Of a stretch of DNA of 56,438 nucleotides, positions 1 to 56,438 are shown one piece after another. The position numbers were made by a program, and so were the translations under genes. Positions within the stretch are counted from its first letter, which is position 1. Each line of letters opens with the position of its first letter. Under the pieces are notes generated by a model. That model was not told the DNA's origin and did no database searches. It was given only the letters and a program-made list of their open reading frames with translations. The stretch is from a candidate division NC10 bacterium CSP1-5 (GTDB lineage: Bacteria; Methylomirabilota; Methylomirabilia; Methylomirabilales; CSP1-5). The stretch is taken from the NCBI GenBank assembly GCA_001443495.1, contig LDXR01000018.1, positions 1 to 56,438 on the forward strand, in the 5' to 3' direction.

Positions 1-45
1 GAGGACCTGAACGACCTAATTGCCTATCTGAAGACGCTTCGCTGA
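1..45 (+). CDS. C-terminal end of a c-type cytochrome (partial)
   Basis: The first 14 codons read EDLNDLIAYLKTLR and then TGA. An acidic turn followed by a LIAYLKTLR helix is the usual last helix of a monohaem class I cytochrome c domain. The haem-binding CxxCH motif and the axial Met lie upstream of the window, so the protein cannot be identified further. The gene ends four bases before the next start, which suggests co-transcription with the small membrane genes that follow. A cytochrome would suit the respiratory or copper theme of this block. The identification rests only on the tail helix. Confidence 0.55.
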   Translation, partial: EDLNDLIAYLKTLR

Positions 46-49
46 TTTC

Positions 50-322
50 ATGAGACAGGGGGTGATGCCGATGATGCCGTGGGGAATGATGTGGGGTCCC
101 GGGTGGGGCCCGGGCTACGGGCTCTTTGGATGGCTCATGATGCTACTGTTCTGGATCCTTATCATTGTCGGGGCTGTCTTGATCATCCGGTGGCTGGTCA
201 CGGAGACGGGATCACGGGGCGCTGCGGGGGGAGACACAACGCTGGACATCCTCAAGCGACGTTACGCCAAGGGGGAGATTACCAAGGACCAGTTTGAGGC
301 GATGAAGCAGGATCTATCTTAG
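50..322 (+). CDS. Small SHOCT-domain membrane protein
   Basis: A 90-residue protein. A Met/Trp/Gly-rich N-terminus leads into one strong transmembrane segment at about residues 24-48 (LFGWLMMLLFWILIIVGAVL). The C-terminal 30 residues (LDILKRRYAKGEITKDQFE) are a classic SHOCT motif, a short helical module found at the ends of small membrane and regulatory proteins, probably for oligomer contacts. The first ATG at 50 has no Shine-Dalgarno. The in-frame ATG at 71 lies 8 bases after AGGGGG and may be the true start. Such proteins are common beside copper and heavy-metal resistance genes. The domain call is confident; the biological role is unknown. Confidence 0.85.
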   Translation: MRQGVMPMMPWGMMWGPGWGPGYGLFGWLMMLLFWILIIVGAVLIIRWLVTETGSRGAAGGDTTLDILKRRYAKGEITKDQFEAMKQDLS

Positions 323-346
323 CGTCGATCCGAAGGGAGCAAGACG

Positions 347-730
347 ATGCTGTACATTACCGAGACTAAGAAAGCTTTTGATACAGCCGTCAAGGATCTC
401 GAGGAAGCCGTGAAGCGGAACAAATACGGTGTCCTCCACGTCCACGATGTGCAAAAGACCCTGAAGGAGAAGGGGATCGATTTCCCTAACCGGGTTCGCA
501 TTCTGGAGGTGTGCAATCCCCAACGGGCGAGCCGTGTCCTCACCGCCCACATGCCGGTCAATCTCGCCCTCCCCTGTCGGATCTCGGTCTTCGAGGAGGG
601 GGGCAAGGTCAAGATCGGGATGATCAAGCCGACCTTCTTGCTCTCCATCTTCCCGCAGCGCGGGGAGCTGAAGGCGGAGGCCGAGGGCGTCGAGCAGGAC
701 ACGATCCGGATCATCGAAGAGGCCCGCTAA
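347..730 (+). CDS. DUF302 domain protein
   Basis: A 127-residue soluble protein with no signal peptide. It shows the DUF302 layout: an N-terminal strand and helix (FDTAVKDLEEAVKRNKYGVL), the central VRILEVCNPQRASRVL stretch containing the family Cys-Asn-Pro, and the PCRISVFEEGGKVKIGMIKP strand pair with the second conserved Cys. DUF302 proteins are small alpha/beta proteins, often found next to cytochromes, copper ATPases and YHS proteins. Their biochemical role is not established. The start has a GGGAG ribosome site ten bases upstream. The gene sits 24 bases after the SHOCT gene, in the same direction, and is probably in its operon. Confidence 0.9.
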   Translation: MLYITETKKAFDTAVKDLEEAVKRNKYGVLHVHDVQKTLKEKGIDFPNRVRILEVCNPQRASRVLTAHMPVNLALPCRISVFEEGGKVKIGMIKPTFLLSIFPQRGELKAEAEGVEQDTIRIIEEAR

Positions 731-781
731 CACCATAGGAACGAGGGACGGGCGCCCGGCAAGGGCGGGGAGGATGGATCC

Positions 782-1045
782 ATGAAGCCGCTCAGCTGGA
801 AAGTCATGACGTCGAGCGTAGGGACCTTTGGTGCGGTGATGTACGTCTCCTGCGTCGTGTACGGCCTCCTGGTCCCGGAGGAATTCCACGCCGCGCAGCT
901 CTTGGAGGCCGTGCTACCGGGCTTCCGGTGGCTGACTGTCGGCAGCTTTTTCCTCGGCCTCGCCGAGACCTTTCTTTACGGTGCGTACGCGGGGCTGGTC
1001 TTTACCCCCATCTACAACTACTTCTCGCGCCGGTGGACGCGCTGA
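782..1045 (+). CDS. DUF5676-type membrane protein
   Basis: An 87-residue protein with two hydrophobic segments (about residues 13-33 and 49-75). The pattern matches the DUF5676 family of small inner-membrane proteins: a leading Ser/Thr-rich amphipathic start, a first helix with an aromatic-cysteine pair, then WLTVGSFFLGLAETFLYGAY and a short basic tail YFSRRWTR. Members recur in copper, mercury and cytochrome clusters with YHS, SHOCT and DUF2933 proteins; no activity is known. The start codon follows GGAGG at good spacing. The gene lies between DUF302 and DUF2933 genes in one transcription unit. Confidence 0.75.
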   Translation: MKPLSWKVMTSSVGTFGAVMYVSCVVYGLLVPEEFHAAQLLEAVLPGFRWLTVGSFFLGLAETFLYGAYAGLVFTPIYNYFSRRWTR

Positions 1046-1060
1046 GCCTGGGAGGGTGAG

Positions 1061-1330
1061 ATGACCCACGGAGAAAAACCGCAAGGACGTGACTGGCTCT
1101 GGTCGTCGACTAGTCTGGCGCTGCTCGGTTTCCTGGCCATCGCAGCGTTCTTCATGTTCACGGAGCACCGGGCACATTTCTTCGGTATCCTCCCCTACCT
1201 GCTGCTGCTTGCCTGCCCGCTGCTGCACCTGTTCATGCACGGGAAGCACGGCGGGCATGGAGGAGGCGATGGAGGCCGCGCCGATCGTCCCGAGACCCAT
1301 AAGCACGATCATCACGGAGACGAGAAATGA
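1061..1330 (+). CDS. DUF2933-type membrane protein with His-rich tail
   Basis: An 89-residue protein with two transmembrane segments (about residues 17-35 and 42-58). The second ends in the DUF2933 signature LLLACPLLHLFMHGKHGGHG. The last 30 residues are rich in His, Asp and Gly (HKHDHHGDEK), a likely metal-binding cytoplasmic or periplasmic tail. This fits the copper-handling neighbourhood, but binding is inference. The start has GGAGGG a few bases upstream. The stop overlaps the next gene's ATG by four bases (ATGA), so translation is probably coupled to the methyltransferase. Confidence 0.85.
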   Translation: MTHGEKPQGRDWLWSSTSLALLGFLAIAAFFMFTEHRAHFFGILPYLLLLACPLLHLFMHGKHGGHGGGDGGRADRPETHKHDHHGDEK

Positions 1331-1980
1331 GCGGCCCCCCTGCCTACGGCCTGTGGCTGTTGGTGATCATCAACTCATTGGTCTTCATCATGTTTGCCTT
1401 CAGCTTCACGCATCCGCGGACCGGCCGTGACTGGCGTTCCTTCGGGGCCTTCTCGGCCTTCATCGTCGCGCTCTTCACCGAGATGTACGGGTTCCCCTTG
1501 ACGATTTATCTGCTCTCCGGCTGGTTGGGGAGTCGCTATCCCGGACTGGACCTCCTCTCCCACGATGCCGGGCACCTCTGGAACACGTTGCTCGGCTGGA
1601 AGGGCGATCCACATTTCAACCCCCTGCATTTGTTGAGCAACGTCTTCATTTTCGGCGGGTTCATTCTGCTCTACTCCGCATGGAAGGTCCTCTACGAGGC
1701 CCAGCGCACCCGCACCCTGGCGACGACCGGTCCGTACTCGTACATCCGGCACCCCCAGTATGCCGGGTTCACGCTGATCATGCTCGGCTTCCTGTTCCAG
1801 TGGCCCACTATACTAACGCTGCTGATGTTTCCCGTACTCGTCTTCATGTACGTGAGGCTGGCGCGGCGCGAGGAGCGCGAGGTCCTGGCAGAATTCGGCG
1901 AGGCTTACGCCCGCTACGCCGCGCAAACCCCGGCGTTCCTTCCGCGCGTTGGACGGCAGGCACTACCGGAGGGATCGTAG
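1327..1980 (+). CDS. Isoprenylcysteine carboxyl methyltransferase-family membrane enzyme
   Basis: A 217-residue polytopic membrane protein with about five transmembrane stretches. The C-terminal half has the ICMT/PEMT-type SAM-binding pattern TTGPYSYIRHPQYAGF, followed by a hydrophobic pair and a charged end RREEREVLAEFGEAYARY. These are the cofactor-binding and active-site elements of the family. Bacterial members methylate isoprenoid-like carboxylates, thiols or lipids; the substrate here cannot be read from sequence. The gene overlaps the DUF2933 gene upstream. It is followed without a gap by a second DUF2933-like reading frame that lacks a start codon. Confidence 0.85.
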   Translation: MSGPPAYGLWLLVIINSLVFIMFAFSFTHPRTGRDWRSFGAFSAFIVALFTEMYGFPLTIYLLSGWLGSRYPGLDLLSHDAGHLWNTLLGWKGDPHFNPLHLLSNVFIFGGFILLYSAWKVLYEAQRTRTLATTGPYSYIRHPQYAGFTLIMLGFLFQWPTILTLLMFPVLVFMYVRLARREEREVLAEFGEAYARYAAQTPAFLPRVGRQALPEGS

Positions 1981-1982
1981 GG

Positions 1983-2114
1983 GTCAGCTGGAACAGTGCC
2001 CTCTTCTTCCTCTTCGTCCTCGCGTGTCCGTTGATGCATCTCTTGGGGATGCACGGAGGGCACCACCGGCCAAAGGGCGGAGAAGAGCAAGGATTTCTGA
2101 GGAAAGAAGGATAA
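1983..2114 (+). pseudogene. DUF2933-like small membrane ORF without a start codon
   Basis: A frame running through SWNSALFFLFVLACPLMHLL and a Gly/His-rich tail to TAA at 2112 clearly resembles the DUF2933 protein at 1061-1330 (shared LLxACPLxHL and GHG-type tail). The position where a start is expected, one codon before the Ser and nine bases after a GGAGGG ribosome site at 1968-1973, reads GTC instead of GTG. No ATG or GTG occurs in frame before the hydrophobic segment. A TTG at 2031 would leave out the membrane helix. The frame is therefore either a gene that has just lost its start, one using a non-standard start, or a sequence error. Confidence 0.55.
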
Positions 2115-2118
2115 AGCG

Positions 2119-2586
2119 ATGGAGCAGACGGATTTTGAAGCGGATCTGGACAACAAGCCATCTCGCAGGAAATTCATCAACTGGTTCCTCAACACCACGG
2201 CCGGGGCATTCCTCCTCTCGGTGTTCTATCCGGTGGCCCGGTATCTGATTCCGCCGAAGGTTGAGGAATCGACAGCAGCCACAGTCACGCCGCCGATCAA
2301 GCCTGCGGACGTGAAGCCGAACTCGGGGCAGATCTTCAAGTTCGGGAAGCGTCCGGCGATCCTCATCCGGACTCCCGGGGGCGATCTCCGGGCCTTCTCT
2401 GCCGTCTGCACGCACCTGGCCTGCACGGTGCAGTACCGGTCCGACCTCGGCCACATCTGGTGTGCATGCCACAACGGGCACTATGACCTCAACGGCATCA
2501 ACATCGCCGGTCCGCCTCCGCGCCCGCTGGAACCCTACGTCGTGAATGTGCGTGGGGACCGGATCGTGGTGAGCAAGAGCGCCTGA
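2119..2586 (+). CDS. Rieske [2Fe-2S] protein (QcrA/PetC type)
   Basis: A 155-residue membrane-anchored Rieske protein. After a charged start comes a Tat-like or anchor segment (SRRKFINWFLNTTAGAFLLS). The cluster-binding fold carries CTHLAC (Cys97, His99, disulfide Cys102) and CACH (Cys115, His118, disulfide Cys117). All four cluster ligands and both disulfide cysteines are present. The family transfers electrons from quinol to cytochrome c in bc-type complexes. No cytochrome b gene is visible downstream, so the partner may be encoded elsewhere, or the protein serves a non-bc oxidoreductase. The start at 2119 follows a GAAAGAAGGA ribosome site. Confidence 0.92.
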   Translation: MEQTDFEADLDNKPSRRKFINWFLNTTAGAFLLSVFYPVARYLIPPKVEESTAATVTPPIKPADVKPNSGQIFKFGKRPAILIRTPGGDLRAFSAVCTHLACTVQYRSDLGHIWCACHNGHYDLNGINIAGPPPRPLEPYVVNVRGDRIVVSKSA

Positions 2587-2682
2587 CGCCACTACTAGCC
2601 ATAATTAACATGGGTCCGCCTGCACGCAGCAGGATGACTTTGGCGCCGTGGGATCCCGGCTGCTGTCAGCGGGGAGGACTGC

Positions 2683-2847
2683 GTGAAGCTCACCATCGGT
2701 GTCATGGGATCAAGCGGTGGGAATCTGGGCGAGGAGGTGCTCAAGAAGGCGTATCGACTCGGTGAGGCGATTGCCGAGCGGGACGCGACCCTGATCACCG
2801 GAGGCTGCCCGGGGCTCCCCGGCATTCTTTCCGCATGTTGGGGTTAA
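2683..2847 (+). pseudogene. Truncated duplicate of the LOG-family gene
   Basis: A GTG start after GGGGAGGA opens a 54-codon frame. Its first 46 residues match the start of the intact gene at 6881-7462 in all but about four positions (GVMGSSGG, LGEEVLKKAYRLGEAIAERD, LITGGCPGLP). At about 2820 the similarity stops abruptly and the frame ends after eight unrelated codons. The nucleotide match over roughly 138 bases is about 85%, so the copy is not recent. The active-site half of the fold is absent, so it cannot be functional as an enzyme. Together with the intact gene it brackets the protease, YHS and phosphorylase genes. Confidence 0.85.
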
Positions 2848-2893
2848 GGCACGATTGGAGGAATCGTAGCATGGTGATAGAGGGGAATGTGCG

Positions 2894-4417
2894 ATGAATG
2901 CGGTGCTCGTAATTTTGGCATTGGCTCTCGTTTTCTATTTCATGCAACGGATGCACGGGCAGCTTGGTGGATGTAAGCACGGGCACGCCCACGGGCGCCA
3001 CGGGCACCAGGCGGGTTCGCCCGAAGACACAGCTGGCGCTCACGGAGCGCGACCGCAGGCCAGAGCGAGCGCGGGCCCAAGTCTCGCGTCGCTCCTTGTC
3101 ATCACCCTGATTCTGCTGCTTCCGCTCATGTTGCTCCACAGGGCGGCCCCTCCAGGTTCCCCGGTTCATCCCCTCCTCTTCTGGGGAGCCCTGCTCCTCC
3201 CGTTCCTGGTCATCCCGTTCCTAAGAGGGGCGGGACATCTTAAGAGCCGCGAACAGATGATGGCCGAACTAGAGACGGAACAGAAAGCCCAGGAGGCCGA
3301 GTGGCGCCAGCAGCGGCTCCAGGTCGTGGGTCCGCTCGCGGACCGGACGTCCCGAGAGATGGAGATCGAGGCGACGCGGTACGAGCGGGATTTGGTGATC
3401 TTCGAAGGCTCACTACGCACCGAGCCCGAGGGGGCATATAAAAGGCTCGAGCCGAGTTTCCGCGAGATGGACCGTTCCCTACGGATATTAGAGGGTGAAG
3501 AGGGTCGAACCCTCGTCGTGGCTGTCCCGATCCCAGCGGAGGAGGTTCAGCGTGTTCGCGAAAGCTTTGCGGTCCCCCTGTTGATGTTCGCCGCGACGCT
3601 CGTAACCACGACCTGGGCCGGGGCGCTCCATCAGGGCGTAGACATCTGGCAGGAGCCAGCTCGCTTTGCCGTTGGCCTTCCCTACTCCCTTACGCTCATG
3701 GCAATCCTACTCGTCCACGAACTCGGCCATTACATTGCAGGCCGGATTCACGGCATTAGAGTGTCGCTTCCCTACTTTATCCCGGTTCCTATGGGACTCG
3801 GGACCTTCGGCGCGTTCATCCGGATCCGGGGAGCGATCCCCGATCGCCGAAAACTCTTCGACGTTGGGGTGGCTGGACCGCTCGCGGGTCTGGTGATCGC
3901 CCTTCCCGCGCTCTACTTTGGGCTTTCCGGGACGGTGGCGGCTCCATCCGGGCCGGGAGTCAACCTCTCGGGTTCGATGCTCCTGGCATGGCTCTACGGC
4001 CTCGCCAACGGGACCTCCGTCCGCCCCGACCACGTCGTGGCGCTCAGCCCCCTGGGGTTCGCCGGCTGGCTCGGCCTCCTTGTCACCGCGTTGAATCTGA
4101 TCCCTGTAGGGCAGCTCGATGGGGGCCATGTCGCCTACGCGCTCTTCGGAAGGCGCCGCGCGGAGACGCTCGGCTGGGTGGCCTTCTTCCTCCTCCTGGC
4201 GCTCGGCATCTTTTACTGGTCCGGGTGGCTCACCTGGGCGATCCTGATCTTTTTACTGGGCGGGGTCAAGCACGAGCCGGCTCTAAACGAGTTGCCCTTG
4301 CCCGGATGGCAGAGACGGGCCATCGGCGCCCTCGCTTTCGTTTTGCTCTTCCTGATCATGGCGCCGGTTCCCCACCGATTCATGACCGCCCTGGGGATCC
4401 TCTGCCCTTACCTGTAA
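2894..4417 (+). CDS. Site-2-protease-type (M50) intramembrane metalloprotease
   Basis: A 507-residue polytopic membrane protein. The zinc site HELGH is at residues 275-279, and the partner aspartate lies in the NLIPVGQLDGGH motif (Asp409), the two hallmarks of M50 site-2 proteases. The long N-terminal part has a single membrane helix, a His-rich stretch (HGHAHGRHGHQ, about residues 28-40), two more helices and a soluble domain of about 120 residues, resembling EGY-type plant/cyanobacterial members. This family cleaves membrane-bound regulators or envelope proteins. The His-rich loop suggests metal sensing, but that is inference. It is followed 53 bases later by a YHS gene. Confidence 0.88.
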   Translation: MNAVLVILALALVFYFMQRMHGQLGGCKHGHAHGRHGHQAGSPEDTAGAHGARPQARASAGPSLASLLVITLILLLPLMLLHRAAPPGSPVHPLLFWGALLLPFLVIPFLRGAGHLKSREQMMAELETEQKAQEAEWRQQRLQVVGPLADRTSREMEIEATRYERDLVIFEGSLRTEPEGAYKRLEPSFREMDRSLRILEGEEGRTLVVAVPIPAEEVQRVRESFAVPLLMFAATLVTTTWAGALHQGVDIWQEPARFAVGLPYSLTLMAILLVHELGHYIAGRIHGIRVSLPYFIPVPMGLGTFGAFIRIRGAIPDRRKLFDVGVAGPLAGLVIALPALYFGLSGTVAAPSGPGVNLSGSMLLAWLYGLANGTSVRPDHVVALSPLGFAGWLGLLVTALNLIPVGQLDGGHVAYALFGRRRAETLGWVAFFLLLALGIFYWSGWLTWAILIFLLGGVKHEPALNELPLPGWQRRAIGALAFVLLFLIMAPVPHRFMTALGILCPYL

Positions 4418-4470
4418 GGAGCGAGATGTGGAATGGAGGAATCTTAACTCACGATTGAAGGAGGTCAATC

Positions 4471-4617
4471 ATGGCAAAGGATCCGGTGTGCGGGATGAAT
4501 GTGGATGAGGGAAAAGCCGCAGCAACAGCGGTTTTCGGCGGCAAGACCTACTACTTTTGCTCGGCCGCCTGCAAGGCGACGTTCGAAAAGACGCCGGCCA
4601 AGTACATCAAGAGCTGA
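4471..4617 (+). CDS. Free-standing YHS-domain protein
   Basis: A 48-residue protein preceded by GAAGGAGG. It begins MAKDPVCGMNVDEGKA and ends with TYYFCSAACKATF and a short basic tail, which is a complete YHS domain and nothing more. The conserved cysteines are CG, and Cys-x3-Cys in CSAAC. YHS modules bind copper or other soft metals and occur fused to CopA-type ATPases. The same domain is fused to the CopA at 8921, so this copy looks like a detached cytosolic metal carrier for the same system. The metal role is inferred from the family and context. Confidence 0.9.
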   Translation: MAKDPVCGMNVDEGKAAATAVFGGKTYYFCSAACKATFEKTPAKYIKS

Positions 4618-4623
4618 ACCGTC

Positions 4624-6795
4624 ATGACCCTGATCCCTTTGCCAATTGCACGTCTCCCGGAGCTGGCCCGGAACCTCTGGTGGAGCTGGCACCCGGAGGC
4701 CCGAGACCTCTTTGAAGAGCTGGAACGGGCCGTCCTGGATCCACCTCACCACAACCCACTCAGCCTTCTTCAAGGGATGCGCGAAGGGGAGCTGGAACTG
4801 CGCGCAAAGGATCCGGAATTCATCAAGCGATACAACGCGGTAGTGGCCGCCTTCGATGACGATATGGCAGGGAAGACTACCAGGTTCGCCTCACGGTTCC
4901 CCCACCTCACGGCCTCGCCGGTGGCGTACTTCTCTGCCGAGTTCGGGGTTCACAGCGCGCTCCCGGTGTACGCAGGAGGCCTCGGGATCCTGGCGGGCGA
5001 CATCGCCAAGGAGGCGAGCGACCTCGGGGTGCCGCTTGTCGGCGTGGGGTTCATGTACCCGCAGGGCTACTTCCGCCAGCACGTGTCGGCCGACGGCCGC
5101 CAGCAAGAGATCTACGAGCGCCTCGACCGGGCGCTGGCCCCTACGGAGCCGGCCTGCACCCAGCCCGGTCAGACCTGCGTGGTGCCCCTCCAGCTCCCGG
5201 ACCGCCTCCTCCATGTGGCGGTCTGGGTCGTGCGGCTCGGTCGCGTTGCACTCTATTTGATGGACACAGATCTCGACGCCAACGCGCCGTGGGACCGGGA
5301 ACTCTCAGCGCGCCTCTACGGTGGAGACCAGGAGTTGCGCCTCCGTCAGGAGATCGTCCTCGGGATCGGTGGCGTCCGCCTGCTCCGGGCCCTCGGGATT
5401 GCCCCGGCAATCTGGCACGCGAACGAGGGGCACTCGGCCCTCATGATGCTCGAGCGGGTGCGGGAGCTCATGGAGGCTGGCCGTACCTTTGACCAGGCGG
5501 TGGAAGAAGTCCGCGCCACGACGGTATTCACCAGCCACACGCCGGTGCCCGCCGGTCACGACGCCTTCCGCTTCTCCCTCGTCGAGAAGTATCTCAAGCA
5601 CCTGGGGGCCTACTGGCCAGATCTGGGGAGGACCCGGGATCGGCTCCTGTCACTCGCCACCCATCAGGAGCCCTCGGGGCCCGGTTTTAACATGACTGCC
5701 CTGGCTCTTCGGCTGAGCGGGCATCGGAACGCCGTGAGCCGTCGGCACGGGGAGGTCTCGCGTCGCATGTGGCGCCCGCTCTGGCCGTCACTCCCGGAGA
5801 CTGAGGTGCCTATTGCCTCCGTCACCAATGGCGTCCATGTCCCTTCGTGGGTGGCTCCAGAGTTCGACCGCCTCTACCGGGTCTATCTGAGCAAGGACTG
5901 GATCGCCCGGCATGACGATCCCGTCCTCTGGGAGGGTGTCGAGGCGATCCCCGATCGGGAACTCTGGGAGGCGCACCGCGCACTCAAGCTCCGGCTGCTG
6001 CGGTTCCTCCGCGACCGCGCCCGTCGCCGCTGGAGCGAGGAGCGGTCTGCCCTTTCCCAGGTCGTGGCGACCGGGACGCTGCTTGACCCCGAGGCGCTGA
6101 CCCTGGGCTTCGCGCGACGGTTCGCCGCCTACAAGCGGGCAACGCTGATCCTGCGGGATCCGGCGCGCCTCAGGGCGCTGCTCACGTACTCCCGCCACCC
6201 GGTGCAGATCATCTTCGCCGGAAAGGCCCATCCGGCCGACGAGCCCGCAAAGCAGCTCTTGCAGCAAGTCTATCGCGCGGCTCTTGACCCTGCCTACGGC
6301 GGTCGCATCGCCTTTGTCGAGGACTATGACATGCACGTGGCCTATCACCTCGTCCAGGGGGTAGACGTGTGGCTCAATACGCCCCGCCCGCCGCTGGAGG
6401 CCAGCGGGACGAGCGGCCAGAAGGCCGCCCTCAACGGGGTCCCGAACCTGAGCGTGCTCGACGGCTGGTGGGCCGAGGGATACGACGGCACGAATGGCTG
6501 GGCGATCGGTGCTCCCGAGGTCGGCCCCGAGGACAGCGAGGCCCGGGACGCGGCGGACGCCGGGGCCCTCTACCAGCTGCTCGAGACCGAGGTGGTCCCG
6601 CTCTACTACGAGCGGGATCCGACCGGCCTGCCGAAGCCGTGGCTGAGGCTGATGCGGCGAGCGATCCGGAGCGTCGCACCTCGTTTCAGCGCGCGGCGGA
6701 TGGTGAAAGAATATGTCGAGCAGCTGTACCTCCCGGCCTGGACCGCCGCGTCCACTTCAACAGGAACGTCCCGCGCCCGAAGTGATCGGCAATGA
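4624..6795 (+). CDS. glgP: Alpha-glucan (glycogen) phosphorylase, short GT35 type
   Basis: A 723-residue GT35 phosphorylase of the shorter bacterial/archaeal class. It starts with the class-typical LARNLWWSWHPEARDLFEEL, and contains the YFSAEFGVHSALPVYAGGLG glucan-binding segment, FTSHTPVPAGHDAF, and the cofactor region EASGTSGQKAALNG with the PLP lysine at residue 600. Relatives usually have GMK or similar here, so Gln before the Lys is a small deviation. The enzyme would release glucose-1-phosphate from storage glucan. Its start lies six bases after the YHS stop, so it is placed in the metal operon. No other glycogen genes are nearby. Confidence 0.93.
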   Translation: MTLIPLPIARLPELARNLWWSWHPEARDLFEELERAVLDPPHHNPLSLLQGMREGELELRAKDPEFIKRYNAVVAAFDDDMAGKTTRFASRFPHLTASPVAYFSAEFGVHSALPVYAGGLGILAGDIAKEASDLGVPLVGVGFMYPQGYFRQHVSADGRQQEIYERLDRALAPTEPACTQPGQTCVVPLQLPDRLLHVAVWVVRLGRVALYLMDTDLDANAPWDRELSARLYGGDQELRLRQEIVLGIGGVRLLRALGIAPAIWHANEGHSALMMLERVRELMEAGRTFDQAVEEVRATTVFTSHTPVPAGHDAFRFSLVEKYLKHLGAYWPDLGRTRDRLLSLATHQEPSGPGFNMTALALRLSGHRNAVSRRHGEVSRRMWRPLWPSLPETEVPIASVTNGVHVPSWVAPEFDRLYRVYLSKDWIARHDDPVLWEGVEAIPDRELWEAHRALKLRLLRFLRDRARRRWSEERSALSQVVATGTLLDPEALTLGFARRFAAYKRATLILRDPARLRALLTYSRHPVQIIFAGKAHPADEPAKQLLQQVYRAALDPAYGGRIAFVEDYDMHVAYHLVQGVDVWLNTPRPPLEASGTSGQKAALNGVPNLSVLDGWWAEGYDGTNGWAIGAPEVGPEDSEARDAADAGALYQLLETEVVPLYYERDPTGLPKPWLRLMRRAIRSVAPRFSARRMVKEYVEQLYLPAWTAASTSTGTSRARSDRQ

Positions 6796-6880
6796 TGGTT
6801 CTGGCTTTTGAACTGCGGGAGCTCATGCGTCAAAATCCGCGTGCTGGACGCGGACCCGAGTGTCACGGGAGGAGGACTAG

Positions 6881-7462
6881 ATGAAGCTCACGATCGGCGT
6901 GATGGGATCAAGCGGCGGCACCCTGGGCGAGGAGGTGCTCCGGAAAGCATACCGGCTCGGCGAGGCGATTGCCGAGCGGGACGCGATCCTGATTACGGGG
7001 GGCTGTCCCGGGCTCCCGTACGAAGCGGTCCGTGGGGCAAAGGCCACGGGAGGGCTCGTCGTCGGGATCTCGCCCGGCCTCTCCATTGACGAGCATCGTG
7101 GCAAATATGCTTCGCCGGTCGAAGGCTTCGACGTCTTGATCTACACGGGCAGTGGTCTCATGGGGCGGGAAATCACGAATATCCGGTCGTGTGACATCGT
7201 CGTGATCGCAGGCGGCCGGACCGGAACGCTAGGAGAGCTGGCGATCGCCTATGACGAGGGAAGACTGATCGGGGTGCTCACGGGGACCGGAGGGATCACC
7301 GAGATCGTGGAGGAGATCCTCCGGGTAAGCGGCAAAGAGACAGGTGCGTGCGTCTTGTACGATGACGACCCCGTCAAGCTCGTGGATCGACTAGTCCATT
7401 ACTATCAGACCGAGCACTTCCGAAGGCCCTCCTGCTTCTGCGGCGCGAGGGCTGAGGGATAG
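6881..7462 (+). CDS. LOG-family (lysine-decarboxylase-like) Rossmann protein
   Basis: A 193-residue single-domain Rossmann-like protein. The N-terminal GVMGSSGG loop, ILITGGCPGLPYEAVRGAK, and the DIVVIAGGRTGTLGELAIAY segment are the nucleotide-binding and active-site loops of the TIGR00725/LOG superfamily, in which GGxGT..E is diagnostic. Family members include cytokinin-riboside-monophosphate phosphoribohydrolases, but short members like this have no proven substrate. The C-terminal PSCFCG adds a Cys pair. The ATG follows GGGAGGAGG. The stop is two bases before the next start, indicating an operon with the metallo-beta-lactamase gene. A truncated duplicate lies at 2683. Confidence 0.85.
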   Translation: MKLTIGVMGSSGGTLGEEVLRKAYRLGEAIAERDAILITGGCPGLPYEAVRGAKATGGLVVGISPGLSIDEHRGKYASPVEGFDVLIYTGSGLMGREITNIRSCDIVVIAGGRTGTLGELAIAYDEGRLIGVLTGTGGITEIVEEILRVSGKETGACVLYDDDPVKLVDRLVHYYQTEHFRRPSCFCGARAEG

Positions 7463-7464
7463 CG

Positions 7465-8856
7465 ATGGCCACCATTGAATTCCTCGGAGGCGTCGGAACA
7501 GTCACAGGGTCGAAGTTTCTCGTGGAAGCCGGGGGCGCGCGGCTCCTGGTGGACTGCGGATTGTTCCAGGGGCTCAAGGAGTTCCGGCTCCGAAACTGGG
7601 ACCGCCTTCCTGTGGATCCGGCGTCCATTGACTGGGTGGTGCTCACCCACGGGCACATCGACCACACCGGGTATCTGCCGCGGCTCGTGAAGGATGGCTT
7701 CGCTGGGCGGGTCTATGCGACCCGGGCGACGGCCGATCTTCTCAAGATCCTGCTCCCGGACTCCGGGCATCTGCAGGAGGAGGAAGCCGCCTACCACAAC
7801 AAGCGCGGCACCTCGAAACACAAGCCAGCGCTTCCGCTGTATACGGCTGAGGAGGGACTCAAGGCGGCCAAACGGGTGGCTGGCATCGCGTACCGCGAGC
7901 CGCTGGAACTGGCGGGTGGGGTTCAGATATCGTTCAAGCGGGCCGGTCATATCCTCGGGTCGGCCATCGTCACGGTGGAGATCGCGGACGGCGCAAGCCG
8001 CTGGCGACTGGTCTTCTCGGGAGATCTGGGACGGTATGGCGCGCCGATCCTCCCGGATCCGGCACCGCTCGGAGATGCCGACTATGTCATCGTCGAGTCC
8101 ACCTACGGCGACCGGCATCATGATCCCGAGCCGATCCCGGCACAGCTTGAGCGGGTCATCAAGGAGGCGGTTGCGCGCGGCGGGGCGATCATCATCCCGG
8201 CCTTTGCCGTTGGCCGCACGCAGGAGCTGATGTACCATCTGAGCCACCTAGAGAAGGCAGGACGCATCCCCCGGTTGCCCACGTATGTAGATAGCCCGAT
8301 GGCCATCGAGGCGACCGAGATCTACTGCGCGCACCCGGAGGACTTCGACGGAGACATGCGGGACATGGTCATGACCCGGAATTGCCCACTCCACTGCGGC
8401 GATTTTCGACTGGCACGAAGCCCCGACGAATCGCGCGCCATCAACAAGCTCAAAGGGCCTGTCCTCATCATCTCAGCCAGCGGGATGGCCACGGGGGGGC
8501 GCGTGCTCCACCACCTCAAGCTTCGCCTCCCCGACCCGCGTACCACGGTGTTGCTGGCCGGGTACCAGGCCATCGGCACCCGCGGGCGAAGCCTCCAGGA
8601 GGGGGCGAAGTCCGTGCGGATCTTCGGGGAGGACATCCCCGTAGGAGCCCACGTCGAGACCGTTCACGGTCTCTCGGCCCACGCCGACGCGGACGGGCTC
8701 ATGCGCTGGCTGCGCACCGCCGGCCGGCCGCCGAAACGGCTCTTCGTCGTGCACGGTGATCCTGGGCCAGCGAAGACCCTCGCAGAGCGAATCCAGAGCG
8801 AGCTGGGCTGGCAGGCAGCGGTTCCCGCATACCGTGATCGCTTCGCGGCCGGGTAG
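7465..8856 (+). CDS. Beta-CASP metallo-beta-lactamase RNase-like protein
   Basis: A 463-residue protein with the metallo-beta-lactamase motif THGHIDHTG (His62, His64, Asp66, His67), the FSGDLGRYG strand and the downstream DYVIVESTYGDRHH motif. A beta-CASP insert and the terminal HGLSAHADADGLMRW (RMMBL) region follow. This is the architecture of CPSF73/YSH1-like and RNase J-like nucleases, so it probably acts on RNA with two zinc ions. Length and domain order are normal for the stand-alone bacterial branch. It sits between the LOG and copA genes, probably in the same transcript. No specific RNA target can be read. Confidence 0.92.
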   Translation: MATIEFLGGVGTVTGSKFLVEAGGARLLVDCGLFQGLKEFRLRNWDRLPVDPASIDWVVLTHGHIDHTGYLPRLVKDGFAGRVYATRATADLLKILLPDSGHLQEEEAAYHNKRGTSKHKPALPLYTAEEGLKAAKRVAGIAYREPLELAGGVQISFKRAGHILGSAIVTVEIADGASRWRLVFSGDLGRYGAPILPDPAPLGDADYVIVESTYGDRHHDPEPIPAQLERVIKEAVARGGAIIIPAFAVGRTQELMYHLSHLEKAGRIPRLPTYVDSPMAIEATEIYCAHPEDFDGDMRDMVMTRNCPLHCGDFRLARSPDESRAINKLKGPVLIISASGMATGGRVLHHLKLRLPDPRTTVLLAGYQAIGTRGRSLQEGAKSVRIFGEDIPVGAHVETVHGLSAHADADGLMRWLRTAGRPPKRLFVVHGDPGPAKTLAERIQSELGWQAAVPAYRDRFAAG

Positions 8857-8920
8857 GAGCAGGATGTGCCGGTAATGCCCACAGGTGACTCCAACCGGAT
8901 GCTCGATAAGGAGCGTTGGC

Positions 8921-11596
8921 ATGGTCAAAGATCCGGTCTGTGGTATGGAGATTGAGGAGGGGAAGGCCTACGCTAGGCGCGAGCACGGAGGGCAGACCTT
9001 CTACTTCTGTTCGCCAAAGTGTGAAGCCACCTTCGCTGCGGACCCGCCGAAATACGCCGGCGAGCGGCCGCGAGGACATGGACAGCACATCCCCTCGGCG
9101 ACGACGGGCGTGCGCGAGGGTGTGGCCGGCCCCAGGCGAGTGGAGATGCCGGTTTTCGGCCTTACCTGTGACAAGTGTGTCCAGGCAGTGGAGAAGGCGT
9201 TGCGGGGAGTCCCGGGGGTGAAGAAGGCGACGGTGAACCTCGCGAACGCAAGGGCATTCATCGACTATGACCCCGCCACGGTCGGTGTCCCGGCGCTCGA
9301 GCGGGCCATTCGAGACGCCGGCTACCGGACCGAGGGGGCGAAGGCCCGGTTCGGCATCGAGGGGATCACCTGCGCCTCGTGCGTGACCACGATCGAGTCC
9401 GCTTTGCGCGACACGCCCGGTGTCCTGAACGCCAGCGTCAATGTGGGCACCGAAGAGGCGGTGGTCGAGTACCTGCCGAGCGTTGCTGACTTTCCCGCCA
9501 TCAAGGCGGCCGTTGGCTCGGCCGGCTACAAAGTTGTGGAAGCCCCGGCGCCCGCCAGCCCTGATGCAGCCGACAAGGAGGCGCGCGCGCGGGAGCGGGA
9601 GTATCGGTCCCTCATGCGGAAATGGTGGTTCGGGGCAGCGGTGGGCGTCTTCACAATGATCATGAGCTACCCGTGGCTATTCCCGGTTCTTCGAGATTGG
9701 TTCCCGCGCGAGAGCCCCCAGCTCTGGTACATCTGGGCGGGGATGGGCGTGGCCGCTCTGGCCGTCCTGGCCTACAGCGGCAACCAATTCTTTATCGGCG
9801 CCTGCCAGGCGCTGAAGCACCGCTCGGCCAACATGCACACCCTGATCGCATTGGGCACCGGGGTGGCGTGGATCTACTCGACGATCGCGCTTCTCTTCCC
9901 GCAGATCTTCCCGGCCTCAGAGTTCACCGAGGTGTATTACGACGTCACCGTGGTGGTCACCGCGCTCGTGGTTCTTGGCCTGGCCATGGAGCTCAGGGCG
10001 AAGGGGCGAACCTCGGAGGCCATCAAGAAGCTCATCGGCCTGCAAGCCAAGACGGCGCGGATCATCCGGGAGGAAAAGGAACTCGACATCCCCGTCGAGG
10101 AGGTCTTGGTCGGCGACGTCGTGGTCGTGCGACCGGGGGAGAAGATCCCGGTGGACGGCGAGCTGATCGAGGGTTCCTCGGCCGTAGATGAATCTATGGT
10201 CACCGGGGAATCTCTCCCGGTCGAGAAGAAGGTCGGGGACGAGGTCATTGGAGCCACGATCAACAAGACGGGGGCCTTCAAGTTTCGGGCGACGAAGGTC
10301 GGCAAGGATACGGCGCTCGCCAATATCATCCGCATGGTCCAGGACGCGCAGGGGTCGAAGGTCCCCGTCCAGCGCATTGTGGATGTTGTGTCGGGCTACT
10401 TCACACCCGGAGTGGCCATCCTGGCAATCCTGGGCTTCATGATCTGGTATACCTTCGGCCCCGAGCCCCGGATCGCCTTCGCCCTGATTGTGGCCGTGAC
10501 GACGCTCATCATCGCCTGCCCCTGCGCTCTTGGGATGGCCACGCCCATGTCCCTGACGACGGGTGTTGGGCTCGGGGCGCTGAACGGGATCCTAATCCGG
10601 GGCGGGGACGCGCTGCAAACGGCTCAGCAGCTTCAGACGATCATCCTGGACAAGACGGGCACCATCACCCACGGCAAGCCAGTGCTCACTGATGCGGTCG
10701 TGACGGGGGGCTTTCGAGAGGAGGAGGTGCTACGCCTCGCGGGCGGGGTCGAGAAGTCTTCGGAGCACCCGTTGGCTGCCGCCATCGTCGAGGGCGCCAA
10801 GGCTCGCGGTCATTCGCTCCCAGATGCCGAGACGTTCGACGCCATCCCTGGGCATGGGATCGAGGCTCGGATTGAGGGCCGCACGTTGCTCCTCGGCAAT
10901 CTCAAACTGATGCGCGACCGGAAGATCCCGCTCGACGGCCTCGAGGCGAAGGCCACGGCCCTCGCCGACAATGGGAAGACCCCGATGTATGTCGTCATCG
11001 ATGGAAGACCCGCCGGCATAGTCGCCGTCGCCGACACCCTGAAGGAGGATTCCAAGGAGGCCATCCGATCCTTGAAGGACATGGGGGTAGAGGTCGTCAT
11101 GATCACCGGCGACAACGAACGGACGGCAAAGGCCATCGCCCGGCAGGTCGGGATCGAGCGAGTACTTGCGGAGGTCCTGCCTCAGGATAAGGCCTTTAAC
11201 GTCCAGAAGCTTCAGCTGGAAGGGAAGAGCGTGGCAATGGTCGGCGACGGGATCAATGACGCCCCTGCCCTCGCCCAGGCAGACGTTGGATTTGCCATCG
11301 GCACCGGGACCGACGTGGCCATCGCGGCCTCCGACATCACCCTGATCAAGGGAAGCCTGCGAGGGGTCGTCCTGGCGATCCACATCAGCCGGGCAACCAT
11401 GCGGAATGTCTACCAGAACCTTTTCGGCGCCTTCATCTACAATATCTTCGGCCTGCCGATCGCATTGGGGGTCTTGTATCCCTTCTTCGGGATCCTGCTC
11501 TCACCGTTGCTGGCCGCCCTCGCCATGTCGTTCAGCTCAGTTACCGTGATCACCAACGCCAACCGGCTCAAGCGGTGGAAACCGCCCGCCATCTAA
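8921..11596 (+). CDS. copA: Cu(+)-exporting P1B-type ATPase with N-terminal YHS domain
   Basis: An 891-residue P-type ATPase. Domains in order: YHS (residues 1-48, with DPVCGM and [12 protein letters not shown]), two heavy-metal-associated domains (LTCDKC, then ITCASC), and the membrane core with the CPC motif (Cys533-Pro-Cys535). Further on are the phosphorylation DKTGT (Asp577), the [10 protein letters not shown] histidine-proline motif, [10 protein letters not shown], and the Met-Ser-rich last helix. This is the PIB-1 copper exporter pattern. The ATG at 8921 is preferred over an in-frame upstream ATG at 8885 because it follows GGAG and gives an intact YHS start. A cupredoxin gene follows 12 bases later, probably the periplasmic acceptor. 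Confidence 0.97.
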
Positions 11597-11608
11597 GGAG
11601 GCAGTTTC

Positions 11609-11986
11609 ATGACAGTAGATCGTATCGTGGTTGACGTGGTCGGGCTGGCCCTGATCGGGTTCATCGTCTGGTTCTTCTGGCTGAAGAAGACCAAGGGGGT
11701 CAGGGCTCCCCTGACCAGCGCCGGCTACCAGGAACAGATGGTCCTTGTGAAGGGGGGGTACACTCCCGACGTGATCGTGGTGGAGGCCGGTAAGCCGGTC
11801 CGCCTAAACTTCGTCCGGCAGGAATCGGCTTCTTGCTCTGAAATGGTCCTCCTGCCGGACTTCAACAAGAGCGCAAAGCTGCCAGAGGGTGAGACCGTCC
11901 CCGTGGAGTTCCTCCCGAAGCAGCCGGGTGAGTACGAGTTCGCCTGCCAGATGGGCATGCTCCGGGGAAAGTTGATCGTCGAGTAG
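11609..11986 (+). CDS. Membrane-anchored cupredoxin-like protein
   Basis: A 125-residue protein with one N-terminal transmembrane anchor (residues 7-26) and a periplasmic cupredoxin domain. Visible features are GGYTPDVIVVEAGKPVRLNF, the ESASCSEMV segment and the FACQMGMLRGKLIV end, where Cys and Met replace the ordinary plastocyanin His-rich set. This variant occurs repeatedly next to CopA ATPases and is thought to accept or buffer exported copper. It starts 12 bases after copA, preceded by AAGGAGG, so it is the last gene of the copper operon. Confidence 0.88.
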   Translation: MTVDRIVVDVVGLALIGFIVWFFWLKKTKGVRAPLTSAGYQEQMVLVKGGYTPDVIVVEAGKPVRLNFVRQESASCSEMVLLPDFNKSAKLPEGETVPVEFLPKQPGEYEFACQMGMLRGKLIVE

Positions 11987-12067
11987 TGCTTTGGTATGCC
12001 CTGAGGTCGTCAATGTGGTAGGCTAGGTTGGATTCTCCCGTGTGATCCATGGAGTACGGAAGTCTGG

Positions 12068-12568
12068 ATGCCTTTTGCGTATTACAGTCGTCTGACGCGC
12101 AGCCAACAGCGCATCTACCGGCAAAGCGACGAGATTGACAGCATCCTTCTGCCCCATGCGGCAGCGCTCGCCCCGCTGGTCGAGCAGCTCGCCGAGGCAT
12201 TGAAACACGAGGACCGCCGCAGGATCGAGGCAGTTTCCCAGGATCTCACCTCTGCCCTCACCGCCAGGCTCAAGGTCCCCCCTGTCCAGGTCGAGGTGCT
12301 GACCGCGCGCCCGTCCAAGGACTGGGGCGAACTGCACGGCCTCTACACACCTGCCGAGGGACGGCGACCCGCCCGCGTGACCGTGTGGATGCGGACGGCA
12401 AAACACCGTCGCGTGGTGGCCTTCCGGACCTTTCTCAGGACCCTTCTCCACGAACTCTGCCACCATCTCGATTACAAGCTACTCCGGCTTGAAGAGTCTT
12501 TCCACACCGAGGGCTTCTACCGGCGCGAATCCAGCCTGTTCCACCAGCTGCTGAGTAATCACCCCTAG
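12068..12568 (+). CDS. Zincin-like putative metallopeptidase, family unrecognised
   Basis: A 166-residue soluble protein with no signal peptide. A helical N-terminal half (residues 1-60) is followed by a mixed region, and then LLHELCHHLDY (HExxH plus a third His/Asp) at about residues 137-147, a zinc-binding zincin motif. The tail has FHTEGFYRRESSLFHQLL, which may supply further ligands. This arrangement resembles small SprT/M78-like domains but I cannot assign a family. It lies 80 bases after the copper operon and may or may not be co-transcribed. Peptidase activity is inferred only from the motif. Confidence 0.6.
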   Translation: MPFAYYSRLTRSQQRIYRQSDEIDSILLPHAAALAPLVEQLAEALKHEDRRRIEAVSQDLTSALTARLKVPPVQVEVLTARPSKDWGELHGLYTPAEGRRPARVTVWMRTAKHRRVVAFRTFLRTLLHELCHHLDYKLLRLEESFHTEGFYRRESSLFHQLLSNHP

Positions 12569-12607
12569 TATCTCTCGCCCCGCTACTGAACGGACCAGAA
12601 AATCGCC

Positions 12608-12636
12608 TTGACAGCAGTTCGGGGCGGGGCAAGGAT
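12608..12636 (+). promoter_or_regulatory. Putative sigma-70-type promoter for the DUF202 gene
   Basis: A perfect -35 box TTGACA at 12608-12613 is followed after 17 bases by AAGGAT at 12631-12636, a weak -10. It lies just after the zincin gene and about 107 bases before the DUF202 start, in an otherwise gene-free stretch. The strong -35 supports it; the -10 does not. Confidence 0.4.
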
Positions 12637-12742
12637 GAAAGCGGACCCTGGGGAGGGGGTGACCGGTCTTATGTCGGCCAGGAGCCCCATGCGGGATATT
12701 ATGCGGAAACCACATACTCATAGTTAGGCACTTGGAGGAGCT

Positions 12743-13114
12743 GTGTCTGATCTGAATGACCCTAGAGTATTTTTCGCGGCTGAACGAACTCTACTCGCTT
12801 GGACCCGTACCAGTCTTGCGTTGATGGCTTTTGGCTTTGTCATCGAGCGTTTTGGTTTGTTTGTTCGTATGTTCATGTCAGAAGAGGGACAGGTATTGCA
12901 GAAAGACGCCTCGTTTTGGGTTGGTGTTGCCTTCATTCTATTCGGGGCAATCTTGGCACTGCTTGCCGCAGTCCAGTACCGACGCGTCCTGAGGACGCTC
13001 AAGCCGGTGGAAATTCCGGAGGGCTATTGGGTTAACGTTGGTGTGTTCACCAATCTGGTTTTAGCGGCTTTTGGAGTGGCGATAAGTGTTTACTTCTTTT
13101 TCGGGCTGCATTGA
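12743..13114 (+). CDS. DUF202 (YidH-like) membrane protein
   Basis: A 123-residue membrane protein with the DUF202 signature at its start (RVFFAAERTLLAWTRTSLAL), then three hydrophobic helices (residues 28-48, 62-80 and 97-120). The YidH/DUF202 family is widespread and of unknown function; the Arg and Trp residues before the first helix are conserved. Translation most likely starts at GTG 12743 because TTGGAGGAG lies just upstream and no suitable ATG exists. The base composition is somewhat lower in G+C than the copper block, for example TTTTGGTTTGTTTG in the second helix. Confidence 0.85.
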   Translation: MSDLNDPRVFFAAERTLLAWTRTSLALMAFGFVIERFGLFVRMFMSEEGQVLQKDASFWVGVAFILFGAILALLAAVQYRRVLRTLKPVEIPEGYWVNVGVFTNLVLAAFGVAISVYFFFGLH

Positions 13115-13159
13115 GGGTTCCCGGACGAGTCACTGGTAGTGCACTGATAGAAGGCTTGG

Positions 13160-13391
13160 GTGATGTGTGACGCGATTGCCCTCCACGAGGCGTATAAGAG
13201 AGGCGATCTTGAAGCATTGAAGGCTGCGCTCGGCAATCCGCCGGACTTTCCAAACTCTCGTGGTCCACGGGGTGTCGGAGAAAATATCCTGGGTGGACGT
13301 CATCAGCAAAGGCACCCACGAACGATTTGTCATCAATCGGGCACGCTTTTCCGAAAAGCTCAAACAGAAGACACAAACACCAAAGAAATAA
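13160..13391 (+). pseudogene. Ankyrin-like gene fragment joined to an unrelated gene end
   Basis: From the ATG at 13163 the frame reads LHEAYKRGDLEALKAALGNP and PDFPNSRGPRGVGE, which looks like the opening of a soluble ankyrin-repeat protein. The ankyrin pattern breaks at about 13285 and the frame then runs on with low-complexity, non-family residues, overlapping the opposing MFS gene. In the next frame a natural-looking end (WVDVISKGTHERFVINRARF and a basic tail) stops at 13389-13391. The stretch thus seems to be two gene remnants welded together. The ankyrin identity is from memory of the family's first repeat and is only moderately sure. Confidence 0.5.
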
Positions 13392-13419
13392 CGAGTCAAT
13401 CGATCCGACGCTCTAAAGA

Positions 13420-14652
13420 TCAGGCGGGTGCGGGAGTTTCGCGAATCCAGGGCTTCAGCCAGGGCAAGAGGGCAAGGGAGGGCAGCGACAAGAAGAAGGT
13501 CAACGCGAAGTAGGCTCCATATCCCAGCTGCTCGGCGCCGAGCCCGCTCACGGCCCCGGCCAATCGCCCGGTGAGGGCGAAGAGGGACGAGAGGAAGGCG
13601 TACTGGACCGTGGCGTGCTCCTTCTCGCAGACATTCATAAGGAATGCGAGAAAGGCCGCTGTTCCGAGACCGCCGGTGAAGGACTCGAAGACTGACGCCC
13701 CGTACAGGCCAAGCCGGCCCAGATTTCCCCACGCCACCAGCGCATAGCCAAGATTGGACGCGGCCTGGAGGAGCCCCAGGGCCCAGACGCCGTGAAAGAC
13801 CCCGAAGCGGGCGATGAAGCCGCCTCCTGTCAACGCCCCTGCCACGCTCAGCCCGATCCCGACGCTCGTGGGCACCAGGCCGATCTCGAAGAGGGAGCGT
13901 CCCTGGTCCACCCAGAAGGGCTTGATCATGGGTCCGATGGCAAACTCGCCCAGCTTGTACGAAAGGGCGAAGAGAACCAGGGGAACGGCACGCCAGGTCC
14001 CGACCCACGTGAGAAACCCGGCCTTCCAGGACCGGCGGGCCTCGGGAGGAGGATCGAGCCGCGGGACGCGGGGGACGGCCATGGCGAGGCCAATGAGGAG
14101 CGCGCCGGCGGTCAGGAAGAGCCCCGTCCACCCGATGAGGGGGGCAAACATCAGCAGCACACCCCCCACCAGCACCAGCGCCACCCGATAGGCAGAGGCC
14201 CGGACGCCATTAGCAGCCCCTTCCTCTGGCGGATCGACCAGGGCTACGGTGTACGAATCGATGGCCACGTCCTGGGTGGCCGAGGCCGCCGCCAGGAGCA
14301 GCACAAGGCCGAAGATAATCCAACCGGGATGCGCAACCTCTACGAACGGCATCAATGCGATCGCGCCGGCGGCAGCCACCAAGCAGCCAGAAATCCAGGC
14401 CCGTCGATCGCCGTACCGCTGGACCAGGGGGGACCAGAAGAACTTCAGGGAATAGGGAAGCTCCAGAAGCCGGAGCCCCCCAATAGCGGCGAGGGACGCA
14501 CCACTCACACGGAAATAGACGGGAAGGACTTCCCAGAGGATGGCAGGAGGGGCCCCCTCAAGGAAGTAGAGGAACGCAACGATACCGAGCTTCCGCCGCG
14601 AGGGCGGCGGAAGCTGATCCGCCCCCGCAAGGGCCCACAGGCGCCTCCTCAC
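13420..14652 (-). CDS. MFS transporter, AmpG-like
   Basis: A 410-residue protein with twelve predicted transmembrane segments and the MFS layout. The start has an AmpG/PAT-like motif (FLYFLEGAPPAILWEVLPVY), and ATQDVAIDSYTVAL between helices 4 and 5 is the strongest family marker, since AmpG and acetyl-CoA transporters share the QDxAxDxYxV pattern. Candidate substrates are muropeptides or other anhydro-sugar peptides. The N-terminal RRRLWALAG is a short cytosolic lead. Its start overlaps the VOC gene end by four bases, so the two are translationally coupled. Confidence 0.8.
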   Translation of the reverse strand: MRRRLWALAGADQLPPPSRRKLGIVAFLYFLEGAPPAILWEVLPVYFRVSGASLAAIGGLRLLELPYSLKFFWSPLVQRYGDRRAWISGCLVAAAGAIALMPFVEVAHPGWIIFGLVLLLAAASATQDVAIDSYTVALVDPPEEGAANGVRASAYRVALVLVGGVLLMFAPLIGWTGLFLTAGALLIGLAMAVPRVPRLDPPPEARRSWKAGFLTWVGTWRAVPLVLFALSYKLGEFAIGPMIKPFWVDQGRSLFEIGLVPTSVGIGLSVAGALTGGGFIARFGVFHGVWALGLLQAASNLGYALVAWGNLGRLGLYGASVFESFTGGLGTAAFLAFLMNVCEKEHATVQYAFLSSLFALTGRLAGAVSGLGAEQLGYGAYFALTFFLSLPSLALLPWLKPWIRETPAPA

Positions 14653-15059
14653 GCTCGATCCTTGGATGGCCCATGGAAGATCAAGACGTGGCCGTCCGGG
14701 TCATGAACCGAGAACTCCCGGTTGCCCCATGGGTAATCCGCCGGCTCACGCGAGATCACCACGCCCCGTTCCTTGAGGGTCGCACACCACCGATCCACAT
14801 CTGTGACAGCGAAGGCGACGAGGACCGATGCGCCGCACTGGGCGGTCGGTGCGATCAGGTCATCAGCCACCGGCAGGTCAGGACCGGCCGGACGAGCCAC
14901 CTGCAGGGCCAATTTCATCGCACCCACCTGAAAGAGCGCGTAGTGGTCCCCGTCAACAAACCGCAAGGGGAGCCCCAGAATGTCCTGATAAAAGCGGACC
15001 GCCACCCGAATGTCCCTGACGATCAATGCAATAAAGTCACACTGCTCTATGCCTTCCAT
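14649..15059 (-). CDS. VOC (glyoxalase/bleomycin-resistance) family protein
   Basis: A 136-residue protein with two beta-alpha-beta-beta-beta units of the vicinal oxygen chelate fold: FIALIVRDIRVAVRFYQDIL at the start, and FAVTDVDRWCATLKERG then VHDPDGHVLIFHGP in the second half. The final HDPDGHVL is the usual metal-binding edge of the fold. Small VOC proteins act as lyases, isomerases or antibiotic-binding proteins; no substrate can be inferred. The stop overlaps the start of the AmpG-like transporter gene, so the two may act on related molecules. Confidence 0.85.
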   Translation of the reverse strand: MEGIEQCDFIALIVRDIRVAVRFYQDILGLPLRFVDGDHYALFQVGAMKLALQVARPAGPDLPVADDLIAPTAQCGASVLVAFAVTDVDRWCATLKERGVVISREPADYPWGNREFSVHDPDGHVLIFHGPSKDRA

Positions 15060-15093
15060 GGTTCGCTCCGCGCGTGTCCCAGCAGGAAAAGCC

Positions 15094-15519
15094 TCACCCG
15101 TCGGGCTGGATATAGCTGCTCGTAGCGTGAGCGATCAGCTTCTTGGGATCATCCGCCATGAAGAGCCGGATCTCCCCGTACACGATCCGCCGCCCCACCT
15201 TGAGCACCTCGGCCCGGGCCAGGACATCTCCCCCGATGGCCGGCCGCAAGAAGTTGATCTTCAGCTCGTTCGTCACGGTCATCGGCTTCAGCCCGACCAC
15301 ACTCAAGATCGCACAGTAGATAGCCATATCGGCCAGGGTCATCAACATCCCACCCATGATGTATCTTCCGGGCCTCAACCATCGCTCGTCATACTTCATG
15401 CGGAGCACCGCATACCCCTCGCCAAGCTTCTCGCACGTGATGCCGAATTCCTTCACAATGGGGCACTGCTCCTTGACAAACTGTTCCAGCGCCTCCTTCG
15501 TAAGCATCCCCTGCCCCAT
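15094..15519 (-). CDS. PaaI-type hotdog-fold thioesterase
   Basis: A 141-residue hotdog protein. GGMLMTLADMAIYCAILSVV, where the central helix holds the catalytic Asp/Gly pattern, and LKINFLRPAIGGDVLARAEV with YGEIRLFMADDPKKLIAHAT are the two halves of the PaaI/YbgC fold. Members hydrolyse acyl-CoA or related thioesters. The start at 15519 gives a normal-length protein. Downstream lies the VOC gene, 34 bases away. Upstream the terminator of the MetE operon separates it from that unit. Confidence 0.82.
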   Translation of the reverse strand: MGQGMLTKEALEQFVKEQCPIVKEFGITCEKLGEGYAVLRMKYDERWLRPGRYIMGGMLMTLADMAIYCAILSVVGLKPMTVTNELKINFLRPAIGGDVLARAEVLKVGRRIVYGEIRLFMADDPKKLIAHATSSYIQPDG

Positions 15520-15561
15520 CTTCCTCGACCTTCGGTGGCCTTCTGCTGTCTCAGGCTCCTA

Positions 15562-15617
15562 CAAAAGGACCCCGGGCGCGAGGGCAAGGAGAGCCCGCTC
15601 CTCGCGACGCCGGGGTC
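15562..15617 (-). terminator. Terminator after the MetE/bS22 operon
   Basis: On the minus strand GACCCCGGCG and the following bases pair with CGCCCGGGGTC across about 50 bases (15568-15617), including an inner GCGAGG/CCTCGC stem. The stem is followed at once by CTTTTGT. The position just past the nested bS22-like gene and before the thioesterase gene fits an intrinsic terminator. Confidence 0.6.
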
Positions 15618-15666
15618 GTTGAGACGATGCGTGCCGATGACCGGACCTCGATCCGCCTGGCACTCT

Positions 15667-15756
15667 CTACTTCTTCTTGTGACGCATGCGGCGGCGCATC
15701 TTCTTGTACTTGTGCTTTCGGATCTTCTTCCGCCGCTTTTTGACGACGCTTCCCAC
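15667..15756 (-). CDS. bS22/AURKAIP1-COX24-like tiny ribosomal protein, nested in frame
   Basis: A 29-codon frame beginning at GTG 15756 encodes MGSVVKKRRKKIRKHKYKKM plus RRRMRHKKK. It matches the bS22 family (short proteins starting MGSVIKKRRKRM and rich in Lys/Arg/His, also the COX24/AURKAIP1 domain). It lies within, and in frame with, the 3' end of the MetE-like gene. It has an excellent ribosome site, AAAGGAGG at 15763-15770, six bases upstream of the GTG. Small ribosomal subunit association is known for the family in actinobacteria. Either a separate product is made or the domain is fused to the enzyme; both may occur. Confidence 0.7.
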   Translation of the reverse strand: MGSVVKKRRKKIRKHKYKKMRRRMRHKKK

Positions 15757-16788
15757 CTCGATCCTCCTTTGCTTTCTCTTTGGCGCCTTGTCCAAGGCCT
15801 GCCGAATCTCTTTGACCGCCGCCATCATCGATCGGAGCTTCCCTTGGGCCTCCTCGACCGTGCGGGTCTTCAGGCCGCAGTCCGGATCGACCCAGAGGGC
15901 TTCCTTCGGAATCACCTGTAGGGCCTTCGCAATCCGCTCCTTCACCAGCATCGGGCTCTCGATCTTGTGGGAGTGGACGTCCAGGACCCCAAAGGAAAGA
16001 TCCTTATTGAACGGGTGTTTCTTGAAGAGACCAATCAGATCCAACCCGCTATTGGACATCTCCAGGTCGAAGTTATGCACCGGGAATCGCAACATCCTGG
16101 GATAGATGAACTCGAAGGCCCCGTAGCAGATGTGCGTGATGAAATAGGCGGGGACGCCATCCGTCACCATCTGCATGGCCTCGATGGCGAAGGGAAGCTC
16201 TTCTGGACGGACCGACAGGGCGGGTTCATCAATCTGGATGACCTTCGCCCCCGCCTCTACCAGGGTCTCGACCTCTTTTCGGATCGCTCCGGCTAAGGCG
16301 AGACAGGCAGACTTTCGGTCCGGGTAGTAGTCGTTGAAGGACCAGTCCATGATGGTGTAGGGGCCGGTGAGCATCCCCTTGATGGGCTTGCTGGTCAGGC
16401 CCTGCGCGAACTTCCACCACTTCACGGTCATGGGGCCGGGCCACCTGATCTCTCCGGCGATGATCGGTTTGTGATAGTAGCGGTTCCCGTAGGATCGTAC
16501 CAGTCCGCCCATCCGGAAGCCGGGCATGATGTCGGCGAAATAGGCCACCATGTCCCCACGGTACTGCTCTCCATCCACCAGGACATCGAGGCCGATCTCC
16601 TCTTGCTGCTGTACCCAGAACTCAGTGGCCTTCCTCTCCAGGGCTTCTAACTCCTTCTGGGTGATTTCCTTTCGGGCGAACCGTGCTCTCGCCTGCAGGA
16701 GATAATCCGGCTTGGGGAAGCTCCCGACCGTGCTCGTGGGCAAGAGCGGCAGCGTGAGCCCCAACTTCTCGAGCTTGGCTCGGCTCAT
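15667..16788 (-). CDS. MetE-like methyltransferase, catalytic (C-terminal-type) half
   Basis: A 373-residue TIM-barrel protein of the cobalamin-independent methionine synthase C-terminal family. LPTSTVGSFPKPDYLLQAR opens the domain. The zinc ligand pair is HIC (ITHICYG), and later come FGVLDVHSHKIESP and WVDPDCGLKTRTV with the third Cys ligand. It probably methylates homocysteine, perhaps from a corrinoid donor as in core-MetE proteins. I start it at 16788 because an ATG there overlaps the preceding MetE gene's TGA by four bases; the longer upstream frame is shadow. Its last 29 codons are a bS22-like sequence with its own ribosome site, so the enzyme would carry that basic tail if read through. 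Confidence 0.85.
   Translation of the reverse strand: MSRAKLEKLGLTLPLLPTSTVGSFPKPDYLLQARARFARKEITQKELEALERKATEFWVQQQEEIGLDVLVDGEQYRGDMVAYFADIMPGFRMGGLVRSYGNRYYHKPIIAGEIRWPGPMTVKWWKFAQGLTSKPIKGMLTGPYTIMDWSFNDYYPDRKSACLALAGAIRKEVETLVEAGAKVIQIDEPALSVRPEELPFAIEAMQMVTDGVPAYFITHICYGAFEFIYPRMLRFPVHNFDLEMSNSGLDLIGLFKKHPFNKDLSFGVLDVHSHKIESPMLVKERIAKALQVIPKEALWVDPDCGLKTRTVEEAQGKLRSMMAAVKEIRQALDKAPKRKQRRIEVGSVVKKRRKKIRKHKYKKMRRRMRHKKK
15763..15770 (-). promoter_or_regulatory. Ribosome binding site for nested bS22-like gene
   Basis: On the minus strand AAAGGAGG, a full complement of the 16S rRNA 3' end, lies six bases before GTG 15756. It is inside the coding part of the MetE-like gene, over codons KQRR of the linker, which is not where such a strong site is expected by chance in a coding region. 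Confidence 0.65.
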
Positions 16789-17780
16789 CTTTTTCCCCTT
16801 TGCAGGAAGGTATCCCGCAGTTCTTTCATGAGCCTCAGCTTTGCCACCGCCTTGTCCCGCGGCAGGTATTCGAGCCCGCACGAGGGGTTGAGATAGGCGA
16901 TCCCTCCGCTGAGACGCGGGAGGATCCTTTCCAAGATGGGAAAGACCTGCGGCGCGGCCTCCATCCTGGTGTTGCGACCGTCAATGAGCCCGAGCCCCAA
17001 GGTCTTCCGGGAGCCCAGCCTGGCGATCGTCTCGGGGAGTCTCGGTGCATACGTAAAGTCGAGCCCCAGGATATCCACCGGAAGCTCCTGCAGGGACTCG
17101 TAGAGTGGGGTGACATCCGCAAAATAGGTGTACAGGGCGAGCTGTGAAGATCCCTTGGCCTGGCTCAAAGGCTTGAGGGCCTTATGAAGCAGGCGAAGAT
17201 CTTTGGGGTGTTTCAGGATGGCTGGCTCTTCGACCTGGATCACCTCCGCCCCCGCACCCGCCAGGGCGCGGACCTCCTGAGCCAAGACCTCGCTCAGATC
17301 CAGGACCAGGGTGGGAAGGTCGCGGTAGAGGGGGGTCTCCCGGATGGAGGAGACGGCCAATGTGTACGGGCCGGTCAGGACCGGTTTGATCGGACGGGGC
17401 GAGACGGCCCTGGCGTACCGAAACTCCTCCGCGACCAGCGGCCCATTCCCGGCGACCCTTCCCTTGATCACGGGCTGCCGGAAATAAAAGTTCGTGTCGA
17501 AATACCGGAGCAGGCCGTTGATCTCGACCTGGTTCAGCCGTCCGGCCAGATGGGAGATCGAGTCGACCCATCGGATCTGGCCATCGGTCAAGAGCTCGCA
17601 GCCTGCGCGGGCTTGCTCCTCGATGACCTCCGCCACCACGGAATCCTGCACCCGGTTGAAGTCGTCCGCCGAGATCTCTCCCCGTTCCCGCTGCGCGTAG
17701 GCCCGCCGGAGGCGCTGTTGCTCCCTGCTGGCACCGACCCTGGGATAGCTACTGTGGTTGGCCAGAACTAATTCCATCAC
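16785..17780 (-). CDS. MetE-like protein, N-terminal-type half lacking zinc ligands
   Basis: A 331-residue protein of the methionine synthase fold, encoded immediately upstream of the catalytic MetE-like gene. It opens with the MetE-type SSYPRVGASREQQRLRRAY and has LTGPYTLAVSS, VIQVEEPAI, LGLGLIDGRNTRM and LNPSCGLEYLP. Where the catalytic domain has HxC, this protein has LYTYFADV, as the non-catalytic N-terminal barrel of full MetE does. It therefore looks like the structural half of a MetE split into two genes. The start at 17780 (MMELVLANHS) follows no clear ribosome site. The two genes overlap by four bases. Confidence 0.85.
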   Translation of the reverse strand: MMELVLANHSSYPRVGASREQQRLRRAYAQRERGEISADDFNRVQDSVVAEVIEEQARAGCELLTDGQIRWVDSISHLAGRLNQVEINGLLRYFDTNFYFRQPVIKGRVAGNGPLVAEEFRYARAVSPRPIKPVLTGPYTLAVSSIRETPLYRDLPTLVLDLSEVLAQEVRALAGAGAEVIQVEEPAILKHPKDLRLLHKALKPLSQAKGSSQLALYTYFADVTPLYESLQELPVDILGLDFTYAPRLPETIARLGSRKTLGLGLIDGRNTRMEAAPQVFPILERILPRLSGGIAYLNPSCGLEYLPRDKAVAKLRLMKELRDTFLQRGKR

Positions 17781-17793
17781 GCCTCCGGCGTGC

Positions 17794-17865
17794 GTTCATA
17801 GTTCATGGTTCAGAGTTCAGGGACGGCTCCTTCCCACCCTGAACCACGAACCCTGCACCCTGAAC
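17794..17865. repeat. Degenerate GTTCAGGG inverted repeat
   Basis: A left arm of GTTCATAG, GTTCATG, GTTCAGAG and TTCAGGG units faces a right arm of CCCTGAAC, ACGAACCC and CCCTGAAC units across about 10 bases, forming an imperfect long hairpin. It lies just before the end of the peroxiredoxin gene and may terminate it. The same units recur at 24796 and 26087. Confidence 0.6.
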
Positions 17866-17879
17866 GAGGGCCGATGGCC

Positions 17880-18344
17880 CTACTTGATCTGCTGGACCGC
17901 CTTCTTGACCTCCTCGTAATTCGGCTCCTTCGTCGGGTCATCGGAGACCCACATATACCGGATCACCCCTGCTCCGTCCAGGACAAAGACCGCCCGCTTG
18001 GCCGCCGTGTATCCCGTCAGCCCCGCCAGATTGGGGAACTGGATGCCATACGACGTGACGACCTGGCGTGTATAGTCACTCAAGAGGGGAAAGTTGATCT
18101 TGTGCTGCTCGGCGAAGGCCTTATTGGCAAAGGGAGTATCCACGCTGACGCCGAGGACCGCTGCGCCAAGGCCTCCCAGGCTGTCCCGGAACGCGCACAT
18201 CTCCTTGGTGCAGGTACCGGTAAAGGCGGCGGGATAAAAGGCCAGAATCAGTTTCTTCCCTTTAAACTCCGCAAGGCTTCTGGGCTTCCGTTCGGTATCC
18301 ACGAGGGTAAAATCGGGCGCCTTCTGTCCCACGGCGAGGGCCAT
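17880..18344 (-). CDS. Peroxiredoxin (AhpC/TSA family, 1-Cys or atypical 2-Cys)
   Basis: A 154-residue thioredoxin-fold peroxidase. VGQKAPDFTLVD starts the fold, and FYPAAFTGTCTKEMCAFRD contains the peroxidatic Cys in a TxxC context plus a second Cys five residues on. It would reduce hydroperoxides, with thioredoxin as the likely donor. The last strand LDGAGVIRYMWV is normal. The ATG follows AAAGGAGGAGG. The gene stands between the terminator of KorAB and the MetE pair and appears to be its own unit. Confidence 0.93.
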   Translation of the reverse strand: MALAVGQKAPDFTLVDTERKPRSLAEFKGKKLILAFYPAAFTGTCTKEMCAFRDSLGGLGAAVLGVSVDTPFANKAFAEQHKINFPLLSDYTRQVVTSYGIQFPNLAGLTGYTAAKRAVFVLDGAGVIRYMWVSDDPTKEPNYEEVKKAVQQIK

Positions 18345-18401
18345 AGCCTCCTCCTTTCCTCACGCAATGTTCGCGATACTTCGGTGAGTCATCGAGAAGC
18401 A

Positions 18402-18433
18402 CAAAACAGGCGCCCAGGGAGTCCCTGGGCGCC
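18402..18433 (-). terminator. Terminator after korAB
   Basis: The arms GGCGCCCAGGGA (18409-18420) and TCCCTGGGCGCC (18422-18433) form a perfect 12-base stem with almost no loop. On the minus strand it is followed by TGTTTTGTGC. It lies 34 bases past the korB stop, as an intrinsic terminator should. Confidence 0.75.
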
Positions 18434-18467
18434 AGCCGGTATGACAGAGCGGAAGGCGGTGTCCTGA

Positions 18468-19487
18468 TTACTTGACCACCCAGGTGTCTCCCCGGTTGAG
18501 GATGGCCTCGAGATCGCCGGGGCCGAGTCGCTTCTTGGCGCTCTCGATCTGGGCGTTGGCCCCCTCATCATAGGTCATCCTCTTCACCGCCCGGAAGACC
18601 CCGATGGGTGTCGGAAATTGCGGCCCGAGCCGACTCAGGATATAGGCCATGCTCGGGTTGCTCTCATCATGGACCAGCAGCTGGGATGCATCCACCCCGT
18701 CCCCCAGGGTCACGATCTCGGGGTTCATATCCTTTCCGAGGCGGATCCCCTTCTCTCGGTTCTTCCCGAAGACCAGGGGTTTGCCCTGCTCGAGGACCAA
18801 CTGGTGGTCCGCCTTGGTGGCACGATCCGTGATCGGTTCCCACGCCCTGTCGTTAAAGACGTTGCAATTCTGCAGGATCTCGATAAAGGCGGAGCCCTTG
18901 TGCTCGTGGGCTCGCTTCAAAGTCTCCTGCAGGTGCTTTGTCTCCACATCGACGCTCCGCGCGACAAACGTCGCCTCTGCCCCCAGGGCAATCTCGATGG
19001 GGTTGATGGGGTAATCCAGCGACCCGAAGGGGGTGGATTTGGTCACCTTCCCGAGCTCGGAGGTGGGGGAGTATTGCCCCTTGGTCAGCCCGTAGATCCG
19101 GTTGTTGAAGAGGAGGATCTTGATGTCGACGTTCCGGCGCAGGGCATGGATGAGGTGGTTCCCCCCGATGCTCAAACCGTCGCCGTCCCCCGTCACCACC
19201 CAGACGTGAAGCTCCGGCCGGCTGATCTTGAGGCCCGTGGCAATCGCCGGAGCGCGGCCGTGGATCGTGTGAAAGCCGTAGGTATTCATGTAATAGGGGA
19301 AGCGGCTCGCACAGCCGATCCCGGAGACAAAGACCAACTGGTCCCGGGGGATGCCCAGCTCGGGCAGGACCTTCTGCATCTGCGCCAGGATGGCGTAATC
19401 CCCGCAGCCCGGGCACCAGCGGACCTCCTGGTCCGACATGAAGTCCTTGCGGGTCAATTTCAGCGTCGGCGTTGCTGCCTGACTCAT
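18468..19487 (-). CDS. korB: 2-oxoacid:ferredoxin oxidoreductase, beta subunit
   Basis: A 339-residue thiamine-pyrophosphate-binding subunit. WCPGCGDYAILAQMQKV at the start is the family opening. VVTGDGDGLSIGGNHLIHAL is the TPP/Mg-binding GDGD motif, and LLFNNRIYGLTKGQYSPT completes it. Together with the alpha subunit one base away it would oxidise 2-oxoglutarate or another 2-oxoacid to acyl-CoA with reduced ferredoxin. The three-Cys layout of the [4Fe-4S] site can be seen (WCPGCG). The gene starts one base after the alpha gene stop. Confidence 0.93.
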   Translation of the reverse strand: MSQAATPTLKLTRKDFMSDQEVRWCPGCGDYAILAQMQKVLPELGIPRDQLVFVSGIGCASRFPYYMNTYGFHTIHGRAPAIATGLKISRPELHVWVVTGDGDGLSIGGNHLIHALRRNVDIKILLFNNRIYGLTKGQYSPTSELGKVTKSTPFGSLDYPINPIEIALGAEATFVARSVDVETKHLQETLKRAHEHKGSAFIEILQNCNVFNDRAWEPITDRATKADHQLVLEQGKPLVFGKNREKGIRLGKDMNPEIVTLGDGVDASQLLVHDESNPSMAYILSRLGPQFPTPIGVFRAVKRMTYDEGANAQIESAKKRLGPGDLEAILNRGDTWVVK

Positions 19488-19488
19488 T

Positions 19489-21375
19489 TCATTCCTCCAA
19501 GAGTTCCTGGATCTTCTGCATGAGCTCGCCCACCTTGAAGGGGTACCCCTGGATCTTGTTCATCCCTTTGGCATCCACGAGATACTCCGCCCGGATGATC
19601 TTCAAGAGCTGCCCCGTGTTCAGCTCAGCCACCAGGACGGTCTCGAATCTGTGGATGATCTCCTTCAGATCGGGCGGCAGCGGATTGAGATACCGGAGGT
19701 GGACATGAGAAACCGATTTCCCCTGGGCGCGCACCCGCTCAGTCGCCTCCACGAGGGCACCATAGGTGCTCCCCCACCCGATGACGAGGAGCTTCCCAGA
19801 GGGATCGCCGTGAACGTCGGTTCGGGGGATGTCCATCGCGACGCGGGCGACCTTCTCCGCGCGCAGCCGCACCATCTTTTCATTATTGATCGGATCATAG
19901 CTCACATGACCGGTGACATCTTCCTTTGCCAAGCCTCCGATCCGATGCTCGAGCCCCGGTGTCCCCGGTTTCACCCAGGCCCGGGCTAACGTCTCCGGGT
20001 CCCGAAGATAGGGTTGGAACCCCTCGGGACTGGTGCGGAACTGGACATCGATCTGGGGAAGCTCGCTCACCTTCGGGATTTTCCAAGGCTCGGCCCCGTT
20101 GGCCAGATAGCCGTCGGACATATAGATCACCGGGACCATATACTTGGCGGCGAGCCGCACCGCCTCGAAGGCCATGAAGAAGCACTCGCCGGGAGTCGCC
20201 GGGGCCAGGACGACCACGGGGGATTCGCTGGCCCGCCCGTATATTGCCATCAACAGGTCCGCCTGCTCGGTCTTGGTCGGCATGCCGGTCGAGGGGCCTG
20301 CACGCTGGATGTCGGCGATGATGAGCGGAAGCTCCACCATGACCGCCAGGTTGATCATCTCCTGCTTGAGGAGCATCCCCGGGCCGCTCGTGGTACAGAT
20401 CCCGATCGCCCCTCCATACGCCGCCCCGAGCGCTGACCCCACCGCTGCGATCTCATCCTCCGCCTGGAAGGTGTAGACGTTGAAATTCTTGTAGCTCGCG
20501 ACCTCGTGGAGGATGTCGCTTGCCGGAGTGATCGGATAGCTGCCCAGGAAGAGGGGGACCCCCGCCCGCTCCGCCGCCGCGATGAAGCCTAACGCGGTGG
20601 CCGAATTCCCCGTGATGTTCCGGTACTTCCCCGGGGCCAGACGGGCCGGCTTGACCTCATACTGGACGGCGAACATCTCGGCCGTCTCGCCGAAGTGGTA
20701 CCCCGCCTTGAGGGCTCGGATGTTGGCATCGACCAGCTCCGGCGTCTTCTTGAACCGGCCCTCGATCCAGCGGATCGTCGGGTCGATGGGCCGGGTGAAC
20801 AACCACGAGGTCAGCCCCAGGGCGTAGAAGTTCTTGCACCGGCTCGCCACCTTCGTGTTCAGGTTCAACCCCTCCACGGCGCGGAGGGTCATCTGGGTGA
20901 TGTCCACCGGGAAGAGCTGATACTTGGTGAGAGAGCCGTCCTCGAGGGGATTGGTGGCGAAGCCGGCCTTCTTCAAGTTGTTCTCGGTGAACTCCGCCGT
21001 ATCGGCGATGATGATCCCACCCGGCTTGAGATCCCGAAGATTCACCTTGAGGGCTGCGGGATTCATCATGACCAGGACGTCGGGGTTGTCTCCGGGGGTA
21101 AAGATGTCGTGGCTGCTGAAATTGACCTGAAAGCCGCTCACCCCGAAGAGCGTCCCGGCGGGCGCCCGGATCTCGGCGGGGAAATCGGGGAGTGTCGCGA
21201 GGTCCGTGCCCGCCACTGCCGTCTCGTTGCTGAACTGCATCCCCGCGAGTTGCATCCCGTCCCCTGAGTCTCCGGCGAAACGGATCACCACCTCGTCGAG
21301 CTCTTCGTGGCGCTTGGGCACCTGCGGGCGGGGCGGGGTTTCGATATGGGTGGTCATCGCTTTCTCCTCGCTCAC
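19489..21375 (-). CDS. korA: 2-oxoacid:ferredoxin oxidoreductase, fused gamma-alpha subunit
   Basis: A 628-residue subunit. An N-terminal gamma domain (about residues 25-205, with RFAGDSGDGMQLAG) is fused to the alpha domain, which has the GNSATALGFIAAAERAGVPL, FLGSYPITPASDILHE and TSGPGMLLKQE segments that form the pyruvate/2-oxoacid site. The gamma-alpha fusion with a separate beta subunit is the KorAB layout. Which oxoacid is used (2-oxoglutarate most often in this two-subunit type) cannot be read from sequence. A NuoB-like gene stands 37 bases upstream and could be an electron partner. Confidence 0.92.
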   Translation of the reverse strand: MSEEKAMTTHIETPPRPQVPKRHEELDEVVIRFAGDSGDGMQLAGMQFSNETAVAGTDLATLPDFPAEIRAPAGTLFGVSGFQVNFSSHDIFTPGDNPDVLVMMNPAALKVNLRDLKPGGIIIADTAEFTENNLKKAGFATNPLEDGSLTKYQLFPVDITQMTLRAVEGLNLNTKVASRCKNFYALGLTSWLFTRPIDPTIRWIEGRFKKTPELVDANIRALKAGYHFGETAEMFAVQYEVKPARLAPGKYRNITGNSATALGFIAAAERAGVPLFLGSYPITPASDILHEVASYKNFNVYTFQAEDEIAAVGSALGAAYGGAIGICTTSGPGMLLKQEMINLAVMVELPLIIADIQRAGPSTGMPTKTEQADLLMAIYGRASESPVVVLAPATPGECFFMAFEAVRLAAKYMVPVIYMSDGYLANGAEPWKIPKVSELPQIDVQFRTSPEGFQPYLRDPETLARAWVKPGTPGLEHRIGGLAKEDVTGHVSYDPINNEKMVRLRAEKVARVAMDIPRTDVHGDPSGKLLVIGWGSTYGALVEATERVRAQGKSVSHVHLRYLNPLPPDLKEIIHRFETVLVAELNTGQLLKIIRAEYLVDAKGMNKIQGYPFKVGELMQKIQELLEE

Positions 21376-21412
21376 AAGACTCTCCCGGTGTGTTGCGCTG
21401 TTTTCCCGATTG

Positions 21413-21967
21413 TCATGCGCCCTGCCGCCGCCAGGGCAGGTGCACCAGATCCTCTGGCCGGTGACGTTCCTTCGCGATCTTTTGCTGGAGCAGCATGATG
21501 CCGTGGATTAACTGTTCCGGGCGTGGCGGACACCCGGGCACGTACACGTCCACCGGCACGATCTTATCAACCCCCTGCACGATGGCGTAGTCGTTAAAGA
21601 TCCCGCCACAGGAGGCGCACGCCCCCATGGCAATCACCCACTTGGGTTCGGGCATCTGGTCGTATATCCGGCGGAGGACCGGGGCCATCTTCTTGCTGAC
21701 CCGCCCCGAGACAATCATCAAGTCCGCCTGCCGGGGCGAGGCGCGAAAGACCTCGGCCCCGAATCGGGCGAGATCGAATCGAGAAGCCGCGGTGGCCATC
21801 ATCTCGATGGCGCAGCACGCGAGTCCAAAGGTGGCCGGCCACAGAGAAGAGCTGCGCGCCCAATTGAGCATCTTCTCCAGGGTCGTGAAGAGGACGCCGC
21901 GCTTGATCTCCTCTTCCCCCGTCCGGTCCGGCTGCTCCTGATCGAGCAGCTCAACCCTCACCGGCAT
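21413..21967 (-). CDS. NuoB-like [4Fe-4S] subunit, first copy
   Basis: A 184-residue protein matching the complex I NuoB/Nqo6 subunit and related PSST proteins. It has ACCAIEMMA (Cys51, Cys52), MGACASCGG (Cys117, plus an extra Cys120) and [11 protein letters not shown] (Cys146), the four ligands of cluster N2. No other Nuo subunit is nearby, so it is an orphan or a subunit of a different hydrogenase- or ferredoxin-linked complex. It is directly upstream of korA and may carry electrons for it; that is inference. A second copy is at 26207. Confidence 0.88.
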
Positions 21968-22001
21968 CCCTCCTCTGCCCGCATTCTCCGCCAGGAAGAT
22001 C

Positions 22002-22322
22002 TTACGCCTGAAACGACTGCCCGCAGCCGCAGGAGCCTTTGGAGTTGGGATTCTTGATGGCGAAGCCGGCCCCCATCAGCCCCTCCTGATAGTCGATTTC
22101 TGTTCCAGCCAGGAAGAGCAGGCTCTTGGAGTCGACCACCACCTTGACCCCGTCATGCTCGATGACACGGTCCCCCTCCCGGGGGGCGTCAAAGGCAAGT
22201 TGATATTGATAGCCAGAGCAGCCACCGCCCATCACCCGGACGCGGAGCCCCTGGCCCTCAGTCGCCTCCTTGGCCATCAGCTCTTTCAGCTTCGTTGCCG
22301 CCGTACCTGTTATGGTAATCAT
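22002..22322 (-). CDS. A-type iron-sulfur carrier (IscA/HesB)
   Basis: A 106-residue protein beginning [19 protein letters not shown]. The A-type Cys set is GGGCSGY (Cys35) and SCGCGQ (Cys98, Cys100). These cysteines bind a [2Fe-2S]/[4Fe-4S] cluster for delivery to apo-proteins. The ORF could extend upstream, but GAGGAGG lies about 11 bases before the ATG at 22322, and the extension overlaps the iscS end. It follows iscS on the same strand; no iscU or iscR is in the window. Confidence 0.92.
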
Positions 22323-22360
22323 GGTTCTTTGAGCCTCCTCGTTGCCTGAATGTCCAGACG

Positions 22361-23575
22361 TTATGCGGATGCCTGCCGGGCATTCGCCATGCGTTCCACG
22401 GTCCCGGGCCAACCACTCGACATGGCCCGAAGCCGCCCCACCCGCTCTCTCAGTTTCTCGATAGTGTAATCGACCTCTTCCTCGGTGCTCCACCGTCCGA
22501 GACCAAAACGGATGCTGGCGCTGGCCAGCTCCCCGCCCACCCCCAAGGCAAGAAGGACGTAGGAGGGCTCCATGCGGGTCGAAGTGCACGCGGAGCCCGA
22601 GGAGACAGCGACGTCCTTCATGCTCAGGAGGAGGGCTTCCCCATCGACCCCGGCAAAGCTCAGATTTAGGTTCCCGGGTAGGCGCCGCTCCGGATGCCCG
22701 TTCAGATAGACGCCATCGATCCGCTGCAAGATCCCTGCCTTCAAGCGCTCCCGTAACTTCGTCAGCCGCTCGGCCTCCTCAGCCATCACGCGCGAGGCCA
22801 CCTCGCACGCCTTGCCGAAGCCGATGATCCCCGGGACATTCTGCGTCCCCGACCGGCGCCCTCGCTCTTGGCCACCGCCGTCTATGAGGGGGATCAGCTT
22901 GACGGCGGGCCGGGCATTCCGGACATACAGCGCCCCCACCCCCTTGGGCCCATACAGCTTGTGGGCCGAAAAGGAGAGGAGATTTGCATGAACGTCATCC
23001 ACCCTCAGGGAGATCCTTCCCAGGGCCTGGGCCGCATCGGCATGGAACGGGACCCCCCGGGCCTTGCAGATCCGCCCGATCTCGGCGAGGGGCTGGATCG
23101 TCCCGATCTCGTTGTGCGCAGCAATGACACTCACCAGGATGGTCCGGTCAGTGATCGCCTGTTCCACCTGCACGGGATTCACCAGTCCACTCCGGTCCAC
23201 CGGAAGGTACGTGACGTCACAACCCTCCTTTTCGAGGCGGCGACAGGTATCGAGGACCGCATGGTGCTCGATGCCTGTCGTGATGATGTGATTTCCGCGG
23301 TCCCGGGAGGCCCAGGCGATCCCCTTCACGGCCAGATTATTCGATTCGGTGGCCCCTGAAGTAAAGACGACCTCCATCGGCTTGCACCCAATGAGGGTGC
23401 TGAGCTGCTCCCGCGCCTTCTCGACAGCCGCCTCGGCCGTCCATCCAAAGACGTGGGTCCGTGAGGAGGGATTGCCGAAATGCTCCCGAAAATAGGGGAG
23501 CATCGCCTCGAGGACCTCCGGGTCCACAGGAGTCGTGGCGTGGTAATCCATGTAAATCGGCACCTTCAGCGCCAT
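22361..23575 (-). CDS. iscS: Cysteine desulfurase (IscS/NifS family)
   Basis: A 404-residue PLP enzyme starting [20 protein letters not shown]. The PLP lysine is Lys206 in [12 protein letters not shown] and the sulfur-carrying cysteine is Cys330 in [12 protein letters not shown], as in group I IscS. It supplies sulfur for iron-sulfur cluster assembly. A longer reading frame to 24226 is a shadow of the overlapping peptidase gene. A near-ideal promoter (TTGACA, 17 bases, TATAAT) lies upstream at 23624-23652. IscA follows, but no scaffold gene. Confidence 0.95.
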
Positions 23576-23623
23576 CCATGCCTCATGCGGTGTCAGGGAA
23601 AGCCTGTCCTCTATGCCCTCCGC

Positions 23624-23652
23624 ATTATACGATACTGCGGCCCTCGTGTCAA
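23624..23652 (-). promoter_or_regulatory. Consensus sigma-70-type promoter of iscS-iscA
   Basis: On the minus strand TTGACA (23652-23647) and TATAAT (23629-23624) are separated by exactly 17 bases: a perfect match to the bacterial housekeeping promoter consensus. Transcription would start near 23617, giving a leader of about 42 bases before the iscS ATG at 23575. The boxes sit in the short gap between the peptidase gene end and iscS. Confidence 0.85.
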
Positions 23653-23673
23653 GGTCATTGGGCGCGTTTTCCC

Positions 23674-24792
23674 TTATACTTCCAGCACTTTCGGGAACGT
23701 GGTCAGATTCCGGCAGCCGGTGTCGGTCACCACTACGACATCCTCGATCCGCACCCCTCCGTCCCCCGGATAGTACAGACCGGGCTCGACAGTCACCACG
23801 TTTCCACTCCGGAGGATCGCCCCCCGTTTTCCGATCCGCGGCGGTTCGTGAATCTCGAGGCCCAGTCCGTGCCCGGTCCCGTGAAAGAACCCCTGCATCC
23901 GCCCGTTCGCCTCCCCCGTGGAAAAGCCCAACCCCTCGAAGAGCGCCGTCACCTCCTGGTGGATCGCAGCTCCATCGGCCCCATCGCGGATCAGGGAAAA
24001 CGCCTGTTCTTGCGCCTGAAGCACCGCCGTGTACATCTGCCGCACACGCGTCGAGGCGCGACCTCGGAGCACGGTGCGGGTGAGGTCGCCGAAGTAGTGG
24101 GTCCGGGTCGAACGGGGAAAAATGTCGATCACGAGGGGCGCATGGGCCGGCAGCGGCCCGGTCCCCTCGTGATGCGGGTCGCTGCCGTGCTCGCCCCCGG
24201 CCACGATGGTGTGGTCGGCTATGCAATCGCGGTCGAGTAGGAGGTGATGGATGAGCCGCCGCACGGCCTCCGAGGTCAAGGGCGCGCCCGCTCGGTAGAG
24301 GGCGTGCCCTCGGATCTCGGCCTCGCGGATGGCCTGGATGGCGATACCCATCGCCTCTTCGGCGACCCGGAGGGCCTCCGTGATCCAGGCGACCTCGGCC
24401 TCCGATTTGGTCAACCGTTCCTCGAAAAAGATCCCCTCCTTGACCTGCAGCGTGAACCCGCGATCCCGCAGCTTGTCGACGTACTCCGCGGGAAAACTGC
24501 CGGGGACGAGGAGGCGACCGATCCCGCGCTCTCTGAGTGCCTCCTCGACGGCATCGAGCATGGTCGGCTGCGGGACTCGGCCCTTCGCCCGATCCTCATA
24601 CGTCCGGAGGGGGAGGACGGTCTCGACGGCGGCCTGACTCCTGGCCCGCCCGAGTTCCAGGTCGCTCACGATGATCACCCGTTCCCTGCCCACCTGGAAG
24701 AAGGGGAACGGATCAGGGGCGCGGAAGCGGCTCGCGTAATACAGGTCGGCATCCCGCGCACTGGCCGCAATGATCAACCGCGCCTCTGTCAT
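23674..24792 (-). CDS. M24-family aminopeptidase (Xaa-Pro type)
   Basis: A 372-residue protein. The N-terminal half (about residues 1-130) is a creatinase-like domain. The C-terminal pita-bread domain has [20 protein letters not shown] (two Asp ligands), [19 protein letters not shown] (His ligand) and [10 protein letters not shown] with VRIEDVVVV (Glu ligands), so all five metal ligands are visible. The family includes prolidases and Xaa-Pro aminopeptidases; substrate preference is not deducible. A TTCAGGG-type repeat lies just upstream of the start. Confidence 0.92.
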
Positions 24793-24795
24793 CTT

Positions 24796-24816
24796 GGTTC
24801 ACAGTTCAGGGTGCAG
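24796..24816. repeat. Single-arm copy of the GTTCAGGG-type repeat
   Basis: GGTTCACAGTTCAGGGTGCAG matches the left arm of the inverted repeats at 17794 and 26087. No facing arm is seen in the following 200 bases. The remaining gap to 25016 contains no gene or promoter that I can support. Confidence 0.4.
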
Positions 24817-25016
24817 ACCAACTCTTCCGATGCTCGGTGGACCTGCCGGAAGGCCCGAAACATCTTCACGCTGTCAACGGAGACTTAAATGTGGGTTCGG
24901 TGAGAAACTGACGCCGGACGCCGCCTACCGACTACGCGGTGGAACCCCCCGAGGTGTGCCTGATCGACAAGAACAATCTTCACCCGGGAAGCCTGCGCCG
25001 CCCCGCTTCAATTTCT

Positions 25017-26069
25017 TCACCCTCCGATGTAGGACATCTCGATCTTTGGGAGCCCCACCGTCTCGGCCGAGCGGATCTCCGAGTAGCGGTCGGCGCGCTC
25101 CCCCCAGATCCGGGAGATGGAAGCGCTGATCTCGGCATCCGAGGCCCCCTCGCGCACTAGCGCGCGCAGATCGTGGCCCACGGTGGCAAAGAGGCAGGTG
25201 TAGAGCTTGCCCTCGGCGGAGAGGCGTGCGCGAGTGCAGTCGCGGCAGAAGGCCTGGGTCACCGAGGCGATGACGCCGATCTCGCCACGGCCGTCTCGGT
25301 AGCGCCAGCGCTGCGCGACCTCGCCCCGGTAGTGCGCGTCTGCCGGCTCGAGCGGCCACGTCGCGTGGATCCGGGCGATGACCTCGACGGCCGGGACGAC
25401 ATCGTCAAGCCGCCAGCCGTTTGTGTGGCCCACATCCATGTACTCGATGAAGCGCACGATGTGCCCTGTCCCTCGGAAGGCGCCGGCCATGGGGATGATG
25501 CTTCCCTCATTGACCCCTCGCTGAACCACCATGTTAATCTTGATCGGGGTAAGTCCCGCGGCGGCGGCGGCCTCAATCCCCTCGAGAACGCGCTCGACCG
25601 GGAAGCCGACATCATTCATCGTCTGGAAGACGGCGTTGTCCAGGCTGTCCAGGCTCACCGTAATCCGCTGGAGCCCCGCAGCCTTGAGCGTCTTGGCCTG
25701 CTGGGCCAGGAGCGCGCCGTTCGTCGTCAGGGTCAGATCGATGCCCGGGATCCCGGACAGCATCTGGACGAGGCGGTCGAGGTTCCGGCGCAGCAGGGGC
25801 TCGCCCCCGGTCAGGCGGAGCTTTTCGACGCCATGGGCTCGGAAGAGCCGGGTGAGGCGTGTGATCTCTTCGAAGGTCAACAGCTCGCGCCGGTCGAGGA
25901 AAGGGTAGTCGCGGCCGAAGACTTCTTTCGGCATGCAGTAGGTGCAGCGGAAGCTGCAGCGGTCTGTGACCGAGATGCGGAGGTCGCGGAGTGGCCGGCC
26001 CAGGGTGTCAGTCACGGGACCGTGGTGGTCAGCGGGACCAGGGTTGTCGATTAGCTTAAAGTGGGGCAT
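25017..26069 (-). CDS. moaA: GTP 3',8-cyclase (molybdenum cofactor biosynthesis, MoaA)
   Basis: A 350-residue radical-SAM protein. [12 protein letters not shown] carries the CxxxCxxC cluster ligands, and [15 protein letters not shown] is the SAM-binding GGE region. The second cluster is held by [19 protein letters not shown], and the protein ends in the MoaA-typical GG. It makes the first precursor of molybdopterin from GTP. No other moa gene is in the window, but the presence of molybdenum cofactor genes suits a respiring organism. It is flanked upstream by the repeat at 26087. Confidence 0.95.
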
Positions 26070-26086
26070 TGGGCTATCGTACCCCT

Positions 26087-26217
26087 TCAGGGTTCAGGGT
26101 CGAGGCTTTAGTACCGAAGGGCACCCGAAAAGGTCTCCCCTTCCCTGTGCACTCCGACTCTGAACCCTGATCCCTGAACTCTGAACCGTCTGTCCTGAAC
26201 CCTGAACTATGAACCCT
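26087..26217. repeat. Degenerate TGAACCC inverted repeat overlapping the second nuoB end
   Basis: TTCAGGGTTCAGGG (26087-26100) faces a right arm of TGAACCC, CCTGAACT, TGAACC and CCTGAACC units at 26157-26217. The right arm includes the last codons and stop of the second nuoB-like gene. The units match the elements at 17794 and 24796. It may serve as a transcription terminator or be a dispersed short repeat. Confidence 0.55.
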
Positions 26218-26728
26218 TCTGGGTGGCGGCTGGCTGCGCCGCTTTCCTCTTGGCGATGGTCGACCGCTCGATCTTTTCCTGCAGCTTCAGCACACCGTAG
26301 ATGAGGGCCTCCGGTCGAGGGGGACAGCCGGGGACGTAGACGTCCACGGGAACGACCAGATCCACCCCTTTGACGACGTGATAGGCGTCATAGTAAAAGG
26401 GCCCGCCGGAGATGGCGCAGGCACCCATGGCGATGACCCACTTGGGCTCGGGCATCTGCTCATAGAGGGTCTTGATCCTGGGCGCCATCTTCTCGGTGAC
26501 GGTCCCAGCCACGATCATCACGTCCGACTGCCTCGGCGAGGGGCGAAAGACTCCGGCCCCCAGCCGGTCCAGGTCGAATCGCGAGGCCCCGGTGGCCATC
26601 ATCTCGATGGCACAACACGCCAAGCCGAAGGTCATCGGCCAGGGGGAGGACTTCCGGGCCCAGTTGAAGAGCCAGTCCAAGGTGGTGGTGACGACCCCCG
26701 GTTCCAACTTTCCTTCCAGGACGCTCAT
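26207..26728 (-). CDS. NuoB-like [4Fe-4S] subunit, second copy
   Basis: A 173-residue NuoB/PSST protein with ACCAIEMMA (Cys38, Cys39), MGACAISGG (Cys104) and [10 protein letters not shown] (Cys135), the complete N2 ligand set. It differs from the first copy at 21413 by an extra loop ([10 protein letters not shown]) and a Lys/Ala-rich tail. Both lack neighbouring Nuo subunits, so complex I proper must be elsewhere or the proteins belong to another complex. It lies 23 bases downstream of gabD and may be in that unit. Confidence 0.88.
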
Positions 26729-26751
26729 GGGTCCCTCCAGAAACCCGAGCC

Positions 26752-28194
26752 TTAGAGGCCCAGGGAGATGAGCTTCACTTCGAGAAACTCCTCAATGCCC
26801 TCTCGGCCCCCCTCCCGGCCGAACCCACTCTCCTTCAGCCCGCCGAAGGGAGCCTGGGGAACCGCAGGCATGGCGTCATTCGCTCCGATAACCCCGTACT
26901 CGAGCTGCTCCGCCACCCGGATGCAGCGACTCACATTCTGGCTGTAGAAGTAGGCCGCGAGCCCATAGCGCGTGTCGTTGGCGGCCCGGATGACCTCGGC
27001 CTCATCCCGGAACGGGACCAGCGGAGCCACGGGCCCAAAGGTTTCCTCTTCCAGGATCTGCATCCCCTTCCTGACGTCGGCCAAGACGGTCGGCTCAAAG
27101 AAATGGCCGTGGGCAAACGGCCCATCTGTGCGCGGCGCGCCACCCGTCAGGATCCTGGCCCCCTTGGCAACGGCGTCTTCGACATGAGCGCAGACCTTCT
27201 TGAATCCTCCCTCATCGATCAGCGGCCCGACGTGCACCCCCTCCTCCAGGCCATTGCCCATCTTGAGCTGCCTGACACGCTCCACGAATTTGGTCGCGAA
27301 GGACTCAAGGATCGATTCCTGGACGTAAATGCGGTTGGCGCAGATACAGGTCTGCCCCATGTTCCGGAACTTGGAGGACACGGCCGCTGCCACGGCCTTG
27401 TCGAGATCCGCATCCTCAAAGACGATGAAGGGGGCATTGCCGCCCAATTCGAGCGAGATTCGCTTGACCTGCGCGGCCGCGCCCCGCATGAGGAGCTTTC
27501 CGACATCAGTCGAGCCGGTAAAGGCGATCATCCGGACCAGGGGATTCTCCACCAGCTCTCGCCCCACCTCACTCGGATCGCGGGTCGTGATGAGATTCAC
27601 CACACCCGCTGGGAAACCTGCTTCCTCAAAGATCTGGAAGAGGGCAAACGCGGTGAGGGGGGTCTGCTCCGCCGGTTTCAACACCACGGGACATCCGGCC
27701 GCCAACGCCGGCGCGATCTTCCGTGTCACCATGGCGGCAGGGAAATTCCAGGGCGTAATGGCCGCTACGACGCCGACTGGCTGCTTGATGACCAGGAGGC
27801 GCTTGTGAGCCACCGAGGCCGGGATGGTCTCGCCGTACACCCGCTTTCCTTCCTCTGCATACCATGTGACGAACCCGGCGGCGTACTCGATCTCCCCCTG
27901 GGCTTCCTTCAGCGGCTTGCCCTGTTCCGAGGTGAGAATCCGGGCGAGCTCTTCTTTGCGCTCGAGCATCAGGGCTGCCGCCCTCAAGAGGAGCTTGGCC
28001 CGCTCTGGGGCAGCGAGTGCTGCCCACCCGGGGAAGGCTCCATGGGCCGCCTCGACGGCCCGGGTAACATCCTCTCGTCCCGCGTCGGCCACCATGCCAA
28101 GCAGCTCTCCCGTCGCTGGATTGCGGACTGAAAAAGTGCGTCCACTTGCGGCTTCAACCCAGCGCCCGCCAATATAATTTTGACCGCAACCCAT
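26752..28194 (-). CDS. gabD: NAD(P)-dependent aldehyde dehydrogenase, succinate-semialdehyde type
   Basis: A 480-residue ALDH starting [38 protein letters not shown] is the cofactor-binding segment, [11 protein letters not shown] holds the catalytic Glu, and [16 protein letters not shown] the catalytic Cys. GabD-like length and sequence favour succinate-semialdehyde dehydrogenase, though other aldehydes are possible. I place the start at the ATG 28194, with GGGAGAG seven bases upstream, rather than a longer frame. A perfect -35/near-perfect -10 promoter lies at 28247-28275. Confidence 0.88.
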
Positions 28195-28246
28195 TTCTCT
28201 CTCCCGGCGATGGATCTTTCGGAAGGAAGATCCGTTCTCTAGACCG

Positions 28247-28275
28247 AGTATAGAGGCCGAGCCCAGCGGTGTCAA
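28247..28275 (-). promoter_or_regulatory. Near-consensus promoter of gabD
   Basis: On the minus strand TTGACA (28275-28270) and TATACT (28252-28247) are separated by exactly 17 bases. Transcription would begin near 28240, about 46 bases before the gabD ATG at 28194. This supports the shorter gabD start, since the longer frame's start at 28275 would lie inside the -35 box. Confidence 0.8.
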
Positions 28276-28296
28276 GGGTTTGTGGTGCCAGGACCG

Positions 28297-28575
28297 CTAT
28301 TCCGCGAGGATGATGCGGCCCGAAAAGAAGGCGACGAGGAAGCCGAGGACCCAGAGCCACGGGAAGCTTCCCATATAGTACCAGGCCACAAAGGGATAGG
28401 CTGGCGCCAAGAGGGGAGCCAGGGCGACGGCGAAGAGGGCCCCCATGATCCCGAAGATCTCAAGATACCCCGAGACCATGAACCCAAAGATGACCACCAT
28501 GAGGACCACCCATCCAGTCCCCACGCAGAACCCCCAGAATTGCGGTCCGCGTTTTCGATGCGCCTCAGTCATCAC
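28297..28575 (-). CDS. Small membrane protein, unrecognised
   Basis: A 92-residue protein with about three hydrophobic segments (residues 17-37, 41-60 and 70-88), a charged start (MTEAHRKRGPQFWG) and a short acidic end. I do not recognise a family. The start codon is the first ATG, with GGAG about ten bases upstream. It is transcribed towards the gabD promoter region and ends 22 bases before it, so the two are separate units. Confidence 0.6.
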   Translation of the reverse strand: MMTEAHRKRGPQFWGFCVGTGWVVLMVVIFGFMVSGYLEIFGIMGALFAVALAPLLAPAYPFVAWYYMGSFPWLWVLGFLVAFFSGRIILAE

Positions 28576-28651
28576 GCGTCCACTCCGCGGCAGAGGGTCA
28601 CCCGACGGTCCGGCCGACCCGGGGAAGCATAATCGGGAGACAGCCAGCCCG

Positions 28652-28894
28652 TCAACTCCCCGGGAAATTCCCCTTCACGCCCATCTGACGGTGGCGGAGC
28701 CACGCCTCCAGGGCCTCTTCGAGACATCCCTCGAGGTCGCGCTCCTCCTCAGCGAGCATGCGGCTCACCTTCTTGAGCAGGGGGGCGCTCAAAAAGACTG
28801 TGACCCGCTTCCGCGGCCCTGACCGTCCGTGGCGCCGCCCCCGCCTCACCTCTCTCTTCGCCCGCGGCCTCGGCTCTCTCCTCCCCTTCTGCAT
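28652..28894 (-). CDS. Small basic protein with ribbon-helix-helix-like core
   Basis: An 80-residue protein. The first 30 residues are very basic (Arg/Lys-rich), and the rest reads KRVTVFLSAPLLKKVSRMLA followed by two short helices, a layout typical of ribbon-helix-helix DNA-binding proteins (a beta strand RVTVFLS, then two helices). No toxin partner is next to it. Two tandem copies of the ten-base unit GCTACGCATT lie about 60 bases upstream of its start and could be its own operator. The family assignment is a pattern judgement. Confidence 0.5.
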   Translation of the reverse strand: MQKGRREPRPRAKREVRRGRRHGRSGPRKRVTVFLSAPLLKKVSRMLAEEERDLEGCLEEALEAWLRHRQMGVKGNFPGS

Positions 28895-28948
28895 CTCCCT
28901 CTCAACCTCCGGTGCCTCTATTCGAACCCCAGTCGATTATTTTGCTAT

Positions 28949-28968
28949 GCTACGCATTGCTACGCATT
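28949..28968. repeat. Tandem ten-base repeat, candidate operator
   Basis: GCTACGCATT at 28949-28958 is repeated without gap at 28959-28968. The period of one helical turn is what stacked ribbon-helix-helix dimers would use. It precedes the RHH-like gene by about 55 bases. Confidence 0.5.
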
Positions 28969-28981
28969 CCCAGACACAGAC

Positions 28982-29107
28982 GTGCCGGGCCAAATTACTA
29001 GCATGACGAGGACGCAGAGAGGAGGCCACCGGAGGCGTACGCCTTTTGTACGTTGAGGATGGCCGACGACCGAGGACGAAGTAAGGCGAAGTAAGTCGGC
29101 CCGGCAC
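28982..29107. repeat. Gene-free stretch with terminal inverted repeat
   Basis: GTGCCGGGCC (28982-28991) and GGCCCGGCAC (29098-29107) are a perfect ten-base inverted pair 126 bases apart end to end. Between them are a palindrome GGCGTACGCC and a GGCGAAGTAAG direct repeat. No gene is seen. It could be a miniature transposon remnant, a structured RNA, or the terminator of the following minus-strand gene. Confidence 0.35.
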
Positions 29108-30042
29108 TACGGAAGCCGGGGCCGTCCGGCCTCGATCCACGCGCTGTACCAGAGGCTGCCAATGTCCGTGGCCGCCTGCGCCATGCTGAGCTTGGCCAGC
29201 CTTCCCGCGAAGAGGTGCAAGGCCGCGTAGTACGCGTCGCCGAAATCAGACACCCCCTGTCGCGCCAGGGTGTCGGCCCGCAGGAGGTTGTCCACCCACA
29301 CATGGCTGTCAATCAGGAACTCGAAGATGAAGGCGGATGGATCGACGGCCCGCTTGGCCGGTTGGGTGAACGCCGCAAGGTCCTGGTACTCTGCCAGGTG
29401 GCGACGGATCATTTCGTCTTCGAAGCGCTTGCGAATCCCCTCGTTGCCGGTCAACTGCCCGTCGTGATTCGTGGTCGTATGGAGCGGCTGGTGCCCCTCG
29501 GCCACATAGTGGCCAAGATGGGCCGCGACGAGGGGCACGCGCTTCCAGTCCGAAGCCCGCATGGCCTCGACGAGCTCTCGGTACAGCTCGGCGATCCGCC
29601 AGGGCAACTGCCCAGCCCTCTCCAGCCGCTCACGGCCGTACTTGGTCAGGGCCTCCCTGTAGTTGCGAGGAATCTCCCGGAAGGGGAAGCGATCCAGCTC
29701 ATTCAGGGTAAACCAGTGGCGGATCCGTTCCGCCTCCCCCTGTTGCTCCGTGAGGACCGTATCGGGATCCACGCTGTGTTCGCCGATGAAAGCCTGGTGT
29801 CTCATGAAAAAGTGCCGGAGCGGTTCCGGCAGCGTGGTGCAGGCGGCCCGGTTGATGAGGACGTGGGCCGCAGGGCCCCACGCCTGGGCCGGCACGGGCG
29901 ATCCCAGACACACAAGCACCCCCAAAAGGGTGTACTCCGCCAGTTTCTTGGGCCTGGTCGGCCTCCCCATAGCACCACTGCCCCAGAGCGGTCGCAATCG
30001 TCCGAACATAAGGCCAGTCATCGGGTTAGTCCGTCCCCCCAC
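29107..30042 (-). CDS. Zinc-dependent S1/P1-nuclease or phospholipase C-like exported protein
   Basis: A 311-residue protein. A hydrophobic signal (YTLLGVLVCLGSPVPAQA) is followed by the mature start WGPAAH, whose Trp amino group and His bind zinc in this family. Later come HLGHYVAEGHQPLHTTTNHD and VDNLLRADTLAR, which supply the remaining His/Asp ligands. The family includes S1/P1 nucleases and zinc phospholipase C. The first frame codon is GTG 30042; the signal-start Met at 29970 is a likely alternative, giving 287 residues. The end overlaps the inverted-repeat stretch. Confidence 0.82.
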   Translation of the reverse strand: MGGRTNPMTGLMFGRLRPLWGSGAMGRPTRPKKLAEYTLLGVLVCLGSPVPAQAWGPAAHVLINRAACTTLPEPLRHFFMRHQAFIGEHSVDPDTVLTEQQGEAERIRHWFTLNELDRFPFREIPRNYREALTKYGRERLERAGQLPWRIAELYRELVEAMRASDWKRVPLVAAHLGHYVAEGHQPLHTTTNHDGQLTGNEGIRKRFEDEMIRRHLAEYQDLAAFTQPAKRAVDPSAFIFEFLIDSHVWVDNLLRADTLARQGVSDFGDAYYAALHLFAGRLAKLSMAQAATDIGSLWYSAWIEAGRPRLP

Positions 30043-30174
30043 TTGCTCTAAGTCCTTGACAGCACTCCCCTTCTTGAAATAGCATACGGGGGATAAGGAG
30101 AGGGTTTCACCCTGCCTCCTGCGGCGTATATGTAGGTGTGAGACTTCCCCCAGTTGTGCTCAGCCTCGATGTGC

Positions 30175-30202
30175 TTGAGGTGTATTATACCTATGTTATA
30201 CC
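30175..30202 (+). promoter_or_regulatory. Possible promoter upstream of gltB
   Basis: TTGAGG at 30175-30180, 16 bases, then TATACC at 30197-30202 form a plausible but weak promoter about 110 bases before gltB. The stretch from 30043 to 30312 otherwise contains no gene I can support. A near-palindrome GGTGTATTATACC in the spacer may be a regulator site; this is tentative. Confidence 0.35.
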
Positions 30203-30312
30203 ACGGTGCGTCAGAGCATAATGCGTGTGGGCTCGGATACAAAGGGCATTCTATCGACCGCGGCAGCCATAAAATTTCTCGGCGTGAGCGGTTCTCGTAG
30301 AGAGGACGGAAC

Positions 30313-33300
30313 ATGAAGTCCACCGGATTGCCCCCCAAGCAGGGTCTATACGATCCGCGATTCGAGCACGACGCGTGCGGCATCGGGTTTGTCGTGAACG
30401 TCAGGGGGGTGAAGTCGAACGCGATCGTCCGCCAGGGGCTTACCGCGCTCCTGAACCTCACCCATCGGGGAGCCCGCGGCAGCGAACCCCAGACGGGCGA
30501 TGGCGCAGGGATCCTCCTGCAGACCCCGCACGCTTTTCTCCAGCAGGCGGGTGCCGAGGTCGGCGTGCACCTCCCGCCCTTCGGCGAGTACGGCATCGGG
30601 ATGCTCTTCCTTCCCCCCGATCCTGCCCAGCGCCGGAACTGCGAGCAGCACTTCGAGAAGATCATTGCCGAGGAGGGGCAGCGCCTGCTCGGATGGCGGA
30701 CGGTCCCGACCCAGAATGCCTCCCTGGGGCGCACGGCCCTCTCGTGCGAACCGTGCGTGCGGCAGGTGTTCATCGGACGTGATGCCACGCTCCAAGATGC
30801 GCCGGCTTTTGAGCGGAAACTCTACGTCATCCGGAAGCGGGCCGAGAACGCCATCCGATACTCAGGGATGAAGGGCGGTGAATACTTCTATCTCGCCAGC
30901 CTCTCGTATAAGACGGTCGTGTACAAGGGGATGCTCACGGCGGAGCAGCTGGAGGAATACTATCCGGATCTCTCGGATCCCGCCATGGAAGCTGCTCTCG
31001 TCCTGATCCATTCGCGATTCAGCACGAACACGTTCCCCAGCTGGGAACGCGCCCATCCATACCGGTATCTGATCCACAACGGCGAGATCAACACCCTACG
31101 CGGCAATGTAAACTGGATGCACGCGCGGCAGGCGATGTTCACGTCCGATCTCTTCGGCGATGACATACGCAAGATCCTTCCCGTCATCCATCCCGATGGC
31201 AGCGACTCGGCCATGTTTGACAACTGCCTGGAGTTTCTCGTGCTCGCCGGCCGGTCCCTCCCGCACGCCATGATGATGATGATCCCGGAACCGTGGTCGA
31301 ACCACGAGAGCATGAGTGACGAGAAGAAGGCGTTCTACGAGTATCACAGTTGTCTCCTGGAGCCGTGGGATGGTCCCGCCTCCATGGCCTTTACTGATGG
31401 CATACGCGTCGGTGCGGTGCTCGACCGGAATGGCTTGCGCCCGTCGCGATACTACGTGACCAAGGACGACCTGGTCATCATGGCGTCCGAGGTAGGCGTC
31501 CTCGACGTCCCGCCGGATCGCGTCCTCCACAAGGGGCGTCTCCAGCCGGGCCGCATGCTGCTCGTGGATACCGAAGAGGGGCGCATCGTCGGGGACGAAG
31601 AGCTCAAGCACCGGATGGCGACCGCGCATCCGTACCGGCTGTGGCTGAATGAGCATCTCGTGGCGCTCGCAGATCTGCCCGACCCTCCCCCACTTCGGGA
31701 ACCGGCTCATGAAGCGGTGCTCGCACAGCAGCAGGCGTTCGGCTACACCTTCGAAGAGCTACGCATCATTCTGGGACCGATGGCCGCAGAGGGCGTGGAA
31801 CCTGTCGGCTCCATGGGGACCGATACCCCGCTGGCGGTGCTGTCCGACCGGCCTCAGCCGCTCTACAACTATTTCAAGCAGCTCTTTGCGCAGGTTACGA
31901 ACCCCCCCATCGATTGCATTCGGGAGGAGATCATCACGGCTACGGAAACGATGCTCGGGCCTGAACGGAATCTCCTGGTGCCGGAACCGGAAAGCTGCCG
32001 CCAAATCATTCTGAAGACGCCGATTTTGACCAACGAGGAACTGGAGAAGCTCCGCCACATCAACATCCCCGGTTTCAGGGCTGTGACGCTGCCGATTCTC
32101 TTCAGGGTTCACGACGGAGGTCCGGGACTGGAGCAGGCCATGGAGGAGCTGTTCCGCCAGGCAAGCCGTGCCATCTCTGCGGGGGCCAACGTCCTGATCC
32201 TGTCCGATCGCGGTGTTGACCAGAATAAGGCCCCGATCCCGGCGCTGCTGGCGGTGTCAGGCCTTCATCATCACCTCATTCGTGAGGGGACGCGGACAAA
32301 GGTGGGATTGGTGCTGGAATCCGGCGAACCGCGGGAGGTGCACCACTTCGCGGCCCTGATCGGCTATGGGGCCAGTGCGATCAACCCCTACCTGGCGTAC
32401 GAGACGCTGGACGACATGATCGCGCAGGGGATGTTGACGAACATCACCCATGACCGGGCGGTGAAAAACTACATCAAGGCCGCGGTCAAGGGTGTCGTCA
32501 AGGTGATGTCGAAAATGGGTATCTCCACAATCCAAAGTTACCAGGGGGCGCAGATCTTTGAGGCGGTCGGCATCAGCGAAAGTGTGGTCGGCAAGTATTT
32601 CACCTGGACCCCGTCACGGGTGGGGGGCGTGGGGATAGACGTCATCGCCCGGGAAGCGCAACTGCGGCACGCCCGCGCCTTCCCGGACCGCCCGGTCAAC
32701 GGCCGAACGCTCGACGTCGGTGGCCAGTATCAGTGGCGCCAGGACGGGGAGTATCACATGTACAACCCGGAAACGGTGCACAGGCTGCAGCTCGCCTGCC
32801 GCAGGAACGACTACCGAGCCTACAAGGAGTACGCGGACCTGGTCAACCGCCGATCCGAACAGCTCGCCACGCTGCGCGGATTGCTCGAGCTGAAGTTCGC
32901 CCCCGAACCGATCCCGCTAGAGGAAGTCGAGCCAGTGGAATCCATCTGCAAACGGTTCAAGACCGGTGCCATGTCGTACGGTTCCATCAGCAAGGAGACC
33001 CACGAAAGCCTGGCCATTGCGATGAATCGGATCGGTGGCAAGAGCAACTCGGGCGAAGGCGGGGAGGATCCTGCCCGCTACATCCCCGACTCCAACGGCG
33101 ACTCGCGCTCAAGCGCCATCAAGCAGGTGGCGTCGGCGAGGTTCGGAGTCACCAGCGAGTATCTCGTCAACGCGCGGGAGCTTCAGATCAAGATGGCCCA
33201 GGGCGCGAAACCCGGAGAGGGAGGCCAGTTGCCGGGGCGCAAAGTCTACCCCTGGATCGCCAAGGTCCGGTACGCGACACCTGGCGTGGGGCTCATCTCG

Positions 33301-34911
33301 CCCCCCCCGCATCATGACATCTACTCGATCGAGGACCTGGCCGAGCTGATCCATGACCTCAAGAACGCCAATCACCACGCCCGCATCAACGTCAAGCTGG
33401 TGTCAGAGGTGGGCGTGGGCACCATCGCCGCGGGTGTGGCCAAGGGGAAAGCCGACGTGGTGCTGATCAGCGGATACGACGGCGGGACGGGTGCCTCTCC
33501 CCAGAGCAGCATCAAGCACGCCGGCCTGCCGTGGGAGCTGGGAGTGGCTGAAACACACCAGACGCTCGTTCTGAACAAGCTGCGCAGCCGGATCGTGGTG
33601 GAAACCGATGGGCAGCTTAAGACCGGCCGCGACGTCGCCATTGCGGCCCTCCTGGGCGCAGAAGAGTTCGGATTCTCCACCGCCCCGCTGGTCGTCCTCG
33701 GGTGTGTCATGATGCGGGTCTGCCATCTCGACACGTGCCCGGTCGGCGTCGCAACACAGAATCCAGAGCTGCGCAAGAAGTTTACCGGAGACCCTCAGCA
33801 TGTTGTAAACTTCATGCGTTTCGTCGCCCAGGAACTCCGTGAGTGGATGGCCAAGCTGGGATTCCGCACCGTTAACGAGATGGTTGGCCGGGTCGATAAA
33901 CTGGAGGCCCGCAGAGCCGTCGATCACTGGAAGGCAAAGGGTCTCGACCTCTCAGCCATACTCTATCAGCCGGACGTCCCGCCGGAGGTGGGTCGCTACT
34001 GCCAAATCTCCCAGGATCATGGGCTGGACCGATCGTTCGACAGGCGGGTGCTCCTGGATCTCTGTCGGCCGGCGCTTGATCGGGGCGAGCCGGTTCGGGC
34101 AACCATGCCCATTCACAACGTCCACCGCGTGGTCGGAACGATCCTGGGCAGCGAACTGACCCGGCGCTACGGCGGGGAAGGCCTGCCGGAGGACACGATC
34201 CGACTCCGCTTCAAGGGATCCGCCGGCCAGAGTTTCGGTGCCTTCGTCCCGCGAGGCATCACGCTGATCCTCGAGGGGGACTCAAACGACTATATCGGCA
34301 AGGGGCTTTCCGGGGGGAAGATCATCGTCTATCCGCCGGAGGGCTCGACCTTTGTCCCCGAGGAAAACATCATCATCGGCAATGTGGCCTTCTATGGCGC
34401 CACCGGTGGGGAGGCCTACATCCGCGGTATGGCCGGCGAGCGATTCTGCGTCCGGAACAGCGGCGTGCACGCCGTCATCGAGGCCGTGGGCGACCACGGC
34501 TGCGAGTACATGACCGGTGGTCGTGTGGTCGTGCTCGGACCCACGGGCCGGAACTTCGCCGCTGGCATGTCAGGCGGCATCGCGTACGTGCTGGACGAGG
34601 CCGGCGACTTTCACCGCCGGTGCAACCAGGAGATGGTCTTCCTGGAACGGTTAGACGACCAGCACGAGATCACAGAGGTGGAAAGGATGATCGGGCGACA
34701 CGCCCAGTATACCAACAGCGAGCGCGCACGGTTCATCCTGGCCCGGTGGGAAGAAATAGTACCGAAGTTCGTGAAGATCCTGCCCAAGGATTACAAACGG
34801 GTGGTCGAAGCGATGAAGCGGTTCGAGGAGGCCGGCCTGAGCGGTGAGGAAGCCACGATGGCTGCCTTCGAAGCAAACAAGCTCGATCTGGCGCGCGTGA
34901 GTGGCAACTGA
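30313..34911 (+). CDS. gltB: Glutamate synthase (NADPH), large subunit
   Basis: A 1532-residue GltB. The N-terminal nucleophile Cys22 sits in [10 protein letters not shown], so a 21-residue leader is removed. The glutaminase domain comes first, then the FMN/2-oxoglutarate domain, with the [3Fe-4S] ligands in [16 protein letters not shown]. The C-terminal GXGXG beta-helix ([20 protein letters not shown]) ends the protein. It makes glutamate from glutamine and 2-oxoglutarate. GltD follows 41 bases later. This is a central nitrogen-assimilation enzyme with no unusual change. Confidence 0.97.
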
Positions 34912-34952
34912 CGCTCGACCCTCCTATTTCTGATTTCCTCGAAGGCGTTGGG

Positions 34953-36437
34953 ATGGGCAAGCCGACTGGATTCATGGAATACCCTCGGGAGCTCCCGCCG
35001 GATCGTCCGCCCGCGGAACGGGTTCGCGATTGGGAGGAGTTTCACCTGCACGCCCCCGAGAAAACGCTGAAGACGCAGGGGGCCCGCTGCATGGACTGTG
35101 CCGTCCCATTCTGCCACACCGGCATTATCCTCAACGGCATGACCTCGGGCTGTCCCATCAACAACCTGATCCCGGAGTGGAACGACCTGGTCTATCGCGG
35201 ACTCTGGAGAGAAGCGCTCGATCGCTTACACAAGACCAACAATTTCCCCGAGTTTACCGGCAGGATCTGCCCTGCCCCCTGCGAAGCCGCATGCGTCCTG
35301 GCGATCATTGACCCGCCGGTCACGATCAAGAGCATCGAGTGCGCCATTATTGACAAGGGCTTTGAAGAGGGATGGGTGATTCCGGAACCGCCTGCGAGGC
35401 GGACGGGGAAGAAAGTGGCCGTGGTCGGCTCGGGGCCGGCCGGGCTCGCGTGTGCCGCCCAGCTCAACAAAGCGGGTCACCGAGTGACCGTGTTCGAGCG
35501 CGACGACCGCATTGGTGGATTGCTGATGTACGGCATTCCGAATCCGCACCTAGATAAAGCCGTCGTCCAGCGTCGTGTCGACCTCCTGGCCGAGGAGGGA
35601 ATACAGTTTGTGACGAACACCGAAGTCGGCAAGGATTATCCTGCTGAGAAGATCCTCAAGGAATTTGACGCGGCTGTCCTCTGTGGTGGTGCCACCAAAC
35701 CGCGCGACCTGGCGATTCCCGGTCGCGACCTCAAGGGCATTCATTTCGCGATGGACTTCCTGCGCGCCAATACCAAGAGCCTCCTCGACAGTAACCTGCA
35801 GGACGGCAATTATATTTACGCCAAGAACAAGGACGTGATCGTCATTGGCGGCGGCGACACCGGTACCGACTGCATCGCCACCGTCATGCGCCACGGCTGT
35901 AAGGGCCTGGTCCAATTTGAGATCCTGCCGAAGCCGCCCACGGAACGGGCCCCCGACAATCCCTGGCCGCAGTGGCCGAACATCTTCCGCGCCGGCTACG
36001 GCCAGGAGGAAGCCTCAGCCGTCTTCGGACGGGACCCCCGCGAGTTCTGCATCATGACTAAGAGGTTTGCCGGGGATGAGCACGGACACGTCAAGGATCT
36101 GCACACCGTCCAGATCGAATGGCACCGGGGTGAGAACGGCCGGTCCGTCCCGAGGGAAATCCCCGGGACCGAGAGGGTCTGGCCTGGCCAACTCGTGCTC
36201 TTGGCCATGGGCTTCCTTGGACCGGAGGACACGCTCCTCCAGCCGCTTGGCGTCAACCGGGACGAACGCTCCAACGTGAAGGCGGAGTACGGGAGATTTG
36301 CTACCAGCGTGAGGGGTGTTTTTGCTGCCGGCGACATGCGCCGAGGCCAGAGCCTCGTGGTGTGGGCCATCAACGAGGGTCGGGGTGCGGCACGCGAGTG
36401 CGACCGGTACCTCATGGGTTCCACCGACCTTCCCTAG
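34953..36437 (+). CDS. gltD: Glutamate synthase (NADPH), small subunit
   Basis: A 494-residue GltD. The N-terminal cysteines that hold two [4Fe-4S] clusters are in [12 protein letters not shown] and [11 protein letters not shown], with CPAPCEAAC further on. [15 protein letters not shown] is the FAD-binding motif and [11 protein letters not shown] the NADPH-binding motif. It passes electrons from NADPH to GltB. The 2-oxoglutarate made or used nearby by KorAB shares its chemistry, but this link is inference. A strong terminator follows at 36508. Confidence 0.97.
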
Positions 36438-36507
36438 GGGTAAGACGCCAGCATCAGGCCGAAGAAGTTCGAGGATAGACTTTACTGAGATAGCCAACTG
36501 AATAGGA

Positions 36508-36546
36508 GAGCCCGCTATCACTGGCGATAGTGGGCTCTTCGTTTTT
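36508..36546 (+). terminator. Intrinsic terminator after gltBD
   Basis: GAGCCCGCTATC (36508-36519) pairs with GATAGTGGGCTC (36526-36537) around the loop ACTGGC, with one G-T pair. TTCGTTTTT follows at 36538-36546. This is a textbook Rho-independent terminator 71 bases after the gltD stop. Confidence 0.9.
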
Positions 36547-36639
36547 GAATAACCGGCACGCCCGGAAGAGTGGGAATGGATGGCATGAGCCTTGCACCAT
36601 CGTCAAGTCGCCCTAAGGCGGCTTTTCACAAAGGACGTT

Positions 36640-37107
36640 ATGAAGGATCCGACGACACAACTGTCAAGAGTGGGCCTGTTTCAGGGGCTAGACGCGAAGC
36701 AGCTCCAGTCTATCCTCCGAGTCTCCGGCATGGAGGAATTCGAGCCAGGCGCGGTCATCTTTGAGGAAGGCGATCAAGGTGAGGAACTGTACCTGATCCT
36801 GGATGGGAAGGTTCGCATCTCCCGTCATCTCTCCATTGTGAGGGAAGAGGCACTGGCCGTGCTCGAAAAAGGCCAGGCCTTCGGGGAAATGTCGGTGATC
36901 GATGATACCGTGGTGCGGAGTGCGACTGCCAGGGCCCACGAAGCGTGCACCCTGCTAGTCGTGAAAAAAGAGGCGTTCCAGCAACTGCTGCGAAGCGACC
37001 GCGATCTTGCCTACGCCATCCTCTGGAACGTGGTCAAGCAGCTCTCGGGCCGTCTCCGGGCGACCAACGACAAGATGATGCTGCTGTTGGGCTCCGGCCT
37101 CTTCTGA
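36640..37107 (+). CDS. Cyclic-nucleotide-binding domain protein
   Basis: A 155-residue protein starting MKDPTTQLSRVGLFQGLDAK. One cyclic-nucleotide-binding beta-roll follows (VIFEEGDQGEELYLILDGKV, then GQAFGEMSVIDD with the phosphate-binding Gly-Glu), plus a C-terminal helix. No helix-turn-helix is present, so it is not a Crp-type activator by itself. I use the ATG at 36640, preceded by AAAGGA; upstream codons show no family match. It is a separate unit after gltBD. Confidence 0.85.
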   Translation: MKDPTTQLSRVGLFQGLDAKQLQSILRVSGMEEFEPGAVIFEEGDQGEELYLILDGKVRISRHLSIVREEALAVLEKGQAFGEMSVIDDTVVRSATARAHEACTLLVVKKEAFQQLLRSDRDLAYAILWNVVKQLSGRLRATNDKMMLLLGSGLF

Positions 37108-37109
37108 AA

Positions 37110-37256
37110 TGCTCCCCGATGGAGCCCACCTCAGGGCTCCCCTTCTTACCCTCGTTCTCCTCCCGCTCTGCACCGGCTATGATCCAGTCCGCCCGAGAGG
37201 GAGACGTCATCTTTTTTGGTGACAGCACGGAACTAACTGGCGGGCGGCCGGTCTAA
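37110..37256 (+). pseudogene. Remnant of a lipoprotein-type SGNH/GDSL hydrolase
   Basis: From ATG 37110, one frame gives a signal-like start, LLTLVLLPLCTGYDPV, with a lipobox (LPLC). The next frame continues EGDVIFFGDSTELTGG, the catalytic-serine block of an SGNH hydrolase (GDSxT/GDSTE), and stops at 37254-37256. A frameshift near 37190 would join them. No further SGNH blocks follow, so only the N-terminal part remains. The call is a pattern judgement. Confidence 0.4.
37121..37147 (+). terminator. Possible terminator after the cyclic-nucleotide-binding gene
   Basis: GGAGCCC (37121-37127) and GGGCTCC (37134-37140) enclose ACCTCA, followed by CCTTCTT. It lies 13 bases past the stop; the T-run is poor, so it is only a candidate, and it overlaps the SGNH remnant. 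Confidence 0.4.
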
Positions 37257-37329
37257 TACCTCAGGAGCGTGCGAGACGGGAGGGTGTTATCACGGCATCT
37301 GCGCTGAATTTATCGTGCTGAGGTGACGC

Positions 37330-37587
37330 ATGCGATCGAAGATGCTCCGCAACATCGTGCTCGTCGTGGCGTTGTACGCCGTGGCCGGATTCTTGTTGGT
37401 TCGTGAATGCGCATACGGTGGGGGGATGGGCGCGCCGTACAAGACCTGCAAGTGTCTCGGCATCGAGTGGGAGCTCTACGACAACCGTCCCGCCGATGGG
37501 CCAAAAAAGACGATCTGCCTGGGAATGGTTGAATCCACGACCTGCTACCGATTCGATGGCGGACCCGTGGTCGAGTGTCCGCGCTAA
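37330..37587 (+). CDS. Small exported cysteine-rich protein, unrecognised
   Basis: An 85-residue protein with an N-terminal hydrophobic stretch (NIVLVVALYAVAGFLLV), then six Cys residues (REC, TCKC, ICLG, TCYR, ECPR). The spacing suggests disulfides in an extracytoplasmic domain. No lipobox is clear. It is 11 bases ahead of the TIMP-like gene and likely in its operon. I recognise no family. Confidence 0.55.
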   Translation: MRSKMLRNIVLVVALYAVAGFLLVRECAYGGGMGAPYKTCKCLGIEWELYDNRPADGPKKTICLGMVESTTCYRFDGGPVVECPR

Positions 37588-37598
37588 GGAGATGAATT

Positions 37599-38165
37599 AT
37601 GATGAGTCTCCGATTCTTGAGGACTGTTCCTGTGCTGGTCCTGCTGGCGATCCCCGGCCTTCCCAAGTCGGCACTCGCCTGTAGTTGTATGTGGGCCGGA
37701 CCCTTTGCGAAGGTCGCGCTGGGCAAAGAGCTGATCGTTCTTGGAGAGGTATTGTCCCACTACAAGAACAGCATGGATGTGAGGGTCATCGAAGTCCTTA
37801 AGGGAACCGAGGAAGGCAAGACAATAAGGATCTGGGGGGATACCGGCGCTCTCTGCCGGCCCTACGTCAGCCACTTTCCGGTCGGCACCACGTGGTTCTT
37901 CGCAGTGCAGAAGACAACCGGAGAACAAGCCTCATCCCTCTGGGAACGACTCTTCCCGTCGGCTCACAAGAGTGATTTCGCGATTTCGATCTGTGGCGAC
38001 TTCTGGCTGGAGGTCCGGGATGGCCGGGCGGTCGGCAGGGTCACCGTCGAGCACTACTCGAATTTTCTCGAATGGGTCCCGCTGAGTGAGATGCTTACCT
38101 GGCTTCGGTCCGGTGGCACGTCTTCGACGTTGTCCCCCACCCCCCTCTCGACATCCAGTCGGTGA
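37599..38165 (+). CDS. Exported TIMP/netrin-like protein
   Basis: A 188-residue protein with a signal peptide (LRTVPVLVLLAIPGLPKSALA) followed directly by CSCMWAGPF. The mature start CSC resembles the N-terminus of TIMP/netrin-type domains, where the first Cys is essential. Later come KELIVLGEVLSHYK, TIRIWGDTGALCRPYV and SICGDFWLEV, typical of bacterial small secreted relatives. Possible inhibitory or binding role for metalloproteases is inferred from the fold only. The end lacks a clear terminator. Confidence 0.6.
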   Translation: MMSLRFLRTVPVLVLLAIPGLPKSALACSCMWAGPFAKVALGKELIVLGEVLSHYKNSMDVRVIEVLKGTEEGKTIRIWGDTGALCRPYVSHFPVGTTWFFAVQKTTGEQASSLWERLFPSAHKSDFAISICGDFWLEVRDGRAVGRVTVEHYSNFLEWVPLSEMLTWLRSGGTSSTLSPTPLSTSSR

Positions 38166-38191
38166 CGGTCGCAGGCCAATTCCCTTCTGCG

Positions 38192-38220
38192 TTGACGTCA
38201 CGGGCTTGCCGAAATACACT
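38192..38220 (+). promoter_or_regulatory. Promoter of the PEP-synthase-like gene, near-leaderless
   Basis: TTGACG at 38192-38197, 17 bases, then TACACT at 38215-38220 form a good promoter. Transcription would start near 38227, only about six bases before the ATG 38233, and no ribosome site precedes that ATG. The transcript may be leaderless or nearly so. Confidence 0.5.
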
Positions 38221-38232
38221 TGTATCACTGTC

Positions 38233-40488
38233 ATGAACTATTCCACCCTTCTGCTGAGTGAAATCACAAGTCAGGATGTGGTGGGCGGTAAGGCCCGGGG
38301 CCTCGCCGTACTCATCGCCGCGGGCTTCCCGGTGCCCGAGGGCTTTGTGGTCTCGCCCGAGGCCACACCGGAAGAGATCATCGCTGCCTATCGCCGCGTC
38401 GGAACGCCGCGGGTGGCGGTGCGCTCCTCGGCCGCAGACGAGGACTCTAGCCGTCTCTCATACGCCGGACAGTTCGAAACATTCCTGAATATCAGCGGCG
38501 AAGAAGCTCTCTTGCGTGCGGTGGAAGCCTGCCGCGCGTCGGTGTTAACGACCCGGGGTGCGACGTATCGCGAATATCCCAATCGGGCAGCCTCGAGGAT
38601 GTGCGTGATCGTCCAACGCATGATCGAATCTGAGTACGCCGGTGTCGCCTTCGCGGACTCAAACGGCGAGTTCCTAGTCGAGGGCGTGATTGGACTCGGC
38701 GATCGGTTGGTCTCTGGAAGAGCGAGGCCGTCCGTCTTGCCCGAAGATCTCCACAATGCCGTGGAACGCGTGGCACGGGTCGCAGTCGAAAGACTCGGCG
38801 GCGCCCTGGACATCGAGTGGGCTGCAGAACAGGGCCGCATATGGCTCCTCCAAGCCCGCCCGATTACGGCACCCCTGCAGGCGGCGTTGCCCGACCGCTT
38901 TCGCCTGTGGACGGCCGCCAACTTCCAAGAGGCGATTCCTCGACCGCTGACCCCCATTTCAGAGGAAGTGACTCGACACAACATCCACGAGGTCTTCCGG
39001 ATCTCCTTCCGCTTCTCCGGCCTTCCAGAGCCCGATGGCCCGATCGAGCGGCTGGTGAAGGGCCGGTTCTACATGAGCTACAGCGCCGTCGCATCTTCCA
39101 TGTCGGTGCTGCCCGGCTTTCAGATGGAGAATCTGCTTCGGATGTTCGGCGATGGGCCGGAGCTGGCGCCGTTCGTCGCCTATCGCCAAGGCCGAAGGCT
39201 GCCTTTTCTCGTCAAGTTGCCGGCTACCATGCTGCGCTATGTCGGCTGGATACTCTTCGCCAAGAGACGAATCCGCGACGTGCGGGAGTCGGTCCGCGCC
39301 TTTGACGAAAGCGTCCGATCGGCGATCGCCTGCGGCGCGAGCGATGCCGACCTCCTGAGCTTTCTACAGGCCACGCCGGTTTCTATGCGTCCCGTGGCCA
39401 CGGCCATGAGCATCTCATCCACGATGGCCAACGGACTCCTGAACGCCATGATGCATTTGGCCAGCACGCACATGCCAGAGGTCCCGAGCGCCGAGGTAGC
39501 CTCCATGGCCAGGGCGGGCGAGATGGAGAGTCTGGAGCCATCGCGACAGCTCGCCGCGTTCGCTGACTGGCTTCGGGAGAACCCGGGACGCGCGGACGAC
39601 GATCCGGAGGTCGAGGCACGCCTCGGGCGCTTTCTCGAAGCTTGCGGTTCCCGGTGCGAGAACGAGGCAGAACTTGCCAAACCGCGATGGCGCGAGCAAC
39701 CACACGAGGTCCTGCGCCTGGCCAGACAGATGGCCTTGACGCCCCCGCGGCCGCCCAGACCTCCTGCCCCTGAGATACCGCGTCGCGCGCCCGTGCACCG
39801 GGTGCTCTCCCTCTATGCGCGGCCCGCACGGATGTGGCAGCAGAGGCGGGAAACAACCCGGGCCCTACTGGCAGGAACGGCGGAGACCCTTCGCCATCTC
39901 TTGCTGGAAATTGGCCGCCGCCTACGAACACGGAACATCCTCGATGCTCCCGAGGACATCTTTTTCCTTGTGCGAGACGAGACCGCGTCTCTCCTTGAAA
40001 CCCCCATTTCTCCGGCCCTACGGGGGACGATAGCCACCCGGGTGGGGCGCCGGCGGGAGCTCCGTCGCCGGATGCTGGACTGGCCTCCGCCGCCTCGGCT
40101 CCTGGCCGAGCTGCCCGACGGACGTCTCGTGCCCTTCTCGCCCGACCCCGGATCCGGCGACATCCTTCGCGGCTTCGGCGCCTCCCCCGGCCGAGTCACC
40201 GCCCGCGCCCGCGTGCTCCTGGATATCGGACAGGCGAAGGACCTTCAGCCCGGCGAGGTGCTGGTCGCTCGAACCACCGACATTGGCTGGACTCTCGTCT
40301 TTCGCCTCACCTCGGCCGTTGTCACCGAGATCGGCGCCCCTACCTCCCATGCTGCGATCGTCGCGCGCGAGCTCGGGCTGCCGGCCGTGGTGAACGTGGA
40401 CCGGGCGACCGAGCGCATCCGCACGGGTGATGAGCTCTTCGTGGACGGCTGGGCCGGTGTGGTGCGCAGGAATCCGGGTCCGGAGTAA
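38233..40488 (+). CDS. PEP-synthase/rifampicin-phosphotransferase-like enzyme
   Basis: A 751-residue protein. The N-terminal ATP-grasp-type pyruvate/PEP-dikinase domain has DVVGGKARGLAVLIAAGFPV and RVAVRSSAADEDSSRLSYAG, and the C-terminal swivelling domain has TSHAAIVARELGLPAVV with the catalytic His. The middle region (about residues 240-570) is helical and resembles the substrate-binding part of rifampicin phosphotransferases rather than classic PpsA. The product could phosphorylate a small molecule or make PEP. The frame start at 38086 is less likely because it lies in the preceding gene; MNYSTLLLSE at 38233 begins the known domain. Confidence 0.82.
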   Translation: MNYSTLLLSEITSQDVVGGKARGLAVLIAAGFPVPEGFVVSPEATPEEIIAAYRRVGTPRVAVRSSAADEDSSRLSYAGQFETFLNISGEEALLRAVEACRASVLTTRGATYREYPNRAASRMCVIVQRMIESEYAGVAFADSNGEFLVEGVIGLGDRLVSGRARPSVLPEDLHNAVERVARVAVERLGGALDIEWAAEQGRIWLLQARPITAPLQAALPDRFRLWTAANFQEAIPRPLTPISEEVTRHNIHEVFRISFRFSGLPEPDGPIERLVKGRFYMSYSAVASSMSVLPGFQMENLLRMFGDGPELAPFVAYRQGRRLPFLVKLPATMLRYVGWILFAKRRIRDVRESVRAFDESVRSAIACGASDADLLSFLQATPVSMRPVATAMSISSTMANGLLNAMMHLASTHMPEVPSAEVASMARAGEMESLEPSRQLAAFADWLRENPGRADDDPEVEARLGRFLEACGSRCENEAELAKPRWREQPHEVLRLARQMALTPPRPPRPPAPEIPRRAPVHRVLSLYARPARMWQQRRETTRALLAGTAETLRHLLLEIGRRLRTRNILDAPEDIFFLVRDETASLLETPISPALRGTIATRVGRRRELRRRMLDWPPPPRLLAELPDGRLVPFSPDPGSGDILRGFGASPGRVTARARVLLDIGQAKDLQPGEVLVARTTDIGWTLVFRLTSAVVTEIGAPTSHAAIVARELGLPAVVNVDRATERIRTGDELFVDGWAGVVRRNPGPE

Positions 40489-40581
40489 CCCAGCCCAGGC
40501 AGCAAAAGAGCGGGGACAGTAAGAGAGTCAGTGGGAGCCCGGCAGTTTAGCGCTTCCGGTCGGACCCTCAATGCGCGGGTG

Positions 40582-40833
40582 TTACACCGAGGGGCGCGCG
40601 ATCATGCGGTAAAGCAGGAGCAGGACGATCGACCCCAGCAGCGCCATCACGAAGCCCACCGGGTCGCCCTCGCCGTACCAGCCCACCGCGCGCCCGATGA
40701 ACCCCCCGATCAGCGCTCCCGCGATCCCGATCAGGATCGTGATGATCAACCCACCCGGGTCGCGCCCCGGCATGAGGAACTTCGCCACGACCCCGACGAT
40801 CAGGCCAAAGAGGATCCAGCCGAGAATACTCAT
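40582..40833 (-). CDS. GlsB/YeaQ/YmgE-family membrane protein
   Basis: An 83-residue protein with three hydrophobic helices and many Gly residues: SILGWILFGLIVGVVAKFLM, then GRDPGGLIITILIGIAGALI. The GRDPGG loop is diagnostic for the transglycosylase-associated/GlsB family of small stress proteins in the inner membrane. Its start overlaps the fatty-acid-hydroxylase stop by four bases, so the genes are translationally coupled. It is the last gene of the unit. Confidence 0.92.
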   Translation of the reverse strand: MSILGWILFGLIVGVVAKFLMPGRDPGGLIITILIGIAGALIGGFIGRAVGWYGEGDPVGFVMALLGSIVLLLLYRMIARPSV

Positions 40834-41609
40834 GACTCGCTCCCCCCTTTCGTGGAGGGCCCACGATCCTTCTCATCATGGCCCTCAACCCGCCTTCGGT
40901 AGCCTTTCCCTCCGCTTGGCCGGGTCTCCTCGAGGGGCAGATACGTGCCGAAGCACCTGTCCCAGAAGAGGGTGATGAAGCCGTAGTTCTTCTTCGCTTG
41001 GTACATATGGTGGACGGTGTGTGCCGCCGATAATCGGTGGATCGGCGCTAACTTCCCCAGTCCCCTTGCCGGATCGGCCGAGTGAAACAGCCAGTGAAGG
41101 GCCTCGTATAGACAGTAGCCAAGGATCCAGCCCGCCGCAACCGCCAGCCCCCAGCCGGATTCCGTCGCCAGGCCCACCGAGCCGACCAGCAGGAGGACAA
41201 GCGGCAGCGAGACCGCGAGATGAATCCCGTGGTGGTCAAGATCTTTCATGTCCGGGGACATATGATGTTCCCGGTGGAGGCCATTCCAAAAGATCTTGCG
41301 CAGCAGGGGGTGCCGCTTGTGATGCAGCACCCACCGGTGGAAGGTATACTCAAACAAGGTCCAGATGAAGAACCCAAGCGGAACCCCGACGGCAACCGTG
41401 GTCCAACTACTTCCCGCCCGGGAAGCAGCCCAGGCGCCGGTCCCCACGGCCACGGCCAGGTGCACAGGTAAGATCACCTCCGGCAGGGCCAGCTTCCACC
41501 AGAAGCCGCTGTAGACAGGGAACCCTGCCTCGTTGACGAACTTACCCAGGGTAGATCTCCTCCTGTGTGTCACCGCGTTTCTTGGCGGCACCCATTCCTC
41601 GGGCGACAT
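40830..41609 (-). CDS. Fatty acid hydroxylase / sterol desaturase-family membrane enzyme
   Basis: A 259-residue integral membrane protein with the di-iron histidine boxes of the family: FEYTFHRWVLHHKRH, GLHREHHMSP, ALHWLFH and HTVHHMYQAKKNYGF. About four membrane segments are present. Such enzymes hydroxylate or desaturate lipids; the exact lipid is unknown. It is placed between a 25-residue membrane peptide gene and the GlsB gene, with adjacent or overlapping ends, so the three form a compact unit. Confidence 0.9.
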   Translation of the reverse strand: MSPEEWVPPRNAVTHRRRSTLGKFVNEAGFPVYSGFWWKLALPEVILPVHLAVAVGTGAWAASRAGSSWTTVAVGVPLGFFIWTLFEYTFHRWVLHHKRHPLLRKIFWNGLHREHHMSPDMKDLDHHGIHLAVSLPLVLLLVGSVGLATESGWGLAVAAGWILGYCLYEALHWLFHSADPARGLGKLAPIHRLSAAHTVHHMYQAKKNYGFITLFWDRCFGTYLPLEETRPSGGKGYRRRVEGHDEKDRGPSTKGGSES

Positions 41610-41687
41610 CTAAAAGATCCCAAAGATCCAGAACAGCAAAATCAGGCTGATTGGCACGCTAAGTAGCCAGAGCAGGACGTATCGCAT
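41610..41687 (-). CDS. 25-residue membrane peptide
   Basis: A 25-codon frame MRYVLLWLLSVPISLILLFW plus IFGIF, almost wholly hydrophobic, stops directly at 41610 with the hydroxylase ATG next to it. It has an excellent ribosome site (AAAGGAGG, five bases before ATG). It is too short for standard gene calls. It probably forms one membrane helix and may be a leader or small regulatory subunit for the hydroxylase. Confidence 0.6.
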   Translation of the reverse strand: MRYVLLWLLSVPISLILLFWIFGIF

Positions 41688-41732
41688 GGCTCCTCCTTTT
41701 TCGTTCCTTCGGAACGACTGGGCATTGCCCTC

Positions 41733-42407
41733 CTATCGCATCTTCTGGATCGCCTCGATCCGATCAACCGTCCCCGGGTGGGTCGAAAAGAATCCACCTT
41801 CGCTCGGCCCAGACGCCTGGATGAGCCATGTCAGGGTGTTGATCATGGCCTCCTTCGGCTTCGGGACGTTGGCCCGCCGCAAGATCTCGACGCCGTGCCG
41901 GTCGGCCTCGTGCTCCTCAGAGCGGCTGTAGGCGCGCGCGACGAGCGTCCCGGCGATCGGCGTGACCGCGCCGCTCCCCGGGATGAGCTGGTCGAGCAGG
42001 ATGGTGGCAATGCTCAGCCCGGCCCCGAGCGCCTGTTGCTTGGCAACATGGCCGAGGTCATCGTGCGCCACCTCATGCGCGAGGATTGCGGTCAACTGCT
42101 CGTCATTAGCCTTTTGGAGCAGGCCCGTCGTGACATAGAATTCCCCGCCGCCCCCGCTTGCGGCGTTGATCTGCGGGTGATCGATGATACCGACCCGCAC
42201 CTGGTTGGGGGGGCGGGGATTATCCATGGCGCGGATCAGGGGGACCATCGTGCGGTGGAGGCGCTCGACGATCTGCGGATCGACCGGCTTGCCGCTCGGC
42301 TCCCGCCCGGCCCCCTGCGGCTGGCGCTGCGGCGGCGAGGTCGGGGCCGCGCACGCGGCCAACATCCCAATGAGACCGAAGACGACTGCTATCCTTGGTA
42401 CACGCAC
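41733..42407 (-). CDS. M48-family metalloprotease, lipoprotein
   Basis: A 224-residue protein with a lipoprotein signal ending LAAC. The zinc site HEVAH is in LTAILAHEVAHDDLGHVAK, and the third ligand Glu in SEEHEADRHGVE, as in the bacterial M48/YcaL-LoiP type. It would act on outer-membrane or periplasmic proteins in quality control. The GTG start at 42407 follows GGAGGAA. The last ten codons are repeated in part at 43710-43752 (see there). Confidence 0.92.
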   Translation of the reverse strand: MRVPRIAVVFGLIGMLAACAAPTSPPQRQPQGAGREPSGKPVDPQIVERLHRTMVPLIRAMDNPRPPNQVRVGIIDHPQINAASGGGGEFYVTTGLLQKANDEQLTAILAHEVAHDDLGHVAKQQALGAGLSIATILLDQLIPGSGAVTPIAGTLVARAYSRSEEHEADRHGVEILRRANVPKPKEAMINTLTWLIQASGPSEGGFFSTHPGTVDRIEAIQKMR

Positions 42408-42468
42408 TGATTCCTCCGTCGCTCTTACAGCCCGGGAAGTGCCGGGCCAGATCCGGTCGGGGGGCCGG

Positions 42469-42612
42469 TCAGATGGCGGGCGGGGTGCGCCCCCGGACCA
42501 AGTGGACCACCAGGAGCACGATCCCGATCAGGAAGAGGACCCAGGCGATCTGTGACGCGTGTGCCAGCCTTTTGATCCTCTGCCTGAGGTGAGATGGACG
42601 CTCCGGGCCGCA
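42469..42612 (-). pseudogene. Small membrane-helix frame following the BON gene without a start
   Basis: In the same frame as the BON gene but after its TAG stop, 47 codons run through RIKRLAHASQIAWVLFLIGI and VLLVVHLVRG to TGA at 42469-42471. No ATG, GTG or TTG precedes the helix. It may be a worn gene, a CTG-started peptide or the lost end of a longer protein. The neighbouring rearrangements favour a remnant. Confidence 0.4.
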
Positions 42613-42966
42613 CTACTGGGGGGGGAGCTCGCCCACCTTGATCAGGTTATTCACCCCCTTCACCCCCGCGGTGTCCCGGGCCAGTTTCTCGGCCTCTGTA
42701 CGTTGCAGTTGCTCCTTGACCCGCCCGGTCAACGTCACGATCCCCTCGTTGGTCGTAACCGAGATGTCAAAAGCCTTCACCTGCGGATCCGCGATCAGCT
42801 TGGACTTCACCTTGGTGGTGATCACGTTGTCGTCCCACTGGGTGCCGACCGGCTGGGTGGACCCACACGCACTCAGTCCCACCAGCGCCACCAGGGCGAG
42901 TAGGCTTACAGTGATGCGAACGGCTTTGAGTTGGTGCCACTTCCCTTCGATGTCATCCCAATTCAT
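42613..42966 (-). CDS. BON-domain lipoprotein with a CsbD-derived start
   Basis: A 117-residue protein. Residues 1-14 (MNWDDIEGKWHQLK) are the unmistakable opening of a CsbD-family protein. They are followed by a lipoprotein signal (ITVSLLALVALVGLSAC) and one BON domain (VITTKVKSKLIADPQVKAFD, then GIVTLTGRVKEQLQRTEAE). BON lipoproteins stabilise envelopes. No alternative start exists between the CsbD part and the signal. The ATG has AAGGGAG eight bases upstream. The CsbD end lies separately at 43619-43705, so this is a product of gene breakage and fusion. Confidence 0.85.
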   Translation of the reverse strand: MNWDDIEGKWHQLKAVRITVSLLALVALVGLSACGSTQPVGTQWDDNVITTKVKSKLIADPQVKAFDISVTTNEGIVTLTGRVKEQLQRTEAEKLARDTAGVKGVNNLIKVGELPPQ

Positions 42967-43108
42967 GAGTCTTGCTCCCTTCTTCTTATTTCTTCCTGTG
43001 AGAAAGTCTAGCGTTCGTCACCAAATTGCGCGCGCTGGCGTGCGGACGTAGTGGAGCGTCCGTCTCGATCAGATTCGCGAGTTCATAATGTGCCACCCCC
43101 TGTCGCGT

Positions 43109-43246
43109 TCAGCGCAATTGAGGTGCCAAGCCTAAGACACCAATCACAATGAGATACACCGCGACGATGTAGTTCAGCAGCCGCGGCACGAGGAGAATCA
43201 AGATCCCCGCGACAAGGGCCGCCAGGGGCTGGATGGCGATATACAT
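43109..43246 (-). CDS. DUF3096 small membrane protein
   Basis: A 45-residue protein starting MYIAIQPLAALVAGILILLV and ending in PRLLNYIVAVYLIVIGVLGL plus a short tail. This is the full DUF3096 pattern with the PRLLNYIVAxYL core. Two hydrophobic helices are predicted. The ATG is preceded by TAAGGAGGG. Function is unknown; members often sit with DUF3309, BON and CsbD stress genes, as here. Confidence 0.9.
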   Translation of the reverse strand: MYIAIQPLAALVAGILILLVPRLLNYIVAVYLIVIGVLGLAPQLR

Positions 43247-43386
43247 GGGTACCCTCCTTAGTCTATTCCTTGTGTTAGCTCGCCGCTTTCAGGAGCGTTG
43301 TCTTCTCTGTGAGACCTGGTGCTTGGGCCCTCCCAGGCCTTGTCGGCTGTAATCAACAGCCCATCCTCCCTGCAGCCTGGGGCCCC

Positions 43387-43539
43387 TCAGAGGCGCCCCA
43401 GGAGTACCAAGATCAGGAGGATCAGGAGAATGGTTCCCAGCGCGCCGCTCGGAAAATAACCCCACTCCCTACTGTGGGGCCAGGTGGGGAGCGCGCCGAC
43501 AAGAAGCAGGATCAACACAACGAGTAAGATAGTTCCCAT
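43387..43539 (-). CDS. DUF3309 small membrane protein
   Basis: A 50-residue protein: MGTILLVVLILLLVGALPTW, then PHSREWGYFPSGALG and a second hydrophobic helix ending LLGRL. PTWPHSRxWGYxPSG is the DUF3309 signature. The ATG follows AGGAGG. Function is unknown. The gene lies between the DUF3096 gene and a strong perfect hairpin. Confidence 0.9.
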   Translation of the reverse strand: MGTILLVVLILLLVGALPTWPHSREWGYFPSGALGTILLILLILVLLGRL

Positions 43540-43565
43540 GTCGTTATCCTCCTATCGAGAAGAGA

Positions 43566-43610
43566 CGGGACGGTGCTGCCCCGTGAACAGCACGGGGCAG
43601 CACCGTCCCG
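43566..43610. repeat. Perfect 20-base-pair hairpin
   Basis: The arms CGGGACGGTGCTGCCCCGTG (43566-43585) and CACGGGGCAGCACCGTCCCG (43591-43610) are exactly complementary with the five-base loop AACAG. It separates the csbD remnant from the DUF3309 gene on the minus strand. It lacks a clear T-run on either side, so it may be a Rho-independent terminator of poor quality, a mobile repeat or a recombination site. Confidence 0.75.
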
Positions 43611-43618
43611 ATATGGGA

Positions 43619-43705
43619 TTAGAATCTGATGCTTTTCACCCACTCGTCGATTTGCCTTTCCGCCTCGGCCCGGGCTAGGCCATATCGCTCCTGGAGCCTC
43701 CCGAG
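43619..43705 (-). pseudogene. C-terminal remnant of a csbD gene
   Basis: The frame LGRLQERYGLARAEAERQID and EWVKSIRF to TAA is the end of a CsbD-family protein (typical LQERYGxxxxEAERQxDEW). No CsbD start precedes it; instead it abuts a copy of the M48 gene end. The matching start sits at the front of the BON gene at 42966. The remnant cannot be expressed as CsbD. Confidence 0.8.
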
Positions 43706-43706
43706 G

Positions 43707-43752
43707 AACTGCCCTCCTATCGTATCTTCTGGATCCTCTCGATCCGCTCAAT
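43707..43752 (-). pseudogene. Copy of the M48 gene's last codons
   Basis: In the minus frame, codons ERIERIQKIR and TAG match the M48 end DRIEAIQKMR and TAG. The nucleotide match covers about 40 bases (43710-43750 against 41726-41766), including a few bases past the stop. It marks one break point of the csbD rearrangement. Confidence 0.75.
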
Positions 43753-43780
43753 GCAGTGTGCTCCGCTCCCTCTACGCGGC

Positions 43781-44065
43781 TTACGGGCACTCCGGGGCTG
43801 AGCGGAGCTTTGCCTTGATGGTATCCCCGACTTTGTATTCCTCCAGCGTCTCCTTCGCCGCCTCAAACTCGTACGTCGTTCCATCGGTCGCGCGCACGGT
43901 TATTTTGCCCTTGTCCGGGTCAATCTTGACGACCTGGCCTTCCACTTTTTCCGGCGTGGCCTTTCCACAGCCGGCCGGCTTATCCTGCGCTAGGGCGGCC
44001 CCGCTCCACAGCAGGACGCTCACGGCTACTCCCGCCCCCAGGCCCCTCCACATCTTCATCTTCAT
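43781..44065 (-). CDS. Small exported protein, unrecognised
   Basis: A 94-residue protein with a signal peptide ending ALAQ, followed by a compact beta-rich domain: EKVEGQVVKIDPDKGKITVR, then GTTYEFEAAKETLEEYKVGD and TIKAKLR. It has OB-like strand spacing. A single Cys pair (GCGK and ECP) could form a disulfide. It lies 11 bases downstream of the glycine zipper gene and is probably co-transcribed with it. I do not recognise the family. Confidence 0.65.
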   Translation of the reverse strand: MKMKMWRGLGAGVAVSVLLWSGAALAQDKPAGCGKATPEKVEGQVVKIDPDKGKITVRATDGTTYEFEAAKETLEEYKVGDTIKAKLRSAPECP

Positions 44066-44076
44066 CGCCGCCTCCC

Positions 44077-44277
44077 TTAGTGCGACAGGTCATAAATGGC
44101 GCCGGCGGCCGCGCCGACACCCGTGCCGATGAGCGCGCCCTTGCCGGCCCCGTAGCCCGTGCCCGCGCCAACGGCGGCCCCTGCTCCTGCGCCCACCGCG
44201 GCCCCGGTGACCGTGCCGCAGGCCGTGGTCGTCATCGCCAACAGCACTAAGCCGATGCCTGCAATCAGCCTCTTCAT
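44077..44277 (-). CDS. Glycine-zipper lipoprotein
   Basis: A 66-residue protein with a lipoprotein signal (LVLLAMTTTAC) and a Gly/Ala repeat (GAAVGAGAGAAVGAGTGYGA) that forms a glycine zipper, then GAIYDLSH. This type of small outer-membrane or envelope lipoprotein is common in stress regulons. AAAGGAGG precedes the ATG. It shares a strand with the neighbouring envelope genes. Confidence 0.85.
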   Translation of the reverse strand: MKRLIAGIGLVLLAMTTTACGTVTGAAVGAGAGAAVGAGTGYGAGKGALIGTGVGAAAGAIYDLSH

Positions 44278-44400
44278 GCTTGTCCTCCTTTGCCAGCCTG
44301 CTGCGTGTCTGTTGCGGGCAGGCGGCCGTTAAGGTCCGATTGCCGGGCGCCCAAATGGGCTGCCCTGCGCCCATGTGTCACAGGCCGGACCGGCAACCTG

Positions 44401-44580
44401 CTACTTGGCACTTTCCTTTATCTTCTCAGCGGCTTTTTCGATTTGTTCACCAGTTTTTTCGACTGCCTCGTCTATTGTCTTCCCAGCACGTTCCGCGGGC
44501 CCCTCCTGTTTACAACCCACAAGCCCGATCACGACTACTCCTGCGCATAAAGTGAAAAGAAGTTTTTTAGAAATCGACAT
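44401..44580 (-). CDS. Small lipoprotein with charged coiled tail
   Basis: A 59-residue protein. MSISKKLLFTLCAGVVVIGL leads to the lipobox LVGC, followed by about 35 residues of alternating Glu/Lys (GKTIDEAVEKTGEQIEKAAE) that would form a helix. This is the entericidin/YgdI-like small lipoprotein pattern, though I assign no family. The ATG at 44580 follows AAGGAGG; a longer frame lacks this support. Confidence 0.75.
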   Translation of the reverse strand: MSISKKLLFTLCAGVVVIGLVGCKQEGPAERAGKTIDEAVEKTGEQIEKAAEKIKESAK

Positions 44581-44816
44581 GACATACCTCCTTCCATCCG
44601 CCCGGCCTTCCGGTCGAGGCCGGGCAAGCGATTGCCCACCCAGATCGGCCCCACACAGAAGAAAATAAGGCACAACCTCCCCCAAAAGAGGGATTTCATT
44701 AGGGAAATGCTGGCCCAGCTGCTGGGGCCTGTGGCTTGCTTGCCCTCTAAGTGATTAATTTCGGAAAATAATAGCTAACTGAGGAAATTTGGCAAGGGGT
44801 CACGTATAGTTTTCTG

Positions 44817-44984
44817 TTGAAATTCGAAGGGGGTGTATCCTTCCTGGAGTCGGAGGTCACTAGCCAAGTCGGGGCAGGCCGCTACGAGCGGACCACCACC
44901 CGCCGGGGCCACCGCAACGGCCACTACAGCCGGAACCTCTTGACTACCCACGGCCCGCTGCCGCGATTGCGGGTTCCCCGGCTC
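44817..44984 (+). mobile_element. IS256-type (Mutator) transposase fragment
   Basis: The frame reads FLESEVTSQVGAGRYERTTT, RRGHRNGHYSRNLLTTHGPL and PRLRVPRL, which is the well-known N-terminal block of IS256-family transposases (ARYER..RRGYRNGYR..L.T..G.L.LRVPK). The rest of the enzyme, including the catalytic DDE part, is absent. It is a decayed insertion sequence. The upstream stretch 44686-44816 is AT-richer and may hold the worn element end; no terminal repeats can be defined. Confidence 0.8.
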
Positions 44985-45047
44985 CTCCACCCTCACTCCA
45001 AGGTCCCGTGTGCCGCGGACGAACCTATGAGATCGAGTCTTACAATC

Positions 45048-46388
45048 CTAGAGCTCCCCTAGAGCTCCGCTCTTTCTATCCGGCGGCACGGTAAGCATGA
45101 GGAGGAAGCCGACCACGAAGAAGATGATGACCGTGCCCATGCCGATCCGCTGACTGCCCGACAGGTAGGTCCCCCAACCCACGAGCAGCGGACCGAGGAA
45201 GGCGGTCGCCTTGCCGGACAGGGCGTACAGTCCGAACATCTCAGTAAGCAACGGCGCGGGCGCGACCCGCGCCAGGAAAGAGCGGCTCGCCGCCTGCACA
45301 GGACCGACAAAGACTCCAAGCAGCAACCCGAAGGCCCAGAACAGCGTCGGGGACTGGACGAGCAGGATGAGCGTGGCAGGCACCATCAAACCGACCAGCG
45401 AGAGGAGGATCGTGGGTTTGCTGCCGATCCAGTCATCCACCCAGGCGAAAAGGGCGGCGCCAATTCCGGCCGTGACATTGAGTGCGATGCCGAAGATCAA
45501 TACCTCCTCTGCGCTCATGTTGAACGTGCCGGCCGCGTACACTCCGCCGAAGGCGAAGACGGTCGCCAGGCCGTCGATGTATATCATGCGGGCGATCAAG
45601 AAACGGATAATGTCCCTATAGCGCCGCGCCTGGCGGATAGAATCCGACAGTTGTCGTAGTCCGTCCCGCGCCGCGCGGGCTAACCCCTTGCCCGTGCCGC
45701 GGGCGTCAGGTGTGACCAGGAACAGCGGTATCGCGAAGAGGAGATACCAGACCGCCACAAGGAGAAACGTTGCCCGCACGTGCTCGGCAGCAGCGCGGTC
45801 CAGGCTGAACCACGGATGGTCCGCCCTGACGAAGGCGAAAAGCGCCACCACGAGTGACGCCATTCCGCCGGCATACCCCAGGCTCCACCCCCATCCGGAC
45901 CACCGCCCCAGGCGGTCCGGACCGGTCAAGTTGGGCAGCATGGCGTTGTAAAAGATTGCGGCGAACTCCTCGCCGACCGTCCCCAGCCATACCAGGAGCA
46001 TCGCAAGCCACACATACTCCAGTGATGGCCTCACGAACCACAGCAGAGCCGTAGCGCCCACACATAGGGTCGTGAATGCAGCGATCCACGGTTTGCGCCG
46101 GCCGCCCTGGTCCGCCATGGCACCGAGGATTGGGCCGCCGATCGCCACGACAATCGCCGCCGCGCTCAGCGTGTTTCCCCACTGCACGCTTCCGACGGTC
46201 TCGTTCTCCGCCACGTGGCGGGTGAAGTAGGCCGCGAACACGAACGTTTGTATGATCGTTGCGAAGGCACTGCTGGCCCAGTCATAGAAGGCCCACGACA
46301 CCAGGCCCGGCGTGGAACTGGACGCCCGCCGCGCCGAACGCTCTCCTCGGCTGTTCAACCCCCTCTGGCCAGACTCATGGGCGCCCAT
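45048..46388 (-). CDS. UMF1-type MFS transporter
   Basis: A 446-residue membrane protein with twelve helices. It has the UMF1/Atg22-like opening LVSWAFYDWASSAFATIIQT, ILGAMADQGGRRKPW (MFS motif A) and FGLYALSGKATAFLGPLLVG near the end. Bacterial members may carry amino acids or small peptides; substrate unknown. I start it at ATG 46388, with GGGGAG upstream; the longer frame to 47198 is shadow over the lipoprotein gene on the other strand. It ends next to the IS256 remnant. Confidence 0.85.
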   Translation of the reverse strand: MGAHESGQRGLNSRGERSARRASSSTPGLVSWAFYDWASSAFATIIQTFVFAAYFTRHVAENETVGSVQWGNTLSAAAIVVAIGGPILGAMADQGGRRKPWIAAFTTLCVGATALLWFVRPSLEYVWLAMLLVWLGTVGEEFAAIFYNAMLPNLTGPDRLGRWSGWGWSLGYAGGMASLVVALFAFVRADHPWFSLDRAAAEHVRATFLLVAVWYLLFAIPLFLVTPDARGTGKGLARAARDGLRQLSDSIRQARRYRDIIRFLIARMIYIDGLATVFAFGGVYAAGTFNMSAEEVLIFGIALNVTAGIGAALFAWVDDWIGSKPTILLSLVGLMVPATLILLVQSPTLFWAFGLLLGVFVGPVQAASRSFLARVAPAPLLTEMFGLYALSGKATAFLGPLLVGWGTYLSGSQRIGMGTVIIFFVVGFLLMLTVPPDRKSGALGEL

Positions 46389-46616
46389 CCCAGCTCCCCG
46401 TGCCGGTCCCGGTGAGACCCCCTCTGGACCAGCATCACTGTGCCACAATGCCCGCGCACCCCAAAGCCAAATCGCTCCTCGCGCACATCTCCCCGTTCCT
46501 TCCCGCCCGTTCCTGACGCCGATGGGGGTGACAGTCGCTGAATACTTGGACCTTGGACAGCAGCGTGTGGCATATTTCTGGCATAGATCAGCCCGAGGTC
46601 GAACTGGCGACAAGCG

Positions 46617-47093
46617 ATGAGAACATCCTACAGAATATTTCCACTTCTGGCCGTTGTTGCTGTGCTGCAGATTGCCTGCGGGTCCAAGCCCGACTCGCCT
46701 GAGGCGCGGGTGCGCGCCCTCTTCGACAAGGCGGAGGTGGCGGCCGAGAAGAAGGATCTCGGCACATTCAGGGACCTGATCTCGGACCAATACCTGGACG
46801 AGTTCAGGCAGGACAAGCAGGCCATCCTGGGCATCCTTGCGTTCCACCTCTTCCGCAACCAGTCTATTTACCTCCTGACGCGGATGCAGACCATCGCGTT
46901 TCCCGAGCCGGCGCGAGCCGAGGCGGTCATCTTGGTCGCGACGGCCGGCCAGCCGATTCGCGGCACCGAGGAGCTCGTGGCGCTCCGCGCCGACCTGTTC
47001 CGGTTCGACATTACGCTCGCCGACAAGGCCAAGGGCGACTGGAAGGTCACCCGCGCCCAGTGGCGGCGCGTAGAGCTCAAAGATTTCCTCTGA
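46617..47093 (+). CDS. Lipoprotein with NTF2-like domain, putative
   Basis: A 158-residue protein with a lipoprotein signal (LLAVVAVLQIAC). The body has EARVRALFDKAEVAAEKKDL and a central helix-rich part, followed by beta strands (ARAEAVILVATAGQPI and DWKVTRAQWRRVELKDFL) in the order of an NTF2-like/SnoaL fold. It would sit on the periplasmic face of the outer membrane. Role unknown. It is divergent from the UMF1 transporter gene. Confidence 0.65.
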   Translation: MRTSYRIFPLLAVVAVLQIACGSKPDSPEARVRALFDKAEVAAEKKDLGTFRDLISDQYLDEFRQDKQAILGILAFHLFRNQSIYLLTRMQTIAFPEPARAEAVILVATAGQPIRGTEELVALRADLFRFDITLADKAKGDWKVTRAQWRRVELKDFL

Positions 47094-47213
47094 TCGGCTT
47101 CGACCGGGTGAACCACGCTCCAAATTCCGGTTGCGCGGATCGCGCTTTTCCCGTACTAATAGGGCGATTTCGTCCCCGTGATGGGTTTCGGTCCTCACGA
47201 GGAGGCCGGCGCC

Positions 47214-47300
47214 GTGGGACCTGGCGCGGTTCTGATCGCAGTGGCGTTGCTGAGCTTTGTTCCCGGTTGCGCCCGTGAGGGAACATGCATCATCCAGTAA
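47214..47300 (+). CDS. Tiny lipoprotein
   Basis: A 28-codon frame from GTG 47214 gives GPGAVLIAVALLSFVPGCAR followed by EGTCIIQ. The hydrophobic stretch and lipobox (FVPGC) are those of an entericidin-like lipoprotein, and GAGGAGG lies eight bases before the GTG. An ATG at 47181 in the same frame lacks a ribosome site. Small size keeps this tentative. Confidence 0.45.
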   Translation: MGPGAVLIAVALLSFVPGCAREGTCIIQ

Positions 47301-47351
47301 CCACGGAGTCCTGACCGAACGGTGCGAAGGTTCGAATGAGGAGGCGATAAG

Positions 47352-47990
47352 ATGACCGAGCAGAAGAAGCCGACCATCGAATGCTCAGCAGACGGCCCCT
47401 ACGTCGTGCGGGGCCTGGAGACGCTTCACAACTCCAGGGGCGAACCGATTCCGACGCGACGGACGATCGCCCTCTGCCGGTGCGGTGGATCGGCGAACAA
47501 GCCCTTGTGCGACGGCACCCACTCCACGATCGGGTTCTCCGAAAAGAAGCTCACTGATGGCTCGGGCGACAAGAAACGGAACTACGTCGGCAAGAGGATC
47601 ACGATTCACGATAACCGCGGCATCTGTTCTCATGCCGGCTTTTGCACGGATAACCTGGCGTCCGTGTTCCGGATGAAGACCAAGCCGTGGATCGATCCGG
47701 ACGGGGCGGAGGTCGCGGCAATCATCGACACGATCACGAAGTGTCCGTCAGGCGCGCTGAGCTATTCGATCGAGGACGTGGAATACCGGGACCAGACACG
47801 GGAACCCATGATCACGGTGTCAAAGGATGGCCCGTACTGCGTGACCGGCGGCGTCGAGCTGAAAGATCAGCATCGAGGGGAGGGGGCTTTCGAAGAGCAT
47901 TACACGCTGTGCCGCTGTGGAGCCTCCAAGAACAAGCCGTTTTGCGATGGAAGCCATTGGCATACCAAGTTCACAGATGAAAAGAACTAG
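47352..47990 (+). CDS. Double-CDGSH iron-sulfur protein with central ferredoxin-like domain
   Basis: A 212-residue protein. Two CDGSH motifs (CRCGGSANKPLCDGTH at about residues 42-57 and CRCGASKNKPFCDGSH near 187-202) each bind a [2Fe-2S] cluster through three Cys and one His. Between them is a Fer4_19 (DUF1271) domain with ICSHAGFC and CPSGAL. Such proteins are thought to act in redox or iron-sulfur homeostasis. The N-terminal motif ends in GTH instead of GSH, a tolerated change. The gene stands alone with GAGGAGG before the ATG. Confidence 0.9.
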   Translation: MTEQKKPTIECSADGPYVVRGLETLHNSRGEPIPTRRTIALCRCGGSANKPLCDGTHSTIGFSEKKLTDGSGDKKRNYVGKRITIHDNRGICSHAGFCTDNLASVFRMKTKPWIDPDGAEVAAIIDTITKCPSGALSYSIEDVEYRDQTREPMITVSKDGPYCVTGGVELKDQHRGEGAFEEHYTLCRCGASKNKPFCDGSHWHTKFTDEKN

Positions 47991-48133
47991 CACCGCCCCA
48001 CGAATGCCGCCATCCCCCTGGCGGTGAAGCGCCGGCACTTTCGCGCGCTCAGGGCCTGGGTGGAGACGGTGGCCAAGGTTCCCAGGAAGGCCTGAGGCAA
48101 GGTCAAGGAAGTGGGGAGAAGGAGGAATAAGCG

Positions 48134-48316
48134 ATGCCCACTGACGAGACGCGCCGTGTATTGAAGGTGTTCGGCGTCGCGGTGACTGCCTACGAGGATG
48201 CCGTCGACAAAGGGTCCCCCGAGGAGGTCGCCAAGGCGGAGGCGGAAGTGAACACCCGGCTCAAGGAAGTGACCGAGCTCATCAACCGCCTGCGCGCCAA
48301 GAAAAAGAAGAAGTGA
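48134..48316 (+). CDS. Small helical protein, unrecognised
   Basis: A 60-residue protein rich in Ala, Glu and Lys, without signal or membrane segment: RVLKVFGVAVTAYEDAVDKG, then EEVAKAEAEVNTRLKEVTEL and a poly-Lys end. Two amphipathic helices are likely. It starts after AGGAGGAA. I recognise no family. The 140 bases before it also show no supported gene. Confidence 0.5.
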   Translation: MPTDETRRVLKVFGVAVTAYEDAVDKGSPEEVAKAEAEVNTRLKEVTELINRLRAKKKKK

Positions 48317-48422
48317 CGAGAAGGCCCGCGCAGGGTCAGTTCCAGCTAGTCCCCTTGTAGTCCGGATCCGCGTAGTATTTCGGACTGAACGCGGTGAAGC
48401 TCTGCGCGGCCGTCGCAGAGCT

Positions 48423-48761
48423 TCACGAGCAGCCCGGGCCGCGCACCTCGCTCCGGGCGGCACCCTGGGGCACCAGGCTGGCGATAAATCCCTGCGGGTC
48501 CGCCTGATACTGTTCGAGCAAATCCTGAAGCTGCTTCAGGACCTTCTCGCGCGTAGAGAGTTTGTACCAGTAGAGCCGGATGGGGCTCATGAGTTTGAGA
48601 TAGTAGTGGTTGGCGACATCGTGCTGGGCGGAACACGCACCCGGATTGCGGGCGACGCGTAGCTGATCTCCAAAGGCCACCGCGTATTGGGCAAGGAGTG
48701 GCTCTCCCTGAAGGTCTTGAGGGATCTCCGGAAATCTGGCGACGAGCTCCTGGACGGTCAT
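48423..48761 (-). CDS. Hypothetical soluble protein
   Basis: A 112-residue protein from MTVQELVARFPEIPQDLQGE, with helices, a conserved-looking YYLKLMSPIRLYWYKL centre and LQDLLEQYQADPQGFIASLV. No signal, membrane helix or known motif. The ATG 48761 has AAAGGAG seven bases upstream and its own promoter at 48797-48825. It is divergent from the fusion gene. I recognise no family. Confidence 0.55.
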   Translation of the reverse strand: MTVQELVARFPEIPQDLQGEPLLAQYAVAFGDQLRVARNPGACSAQHDVANHYYLKLMSPIRLYWYKLSTREKVLKQLQDLLEQYQADPQGFIASLVPQGAARSEVRGPGCS

Positions 48762-48796
48762 ACCGCTTCTCCTTTCTTCCACGTATCGACGCCATT

Positions 48797-48825
48797 ACGA
48801 TAGCCATTTCTCCCTGCCCTGTCAA
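48797..48825 (-). promoter_or_regulatory. Promoter of the minus-strand hypothetical gene
   Basis: On the minus strand TTGACA (48825-48820), 17 bases, then TATCGT (48802-48797). Transcription would begin about 30 bases before the ATG at 48761. It is back to back with the promoter at 48838. Confidence 0.6.
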
Positions 48826-48837
48826 TGGCGTGAGTGC

Positions 48838-48866
48838 TTGACACCCTTTCTCCATTCCAGTAAGGT
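48838..48866 (+). promoter_or_regulatory. Promoter of the YyaL-AKR fusion gene
   Basis: TTGACA at 48838-48843, 17 bases, then TAAGGT at 48861-48866. Transcription would start near 48873, 23 bases before GTG 48896. The two divergent -35 boxes are only 12 bases apart and could share one regulator. Confidence 0.6.
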
Positions 48867-48895
48867 CGGCCCGAGAGGCCATTCGGAGATTCCCT

Positions 48896-51800
48896 GTGAA
48901 TCGAGAGACCGTGCACCCGCACACCAACCGACTGATCGGCGAGACCAGTCCCTACCTCCTCCAGCACGCCCATAACCCGGTGGACTGGTACCCGTGGGGA
49001 GAGGAGGCCCTCCGCCGCACCAAGGAGGAGAATCGCCCGATCCTCCTCAGCATCGGCTACTCCACCTGCCACTGGTGCCACGTCATGGAGCGCGAGTCGT
49101 TCGAGGACGAGTCGATCGCCGCGCTGATGAACAGGCACTTCGTCTGTATCAAGGTCGATCGCGAGGAGCGCCCCGACCTCGATGAGATTTACATGGCGGC
49201 GACGGTGACGCTCAATCATGGGCAGGGCGGCTGGCCCATGACCGTCTTCCTGACCCCCGACCAGCAGCCGTTCTTCGCCGGGACCTACTTCCCGCCTACG
49301 GACAAATACGGCCGTCCCGGCTTCGCGACCTTGCTCACACGAATCGCAGAGATGTGGCAGAGTGACCCCGAAGCCTTGCGGAGTCAGGCCGCGCAGCTCA
49401 CCGAGCACCTGCGCCAGCAATCACGCCCGCTTTCCTCCATGTCGATCAGCGAGGCCGAGATAGCCGCAGTAGCCGCCTACGGCGCCGAGCACTTCGATGC
49501 CACGTACGGGGGATTCGGCCCCGCACCGAAGTTTCCTCCCGCCACGAAGCTCTCGCTCCTCCTGCGATATCACCGGCGCACCGGCGACGGTGAGGCCTTG
49601 CAGATGGTGCGCACCACGCTCGATGCCATGGCACGGGGAGGCATCTACGATCAGGTCGGCGGCGGCTTCCATCGGTACTCGGTCGACGAGCGTTGGCTCG
49701 CCCCCCACTTCGAAAAAATGCTGTACGACAACGCGCTCCTCACCCGGACCTACCTCGAGGCCTTTCAGGCGACGGGCGACCCCTTCTACCGGCGGATCGC
49801 CACCGAAGTCTTGGAGTACGTCTTGCGCGAGATGACGGCGCCCGAGGGAGGCTTTTACTCCGCGACCGACGCCGACTCGGAAGGGGAGGAGGGGACGTTT
49901 TTCGTCTGGACCCCCGCCGAGATCGAGGCAATCCTGGGCGAGGAGGATGGGCGGCTCTTTTGCGCTTACTACGACATCACGGCCCGCGGCAACTGGGAAG
50001 GAAAGAGCATCCCGAACGTCCGGCGCACGGTCGAGCAGGTCGCAGCCAAGCTCGAGATCAAGGCCGAGGTACTTCAGGCGTCGCTGGATCGAGCGCGGCA
50101 GCGGGTCTATGAAGCCCGCAAGCGGCGGGTCGCGCCGGGGCTCGACGACAAGATCCTCACGGCCTGGAACGGTTTGATGATCAGCGCGATGGCCGAGGGG
50201 TACCGGGTCCTTGGAGAGCATCGCTACCTGGACACCGCCTCCCGCAGTGCCGACTTCCTGCTCACCACCCTCGTCCGGACGGACGGTCGACTCCTCCGGA
50301 CCTATCGAGACGGCAAGGCGCACCTGGACGCCTACCTGGAGGATTACGCCTATCTCGCCAAGGCGCTGATCGACCTGTACGAGGCGGGGGGCGCAGCTCG
50401 GTATCTCACCGAGTCGCAACGGCTCGCCGAGATGCTCTTGGCGGACTTCGCCGACAAAGAGAGCGGCGCCTTTTACTCCACGGCGCGTGACCACGAATCC
50501 CTCATCCTCCGCCACCGGGAGGGGACCGATGGGGCGACCCCGAGCGGCAACGCCGTCGCCGCCTCCGCATTGGCTCGCCTCTCGTTCCACCTGGACCGCG
50601 AGGATCTGCGAGTCGCCGCCGAGCGGGCGATCAGCGCCTATGGCAAGCAGATAGGCCGTATTCCCCATGGCTTTGCCAAGAGCCTGACCGTGGTGGACTT
50701 CCTCCTTGAAGGCCCGATGGAACTGGCCCTGATCGGAAGTCCACGGGAAGCCCGCTACGAGGCGATCCGCGCGGAGATCGGTCGCCACTACCTGCCTAAC
50801 CGCATCATCGCCCATCACGATCCGGCAGTGGGTGATCCCCCGCCTTTTCCGCTGCTCCAGGGGAAGGGCCTCGTCAACGGGCAGGCGGCGCTCTATGTTT
50901 GCCGGAACTTCGCCTGCCAGGCCCCCATTACCGATCCGGCCCTGGTGGCCCCCGCCCTGAGCGCCCCAGCTCCGGAGGCGGAGGACAGGCGGCGGTGGGT
51001 GGTCGGAACATTTGTGTCCGGGAGCGCGACACCTGCCAGCACGCGTGCCTACGCCTCTCGCTTTACGCCACAAGGCTATGGCGCGCTCGGCTCAACCGGA
51101 CTCACGACCAGCAGGCTCGGCTTCGGTTGCTACCGGATTGACGACGAGACATCCGAGCACCGCGAGGCCCTCGAAAAGGCGCTGCTCAGCGGCTCCAACC
51201 TGGTCGACACCTCGACCAATTACACGGACGGGGCGAGCGAGCGGTGTGTTGGTGCCATCCTTGGTGCGACAGTGCGGGCCGGGAAGCTTCAGCGCGATGA
51301 AGTCATCGTGGTCTCCAAGATCGGCTATGTGCAGGGGAATAACCTTTCCCTCGCTCAAGAACGGGAGGAGGTTGGCCGCCCCTTCCCGGAGATGGTCAAG
51401 TACATGGAGGGCGTCTGGCACTGCATCCATCCCGAGTTTCTGCGCGAGCAGCTCGAGCACTCGCTGGCACGGTTACAACTCGACACCCTCGACGTCTGCC
51501 TGCTGCATAACCCCGAGTATTTCCTCTCCGATGCCAAGAAGCGAGGTCGAAGCTCTCTGGACGCGGCCCGCGACGAGTTTTACCGGCGCTTGCGCGAGGC
51601 CTTCGCCTTCTTTGAGACGCAAGTTGCGATAGGCACGATCCGGTGCTATGGCGTCTCCTCGAACACGGCCGTCTCCCCCGCCTCTGATCCGGAGGCAACC
51701 TCGCTCACCCGGATGCTTGCAGAGGCACGGGAAGCCGGAGGGTCCAACCATCACTTCCGGGTCCTCCAGATACCGATGAATCTGTTCGAGCCGGGTGGCG

Positions 51801-52537
51801 TGCTCGAGCAGAACACCGGGCCGGAAAACCGGCAGACCGTGCTGGAGGCCGCCGGTGAGACAGGGATCGGCATCCTCATCAATCGGCCGCTGAATGCGAT
51901 GGTCGGCCGCGGCATGCTGCGCCTGGCAGACATTCACGCCGAGGGCACACCGATCGATGTCGAAACACAGCGGAAGATCGTTGCCGAGCTCGAGGCGGAG
52001 TGGCGGCGCCAACTCTCGCCCCATATCAAGACCTCGGCAGGGAGTATGCGCGCTGACGACTTTTTCCGGTGGGCCGACCAGTTGCAAGGCCTGGCGGACC
52101 AGATTCAGAGCCTTGAACACTGGGAGCAGATCGAAGGCCAGATGGTCACGCCACAGCTCGCCCATCTGCTGAGGGCACTCGATACCCACCTTGAGGGCGA
52201 GCTCCAGGCCCAGTGGCAGTCCTGGCGCAGTCGCTACCTTGGCGAGCTGCTCAAGCTCATGGCCGAGCTCCGCCGGCAGGCAGCCGCCAAGAGCCAGCGA
52301 CTGAGCCAGGCGGTCTCCGCGGCGATCGATCCGCTGCTGCCGCCCGAGCGGCGGGCCGAGAGTCTTTCCCGCAAGGCCCTCTGGGTGCTCGCCAGCACCC
52401 CTGGCGTGAGCTGCGTGCTGAACGGCATGCGCAAGCCGTCTTACGTCGACGATTCCCTGGGCGTTCTCTCTTGGCCTGCCCTCCCCGACGTCCTCCCCAT
52501 CTACCAGGCCACCCAGCGCGAATCGACTGTTAGGTGA
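48896..52537 (+). CDS. Fusion of YyaL/DUF255 thioredoxin-like protein and aldo/keto reductase
   Basis: A 1213-residue protein. Residues 1 to about 690 are a complete YyaL/SPATA20-type protein: a thioredoxin-like domain with CHWC (Cys58, Cys61) in [20 protein letters not shown], then the (alpha/alpha) barrel, ending at the usual [13 protein letters not shown]. After a linker comes a full aldo/keto reductase from about residue 715 ([18 protein letters not shown]), with Asp and Tyr in [10 protein letters not shown], Lys in VVSKIGY and His in LLHNPEY. The long C-terminal helices end in [15 protein letters not shown]. The GTG start follows GGAG. Each half alone is common; the fusion is unusual and suggests one process. 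Confidence 0.92.
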
Positions 52538-52575
52538 CGTTGGCACCCCAACTGATCGGAGGAAGACGGCTAAAG

Positions 52576-53418
52576 ATGAGGCACAGTCAATCGATAACGT
52601 CGCGAATCCAGCTCTTTCTACTCACCGGCCTCCTTGTTCTGGGGGTAGGCTGTACAAACCTTGCCCCCATCACCGAATTCGCAGACATATCAGCTCAGTC
52701 GGCTGCGTACACCGGCCTCGTGACTCAGTATCTACAGTTCCCCGAGCGCCAAAAGCGATTTCAGCCGAGCAGCCAGCATGCACGCCTCGACCAGATGAGC
52801 CGTGAGCGTGCCGCTCAGAAAGAGCGTCTCTTGCTCCGACAAGCCTTCATTGAGGAATACATGGACGCCCTTGGGCAACTCGCTGCGGATGAACCGGTGA
52901 CATACGACAAGGAGATCGATGCGCTAGGAAAGGCCGTTGCTGCTAATAAGTTTGCTGGCGAAAGGGATGCAGGTGCTTTTGGCTCCGTTTCCAAGATCCT
53001 CTTCAGGGCTGCTGCAGATGATTGGCGGCAAAGGAAGCTCCGGGAACTCATCACAGAATCCAACTCTCCCTTTCAGGAAGTTGTTGGAGCTCTGAAACGA
53101 ATCGTCGATCAGGGATTCGCTGGAGACACTGAAAACGAGGAAATTGCGATACGGAACTACTACCAGCCGATCATTCTATCCTCCAAGGACAAGGCCGGTA
53201 TCGCCGCTCTTGAGGAGTGGAGAGACACAAGGCTAGCCGAAGTCAGGGTGTGGCGTCAGGCTATCACGGACTACTCAGAAGTGTTGTCCAAGATAGCTTC
53301 GGGCCACCAGAAACTGTACGACAAGAGAGACGATCTAGACAACAAGGATCTGTTGCAGCTAATGAGCCGCTACGCGCAGGACCTTCGTAAGCGGTTCGAC
53401 ACGCTCAAGAGTCTCTAA
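52576..53418 (+). CDS. Lipoprotein of an unrecognised two-gene cassette
   Basis: A 280-residue protein starting MRHSQSITSRIQLFLLTGLL with lipobox VGC, followed by an almost all-helical body with many charged residues: QKERLLLRQAFIEEYMDALG, LREL and VWRQAITDYSEVLSKIASGH. It looks like a long periplasmic helix bundle. I choose the ATG 52576 because it gives the signal peptide; a GTG at 52534 overlaps the upstream stop. The base composition is visibly lower in G+C than the neighbouring fusion gene, and the codon use differs. The family is unknown. Gene 53433 follows 14 bases later. Confidence 0.6.
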   Translation: MRHSQSITSRIQLFLLTGLLVLGVGCTNLAPITEFADISAQSAAYTGLVTQYLQFPERQKRFQPSSQHARLDQMSRERAAQKERLLLRQAFIEEYMDALGQLAADEPVTYDKEIDALGKAVAANKFAGERDAGAFGSVSKILFRAAADDWRQRKLRELITESNSPFQEVVGALKRIVDQGFAGDTENEEIAIRNYYQPIILSSKDKAGIAALEEWRDTRLAEVRVWRQAITDYSEVLSKIASGHQKLYDKRDDLDNKDLLQLMSRYAQDLRKRFDTLKSL

Positions 53419-53432
53419 CGGGAGATCTTGAT

Positions 53433-53831
53433 ATGAAACTCACGTCCGAAGAAGCGTTTGAACTCTCTCGGCGGTTTCGAGAGCTTTCCGTCGAGTTGGG
53501 CAATTTCCGGTTCTCGAAGTGGAAGGAACTCTCACCGGCCCAGCGGCGGACCACAGAAGACGCGGAGTGGTCTTTGCTTAATGCGTCTTCTGACATGATA
53601 ACGAGCGCTGTTGGGATCGTCCTCGATGAGACCGAGACGAGTTTCCAAAAGCTCCAGGGGTCCACGAATAAGGCAAAGCGTGCTATCCAGACTCTCAAGA
53701 CTGTGCGGAAGGTCATCAACATCGCAACCGCTGCGGTTGGTCTAGCGGCAGCAATCATCTCGAGGGATCCGGGTGCCATCGCGAAGAATGCGAAGGGGCT
53801 TTTTAGTGCGGCAACGGAAGACGACACCTAA
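53433..53831 (+). CDS. Small helical protein of the same cassette
   Basis: A 132-residue protein without a signal. Two long helices (SEEAFELSRRFRELSVELGN and AEWSLLNASSDMITSAVGIV) and a hydrophobic turn (INIATAAVGLAAAIIS) near the end suggest a membrane-associating hairpin or a helix-bundle partner of the lipoprotein. It is next to it with the same base composition. Its TAA stop directly touches the copy of the AKR gene end. Family unknown. Confidence 0.55.
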   Translation: MKLTSEEAFELSRRFRELSVELGNFRFSKWKELSPAQRRTTEDAEWSLLNASSDMITSAVGIVLDETETSFQKLQGSTNKAKRAIQTLKTVRKVINIATAAVGLAAAIISRDPGAIAKNAKGLFSAATEDDT

Positions 53832-53832
53832 C

Positions 53833-53892
53833 CTCGGCATCCTCCCCTGGCCCCCCCTACCCGACGTCATCCCGATCTACCGGGCTGCATAG
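53833..53892 (+). pseudogene. Second copy of the AKR gene 3' end
   Basis: Directly after the cassette, a frame reads LGILPWPPLPDVIPIYRAA and TAG. The same stretch at the end of the fusion gene (about 52465-52516) reads [19 protein letters not shown]. The two agree at most positions of both protein and DNA but are diverged, so this is an older duplicate or a related gene's end. It brackets the lipoprotein pair. Confidence 0.7.
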
Positions 53893-53962
53893 TCCTTCCG
53901 CCTCCCCCGGCTCTAGGGGGACCACCACTCCCCCTCTCCATCGCCGGGCGACTGACACCGAA

Positions 53963-54115
53963 ATGGAATTCCATTTCCAGCAGATCGCGCCCGAGATGGA
54001 TTGGCGAGAAGCGAAACTCAAGTTCTGGCGCAGCGTGGACGCCTTCGGCCCGGAAGGCAGCCCCGAAAAAGAATCCGCCATCCGCACCCAAATCCTGGGT
54101 GCGTGTAAAATGTAA
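53963..54115 (+). CDS. Possible 50-residue protein, weak
   Basis: An ATG frame MEFHFQQIAPEMDWREAKLK then FWRSVDAFGPEGSP and a basic end to TAA at 54113-54115. No ribosome site and no family match is seen. It may be the tail of a lost gene, as this stretch follows the duplicated AKR end. The opposite frame at 53867-54130 is a shadow. The surrounding 300 bases (53832-54134) hold nothing else I can support. Confidence 0.3.
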   Translation: MEFHFQQIAPEMDWREAKLKFWRSVDAFGPEGSPEKESAIRTQILGACKM

Positions 54116-54134
54116 GGCGTCGAGCCCCAACCAC

Positions 54135-54548
54135 TCACGCCCCTTTTCTCAGCTCCATGATGCCTTTCAAGGTTCTCAAGTCCTGCCTCACCCATCCGAT
54201 GTCTTCGGCAAACTTTTCGTCTGACACACCGGCTAGCTGAAACAGCGTGAAGAGCACCTCGCTTCCAGAAGCGTTCGGCACAACGCGCATGGGAACAAAG
54301 ACCTCCACGCCAGGACCTGGATTCACATAGTGGTCCAAGACGCCAAAGTTGTTTTTCCCGGTGAAACGTACCTTCACTGGACCCTGTGGGGTTTCCGCGA
54401 TCCACTTGCCGTTCGATTTCTTGATTGACCGACAGAACATCTTGGCCCATTTCGGCAGATTCTCTGGTTTCGAGACAAACTCGTACACCCTTCCCGGATC
54501 ACAGTTGATGGAGACGCTCAGTGTTCTTGATTTCAACAATACCGCCAT
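54135..54548 (-). CDS. SRPBCC-superfamily protein
   Basis: A 137-residue protein of the START/Bet v1-like fold: LSVSINCDPGRVYEFVSKPE, LPKWAKMFCRSIKKSNGKWI, and strands ending FVPMRVVPNASGSEVLFTLF before the last long helix. Such proteins bind hydrophobic ligands or act as polyketide-cyclase-like enzymes. Nothing fixes the ligand here. It is transcribed convergently with the tail of the cassette region. Confidence 0.8.
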   Translation of the reverse strand: MAVLLKSRTLSVSINCDPGRVYEFVSKPENLPKWAKMFCRSIKKSNGKWIAETPQGPVKVRFTGKNNFGVLDHYVNPGPGVEVFVPMRVVPNASGSEVLFTLFQLAGVSDEKFAEDIGWVRQDLRTLKGIMELRKGA

Positions 54549-54609
54549 CCTCAGTCTCTCCTAGGTCTCTCCTATCGCGGGGGATGATGGATTGCTCGCC
54601 TCCCCGGCC

Positions 54610-55053
54610 CTAATCAGGACCGCAGGAACCGACTTGAATCTTCTCAGCACAGCAAGGGACTTCGGCGGCGGCGGGAGGCAGGTCGTAGTTCAGGTGATAG
54701 ACCTCCCATTCGACGCCGTCCGGATCCCGGACCCAGAACTTGTCCTGATTGGCGTGGCAGCAGTTGACCCCCATCTCCTCGTGGACCGGAATTCCAGCCG
54801 CCTTCACGCGGGCGAGGTGCGCCATCACCGTCTCGGTCGAGTCAACCTGGATGCCCAGGTGATGCACCACGCCCTCACTGGTGCCAGCGGGCAGGCCCTG
54901 GGACAACGCCAGGTTGATAGGGGCAAAGGCTGGAAGGAACTTCACGTAGCCGACCCGCTCTTTGACCGGCAGGACATCGAAGAACTTCTGGTAGAACTCG
55001 CGACTCTTTGCCAGATCAGACACGTGGATGTGAATGTGCACCTTGGCGCTCAT
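54610..55053 (-). CDS. arsI: ArsI/CadI-type organoarsenical C-As lyase
   Basis: A 147-residue VOC protein. MSAKVHIHIHVSDLAKSREF opens the fold with the metal His. Two vicinal cysteines, Cys98 and Cys99, lie in GVNCCHANQDKFWV, which is the ArsI arsenic-binding pair, and VEWEVYHLNYD follows. The enzyme would cleave the C-As bond of trivalent methyl or aromatic arsenicals. The C-terminal tail has another CC at 134-135 and C144. The ATG 55053 has AAAGGAGG six bases upstream. ArsR precedes it by 11 bases. Confidence 0.9.
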   Translation of the reverse strand: MSAKVHIHIHVSDLAKSREFYQKFFDVLPVKERVGYVKFLPAFAPINLALSQGLPAGTSEGVVHHLGIQVDSTETVMAHLARVKAAGIPVHEEMGVNCCHANQDKFWVRDPDGVEWEVYHLNYDLPPAAAEVPCCAEKIQVGSCGPD

Positions 55054-55064
55054 GGGATCCTCCT

Positions 55065-55367
55065 TTAGCAGCACGCGGTCAAAAGCCGAACCATCTGGGC
55101 AACCATCTCGCGCTTGACGGAATAATAGACGTACCGCTCCTCTTTCCGGCTCTGGATCAACCCGGCCCGACGCAACAGGTCCAGGTGGTGCGACAGCGTG
55201 GGCCAGGGCACCTCCATGGCCTCCTGGATCTCTCCGGCCGGCACCTCACGCCTCGCCCGAACCAAGAAGAAGAACACTCGGAGGCGAGTCAGGTGGGCCA
55301 GGGCCCTGAATGCCTCCGCGTGGGCCTGATCGGCCTCTAGTTTGGTCAGCGAAATAGTTGCTTTCAT
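55065..55367 (-). CDS. arsR: ArsR/SmtB-family repressor, arsenic type
   Basis: A 100-residue winged-helix repressor: FRALAHLTRLRVFFFLVRAR, GEIQEAMEVPWPTLSHHLDL (recognition helix) and LRRAGLIQSRKEERYVYYSV. The protein ends with two cysteines (LLTACC), as in the ArsR group whose C-terminal Cys pair senses As(III). It likely controls itself and arsI. The start codon overlaps a perfect inverted repeat and lies next to the -10 box, so the mRNA is probably leaderless. Confidence 0.92.
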   Translation of the reverse strand: MKATISLTKLEADQAHAEAFRALAHLTRLRVFFFLVRARREVPAGEIQEAMEVPWPTLSHHLDLLRRAGLIQSRKEERYVYYSVKREMVAQMVRLLTACC

Positions 55368-55403
55368 ATTTCCAAAAATATCGAACTATATCCGCCTTGT
55401 CAA
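55366..55403 (-). promoter_or_regulatory. arsR-arsI promoter and operator
   Basis: On the minus strand TTGACA (55403-55398), 17 bases, then TATTTT (55380-55375). The perfect inverted repeat ATATTTCCAAAAATAT at 55366-55381 covers the -10 and reaches the ATG at 55367. A repressor bound there would block transcription. The expected start of transcription is at the ATG itself, giving a leaderless message. Confidence 0.75.
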
Positions 55404-55516
55404 GAGAAAAATTCACATCCCCAGGGCCCAGATCCAAGCGCGGATGAAGCACTGGTGTGCGGCAGCCTACCACCACGCCTCCTCGCTTTGACGGAGGGGC
55501 TCTCACAGGAGGGTTC

Positions 55517-55711
55517 TTACAACTTCCTCAACAGATTGAAGGCGGTGATGGCGAGATAGCCGGCTATGAGGAGTGAGAGCCAGGAAAGCCACGTGGGCAC
55601 GGCAAAGCTTCCGATCTGAGCCGGCCAACCGTAAACGATGCGGGCCAGATGCAGGATCGCAATAGTCCCGAATATCGTGCCACTGACTCCGAGAAAAGTC
55701 TTCTGACTCAT
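55517..55711 (-). CDS. Small membrane protein, unrecognised
   Basis: A 64-residue protein with two hydrophobic helices (residues 8-26 and 42-62) and a short loop (ARIVYGWPAQIGSFAVPTWL). The Pro/Trp loop suggests a conserved two-helix hairpin. The gene stands between thyX and arsR with its own start; I recognise no family. Confidence 0.6.
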   Translation of the reverse strand: MSQKTFLGVSGTIFGTIAILHLARIVYGWPAQIGSFAVPTWLSWLSLLIAGYLAITAFNLLRKL

Positions 55712-55762
55712 ATCTATACGGATACCTGGGCTGGATCGTCTGACAAGGGAGCGCCAGTGCGG

Positions 55763-56438
55763 TTAGACCTTGCTATGCTCGGGCTTCCACTGGCAGGTGC
55801 CGTCGGGAAGGGGGATCGGCGTGAAATCTCCGAACAGGTGAGGCGCTTCCTTCTTGATGATGTCTGCGACCTTGCCGAAGACCATGCGGATCTCCACCTC
55901 GGCCCCGGGCTCGGTCCGTGCCTCGATCACCCACCGGAGGGTCCGGGCGTTGGCTGTCCAGATGATCGTGGTCGCCACCCCGTCGGGCGCGACGCGGCGC
56001 ATAGCCGAGGTGAGGACTTTCTTCTCGTGGAAGGGCCGGCCTTCGATCCCCAGGACCTCGGCCAGGCGCTGCTGGGCCTCTTCAGTCTTGGCCACGGCCT
56101 CTTCGAAGATCGCAAGCGCCTCGGGATTGTCGCGGATCTCGGGTGGGACCCACATCCCGACTTCCGTCAGGCGCACGAAACGGAGACTCTCTTGGCTGAT
56201 GGCGGTTCCGGCCCGATGCCTCACAAGTTCGTGAGTGAAGACGCGACTGACGTTGAAGAAGGCGAAGGTCCAGCTGGCGTGCTCGAGCACGCTGCCGTGC
56301 TTGACGTTCAGGATGTTTTCGAGATACGTCTTGCTCCCCTCGCGAATCCTGGTGACGTTGGGATTGAGCCCCGGCTCGAAGGAACGGTAGCAGGACCGCC
56401 CCGCCACCTCGACGAGCTTTTCCGCCCCCGAAGGGGCA
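55763..56438 (-). CDS. thyX: FAD-dependent thymidylate synthase (partial)
   Basis: The N-terminus lies beyond the window: the frame continues open to the edge, with APSGAEKLVEVAGRSCYRSF reading straight in. Key ThyX features are VLEHASWTFAFFNVSRVFTH and the signature RHRAGTAISQESLRFV (RHRxxSxxxxSxR), the dUMP/FAD-binding loop. The protein makes dTMP from dUMP with reduced FAD. The C-terminal part DIIKKEAPHLFGDF is normal. The listed ATG frame at 56407 is only an internal Met. Confidence 0.95.
   Translation of the reverse strand, partial: APSGAEKLVEVAGRSCYRSFEPGLNPNVTRIREGSKTYLENILNVKHGSVLEHASWTFAFFNVSRVFTHELVRHRAGTAISQESLRFVRLTEVGMWVPPEIRDNPEALAIFEEAVAKTEEAQQRLAEVLGIEGRPFHEKKVLTSAMRRVAPDGVATTIIWTANARTLRWVIEARTEPGAEVEIRMVFGKVADIIKKEAPHLFGDFTPIPLPDGTCQWKPEHSKV

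Follow-up and report, generated by a model that had tools for sequence, protein, structure and literature searches.

The DNA analysed here, hereafter the window, is a 56,438-nt stretch (contig LDXR01000018.1, assembly GCA_001443495.1) of the candidate division NC10 bacterium CSP1-5, with a GC content of 62.5%, and contains on its minus strand a small gene of the ArsR/SmtB family followed by a second, enzyme-like gene (Table 1). The first gene, arsR, matches the family models NF033788 (74.6 bits, cut-off 55), PF01022 (29.2, cut-off 22) and PF12840 (41.2, cut-off 27), all above the curated cut-offs, and the nearest Protein Data Bank chains by sequence are HlyU, SrnR, Lmo1102, the biofilm growth-associated repressor and SmtB. 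Its product has just two cysteines, C99 and C100, both in a C-terminal LTACC end that is invariant in 25 aligned ArsR proteins; the three C-terminal cysteines of a type 2 (AfArsR-like) As(III) sensor are not found in it. The second gene matches NF041414, a model of the ArsI/CadI group of VOC metalloenzymes which covers CadI as well as ArsI, with 126.2 bits against a cut-off of 116. Elsewhere in the window, a 1213-aa frame on the plus strand (48896-52537) joins a DsbH-type thioredoxin/DUF255 domain to an aldo/keto reductase domain, and is possibly a fusion.

Table 1. Features of the arsR locus (window positions)
Feature	Position	Strand	Remarks
-35 box TTGACA	55403-55398	minus	promoter scan and conservation in phylum upstream regions
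Proposed operator, dyad centred 10.5 bases before the A of the ATG	55362-55393	minus	suggested by conserved columns
Perfect inverted repeat ATATTT-TTGG-AAATAT (6-4-6)	55381-55366	minus	overlaps the -10 box and the AT of the ATG
-10 box TATTTT	55380-55375	minus	17-nt spacer after the -35 box, 7 nt before the ATG; promoter scan and conservation
Predicted transcription start	55367-55368	minus	on the A of the ATG or one base earlier; inferred from the -10 distance
arsR start codon ATG	55367-55365	minus	
arsR	55065-55367	minus	100 aa, ATG start, ArsR/SmtB family
Codons of the terminal Cys-Cys pair	55068-55073	minus	invariant in 25 of 25 aligned proteins
Shine-Dalgarno AAGGAGG of the arsI/cadI gene	55059-55065	minus	touches the arsR stop codon
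arsI/cadI-type VOC metalloenzyme gene	54610-55053	minus	147 aa, 11 nt after arsR

Between the arsR ATG and an in-frame TAG located 18 nt before it there is no ATG, GTG or TTG, which rules out an upstream start and leaves the ATG at 55367 as the sole common start codon of the gene. No Shine-Dalgarno run of three or more bases was found at Shine-Dalgarno distance from this ATG in the window; the sole Shine-Dalgarno-like bases before arsR, GGA, lie 3 nt from it, which we take to be too close to act as such a site. The stretch preceding the gene is AT-rich, and its promoter, which matches 10 of the 12 consensus bases, is the only promoter-like site that our scan returned in 54000-56438; since shuffled versions of this region yield 0.6 such sites on average, a single match means little. 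The distance from the -10 box would put +1 on the start codon, and with no Shine-Dalgarno site present this is the pattern of a leaderless autorepressor gene. According to the original prediction, the -10 box, a perfect 6-4-6 inverted repeat and the ATG all lie within 17 bases, and this is exact, the span being 55381-55365. A -10 box at TATAGT (55390-55385), which would imply a longer leader, was considered as well and rejected, as its best -35 match is 1 of 6 bases (0 or 1 of 6 at spacers of 16-18).

Taken alone, the 6-4-6 repeat is unremarkable. When the AT-rich 55 bp at arsR were shuffled 2000 times with dinucleotides preserved, 290 shuffles contained a repeat with 6-base arms and a spacer of 0-10, on which ground we rejected the repeat as stand-alone proof, and 46 contained one with a spacer of exactly 4. 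The whole window contains 28 perfect 6-4-6 repeats. The exact string ATATTTNNNNAAATAT is unique to the arsR site in the 2.77-Mb genome. In addition, one of the six pairs of the repeat, in which a -10 box T faces the A of the ATG, is given by the spacing itself, and two more have one side already fixed. The repeat is thus weak evidence by itself, and it is the cross-genome comparison that carries the case.

The arsR gene was found at 46 places in 41 of the 95 genomes of the phylum, the window's gene included; the class and phylum searches covered these identical 95 genomes. The titles of the records bearing it read Candidatus Methylomirabilota and Candidatus Rokubacteria/Rokuibacteriota, phylum names being taken throughout from the titles of MAG records and the counts including related genomes. 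The set of 46 upstream loci is without the gene of genome G093 (L062) and includes L034; this and L007 are pieces of one gene broken at contig boundaries, identical at 141 of 141 bases, so that the 46 loci represent 45 genes, or 46 with L062. The upstream tally comprised 45 regions of at least 60 nt each, the window's included, with L062 kept apart. The dinucleotide TA is located at -13/-12 from the start codon in 44 of the 46 genes (43 of the 45 tallied regions, plus L062), and a full TANNNT is present at this position in 35 of the 45 regions. A -35 hexamer with at least 5 of 6 consensus bases precedes it in 39 of the 45, at a spacer of 16 (3 regions), 17 (33) or 18 (3). As for the exceptions, L062 has the TA at the expected place without a -35 box, and four loci (L013, L014, L050 and L054) are without a -35 box but have TG directly before the -10 box, as in an extended -10 promoter, while L011 and L018 have no promoter at the expected distance from the start. 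Among 43 upstream regions, the start codon is ATG in 32 and GTG in 11, GTG starts being less usual among leaderless genes in E. coli and so a point against the leaderless reading, and in all 43 the base at -1 is a pyrimidine and the first base of the start codon a purine. Orthologous start codons had been named in the original prediction as a check, and in the 44 genes an ATG or GTG indeed stands at the same distance from the -10 TA.

The translation signals of the two genes differ across the phylum as they do in the window. A Shine-Dalgarno run of at least four bases was found at 3 of 42 arsR starts versus 33 of 42 starts of the next gene, the latter having been chosen partly by such a run, so that the choice leaned towards such sites. 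Judged by eye, the 42 next frames include 19 with a beginning like that of arsI, 7 resembling arsM and 7 resembling a ThiS-type protein, some of these picks being likely wrong frames (e.g. L040, L005 and L056); the family scan confirmed L031 as an arsM and L057 as a further arsI. A separate branch of seven loci (L013, L014, L015, L032, L050, L054 and L055), in six of which arsR starts with GTG, has arsR followed by a protein of about 105 aa that ends near Gly-Gly and is neither arsI nor arsM. In L013 this protein matches ThiS (PF02597, 23.2 bits, cut-off 22.5), and those of the other members look alike by eye; the branch pairs an arsenic-type repressor with a sulfur-carrier-like protein.

Outside the phylum, we tallied 13 homologues at 54-73% identity from 51 loci, with three at 32-36% (L111-L113) set aside. 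The same promoter-start geometry was found in 9 of the 13, which by their record titles belong to Latescibacterota (5), Gemmatimonadetes (3) and Actinomycetota (1). Two more have the -10 box with a -35 match of just 4 of 6 (L107) and 2 of 6 (L096) bases, one has by eye a -10-like TAATTT 10 nt before its ATG (L106), and the upstream DNA of the last (L103) contains no such promoter. Where two ATGs lay 6 nt apart in these rows, the one at promoter distance was taken; in the phylum, the start was the nearest in-frame ATG, GTG or TTG at 39 of the 46 loci and was moved upstream to a candidate at promoter distance at 7. This way of choosing starts brings a mild circularity to those 7 loci and to the other-phylum rows.

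The conserved spacing in orthologues and homologues strongly supports the inference that arsR is leaderless and that a predicted operator runs over its start codon. We regard it as scarcely credible that an AT-rich stretch in a window of this GC content merely mimics a promoter and a palindrome: while the shuffles produce both 6-base-arm repeats and promoter-like sites at the rates given above, chance is contradicted by the recurrence of one spacing in 44 of 46 phylum genes and 9 of 13 homologues from other phyla. Another reading is that the mRNA carries a short leader, either because it begins a few bases upstream or because part of it comes from a second, upstream promoter. The choice of transcription start wobbles by a few bases, which would suit such a leader, as would the TAATTT of L106 and an upstream ORF on the same strand (55517-55711), between which and arsR our scan found no terminator; read-through from this ORF could add leadered transcripts. 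Against these points, the spacing is near invariant, the pyrimidine-purine step seen in 43 of 43 regions fits a start at that very purine, and the only -10-like alternative upstream, TATAGT, comes without a -35 box. A short leader is therefore unlikely, and we retain a leaderless arsR as the preferred reading.

The extent of the putative operator was approached through the conserved columns of the upstream regions. In the phylum, 31 non-redundant regions give the dyad consensus TTC.ATA.TTC.A-N6-T.GAA.YAT.AAR, of which the window keeps ATA.TTC and GAA.TAT (55389-55366) and not the outer TTC arm. Counted at positions free of -10 or ATG constraint, a dyad centred at -10.5 has 0.585 of its cells complementary, the best of 54 centres, followed by -2.0 with 0.498; the centre of the 6-4-6 repeat, -6.5, has 0.403, and the median of the 54 is 0.26. 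The column counts are over 43 rows, without L007 (9 nt of upstream DNA), L011 and L018 (no promoter), and the bases kept in 40-42 of the 43 are T at -18 and -17 (40 each), A at -14, T at -7 (41), and A at -4 and -3 (42 each). The phylum dyad thus has its centre 4 bp farther upstream than the repeat and extends as far as codon 2. The window itself has 8 of 13 pairs in each of the two frames, i.e. they are equal, and it is the only one of the 46 phylum loci with the exact 6-4-6 repeat. Covariation between the arms in the phylum does not exceed that of shuffled data, the observed value being equalled or exceeded in 1503 of 2000 shuffles for the centre at -10.5 and in 1450 of 2000 for that at -6.5, so that the phylum dyad rests on its conserved columns.

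The other group behaves differently in this respect. Here a set of 13 rows was used which includes L062 of the window's own phylum and leaves out L103. None of 2000 shuffles reaches the covariation value at either centre with all 13 rows, and 2 of 2000 do with the 8 non-redundant rows; however, the rows are related to one another, and the result favours neither frame over the other. With no covariation in the phylum and related rows in the other group, we rejected covariation as a proof of the operator. The exact 6-4-6 repeat occurs in 7 of the 13 rows, all Latescibacterota or Gemmatimonadetes, and, by eye, three Latescibacterota loci (L099, L104 and L105) have the ATG inside an extended repeat, TTTC.ATATTT-N4-AAATAT.GAAA, which 4 other rows share with a single outer-arm mismatch. 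The choice between the frames centred at -10.5 and -6.5 is thus unsettled, although both would cover the -10 box, the predicted transcript start and the start codon. Of the operator over the start codon in the original prediction, the overlap stands, while the extent and frame given by the 6-4-6 repeat probably need correcting, the phylum operator being probably larger and centred at -10.5 rather than -6.5. The fusion of repression with both starts at a single site, also proposed there, is still the best reading, because either frame covers all of them.

These columns bear on a further possibility, namely that arsR is leaderless as proposed, with ArsR binding elsewhere, for instance to the -35/-10 spacer alone, and with the bases around the ATG serving only the promoter and the start. 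The -35 box, the -10 box and the ATG would be constrained regardless of where ArsR binds, and the phylum arms do not covary. Moreover, passages of published work place the ArArsR site between -46 and -19 relative to its start codon (PMC11868830) and the nreA operator in the spacer (PMC12724321). However, the positions -18, -17, -7, -4 and -3, which belong to no box, are as conserved as the boxes and pair as a dyad, and the extended repeat of L099, L104 and L105 surrounds the ATG itself (with the one outer mismatch in four others). Binding away from the start codon is accordingly improbable, about as much so as a short leader, and an operator that includes the start codon is the reading we follow below.

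The same geometry recurs elsewhere in the genome and the class. The pattern TTGAC-18-TANNNT-7-RTG occurs five times in the 2.77-Mb genome versus none for the reversed control, and two of the five sites precede ArsR-family genes, i.e. the window's arsR and one at G000:C7:65494; the frames behind the remaining three are 223, 15 and 5 aa long, so that at least two of these sites look like chance. An ArsR query gave four matches in this genome. In 94 genomes of the class we counted 134 occurrences of TTGACA-17-TANNNT-7-ATG versus 4 of the reversed control, and 19 of the 134 are the present arsR gene, matched by place. About 30 of the 134 matches supplied a sample for a Pfam scan, in which 20 of the 22 listed frames of at least 46 aa were scanned, the window's own being left out. 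Nine of the 20 encode DNA-binding proteins (2 ArsR, 2 Cro/CI-type, 1 HTH_17, 1 LacI-HTH, 1 MarR and 2 ribbon-helix-helix), 2 are TumE-like, 5 are of other kinds (glutaredoxin-like, short-chain dehydrogenase, TM_HPP, amidase and MatE), and 4 have no match.

Several of these sites are worth recording separately. The same spacing precedes another ArsR-family gene, distinct from the first and with a product of 114 aa, both in the window's genome (G000:C7:65494-65532, L116) and in a genus mate (G005:C41:9302-9340, L128). Among L120-L148, the geometry precedes several small DNA-binding genes and TumE-like genes (L133 and L134 by scan, L139 and L142 by eye). We also looked at more distant ArsR-family genes, covering 12 of 17 loci: 4 of the 12 (L021, L025, L111 and L112, 32-38% identity) have promoter-like boxes 6-8 nt before the likely start, and some others have Shine-Dalgarno sites instead. 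Leaderless ArsR genes may thus occur outside this clade.

Taken together, we consider it quite probable that the locus is a leaderless arsR-arsI operon in which ArsR acts on a shared start site and is released by an arsenical. In this model, arsR would be the first gene of a short operon, presumably co-transcribed with arsI from one sigma-70-type promoter that sets the transcript start on the A of the ATG or one base earlier. ArsR would be translated from a leaderless mRNA, with ribosomes loading at the 5'-terminal AUG, and arsI from its own Shine-Dalgarno sequence, AAGGAGG. An ArsR dimer is proposed to sit on an imperfect palindrome of about 24-32 bp, from the -35/-10 spacer to codon 1 or 2, where, covering the -10 box, the transcript start and the start codon, it would exclude RNA polymerase. 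A trivalent arsenical bound to Cys99-Cys100 would then release ArsR from the DNA, giving little ArsR and, we infer, more ArsI. Methylarsenite is our best guess for the ligand, because the protein has two cysteines alone, as in the two-cysteine SpArsR, and an ArsI-type partner. The terminal pair need not be the sensor, however, since the C-terminal Cys107-Cys108 pair of ArArsR was not needed for sensing, as stated in passages of PMC11868830.

More tentatively, and with somewhat less than even confidence, we suggest that one 32-bp element combines the -10 box, the starts of transcription and translation and a repressor half-site, and that this has been kept in at least four phyla, as judged from record titles. 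Codons 1-2 (ATG AAR; ATG GAA in most Latescibacterota and Gemmatimonadetes records) would then be dictated by repressor binding, and the frame would have slid by 4 bp between the groups with the fusion to the start codon kept. The locus provides a clean example, open to testing and from an uncultured phylum, of probable self-control by a repressor at a shared start of transcription and translation. The spacing recurs ahead of another ArsR gene and of MarR, Cro/CI-type, LacI-HTH and ribbon-helix-helix genes, a hint that leaderless mRNAs may be a recurrent device of small self-repressors in this phylum. Where gene prediction depends on Shine-Dalgarno sites, starts of this sort may be put in the wrong place, and an all-in-one switch of 40 bp could serve in arsenic biosensors.

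Leaderless self-repressors, and indeed a leaderless arsR, are already in print, and the window's arsR is a new example with good comparative support; our literature search found no paper pairing 'leaderless' with 'Rokubacteria'. Leaderless genes have been described, in passages of PMC7563307 and PMC3160421, as leaning towards transcription functions, with which the nine DNA-binding genes among the 20 frames of our Pfam scan agree. Transcript-start mapping has placed arsR of Cupriavidus metallidurans CH34 among leaderless mRNAs with a 5' UTR of less than 5 nt (PMC7563307), which resembles our case in the type of transcript; it belongs to another phylum, and the relevant passages of that paper give no operator. 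On the protein side, the passages on SpArsR of Shewanella putrefaciens describe a repressor with two cysteines, against three in AfArsR, which answers MAs(III) and not As(III) (PMC11868830); like the window's ArsR, it is of a C-terminal type and has no counterpart of the third AfArsR cysteine, a likeness of cysteine number taken from the published description. In nreAXY of Mesorhizobium, a metal-responsive self-repressor has its 5' end mapped to the A of the AUG (with a reporter in A. fabrum) and its control within 39 bp, while differing in protein family (CsoR/RcnR) and in an operator that, as reported in part of PMC12724321, lies in the -35/-10 spacer and not on the start codon. The classic leaderless repressor mRNAs, those of lambda cI and Tn1721 tetR (as cited in PMC3017554), likewise encode proteins of other families. 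The acuR-acuI-dddL operon of Rhodobacter sphaeroides, as described in passages of PMC3017554, is similar in layout: its mapped 5' end coincides exactly with the acuR AUG, translation of acuR is lower than that of the downstream genes, and a leaderless self-repressor gene comes first with Shine-Dalgarno-led enzyme genes after it. Its regulator is of the TetR family, its ligand is acrylate and its repeat is TAATAGAC-n6-GTCTATTA, unlike those proposed here, but in both systems an inverted repeat overlaps the promoter in a layout conserved across taxa.
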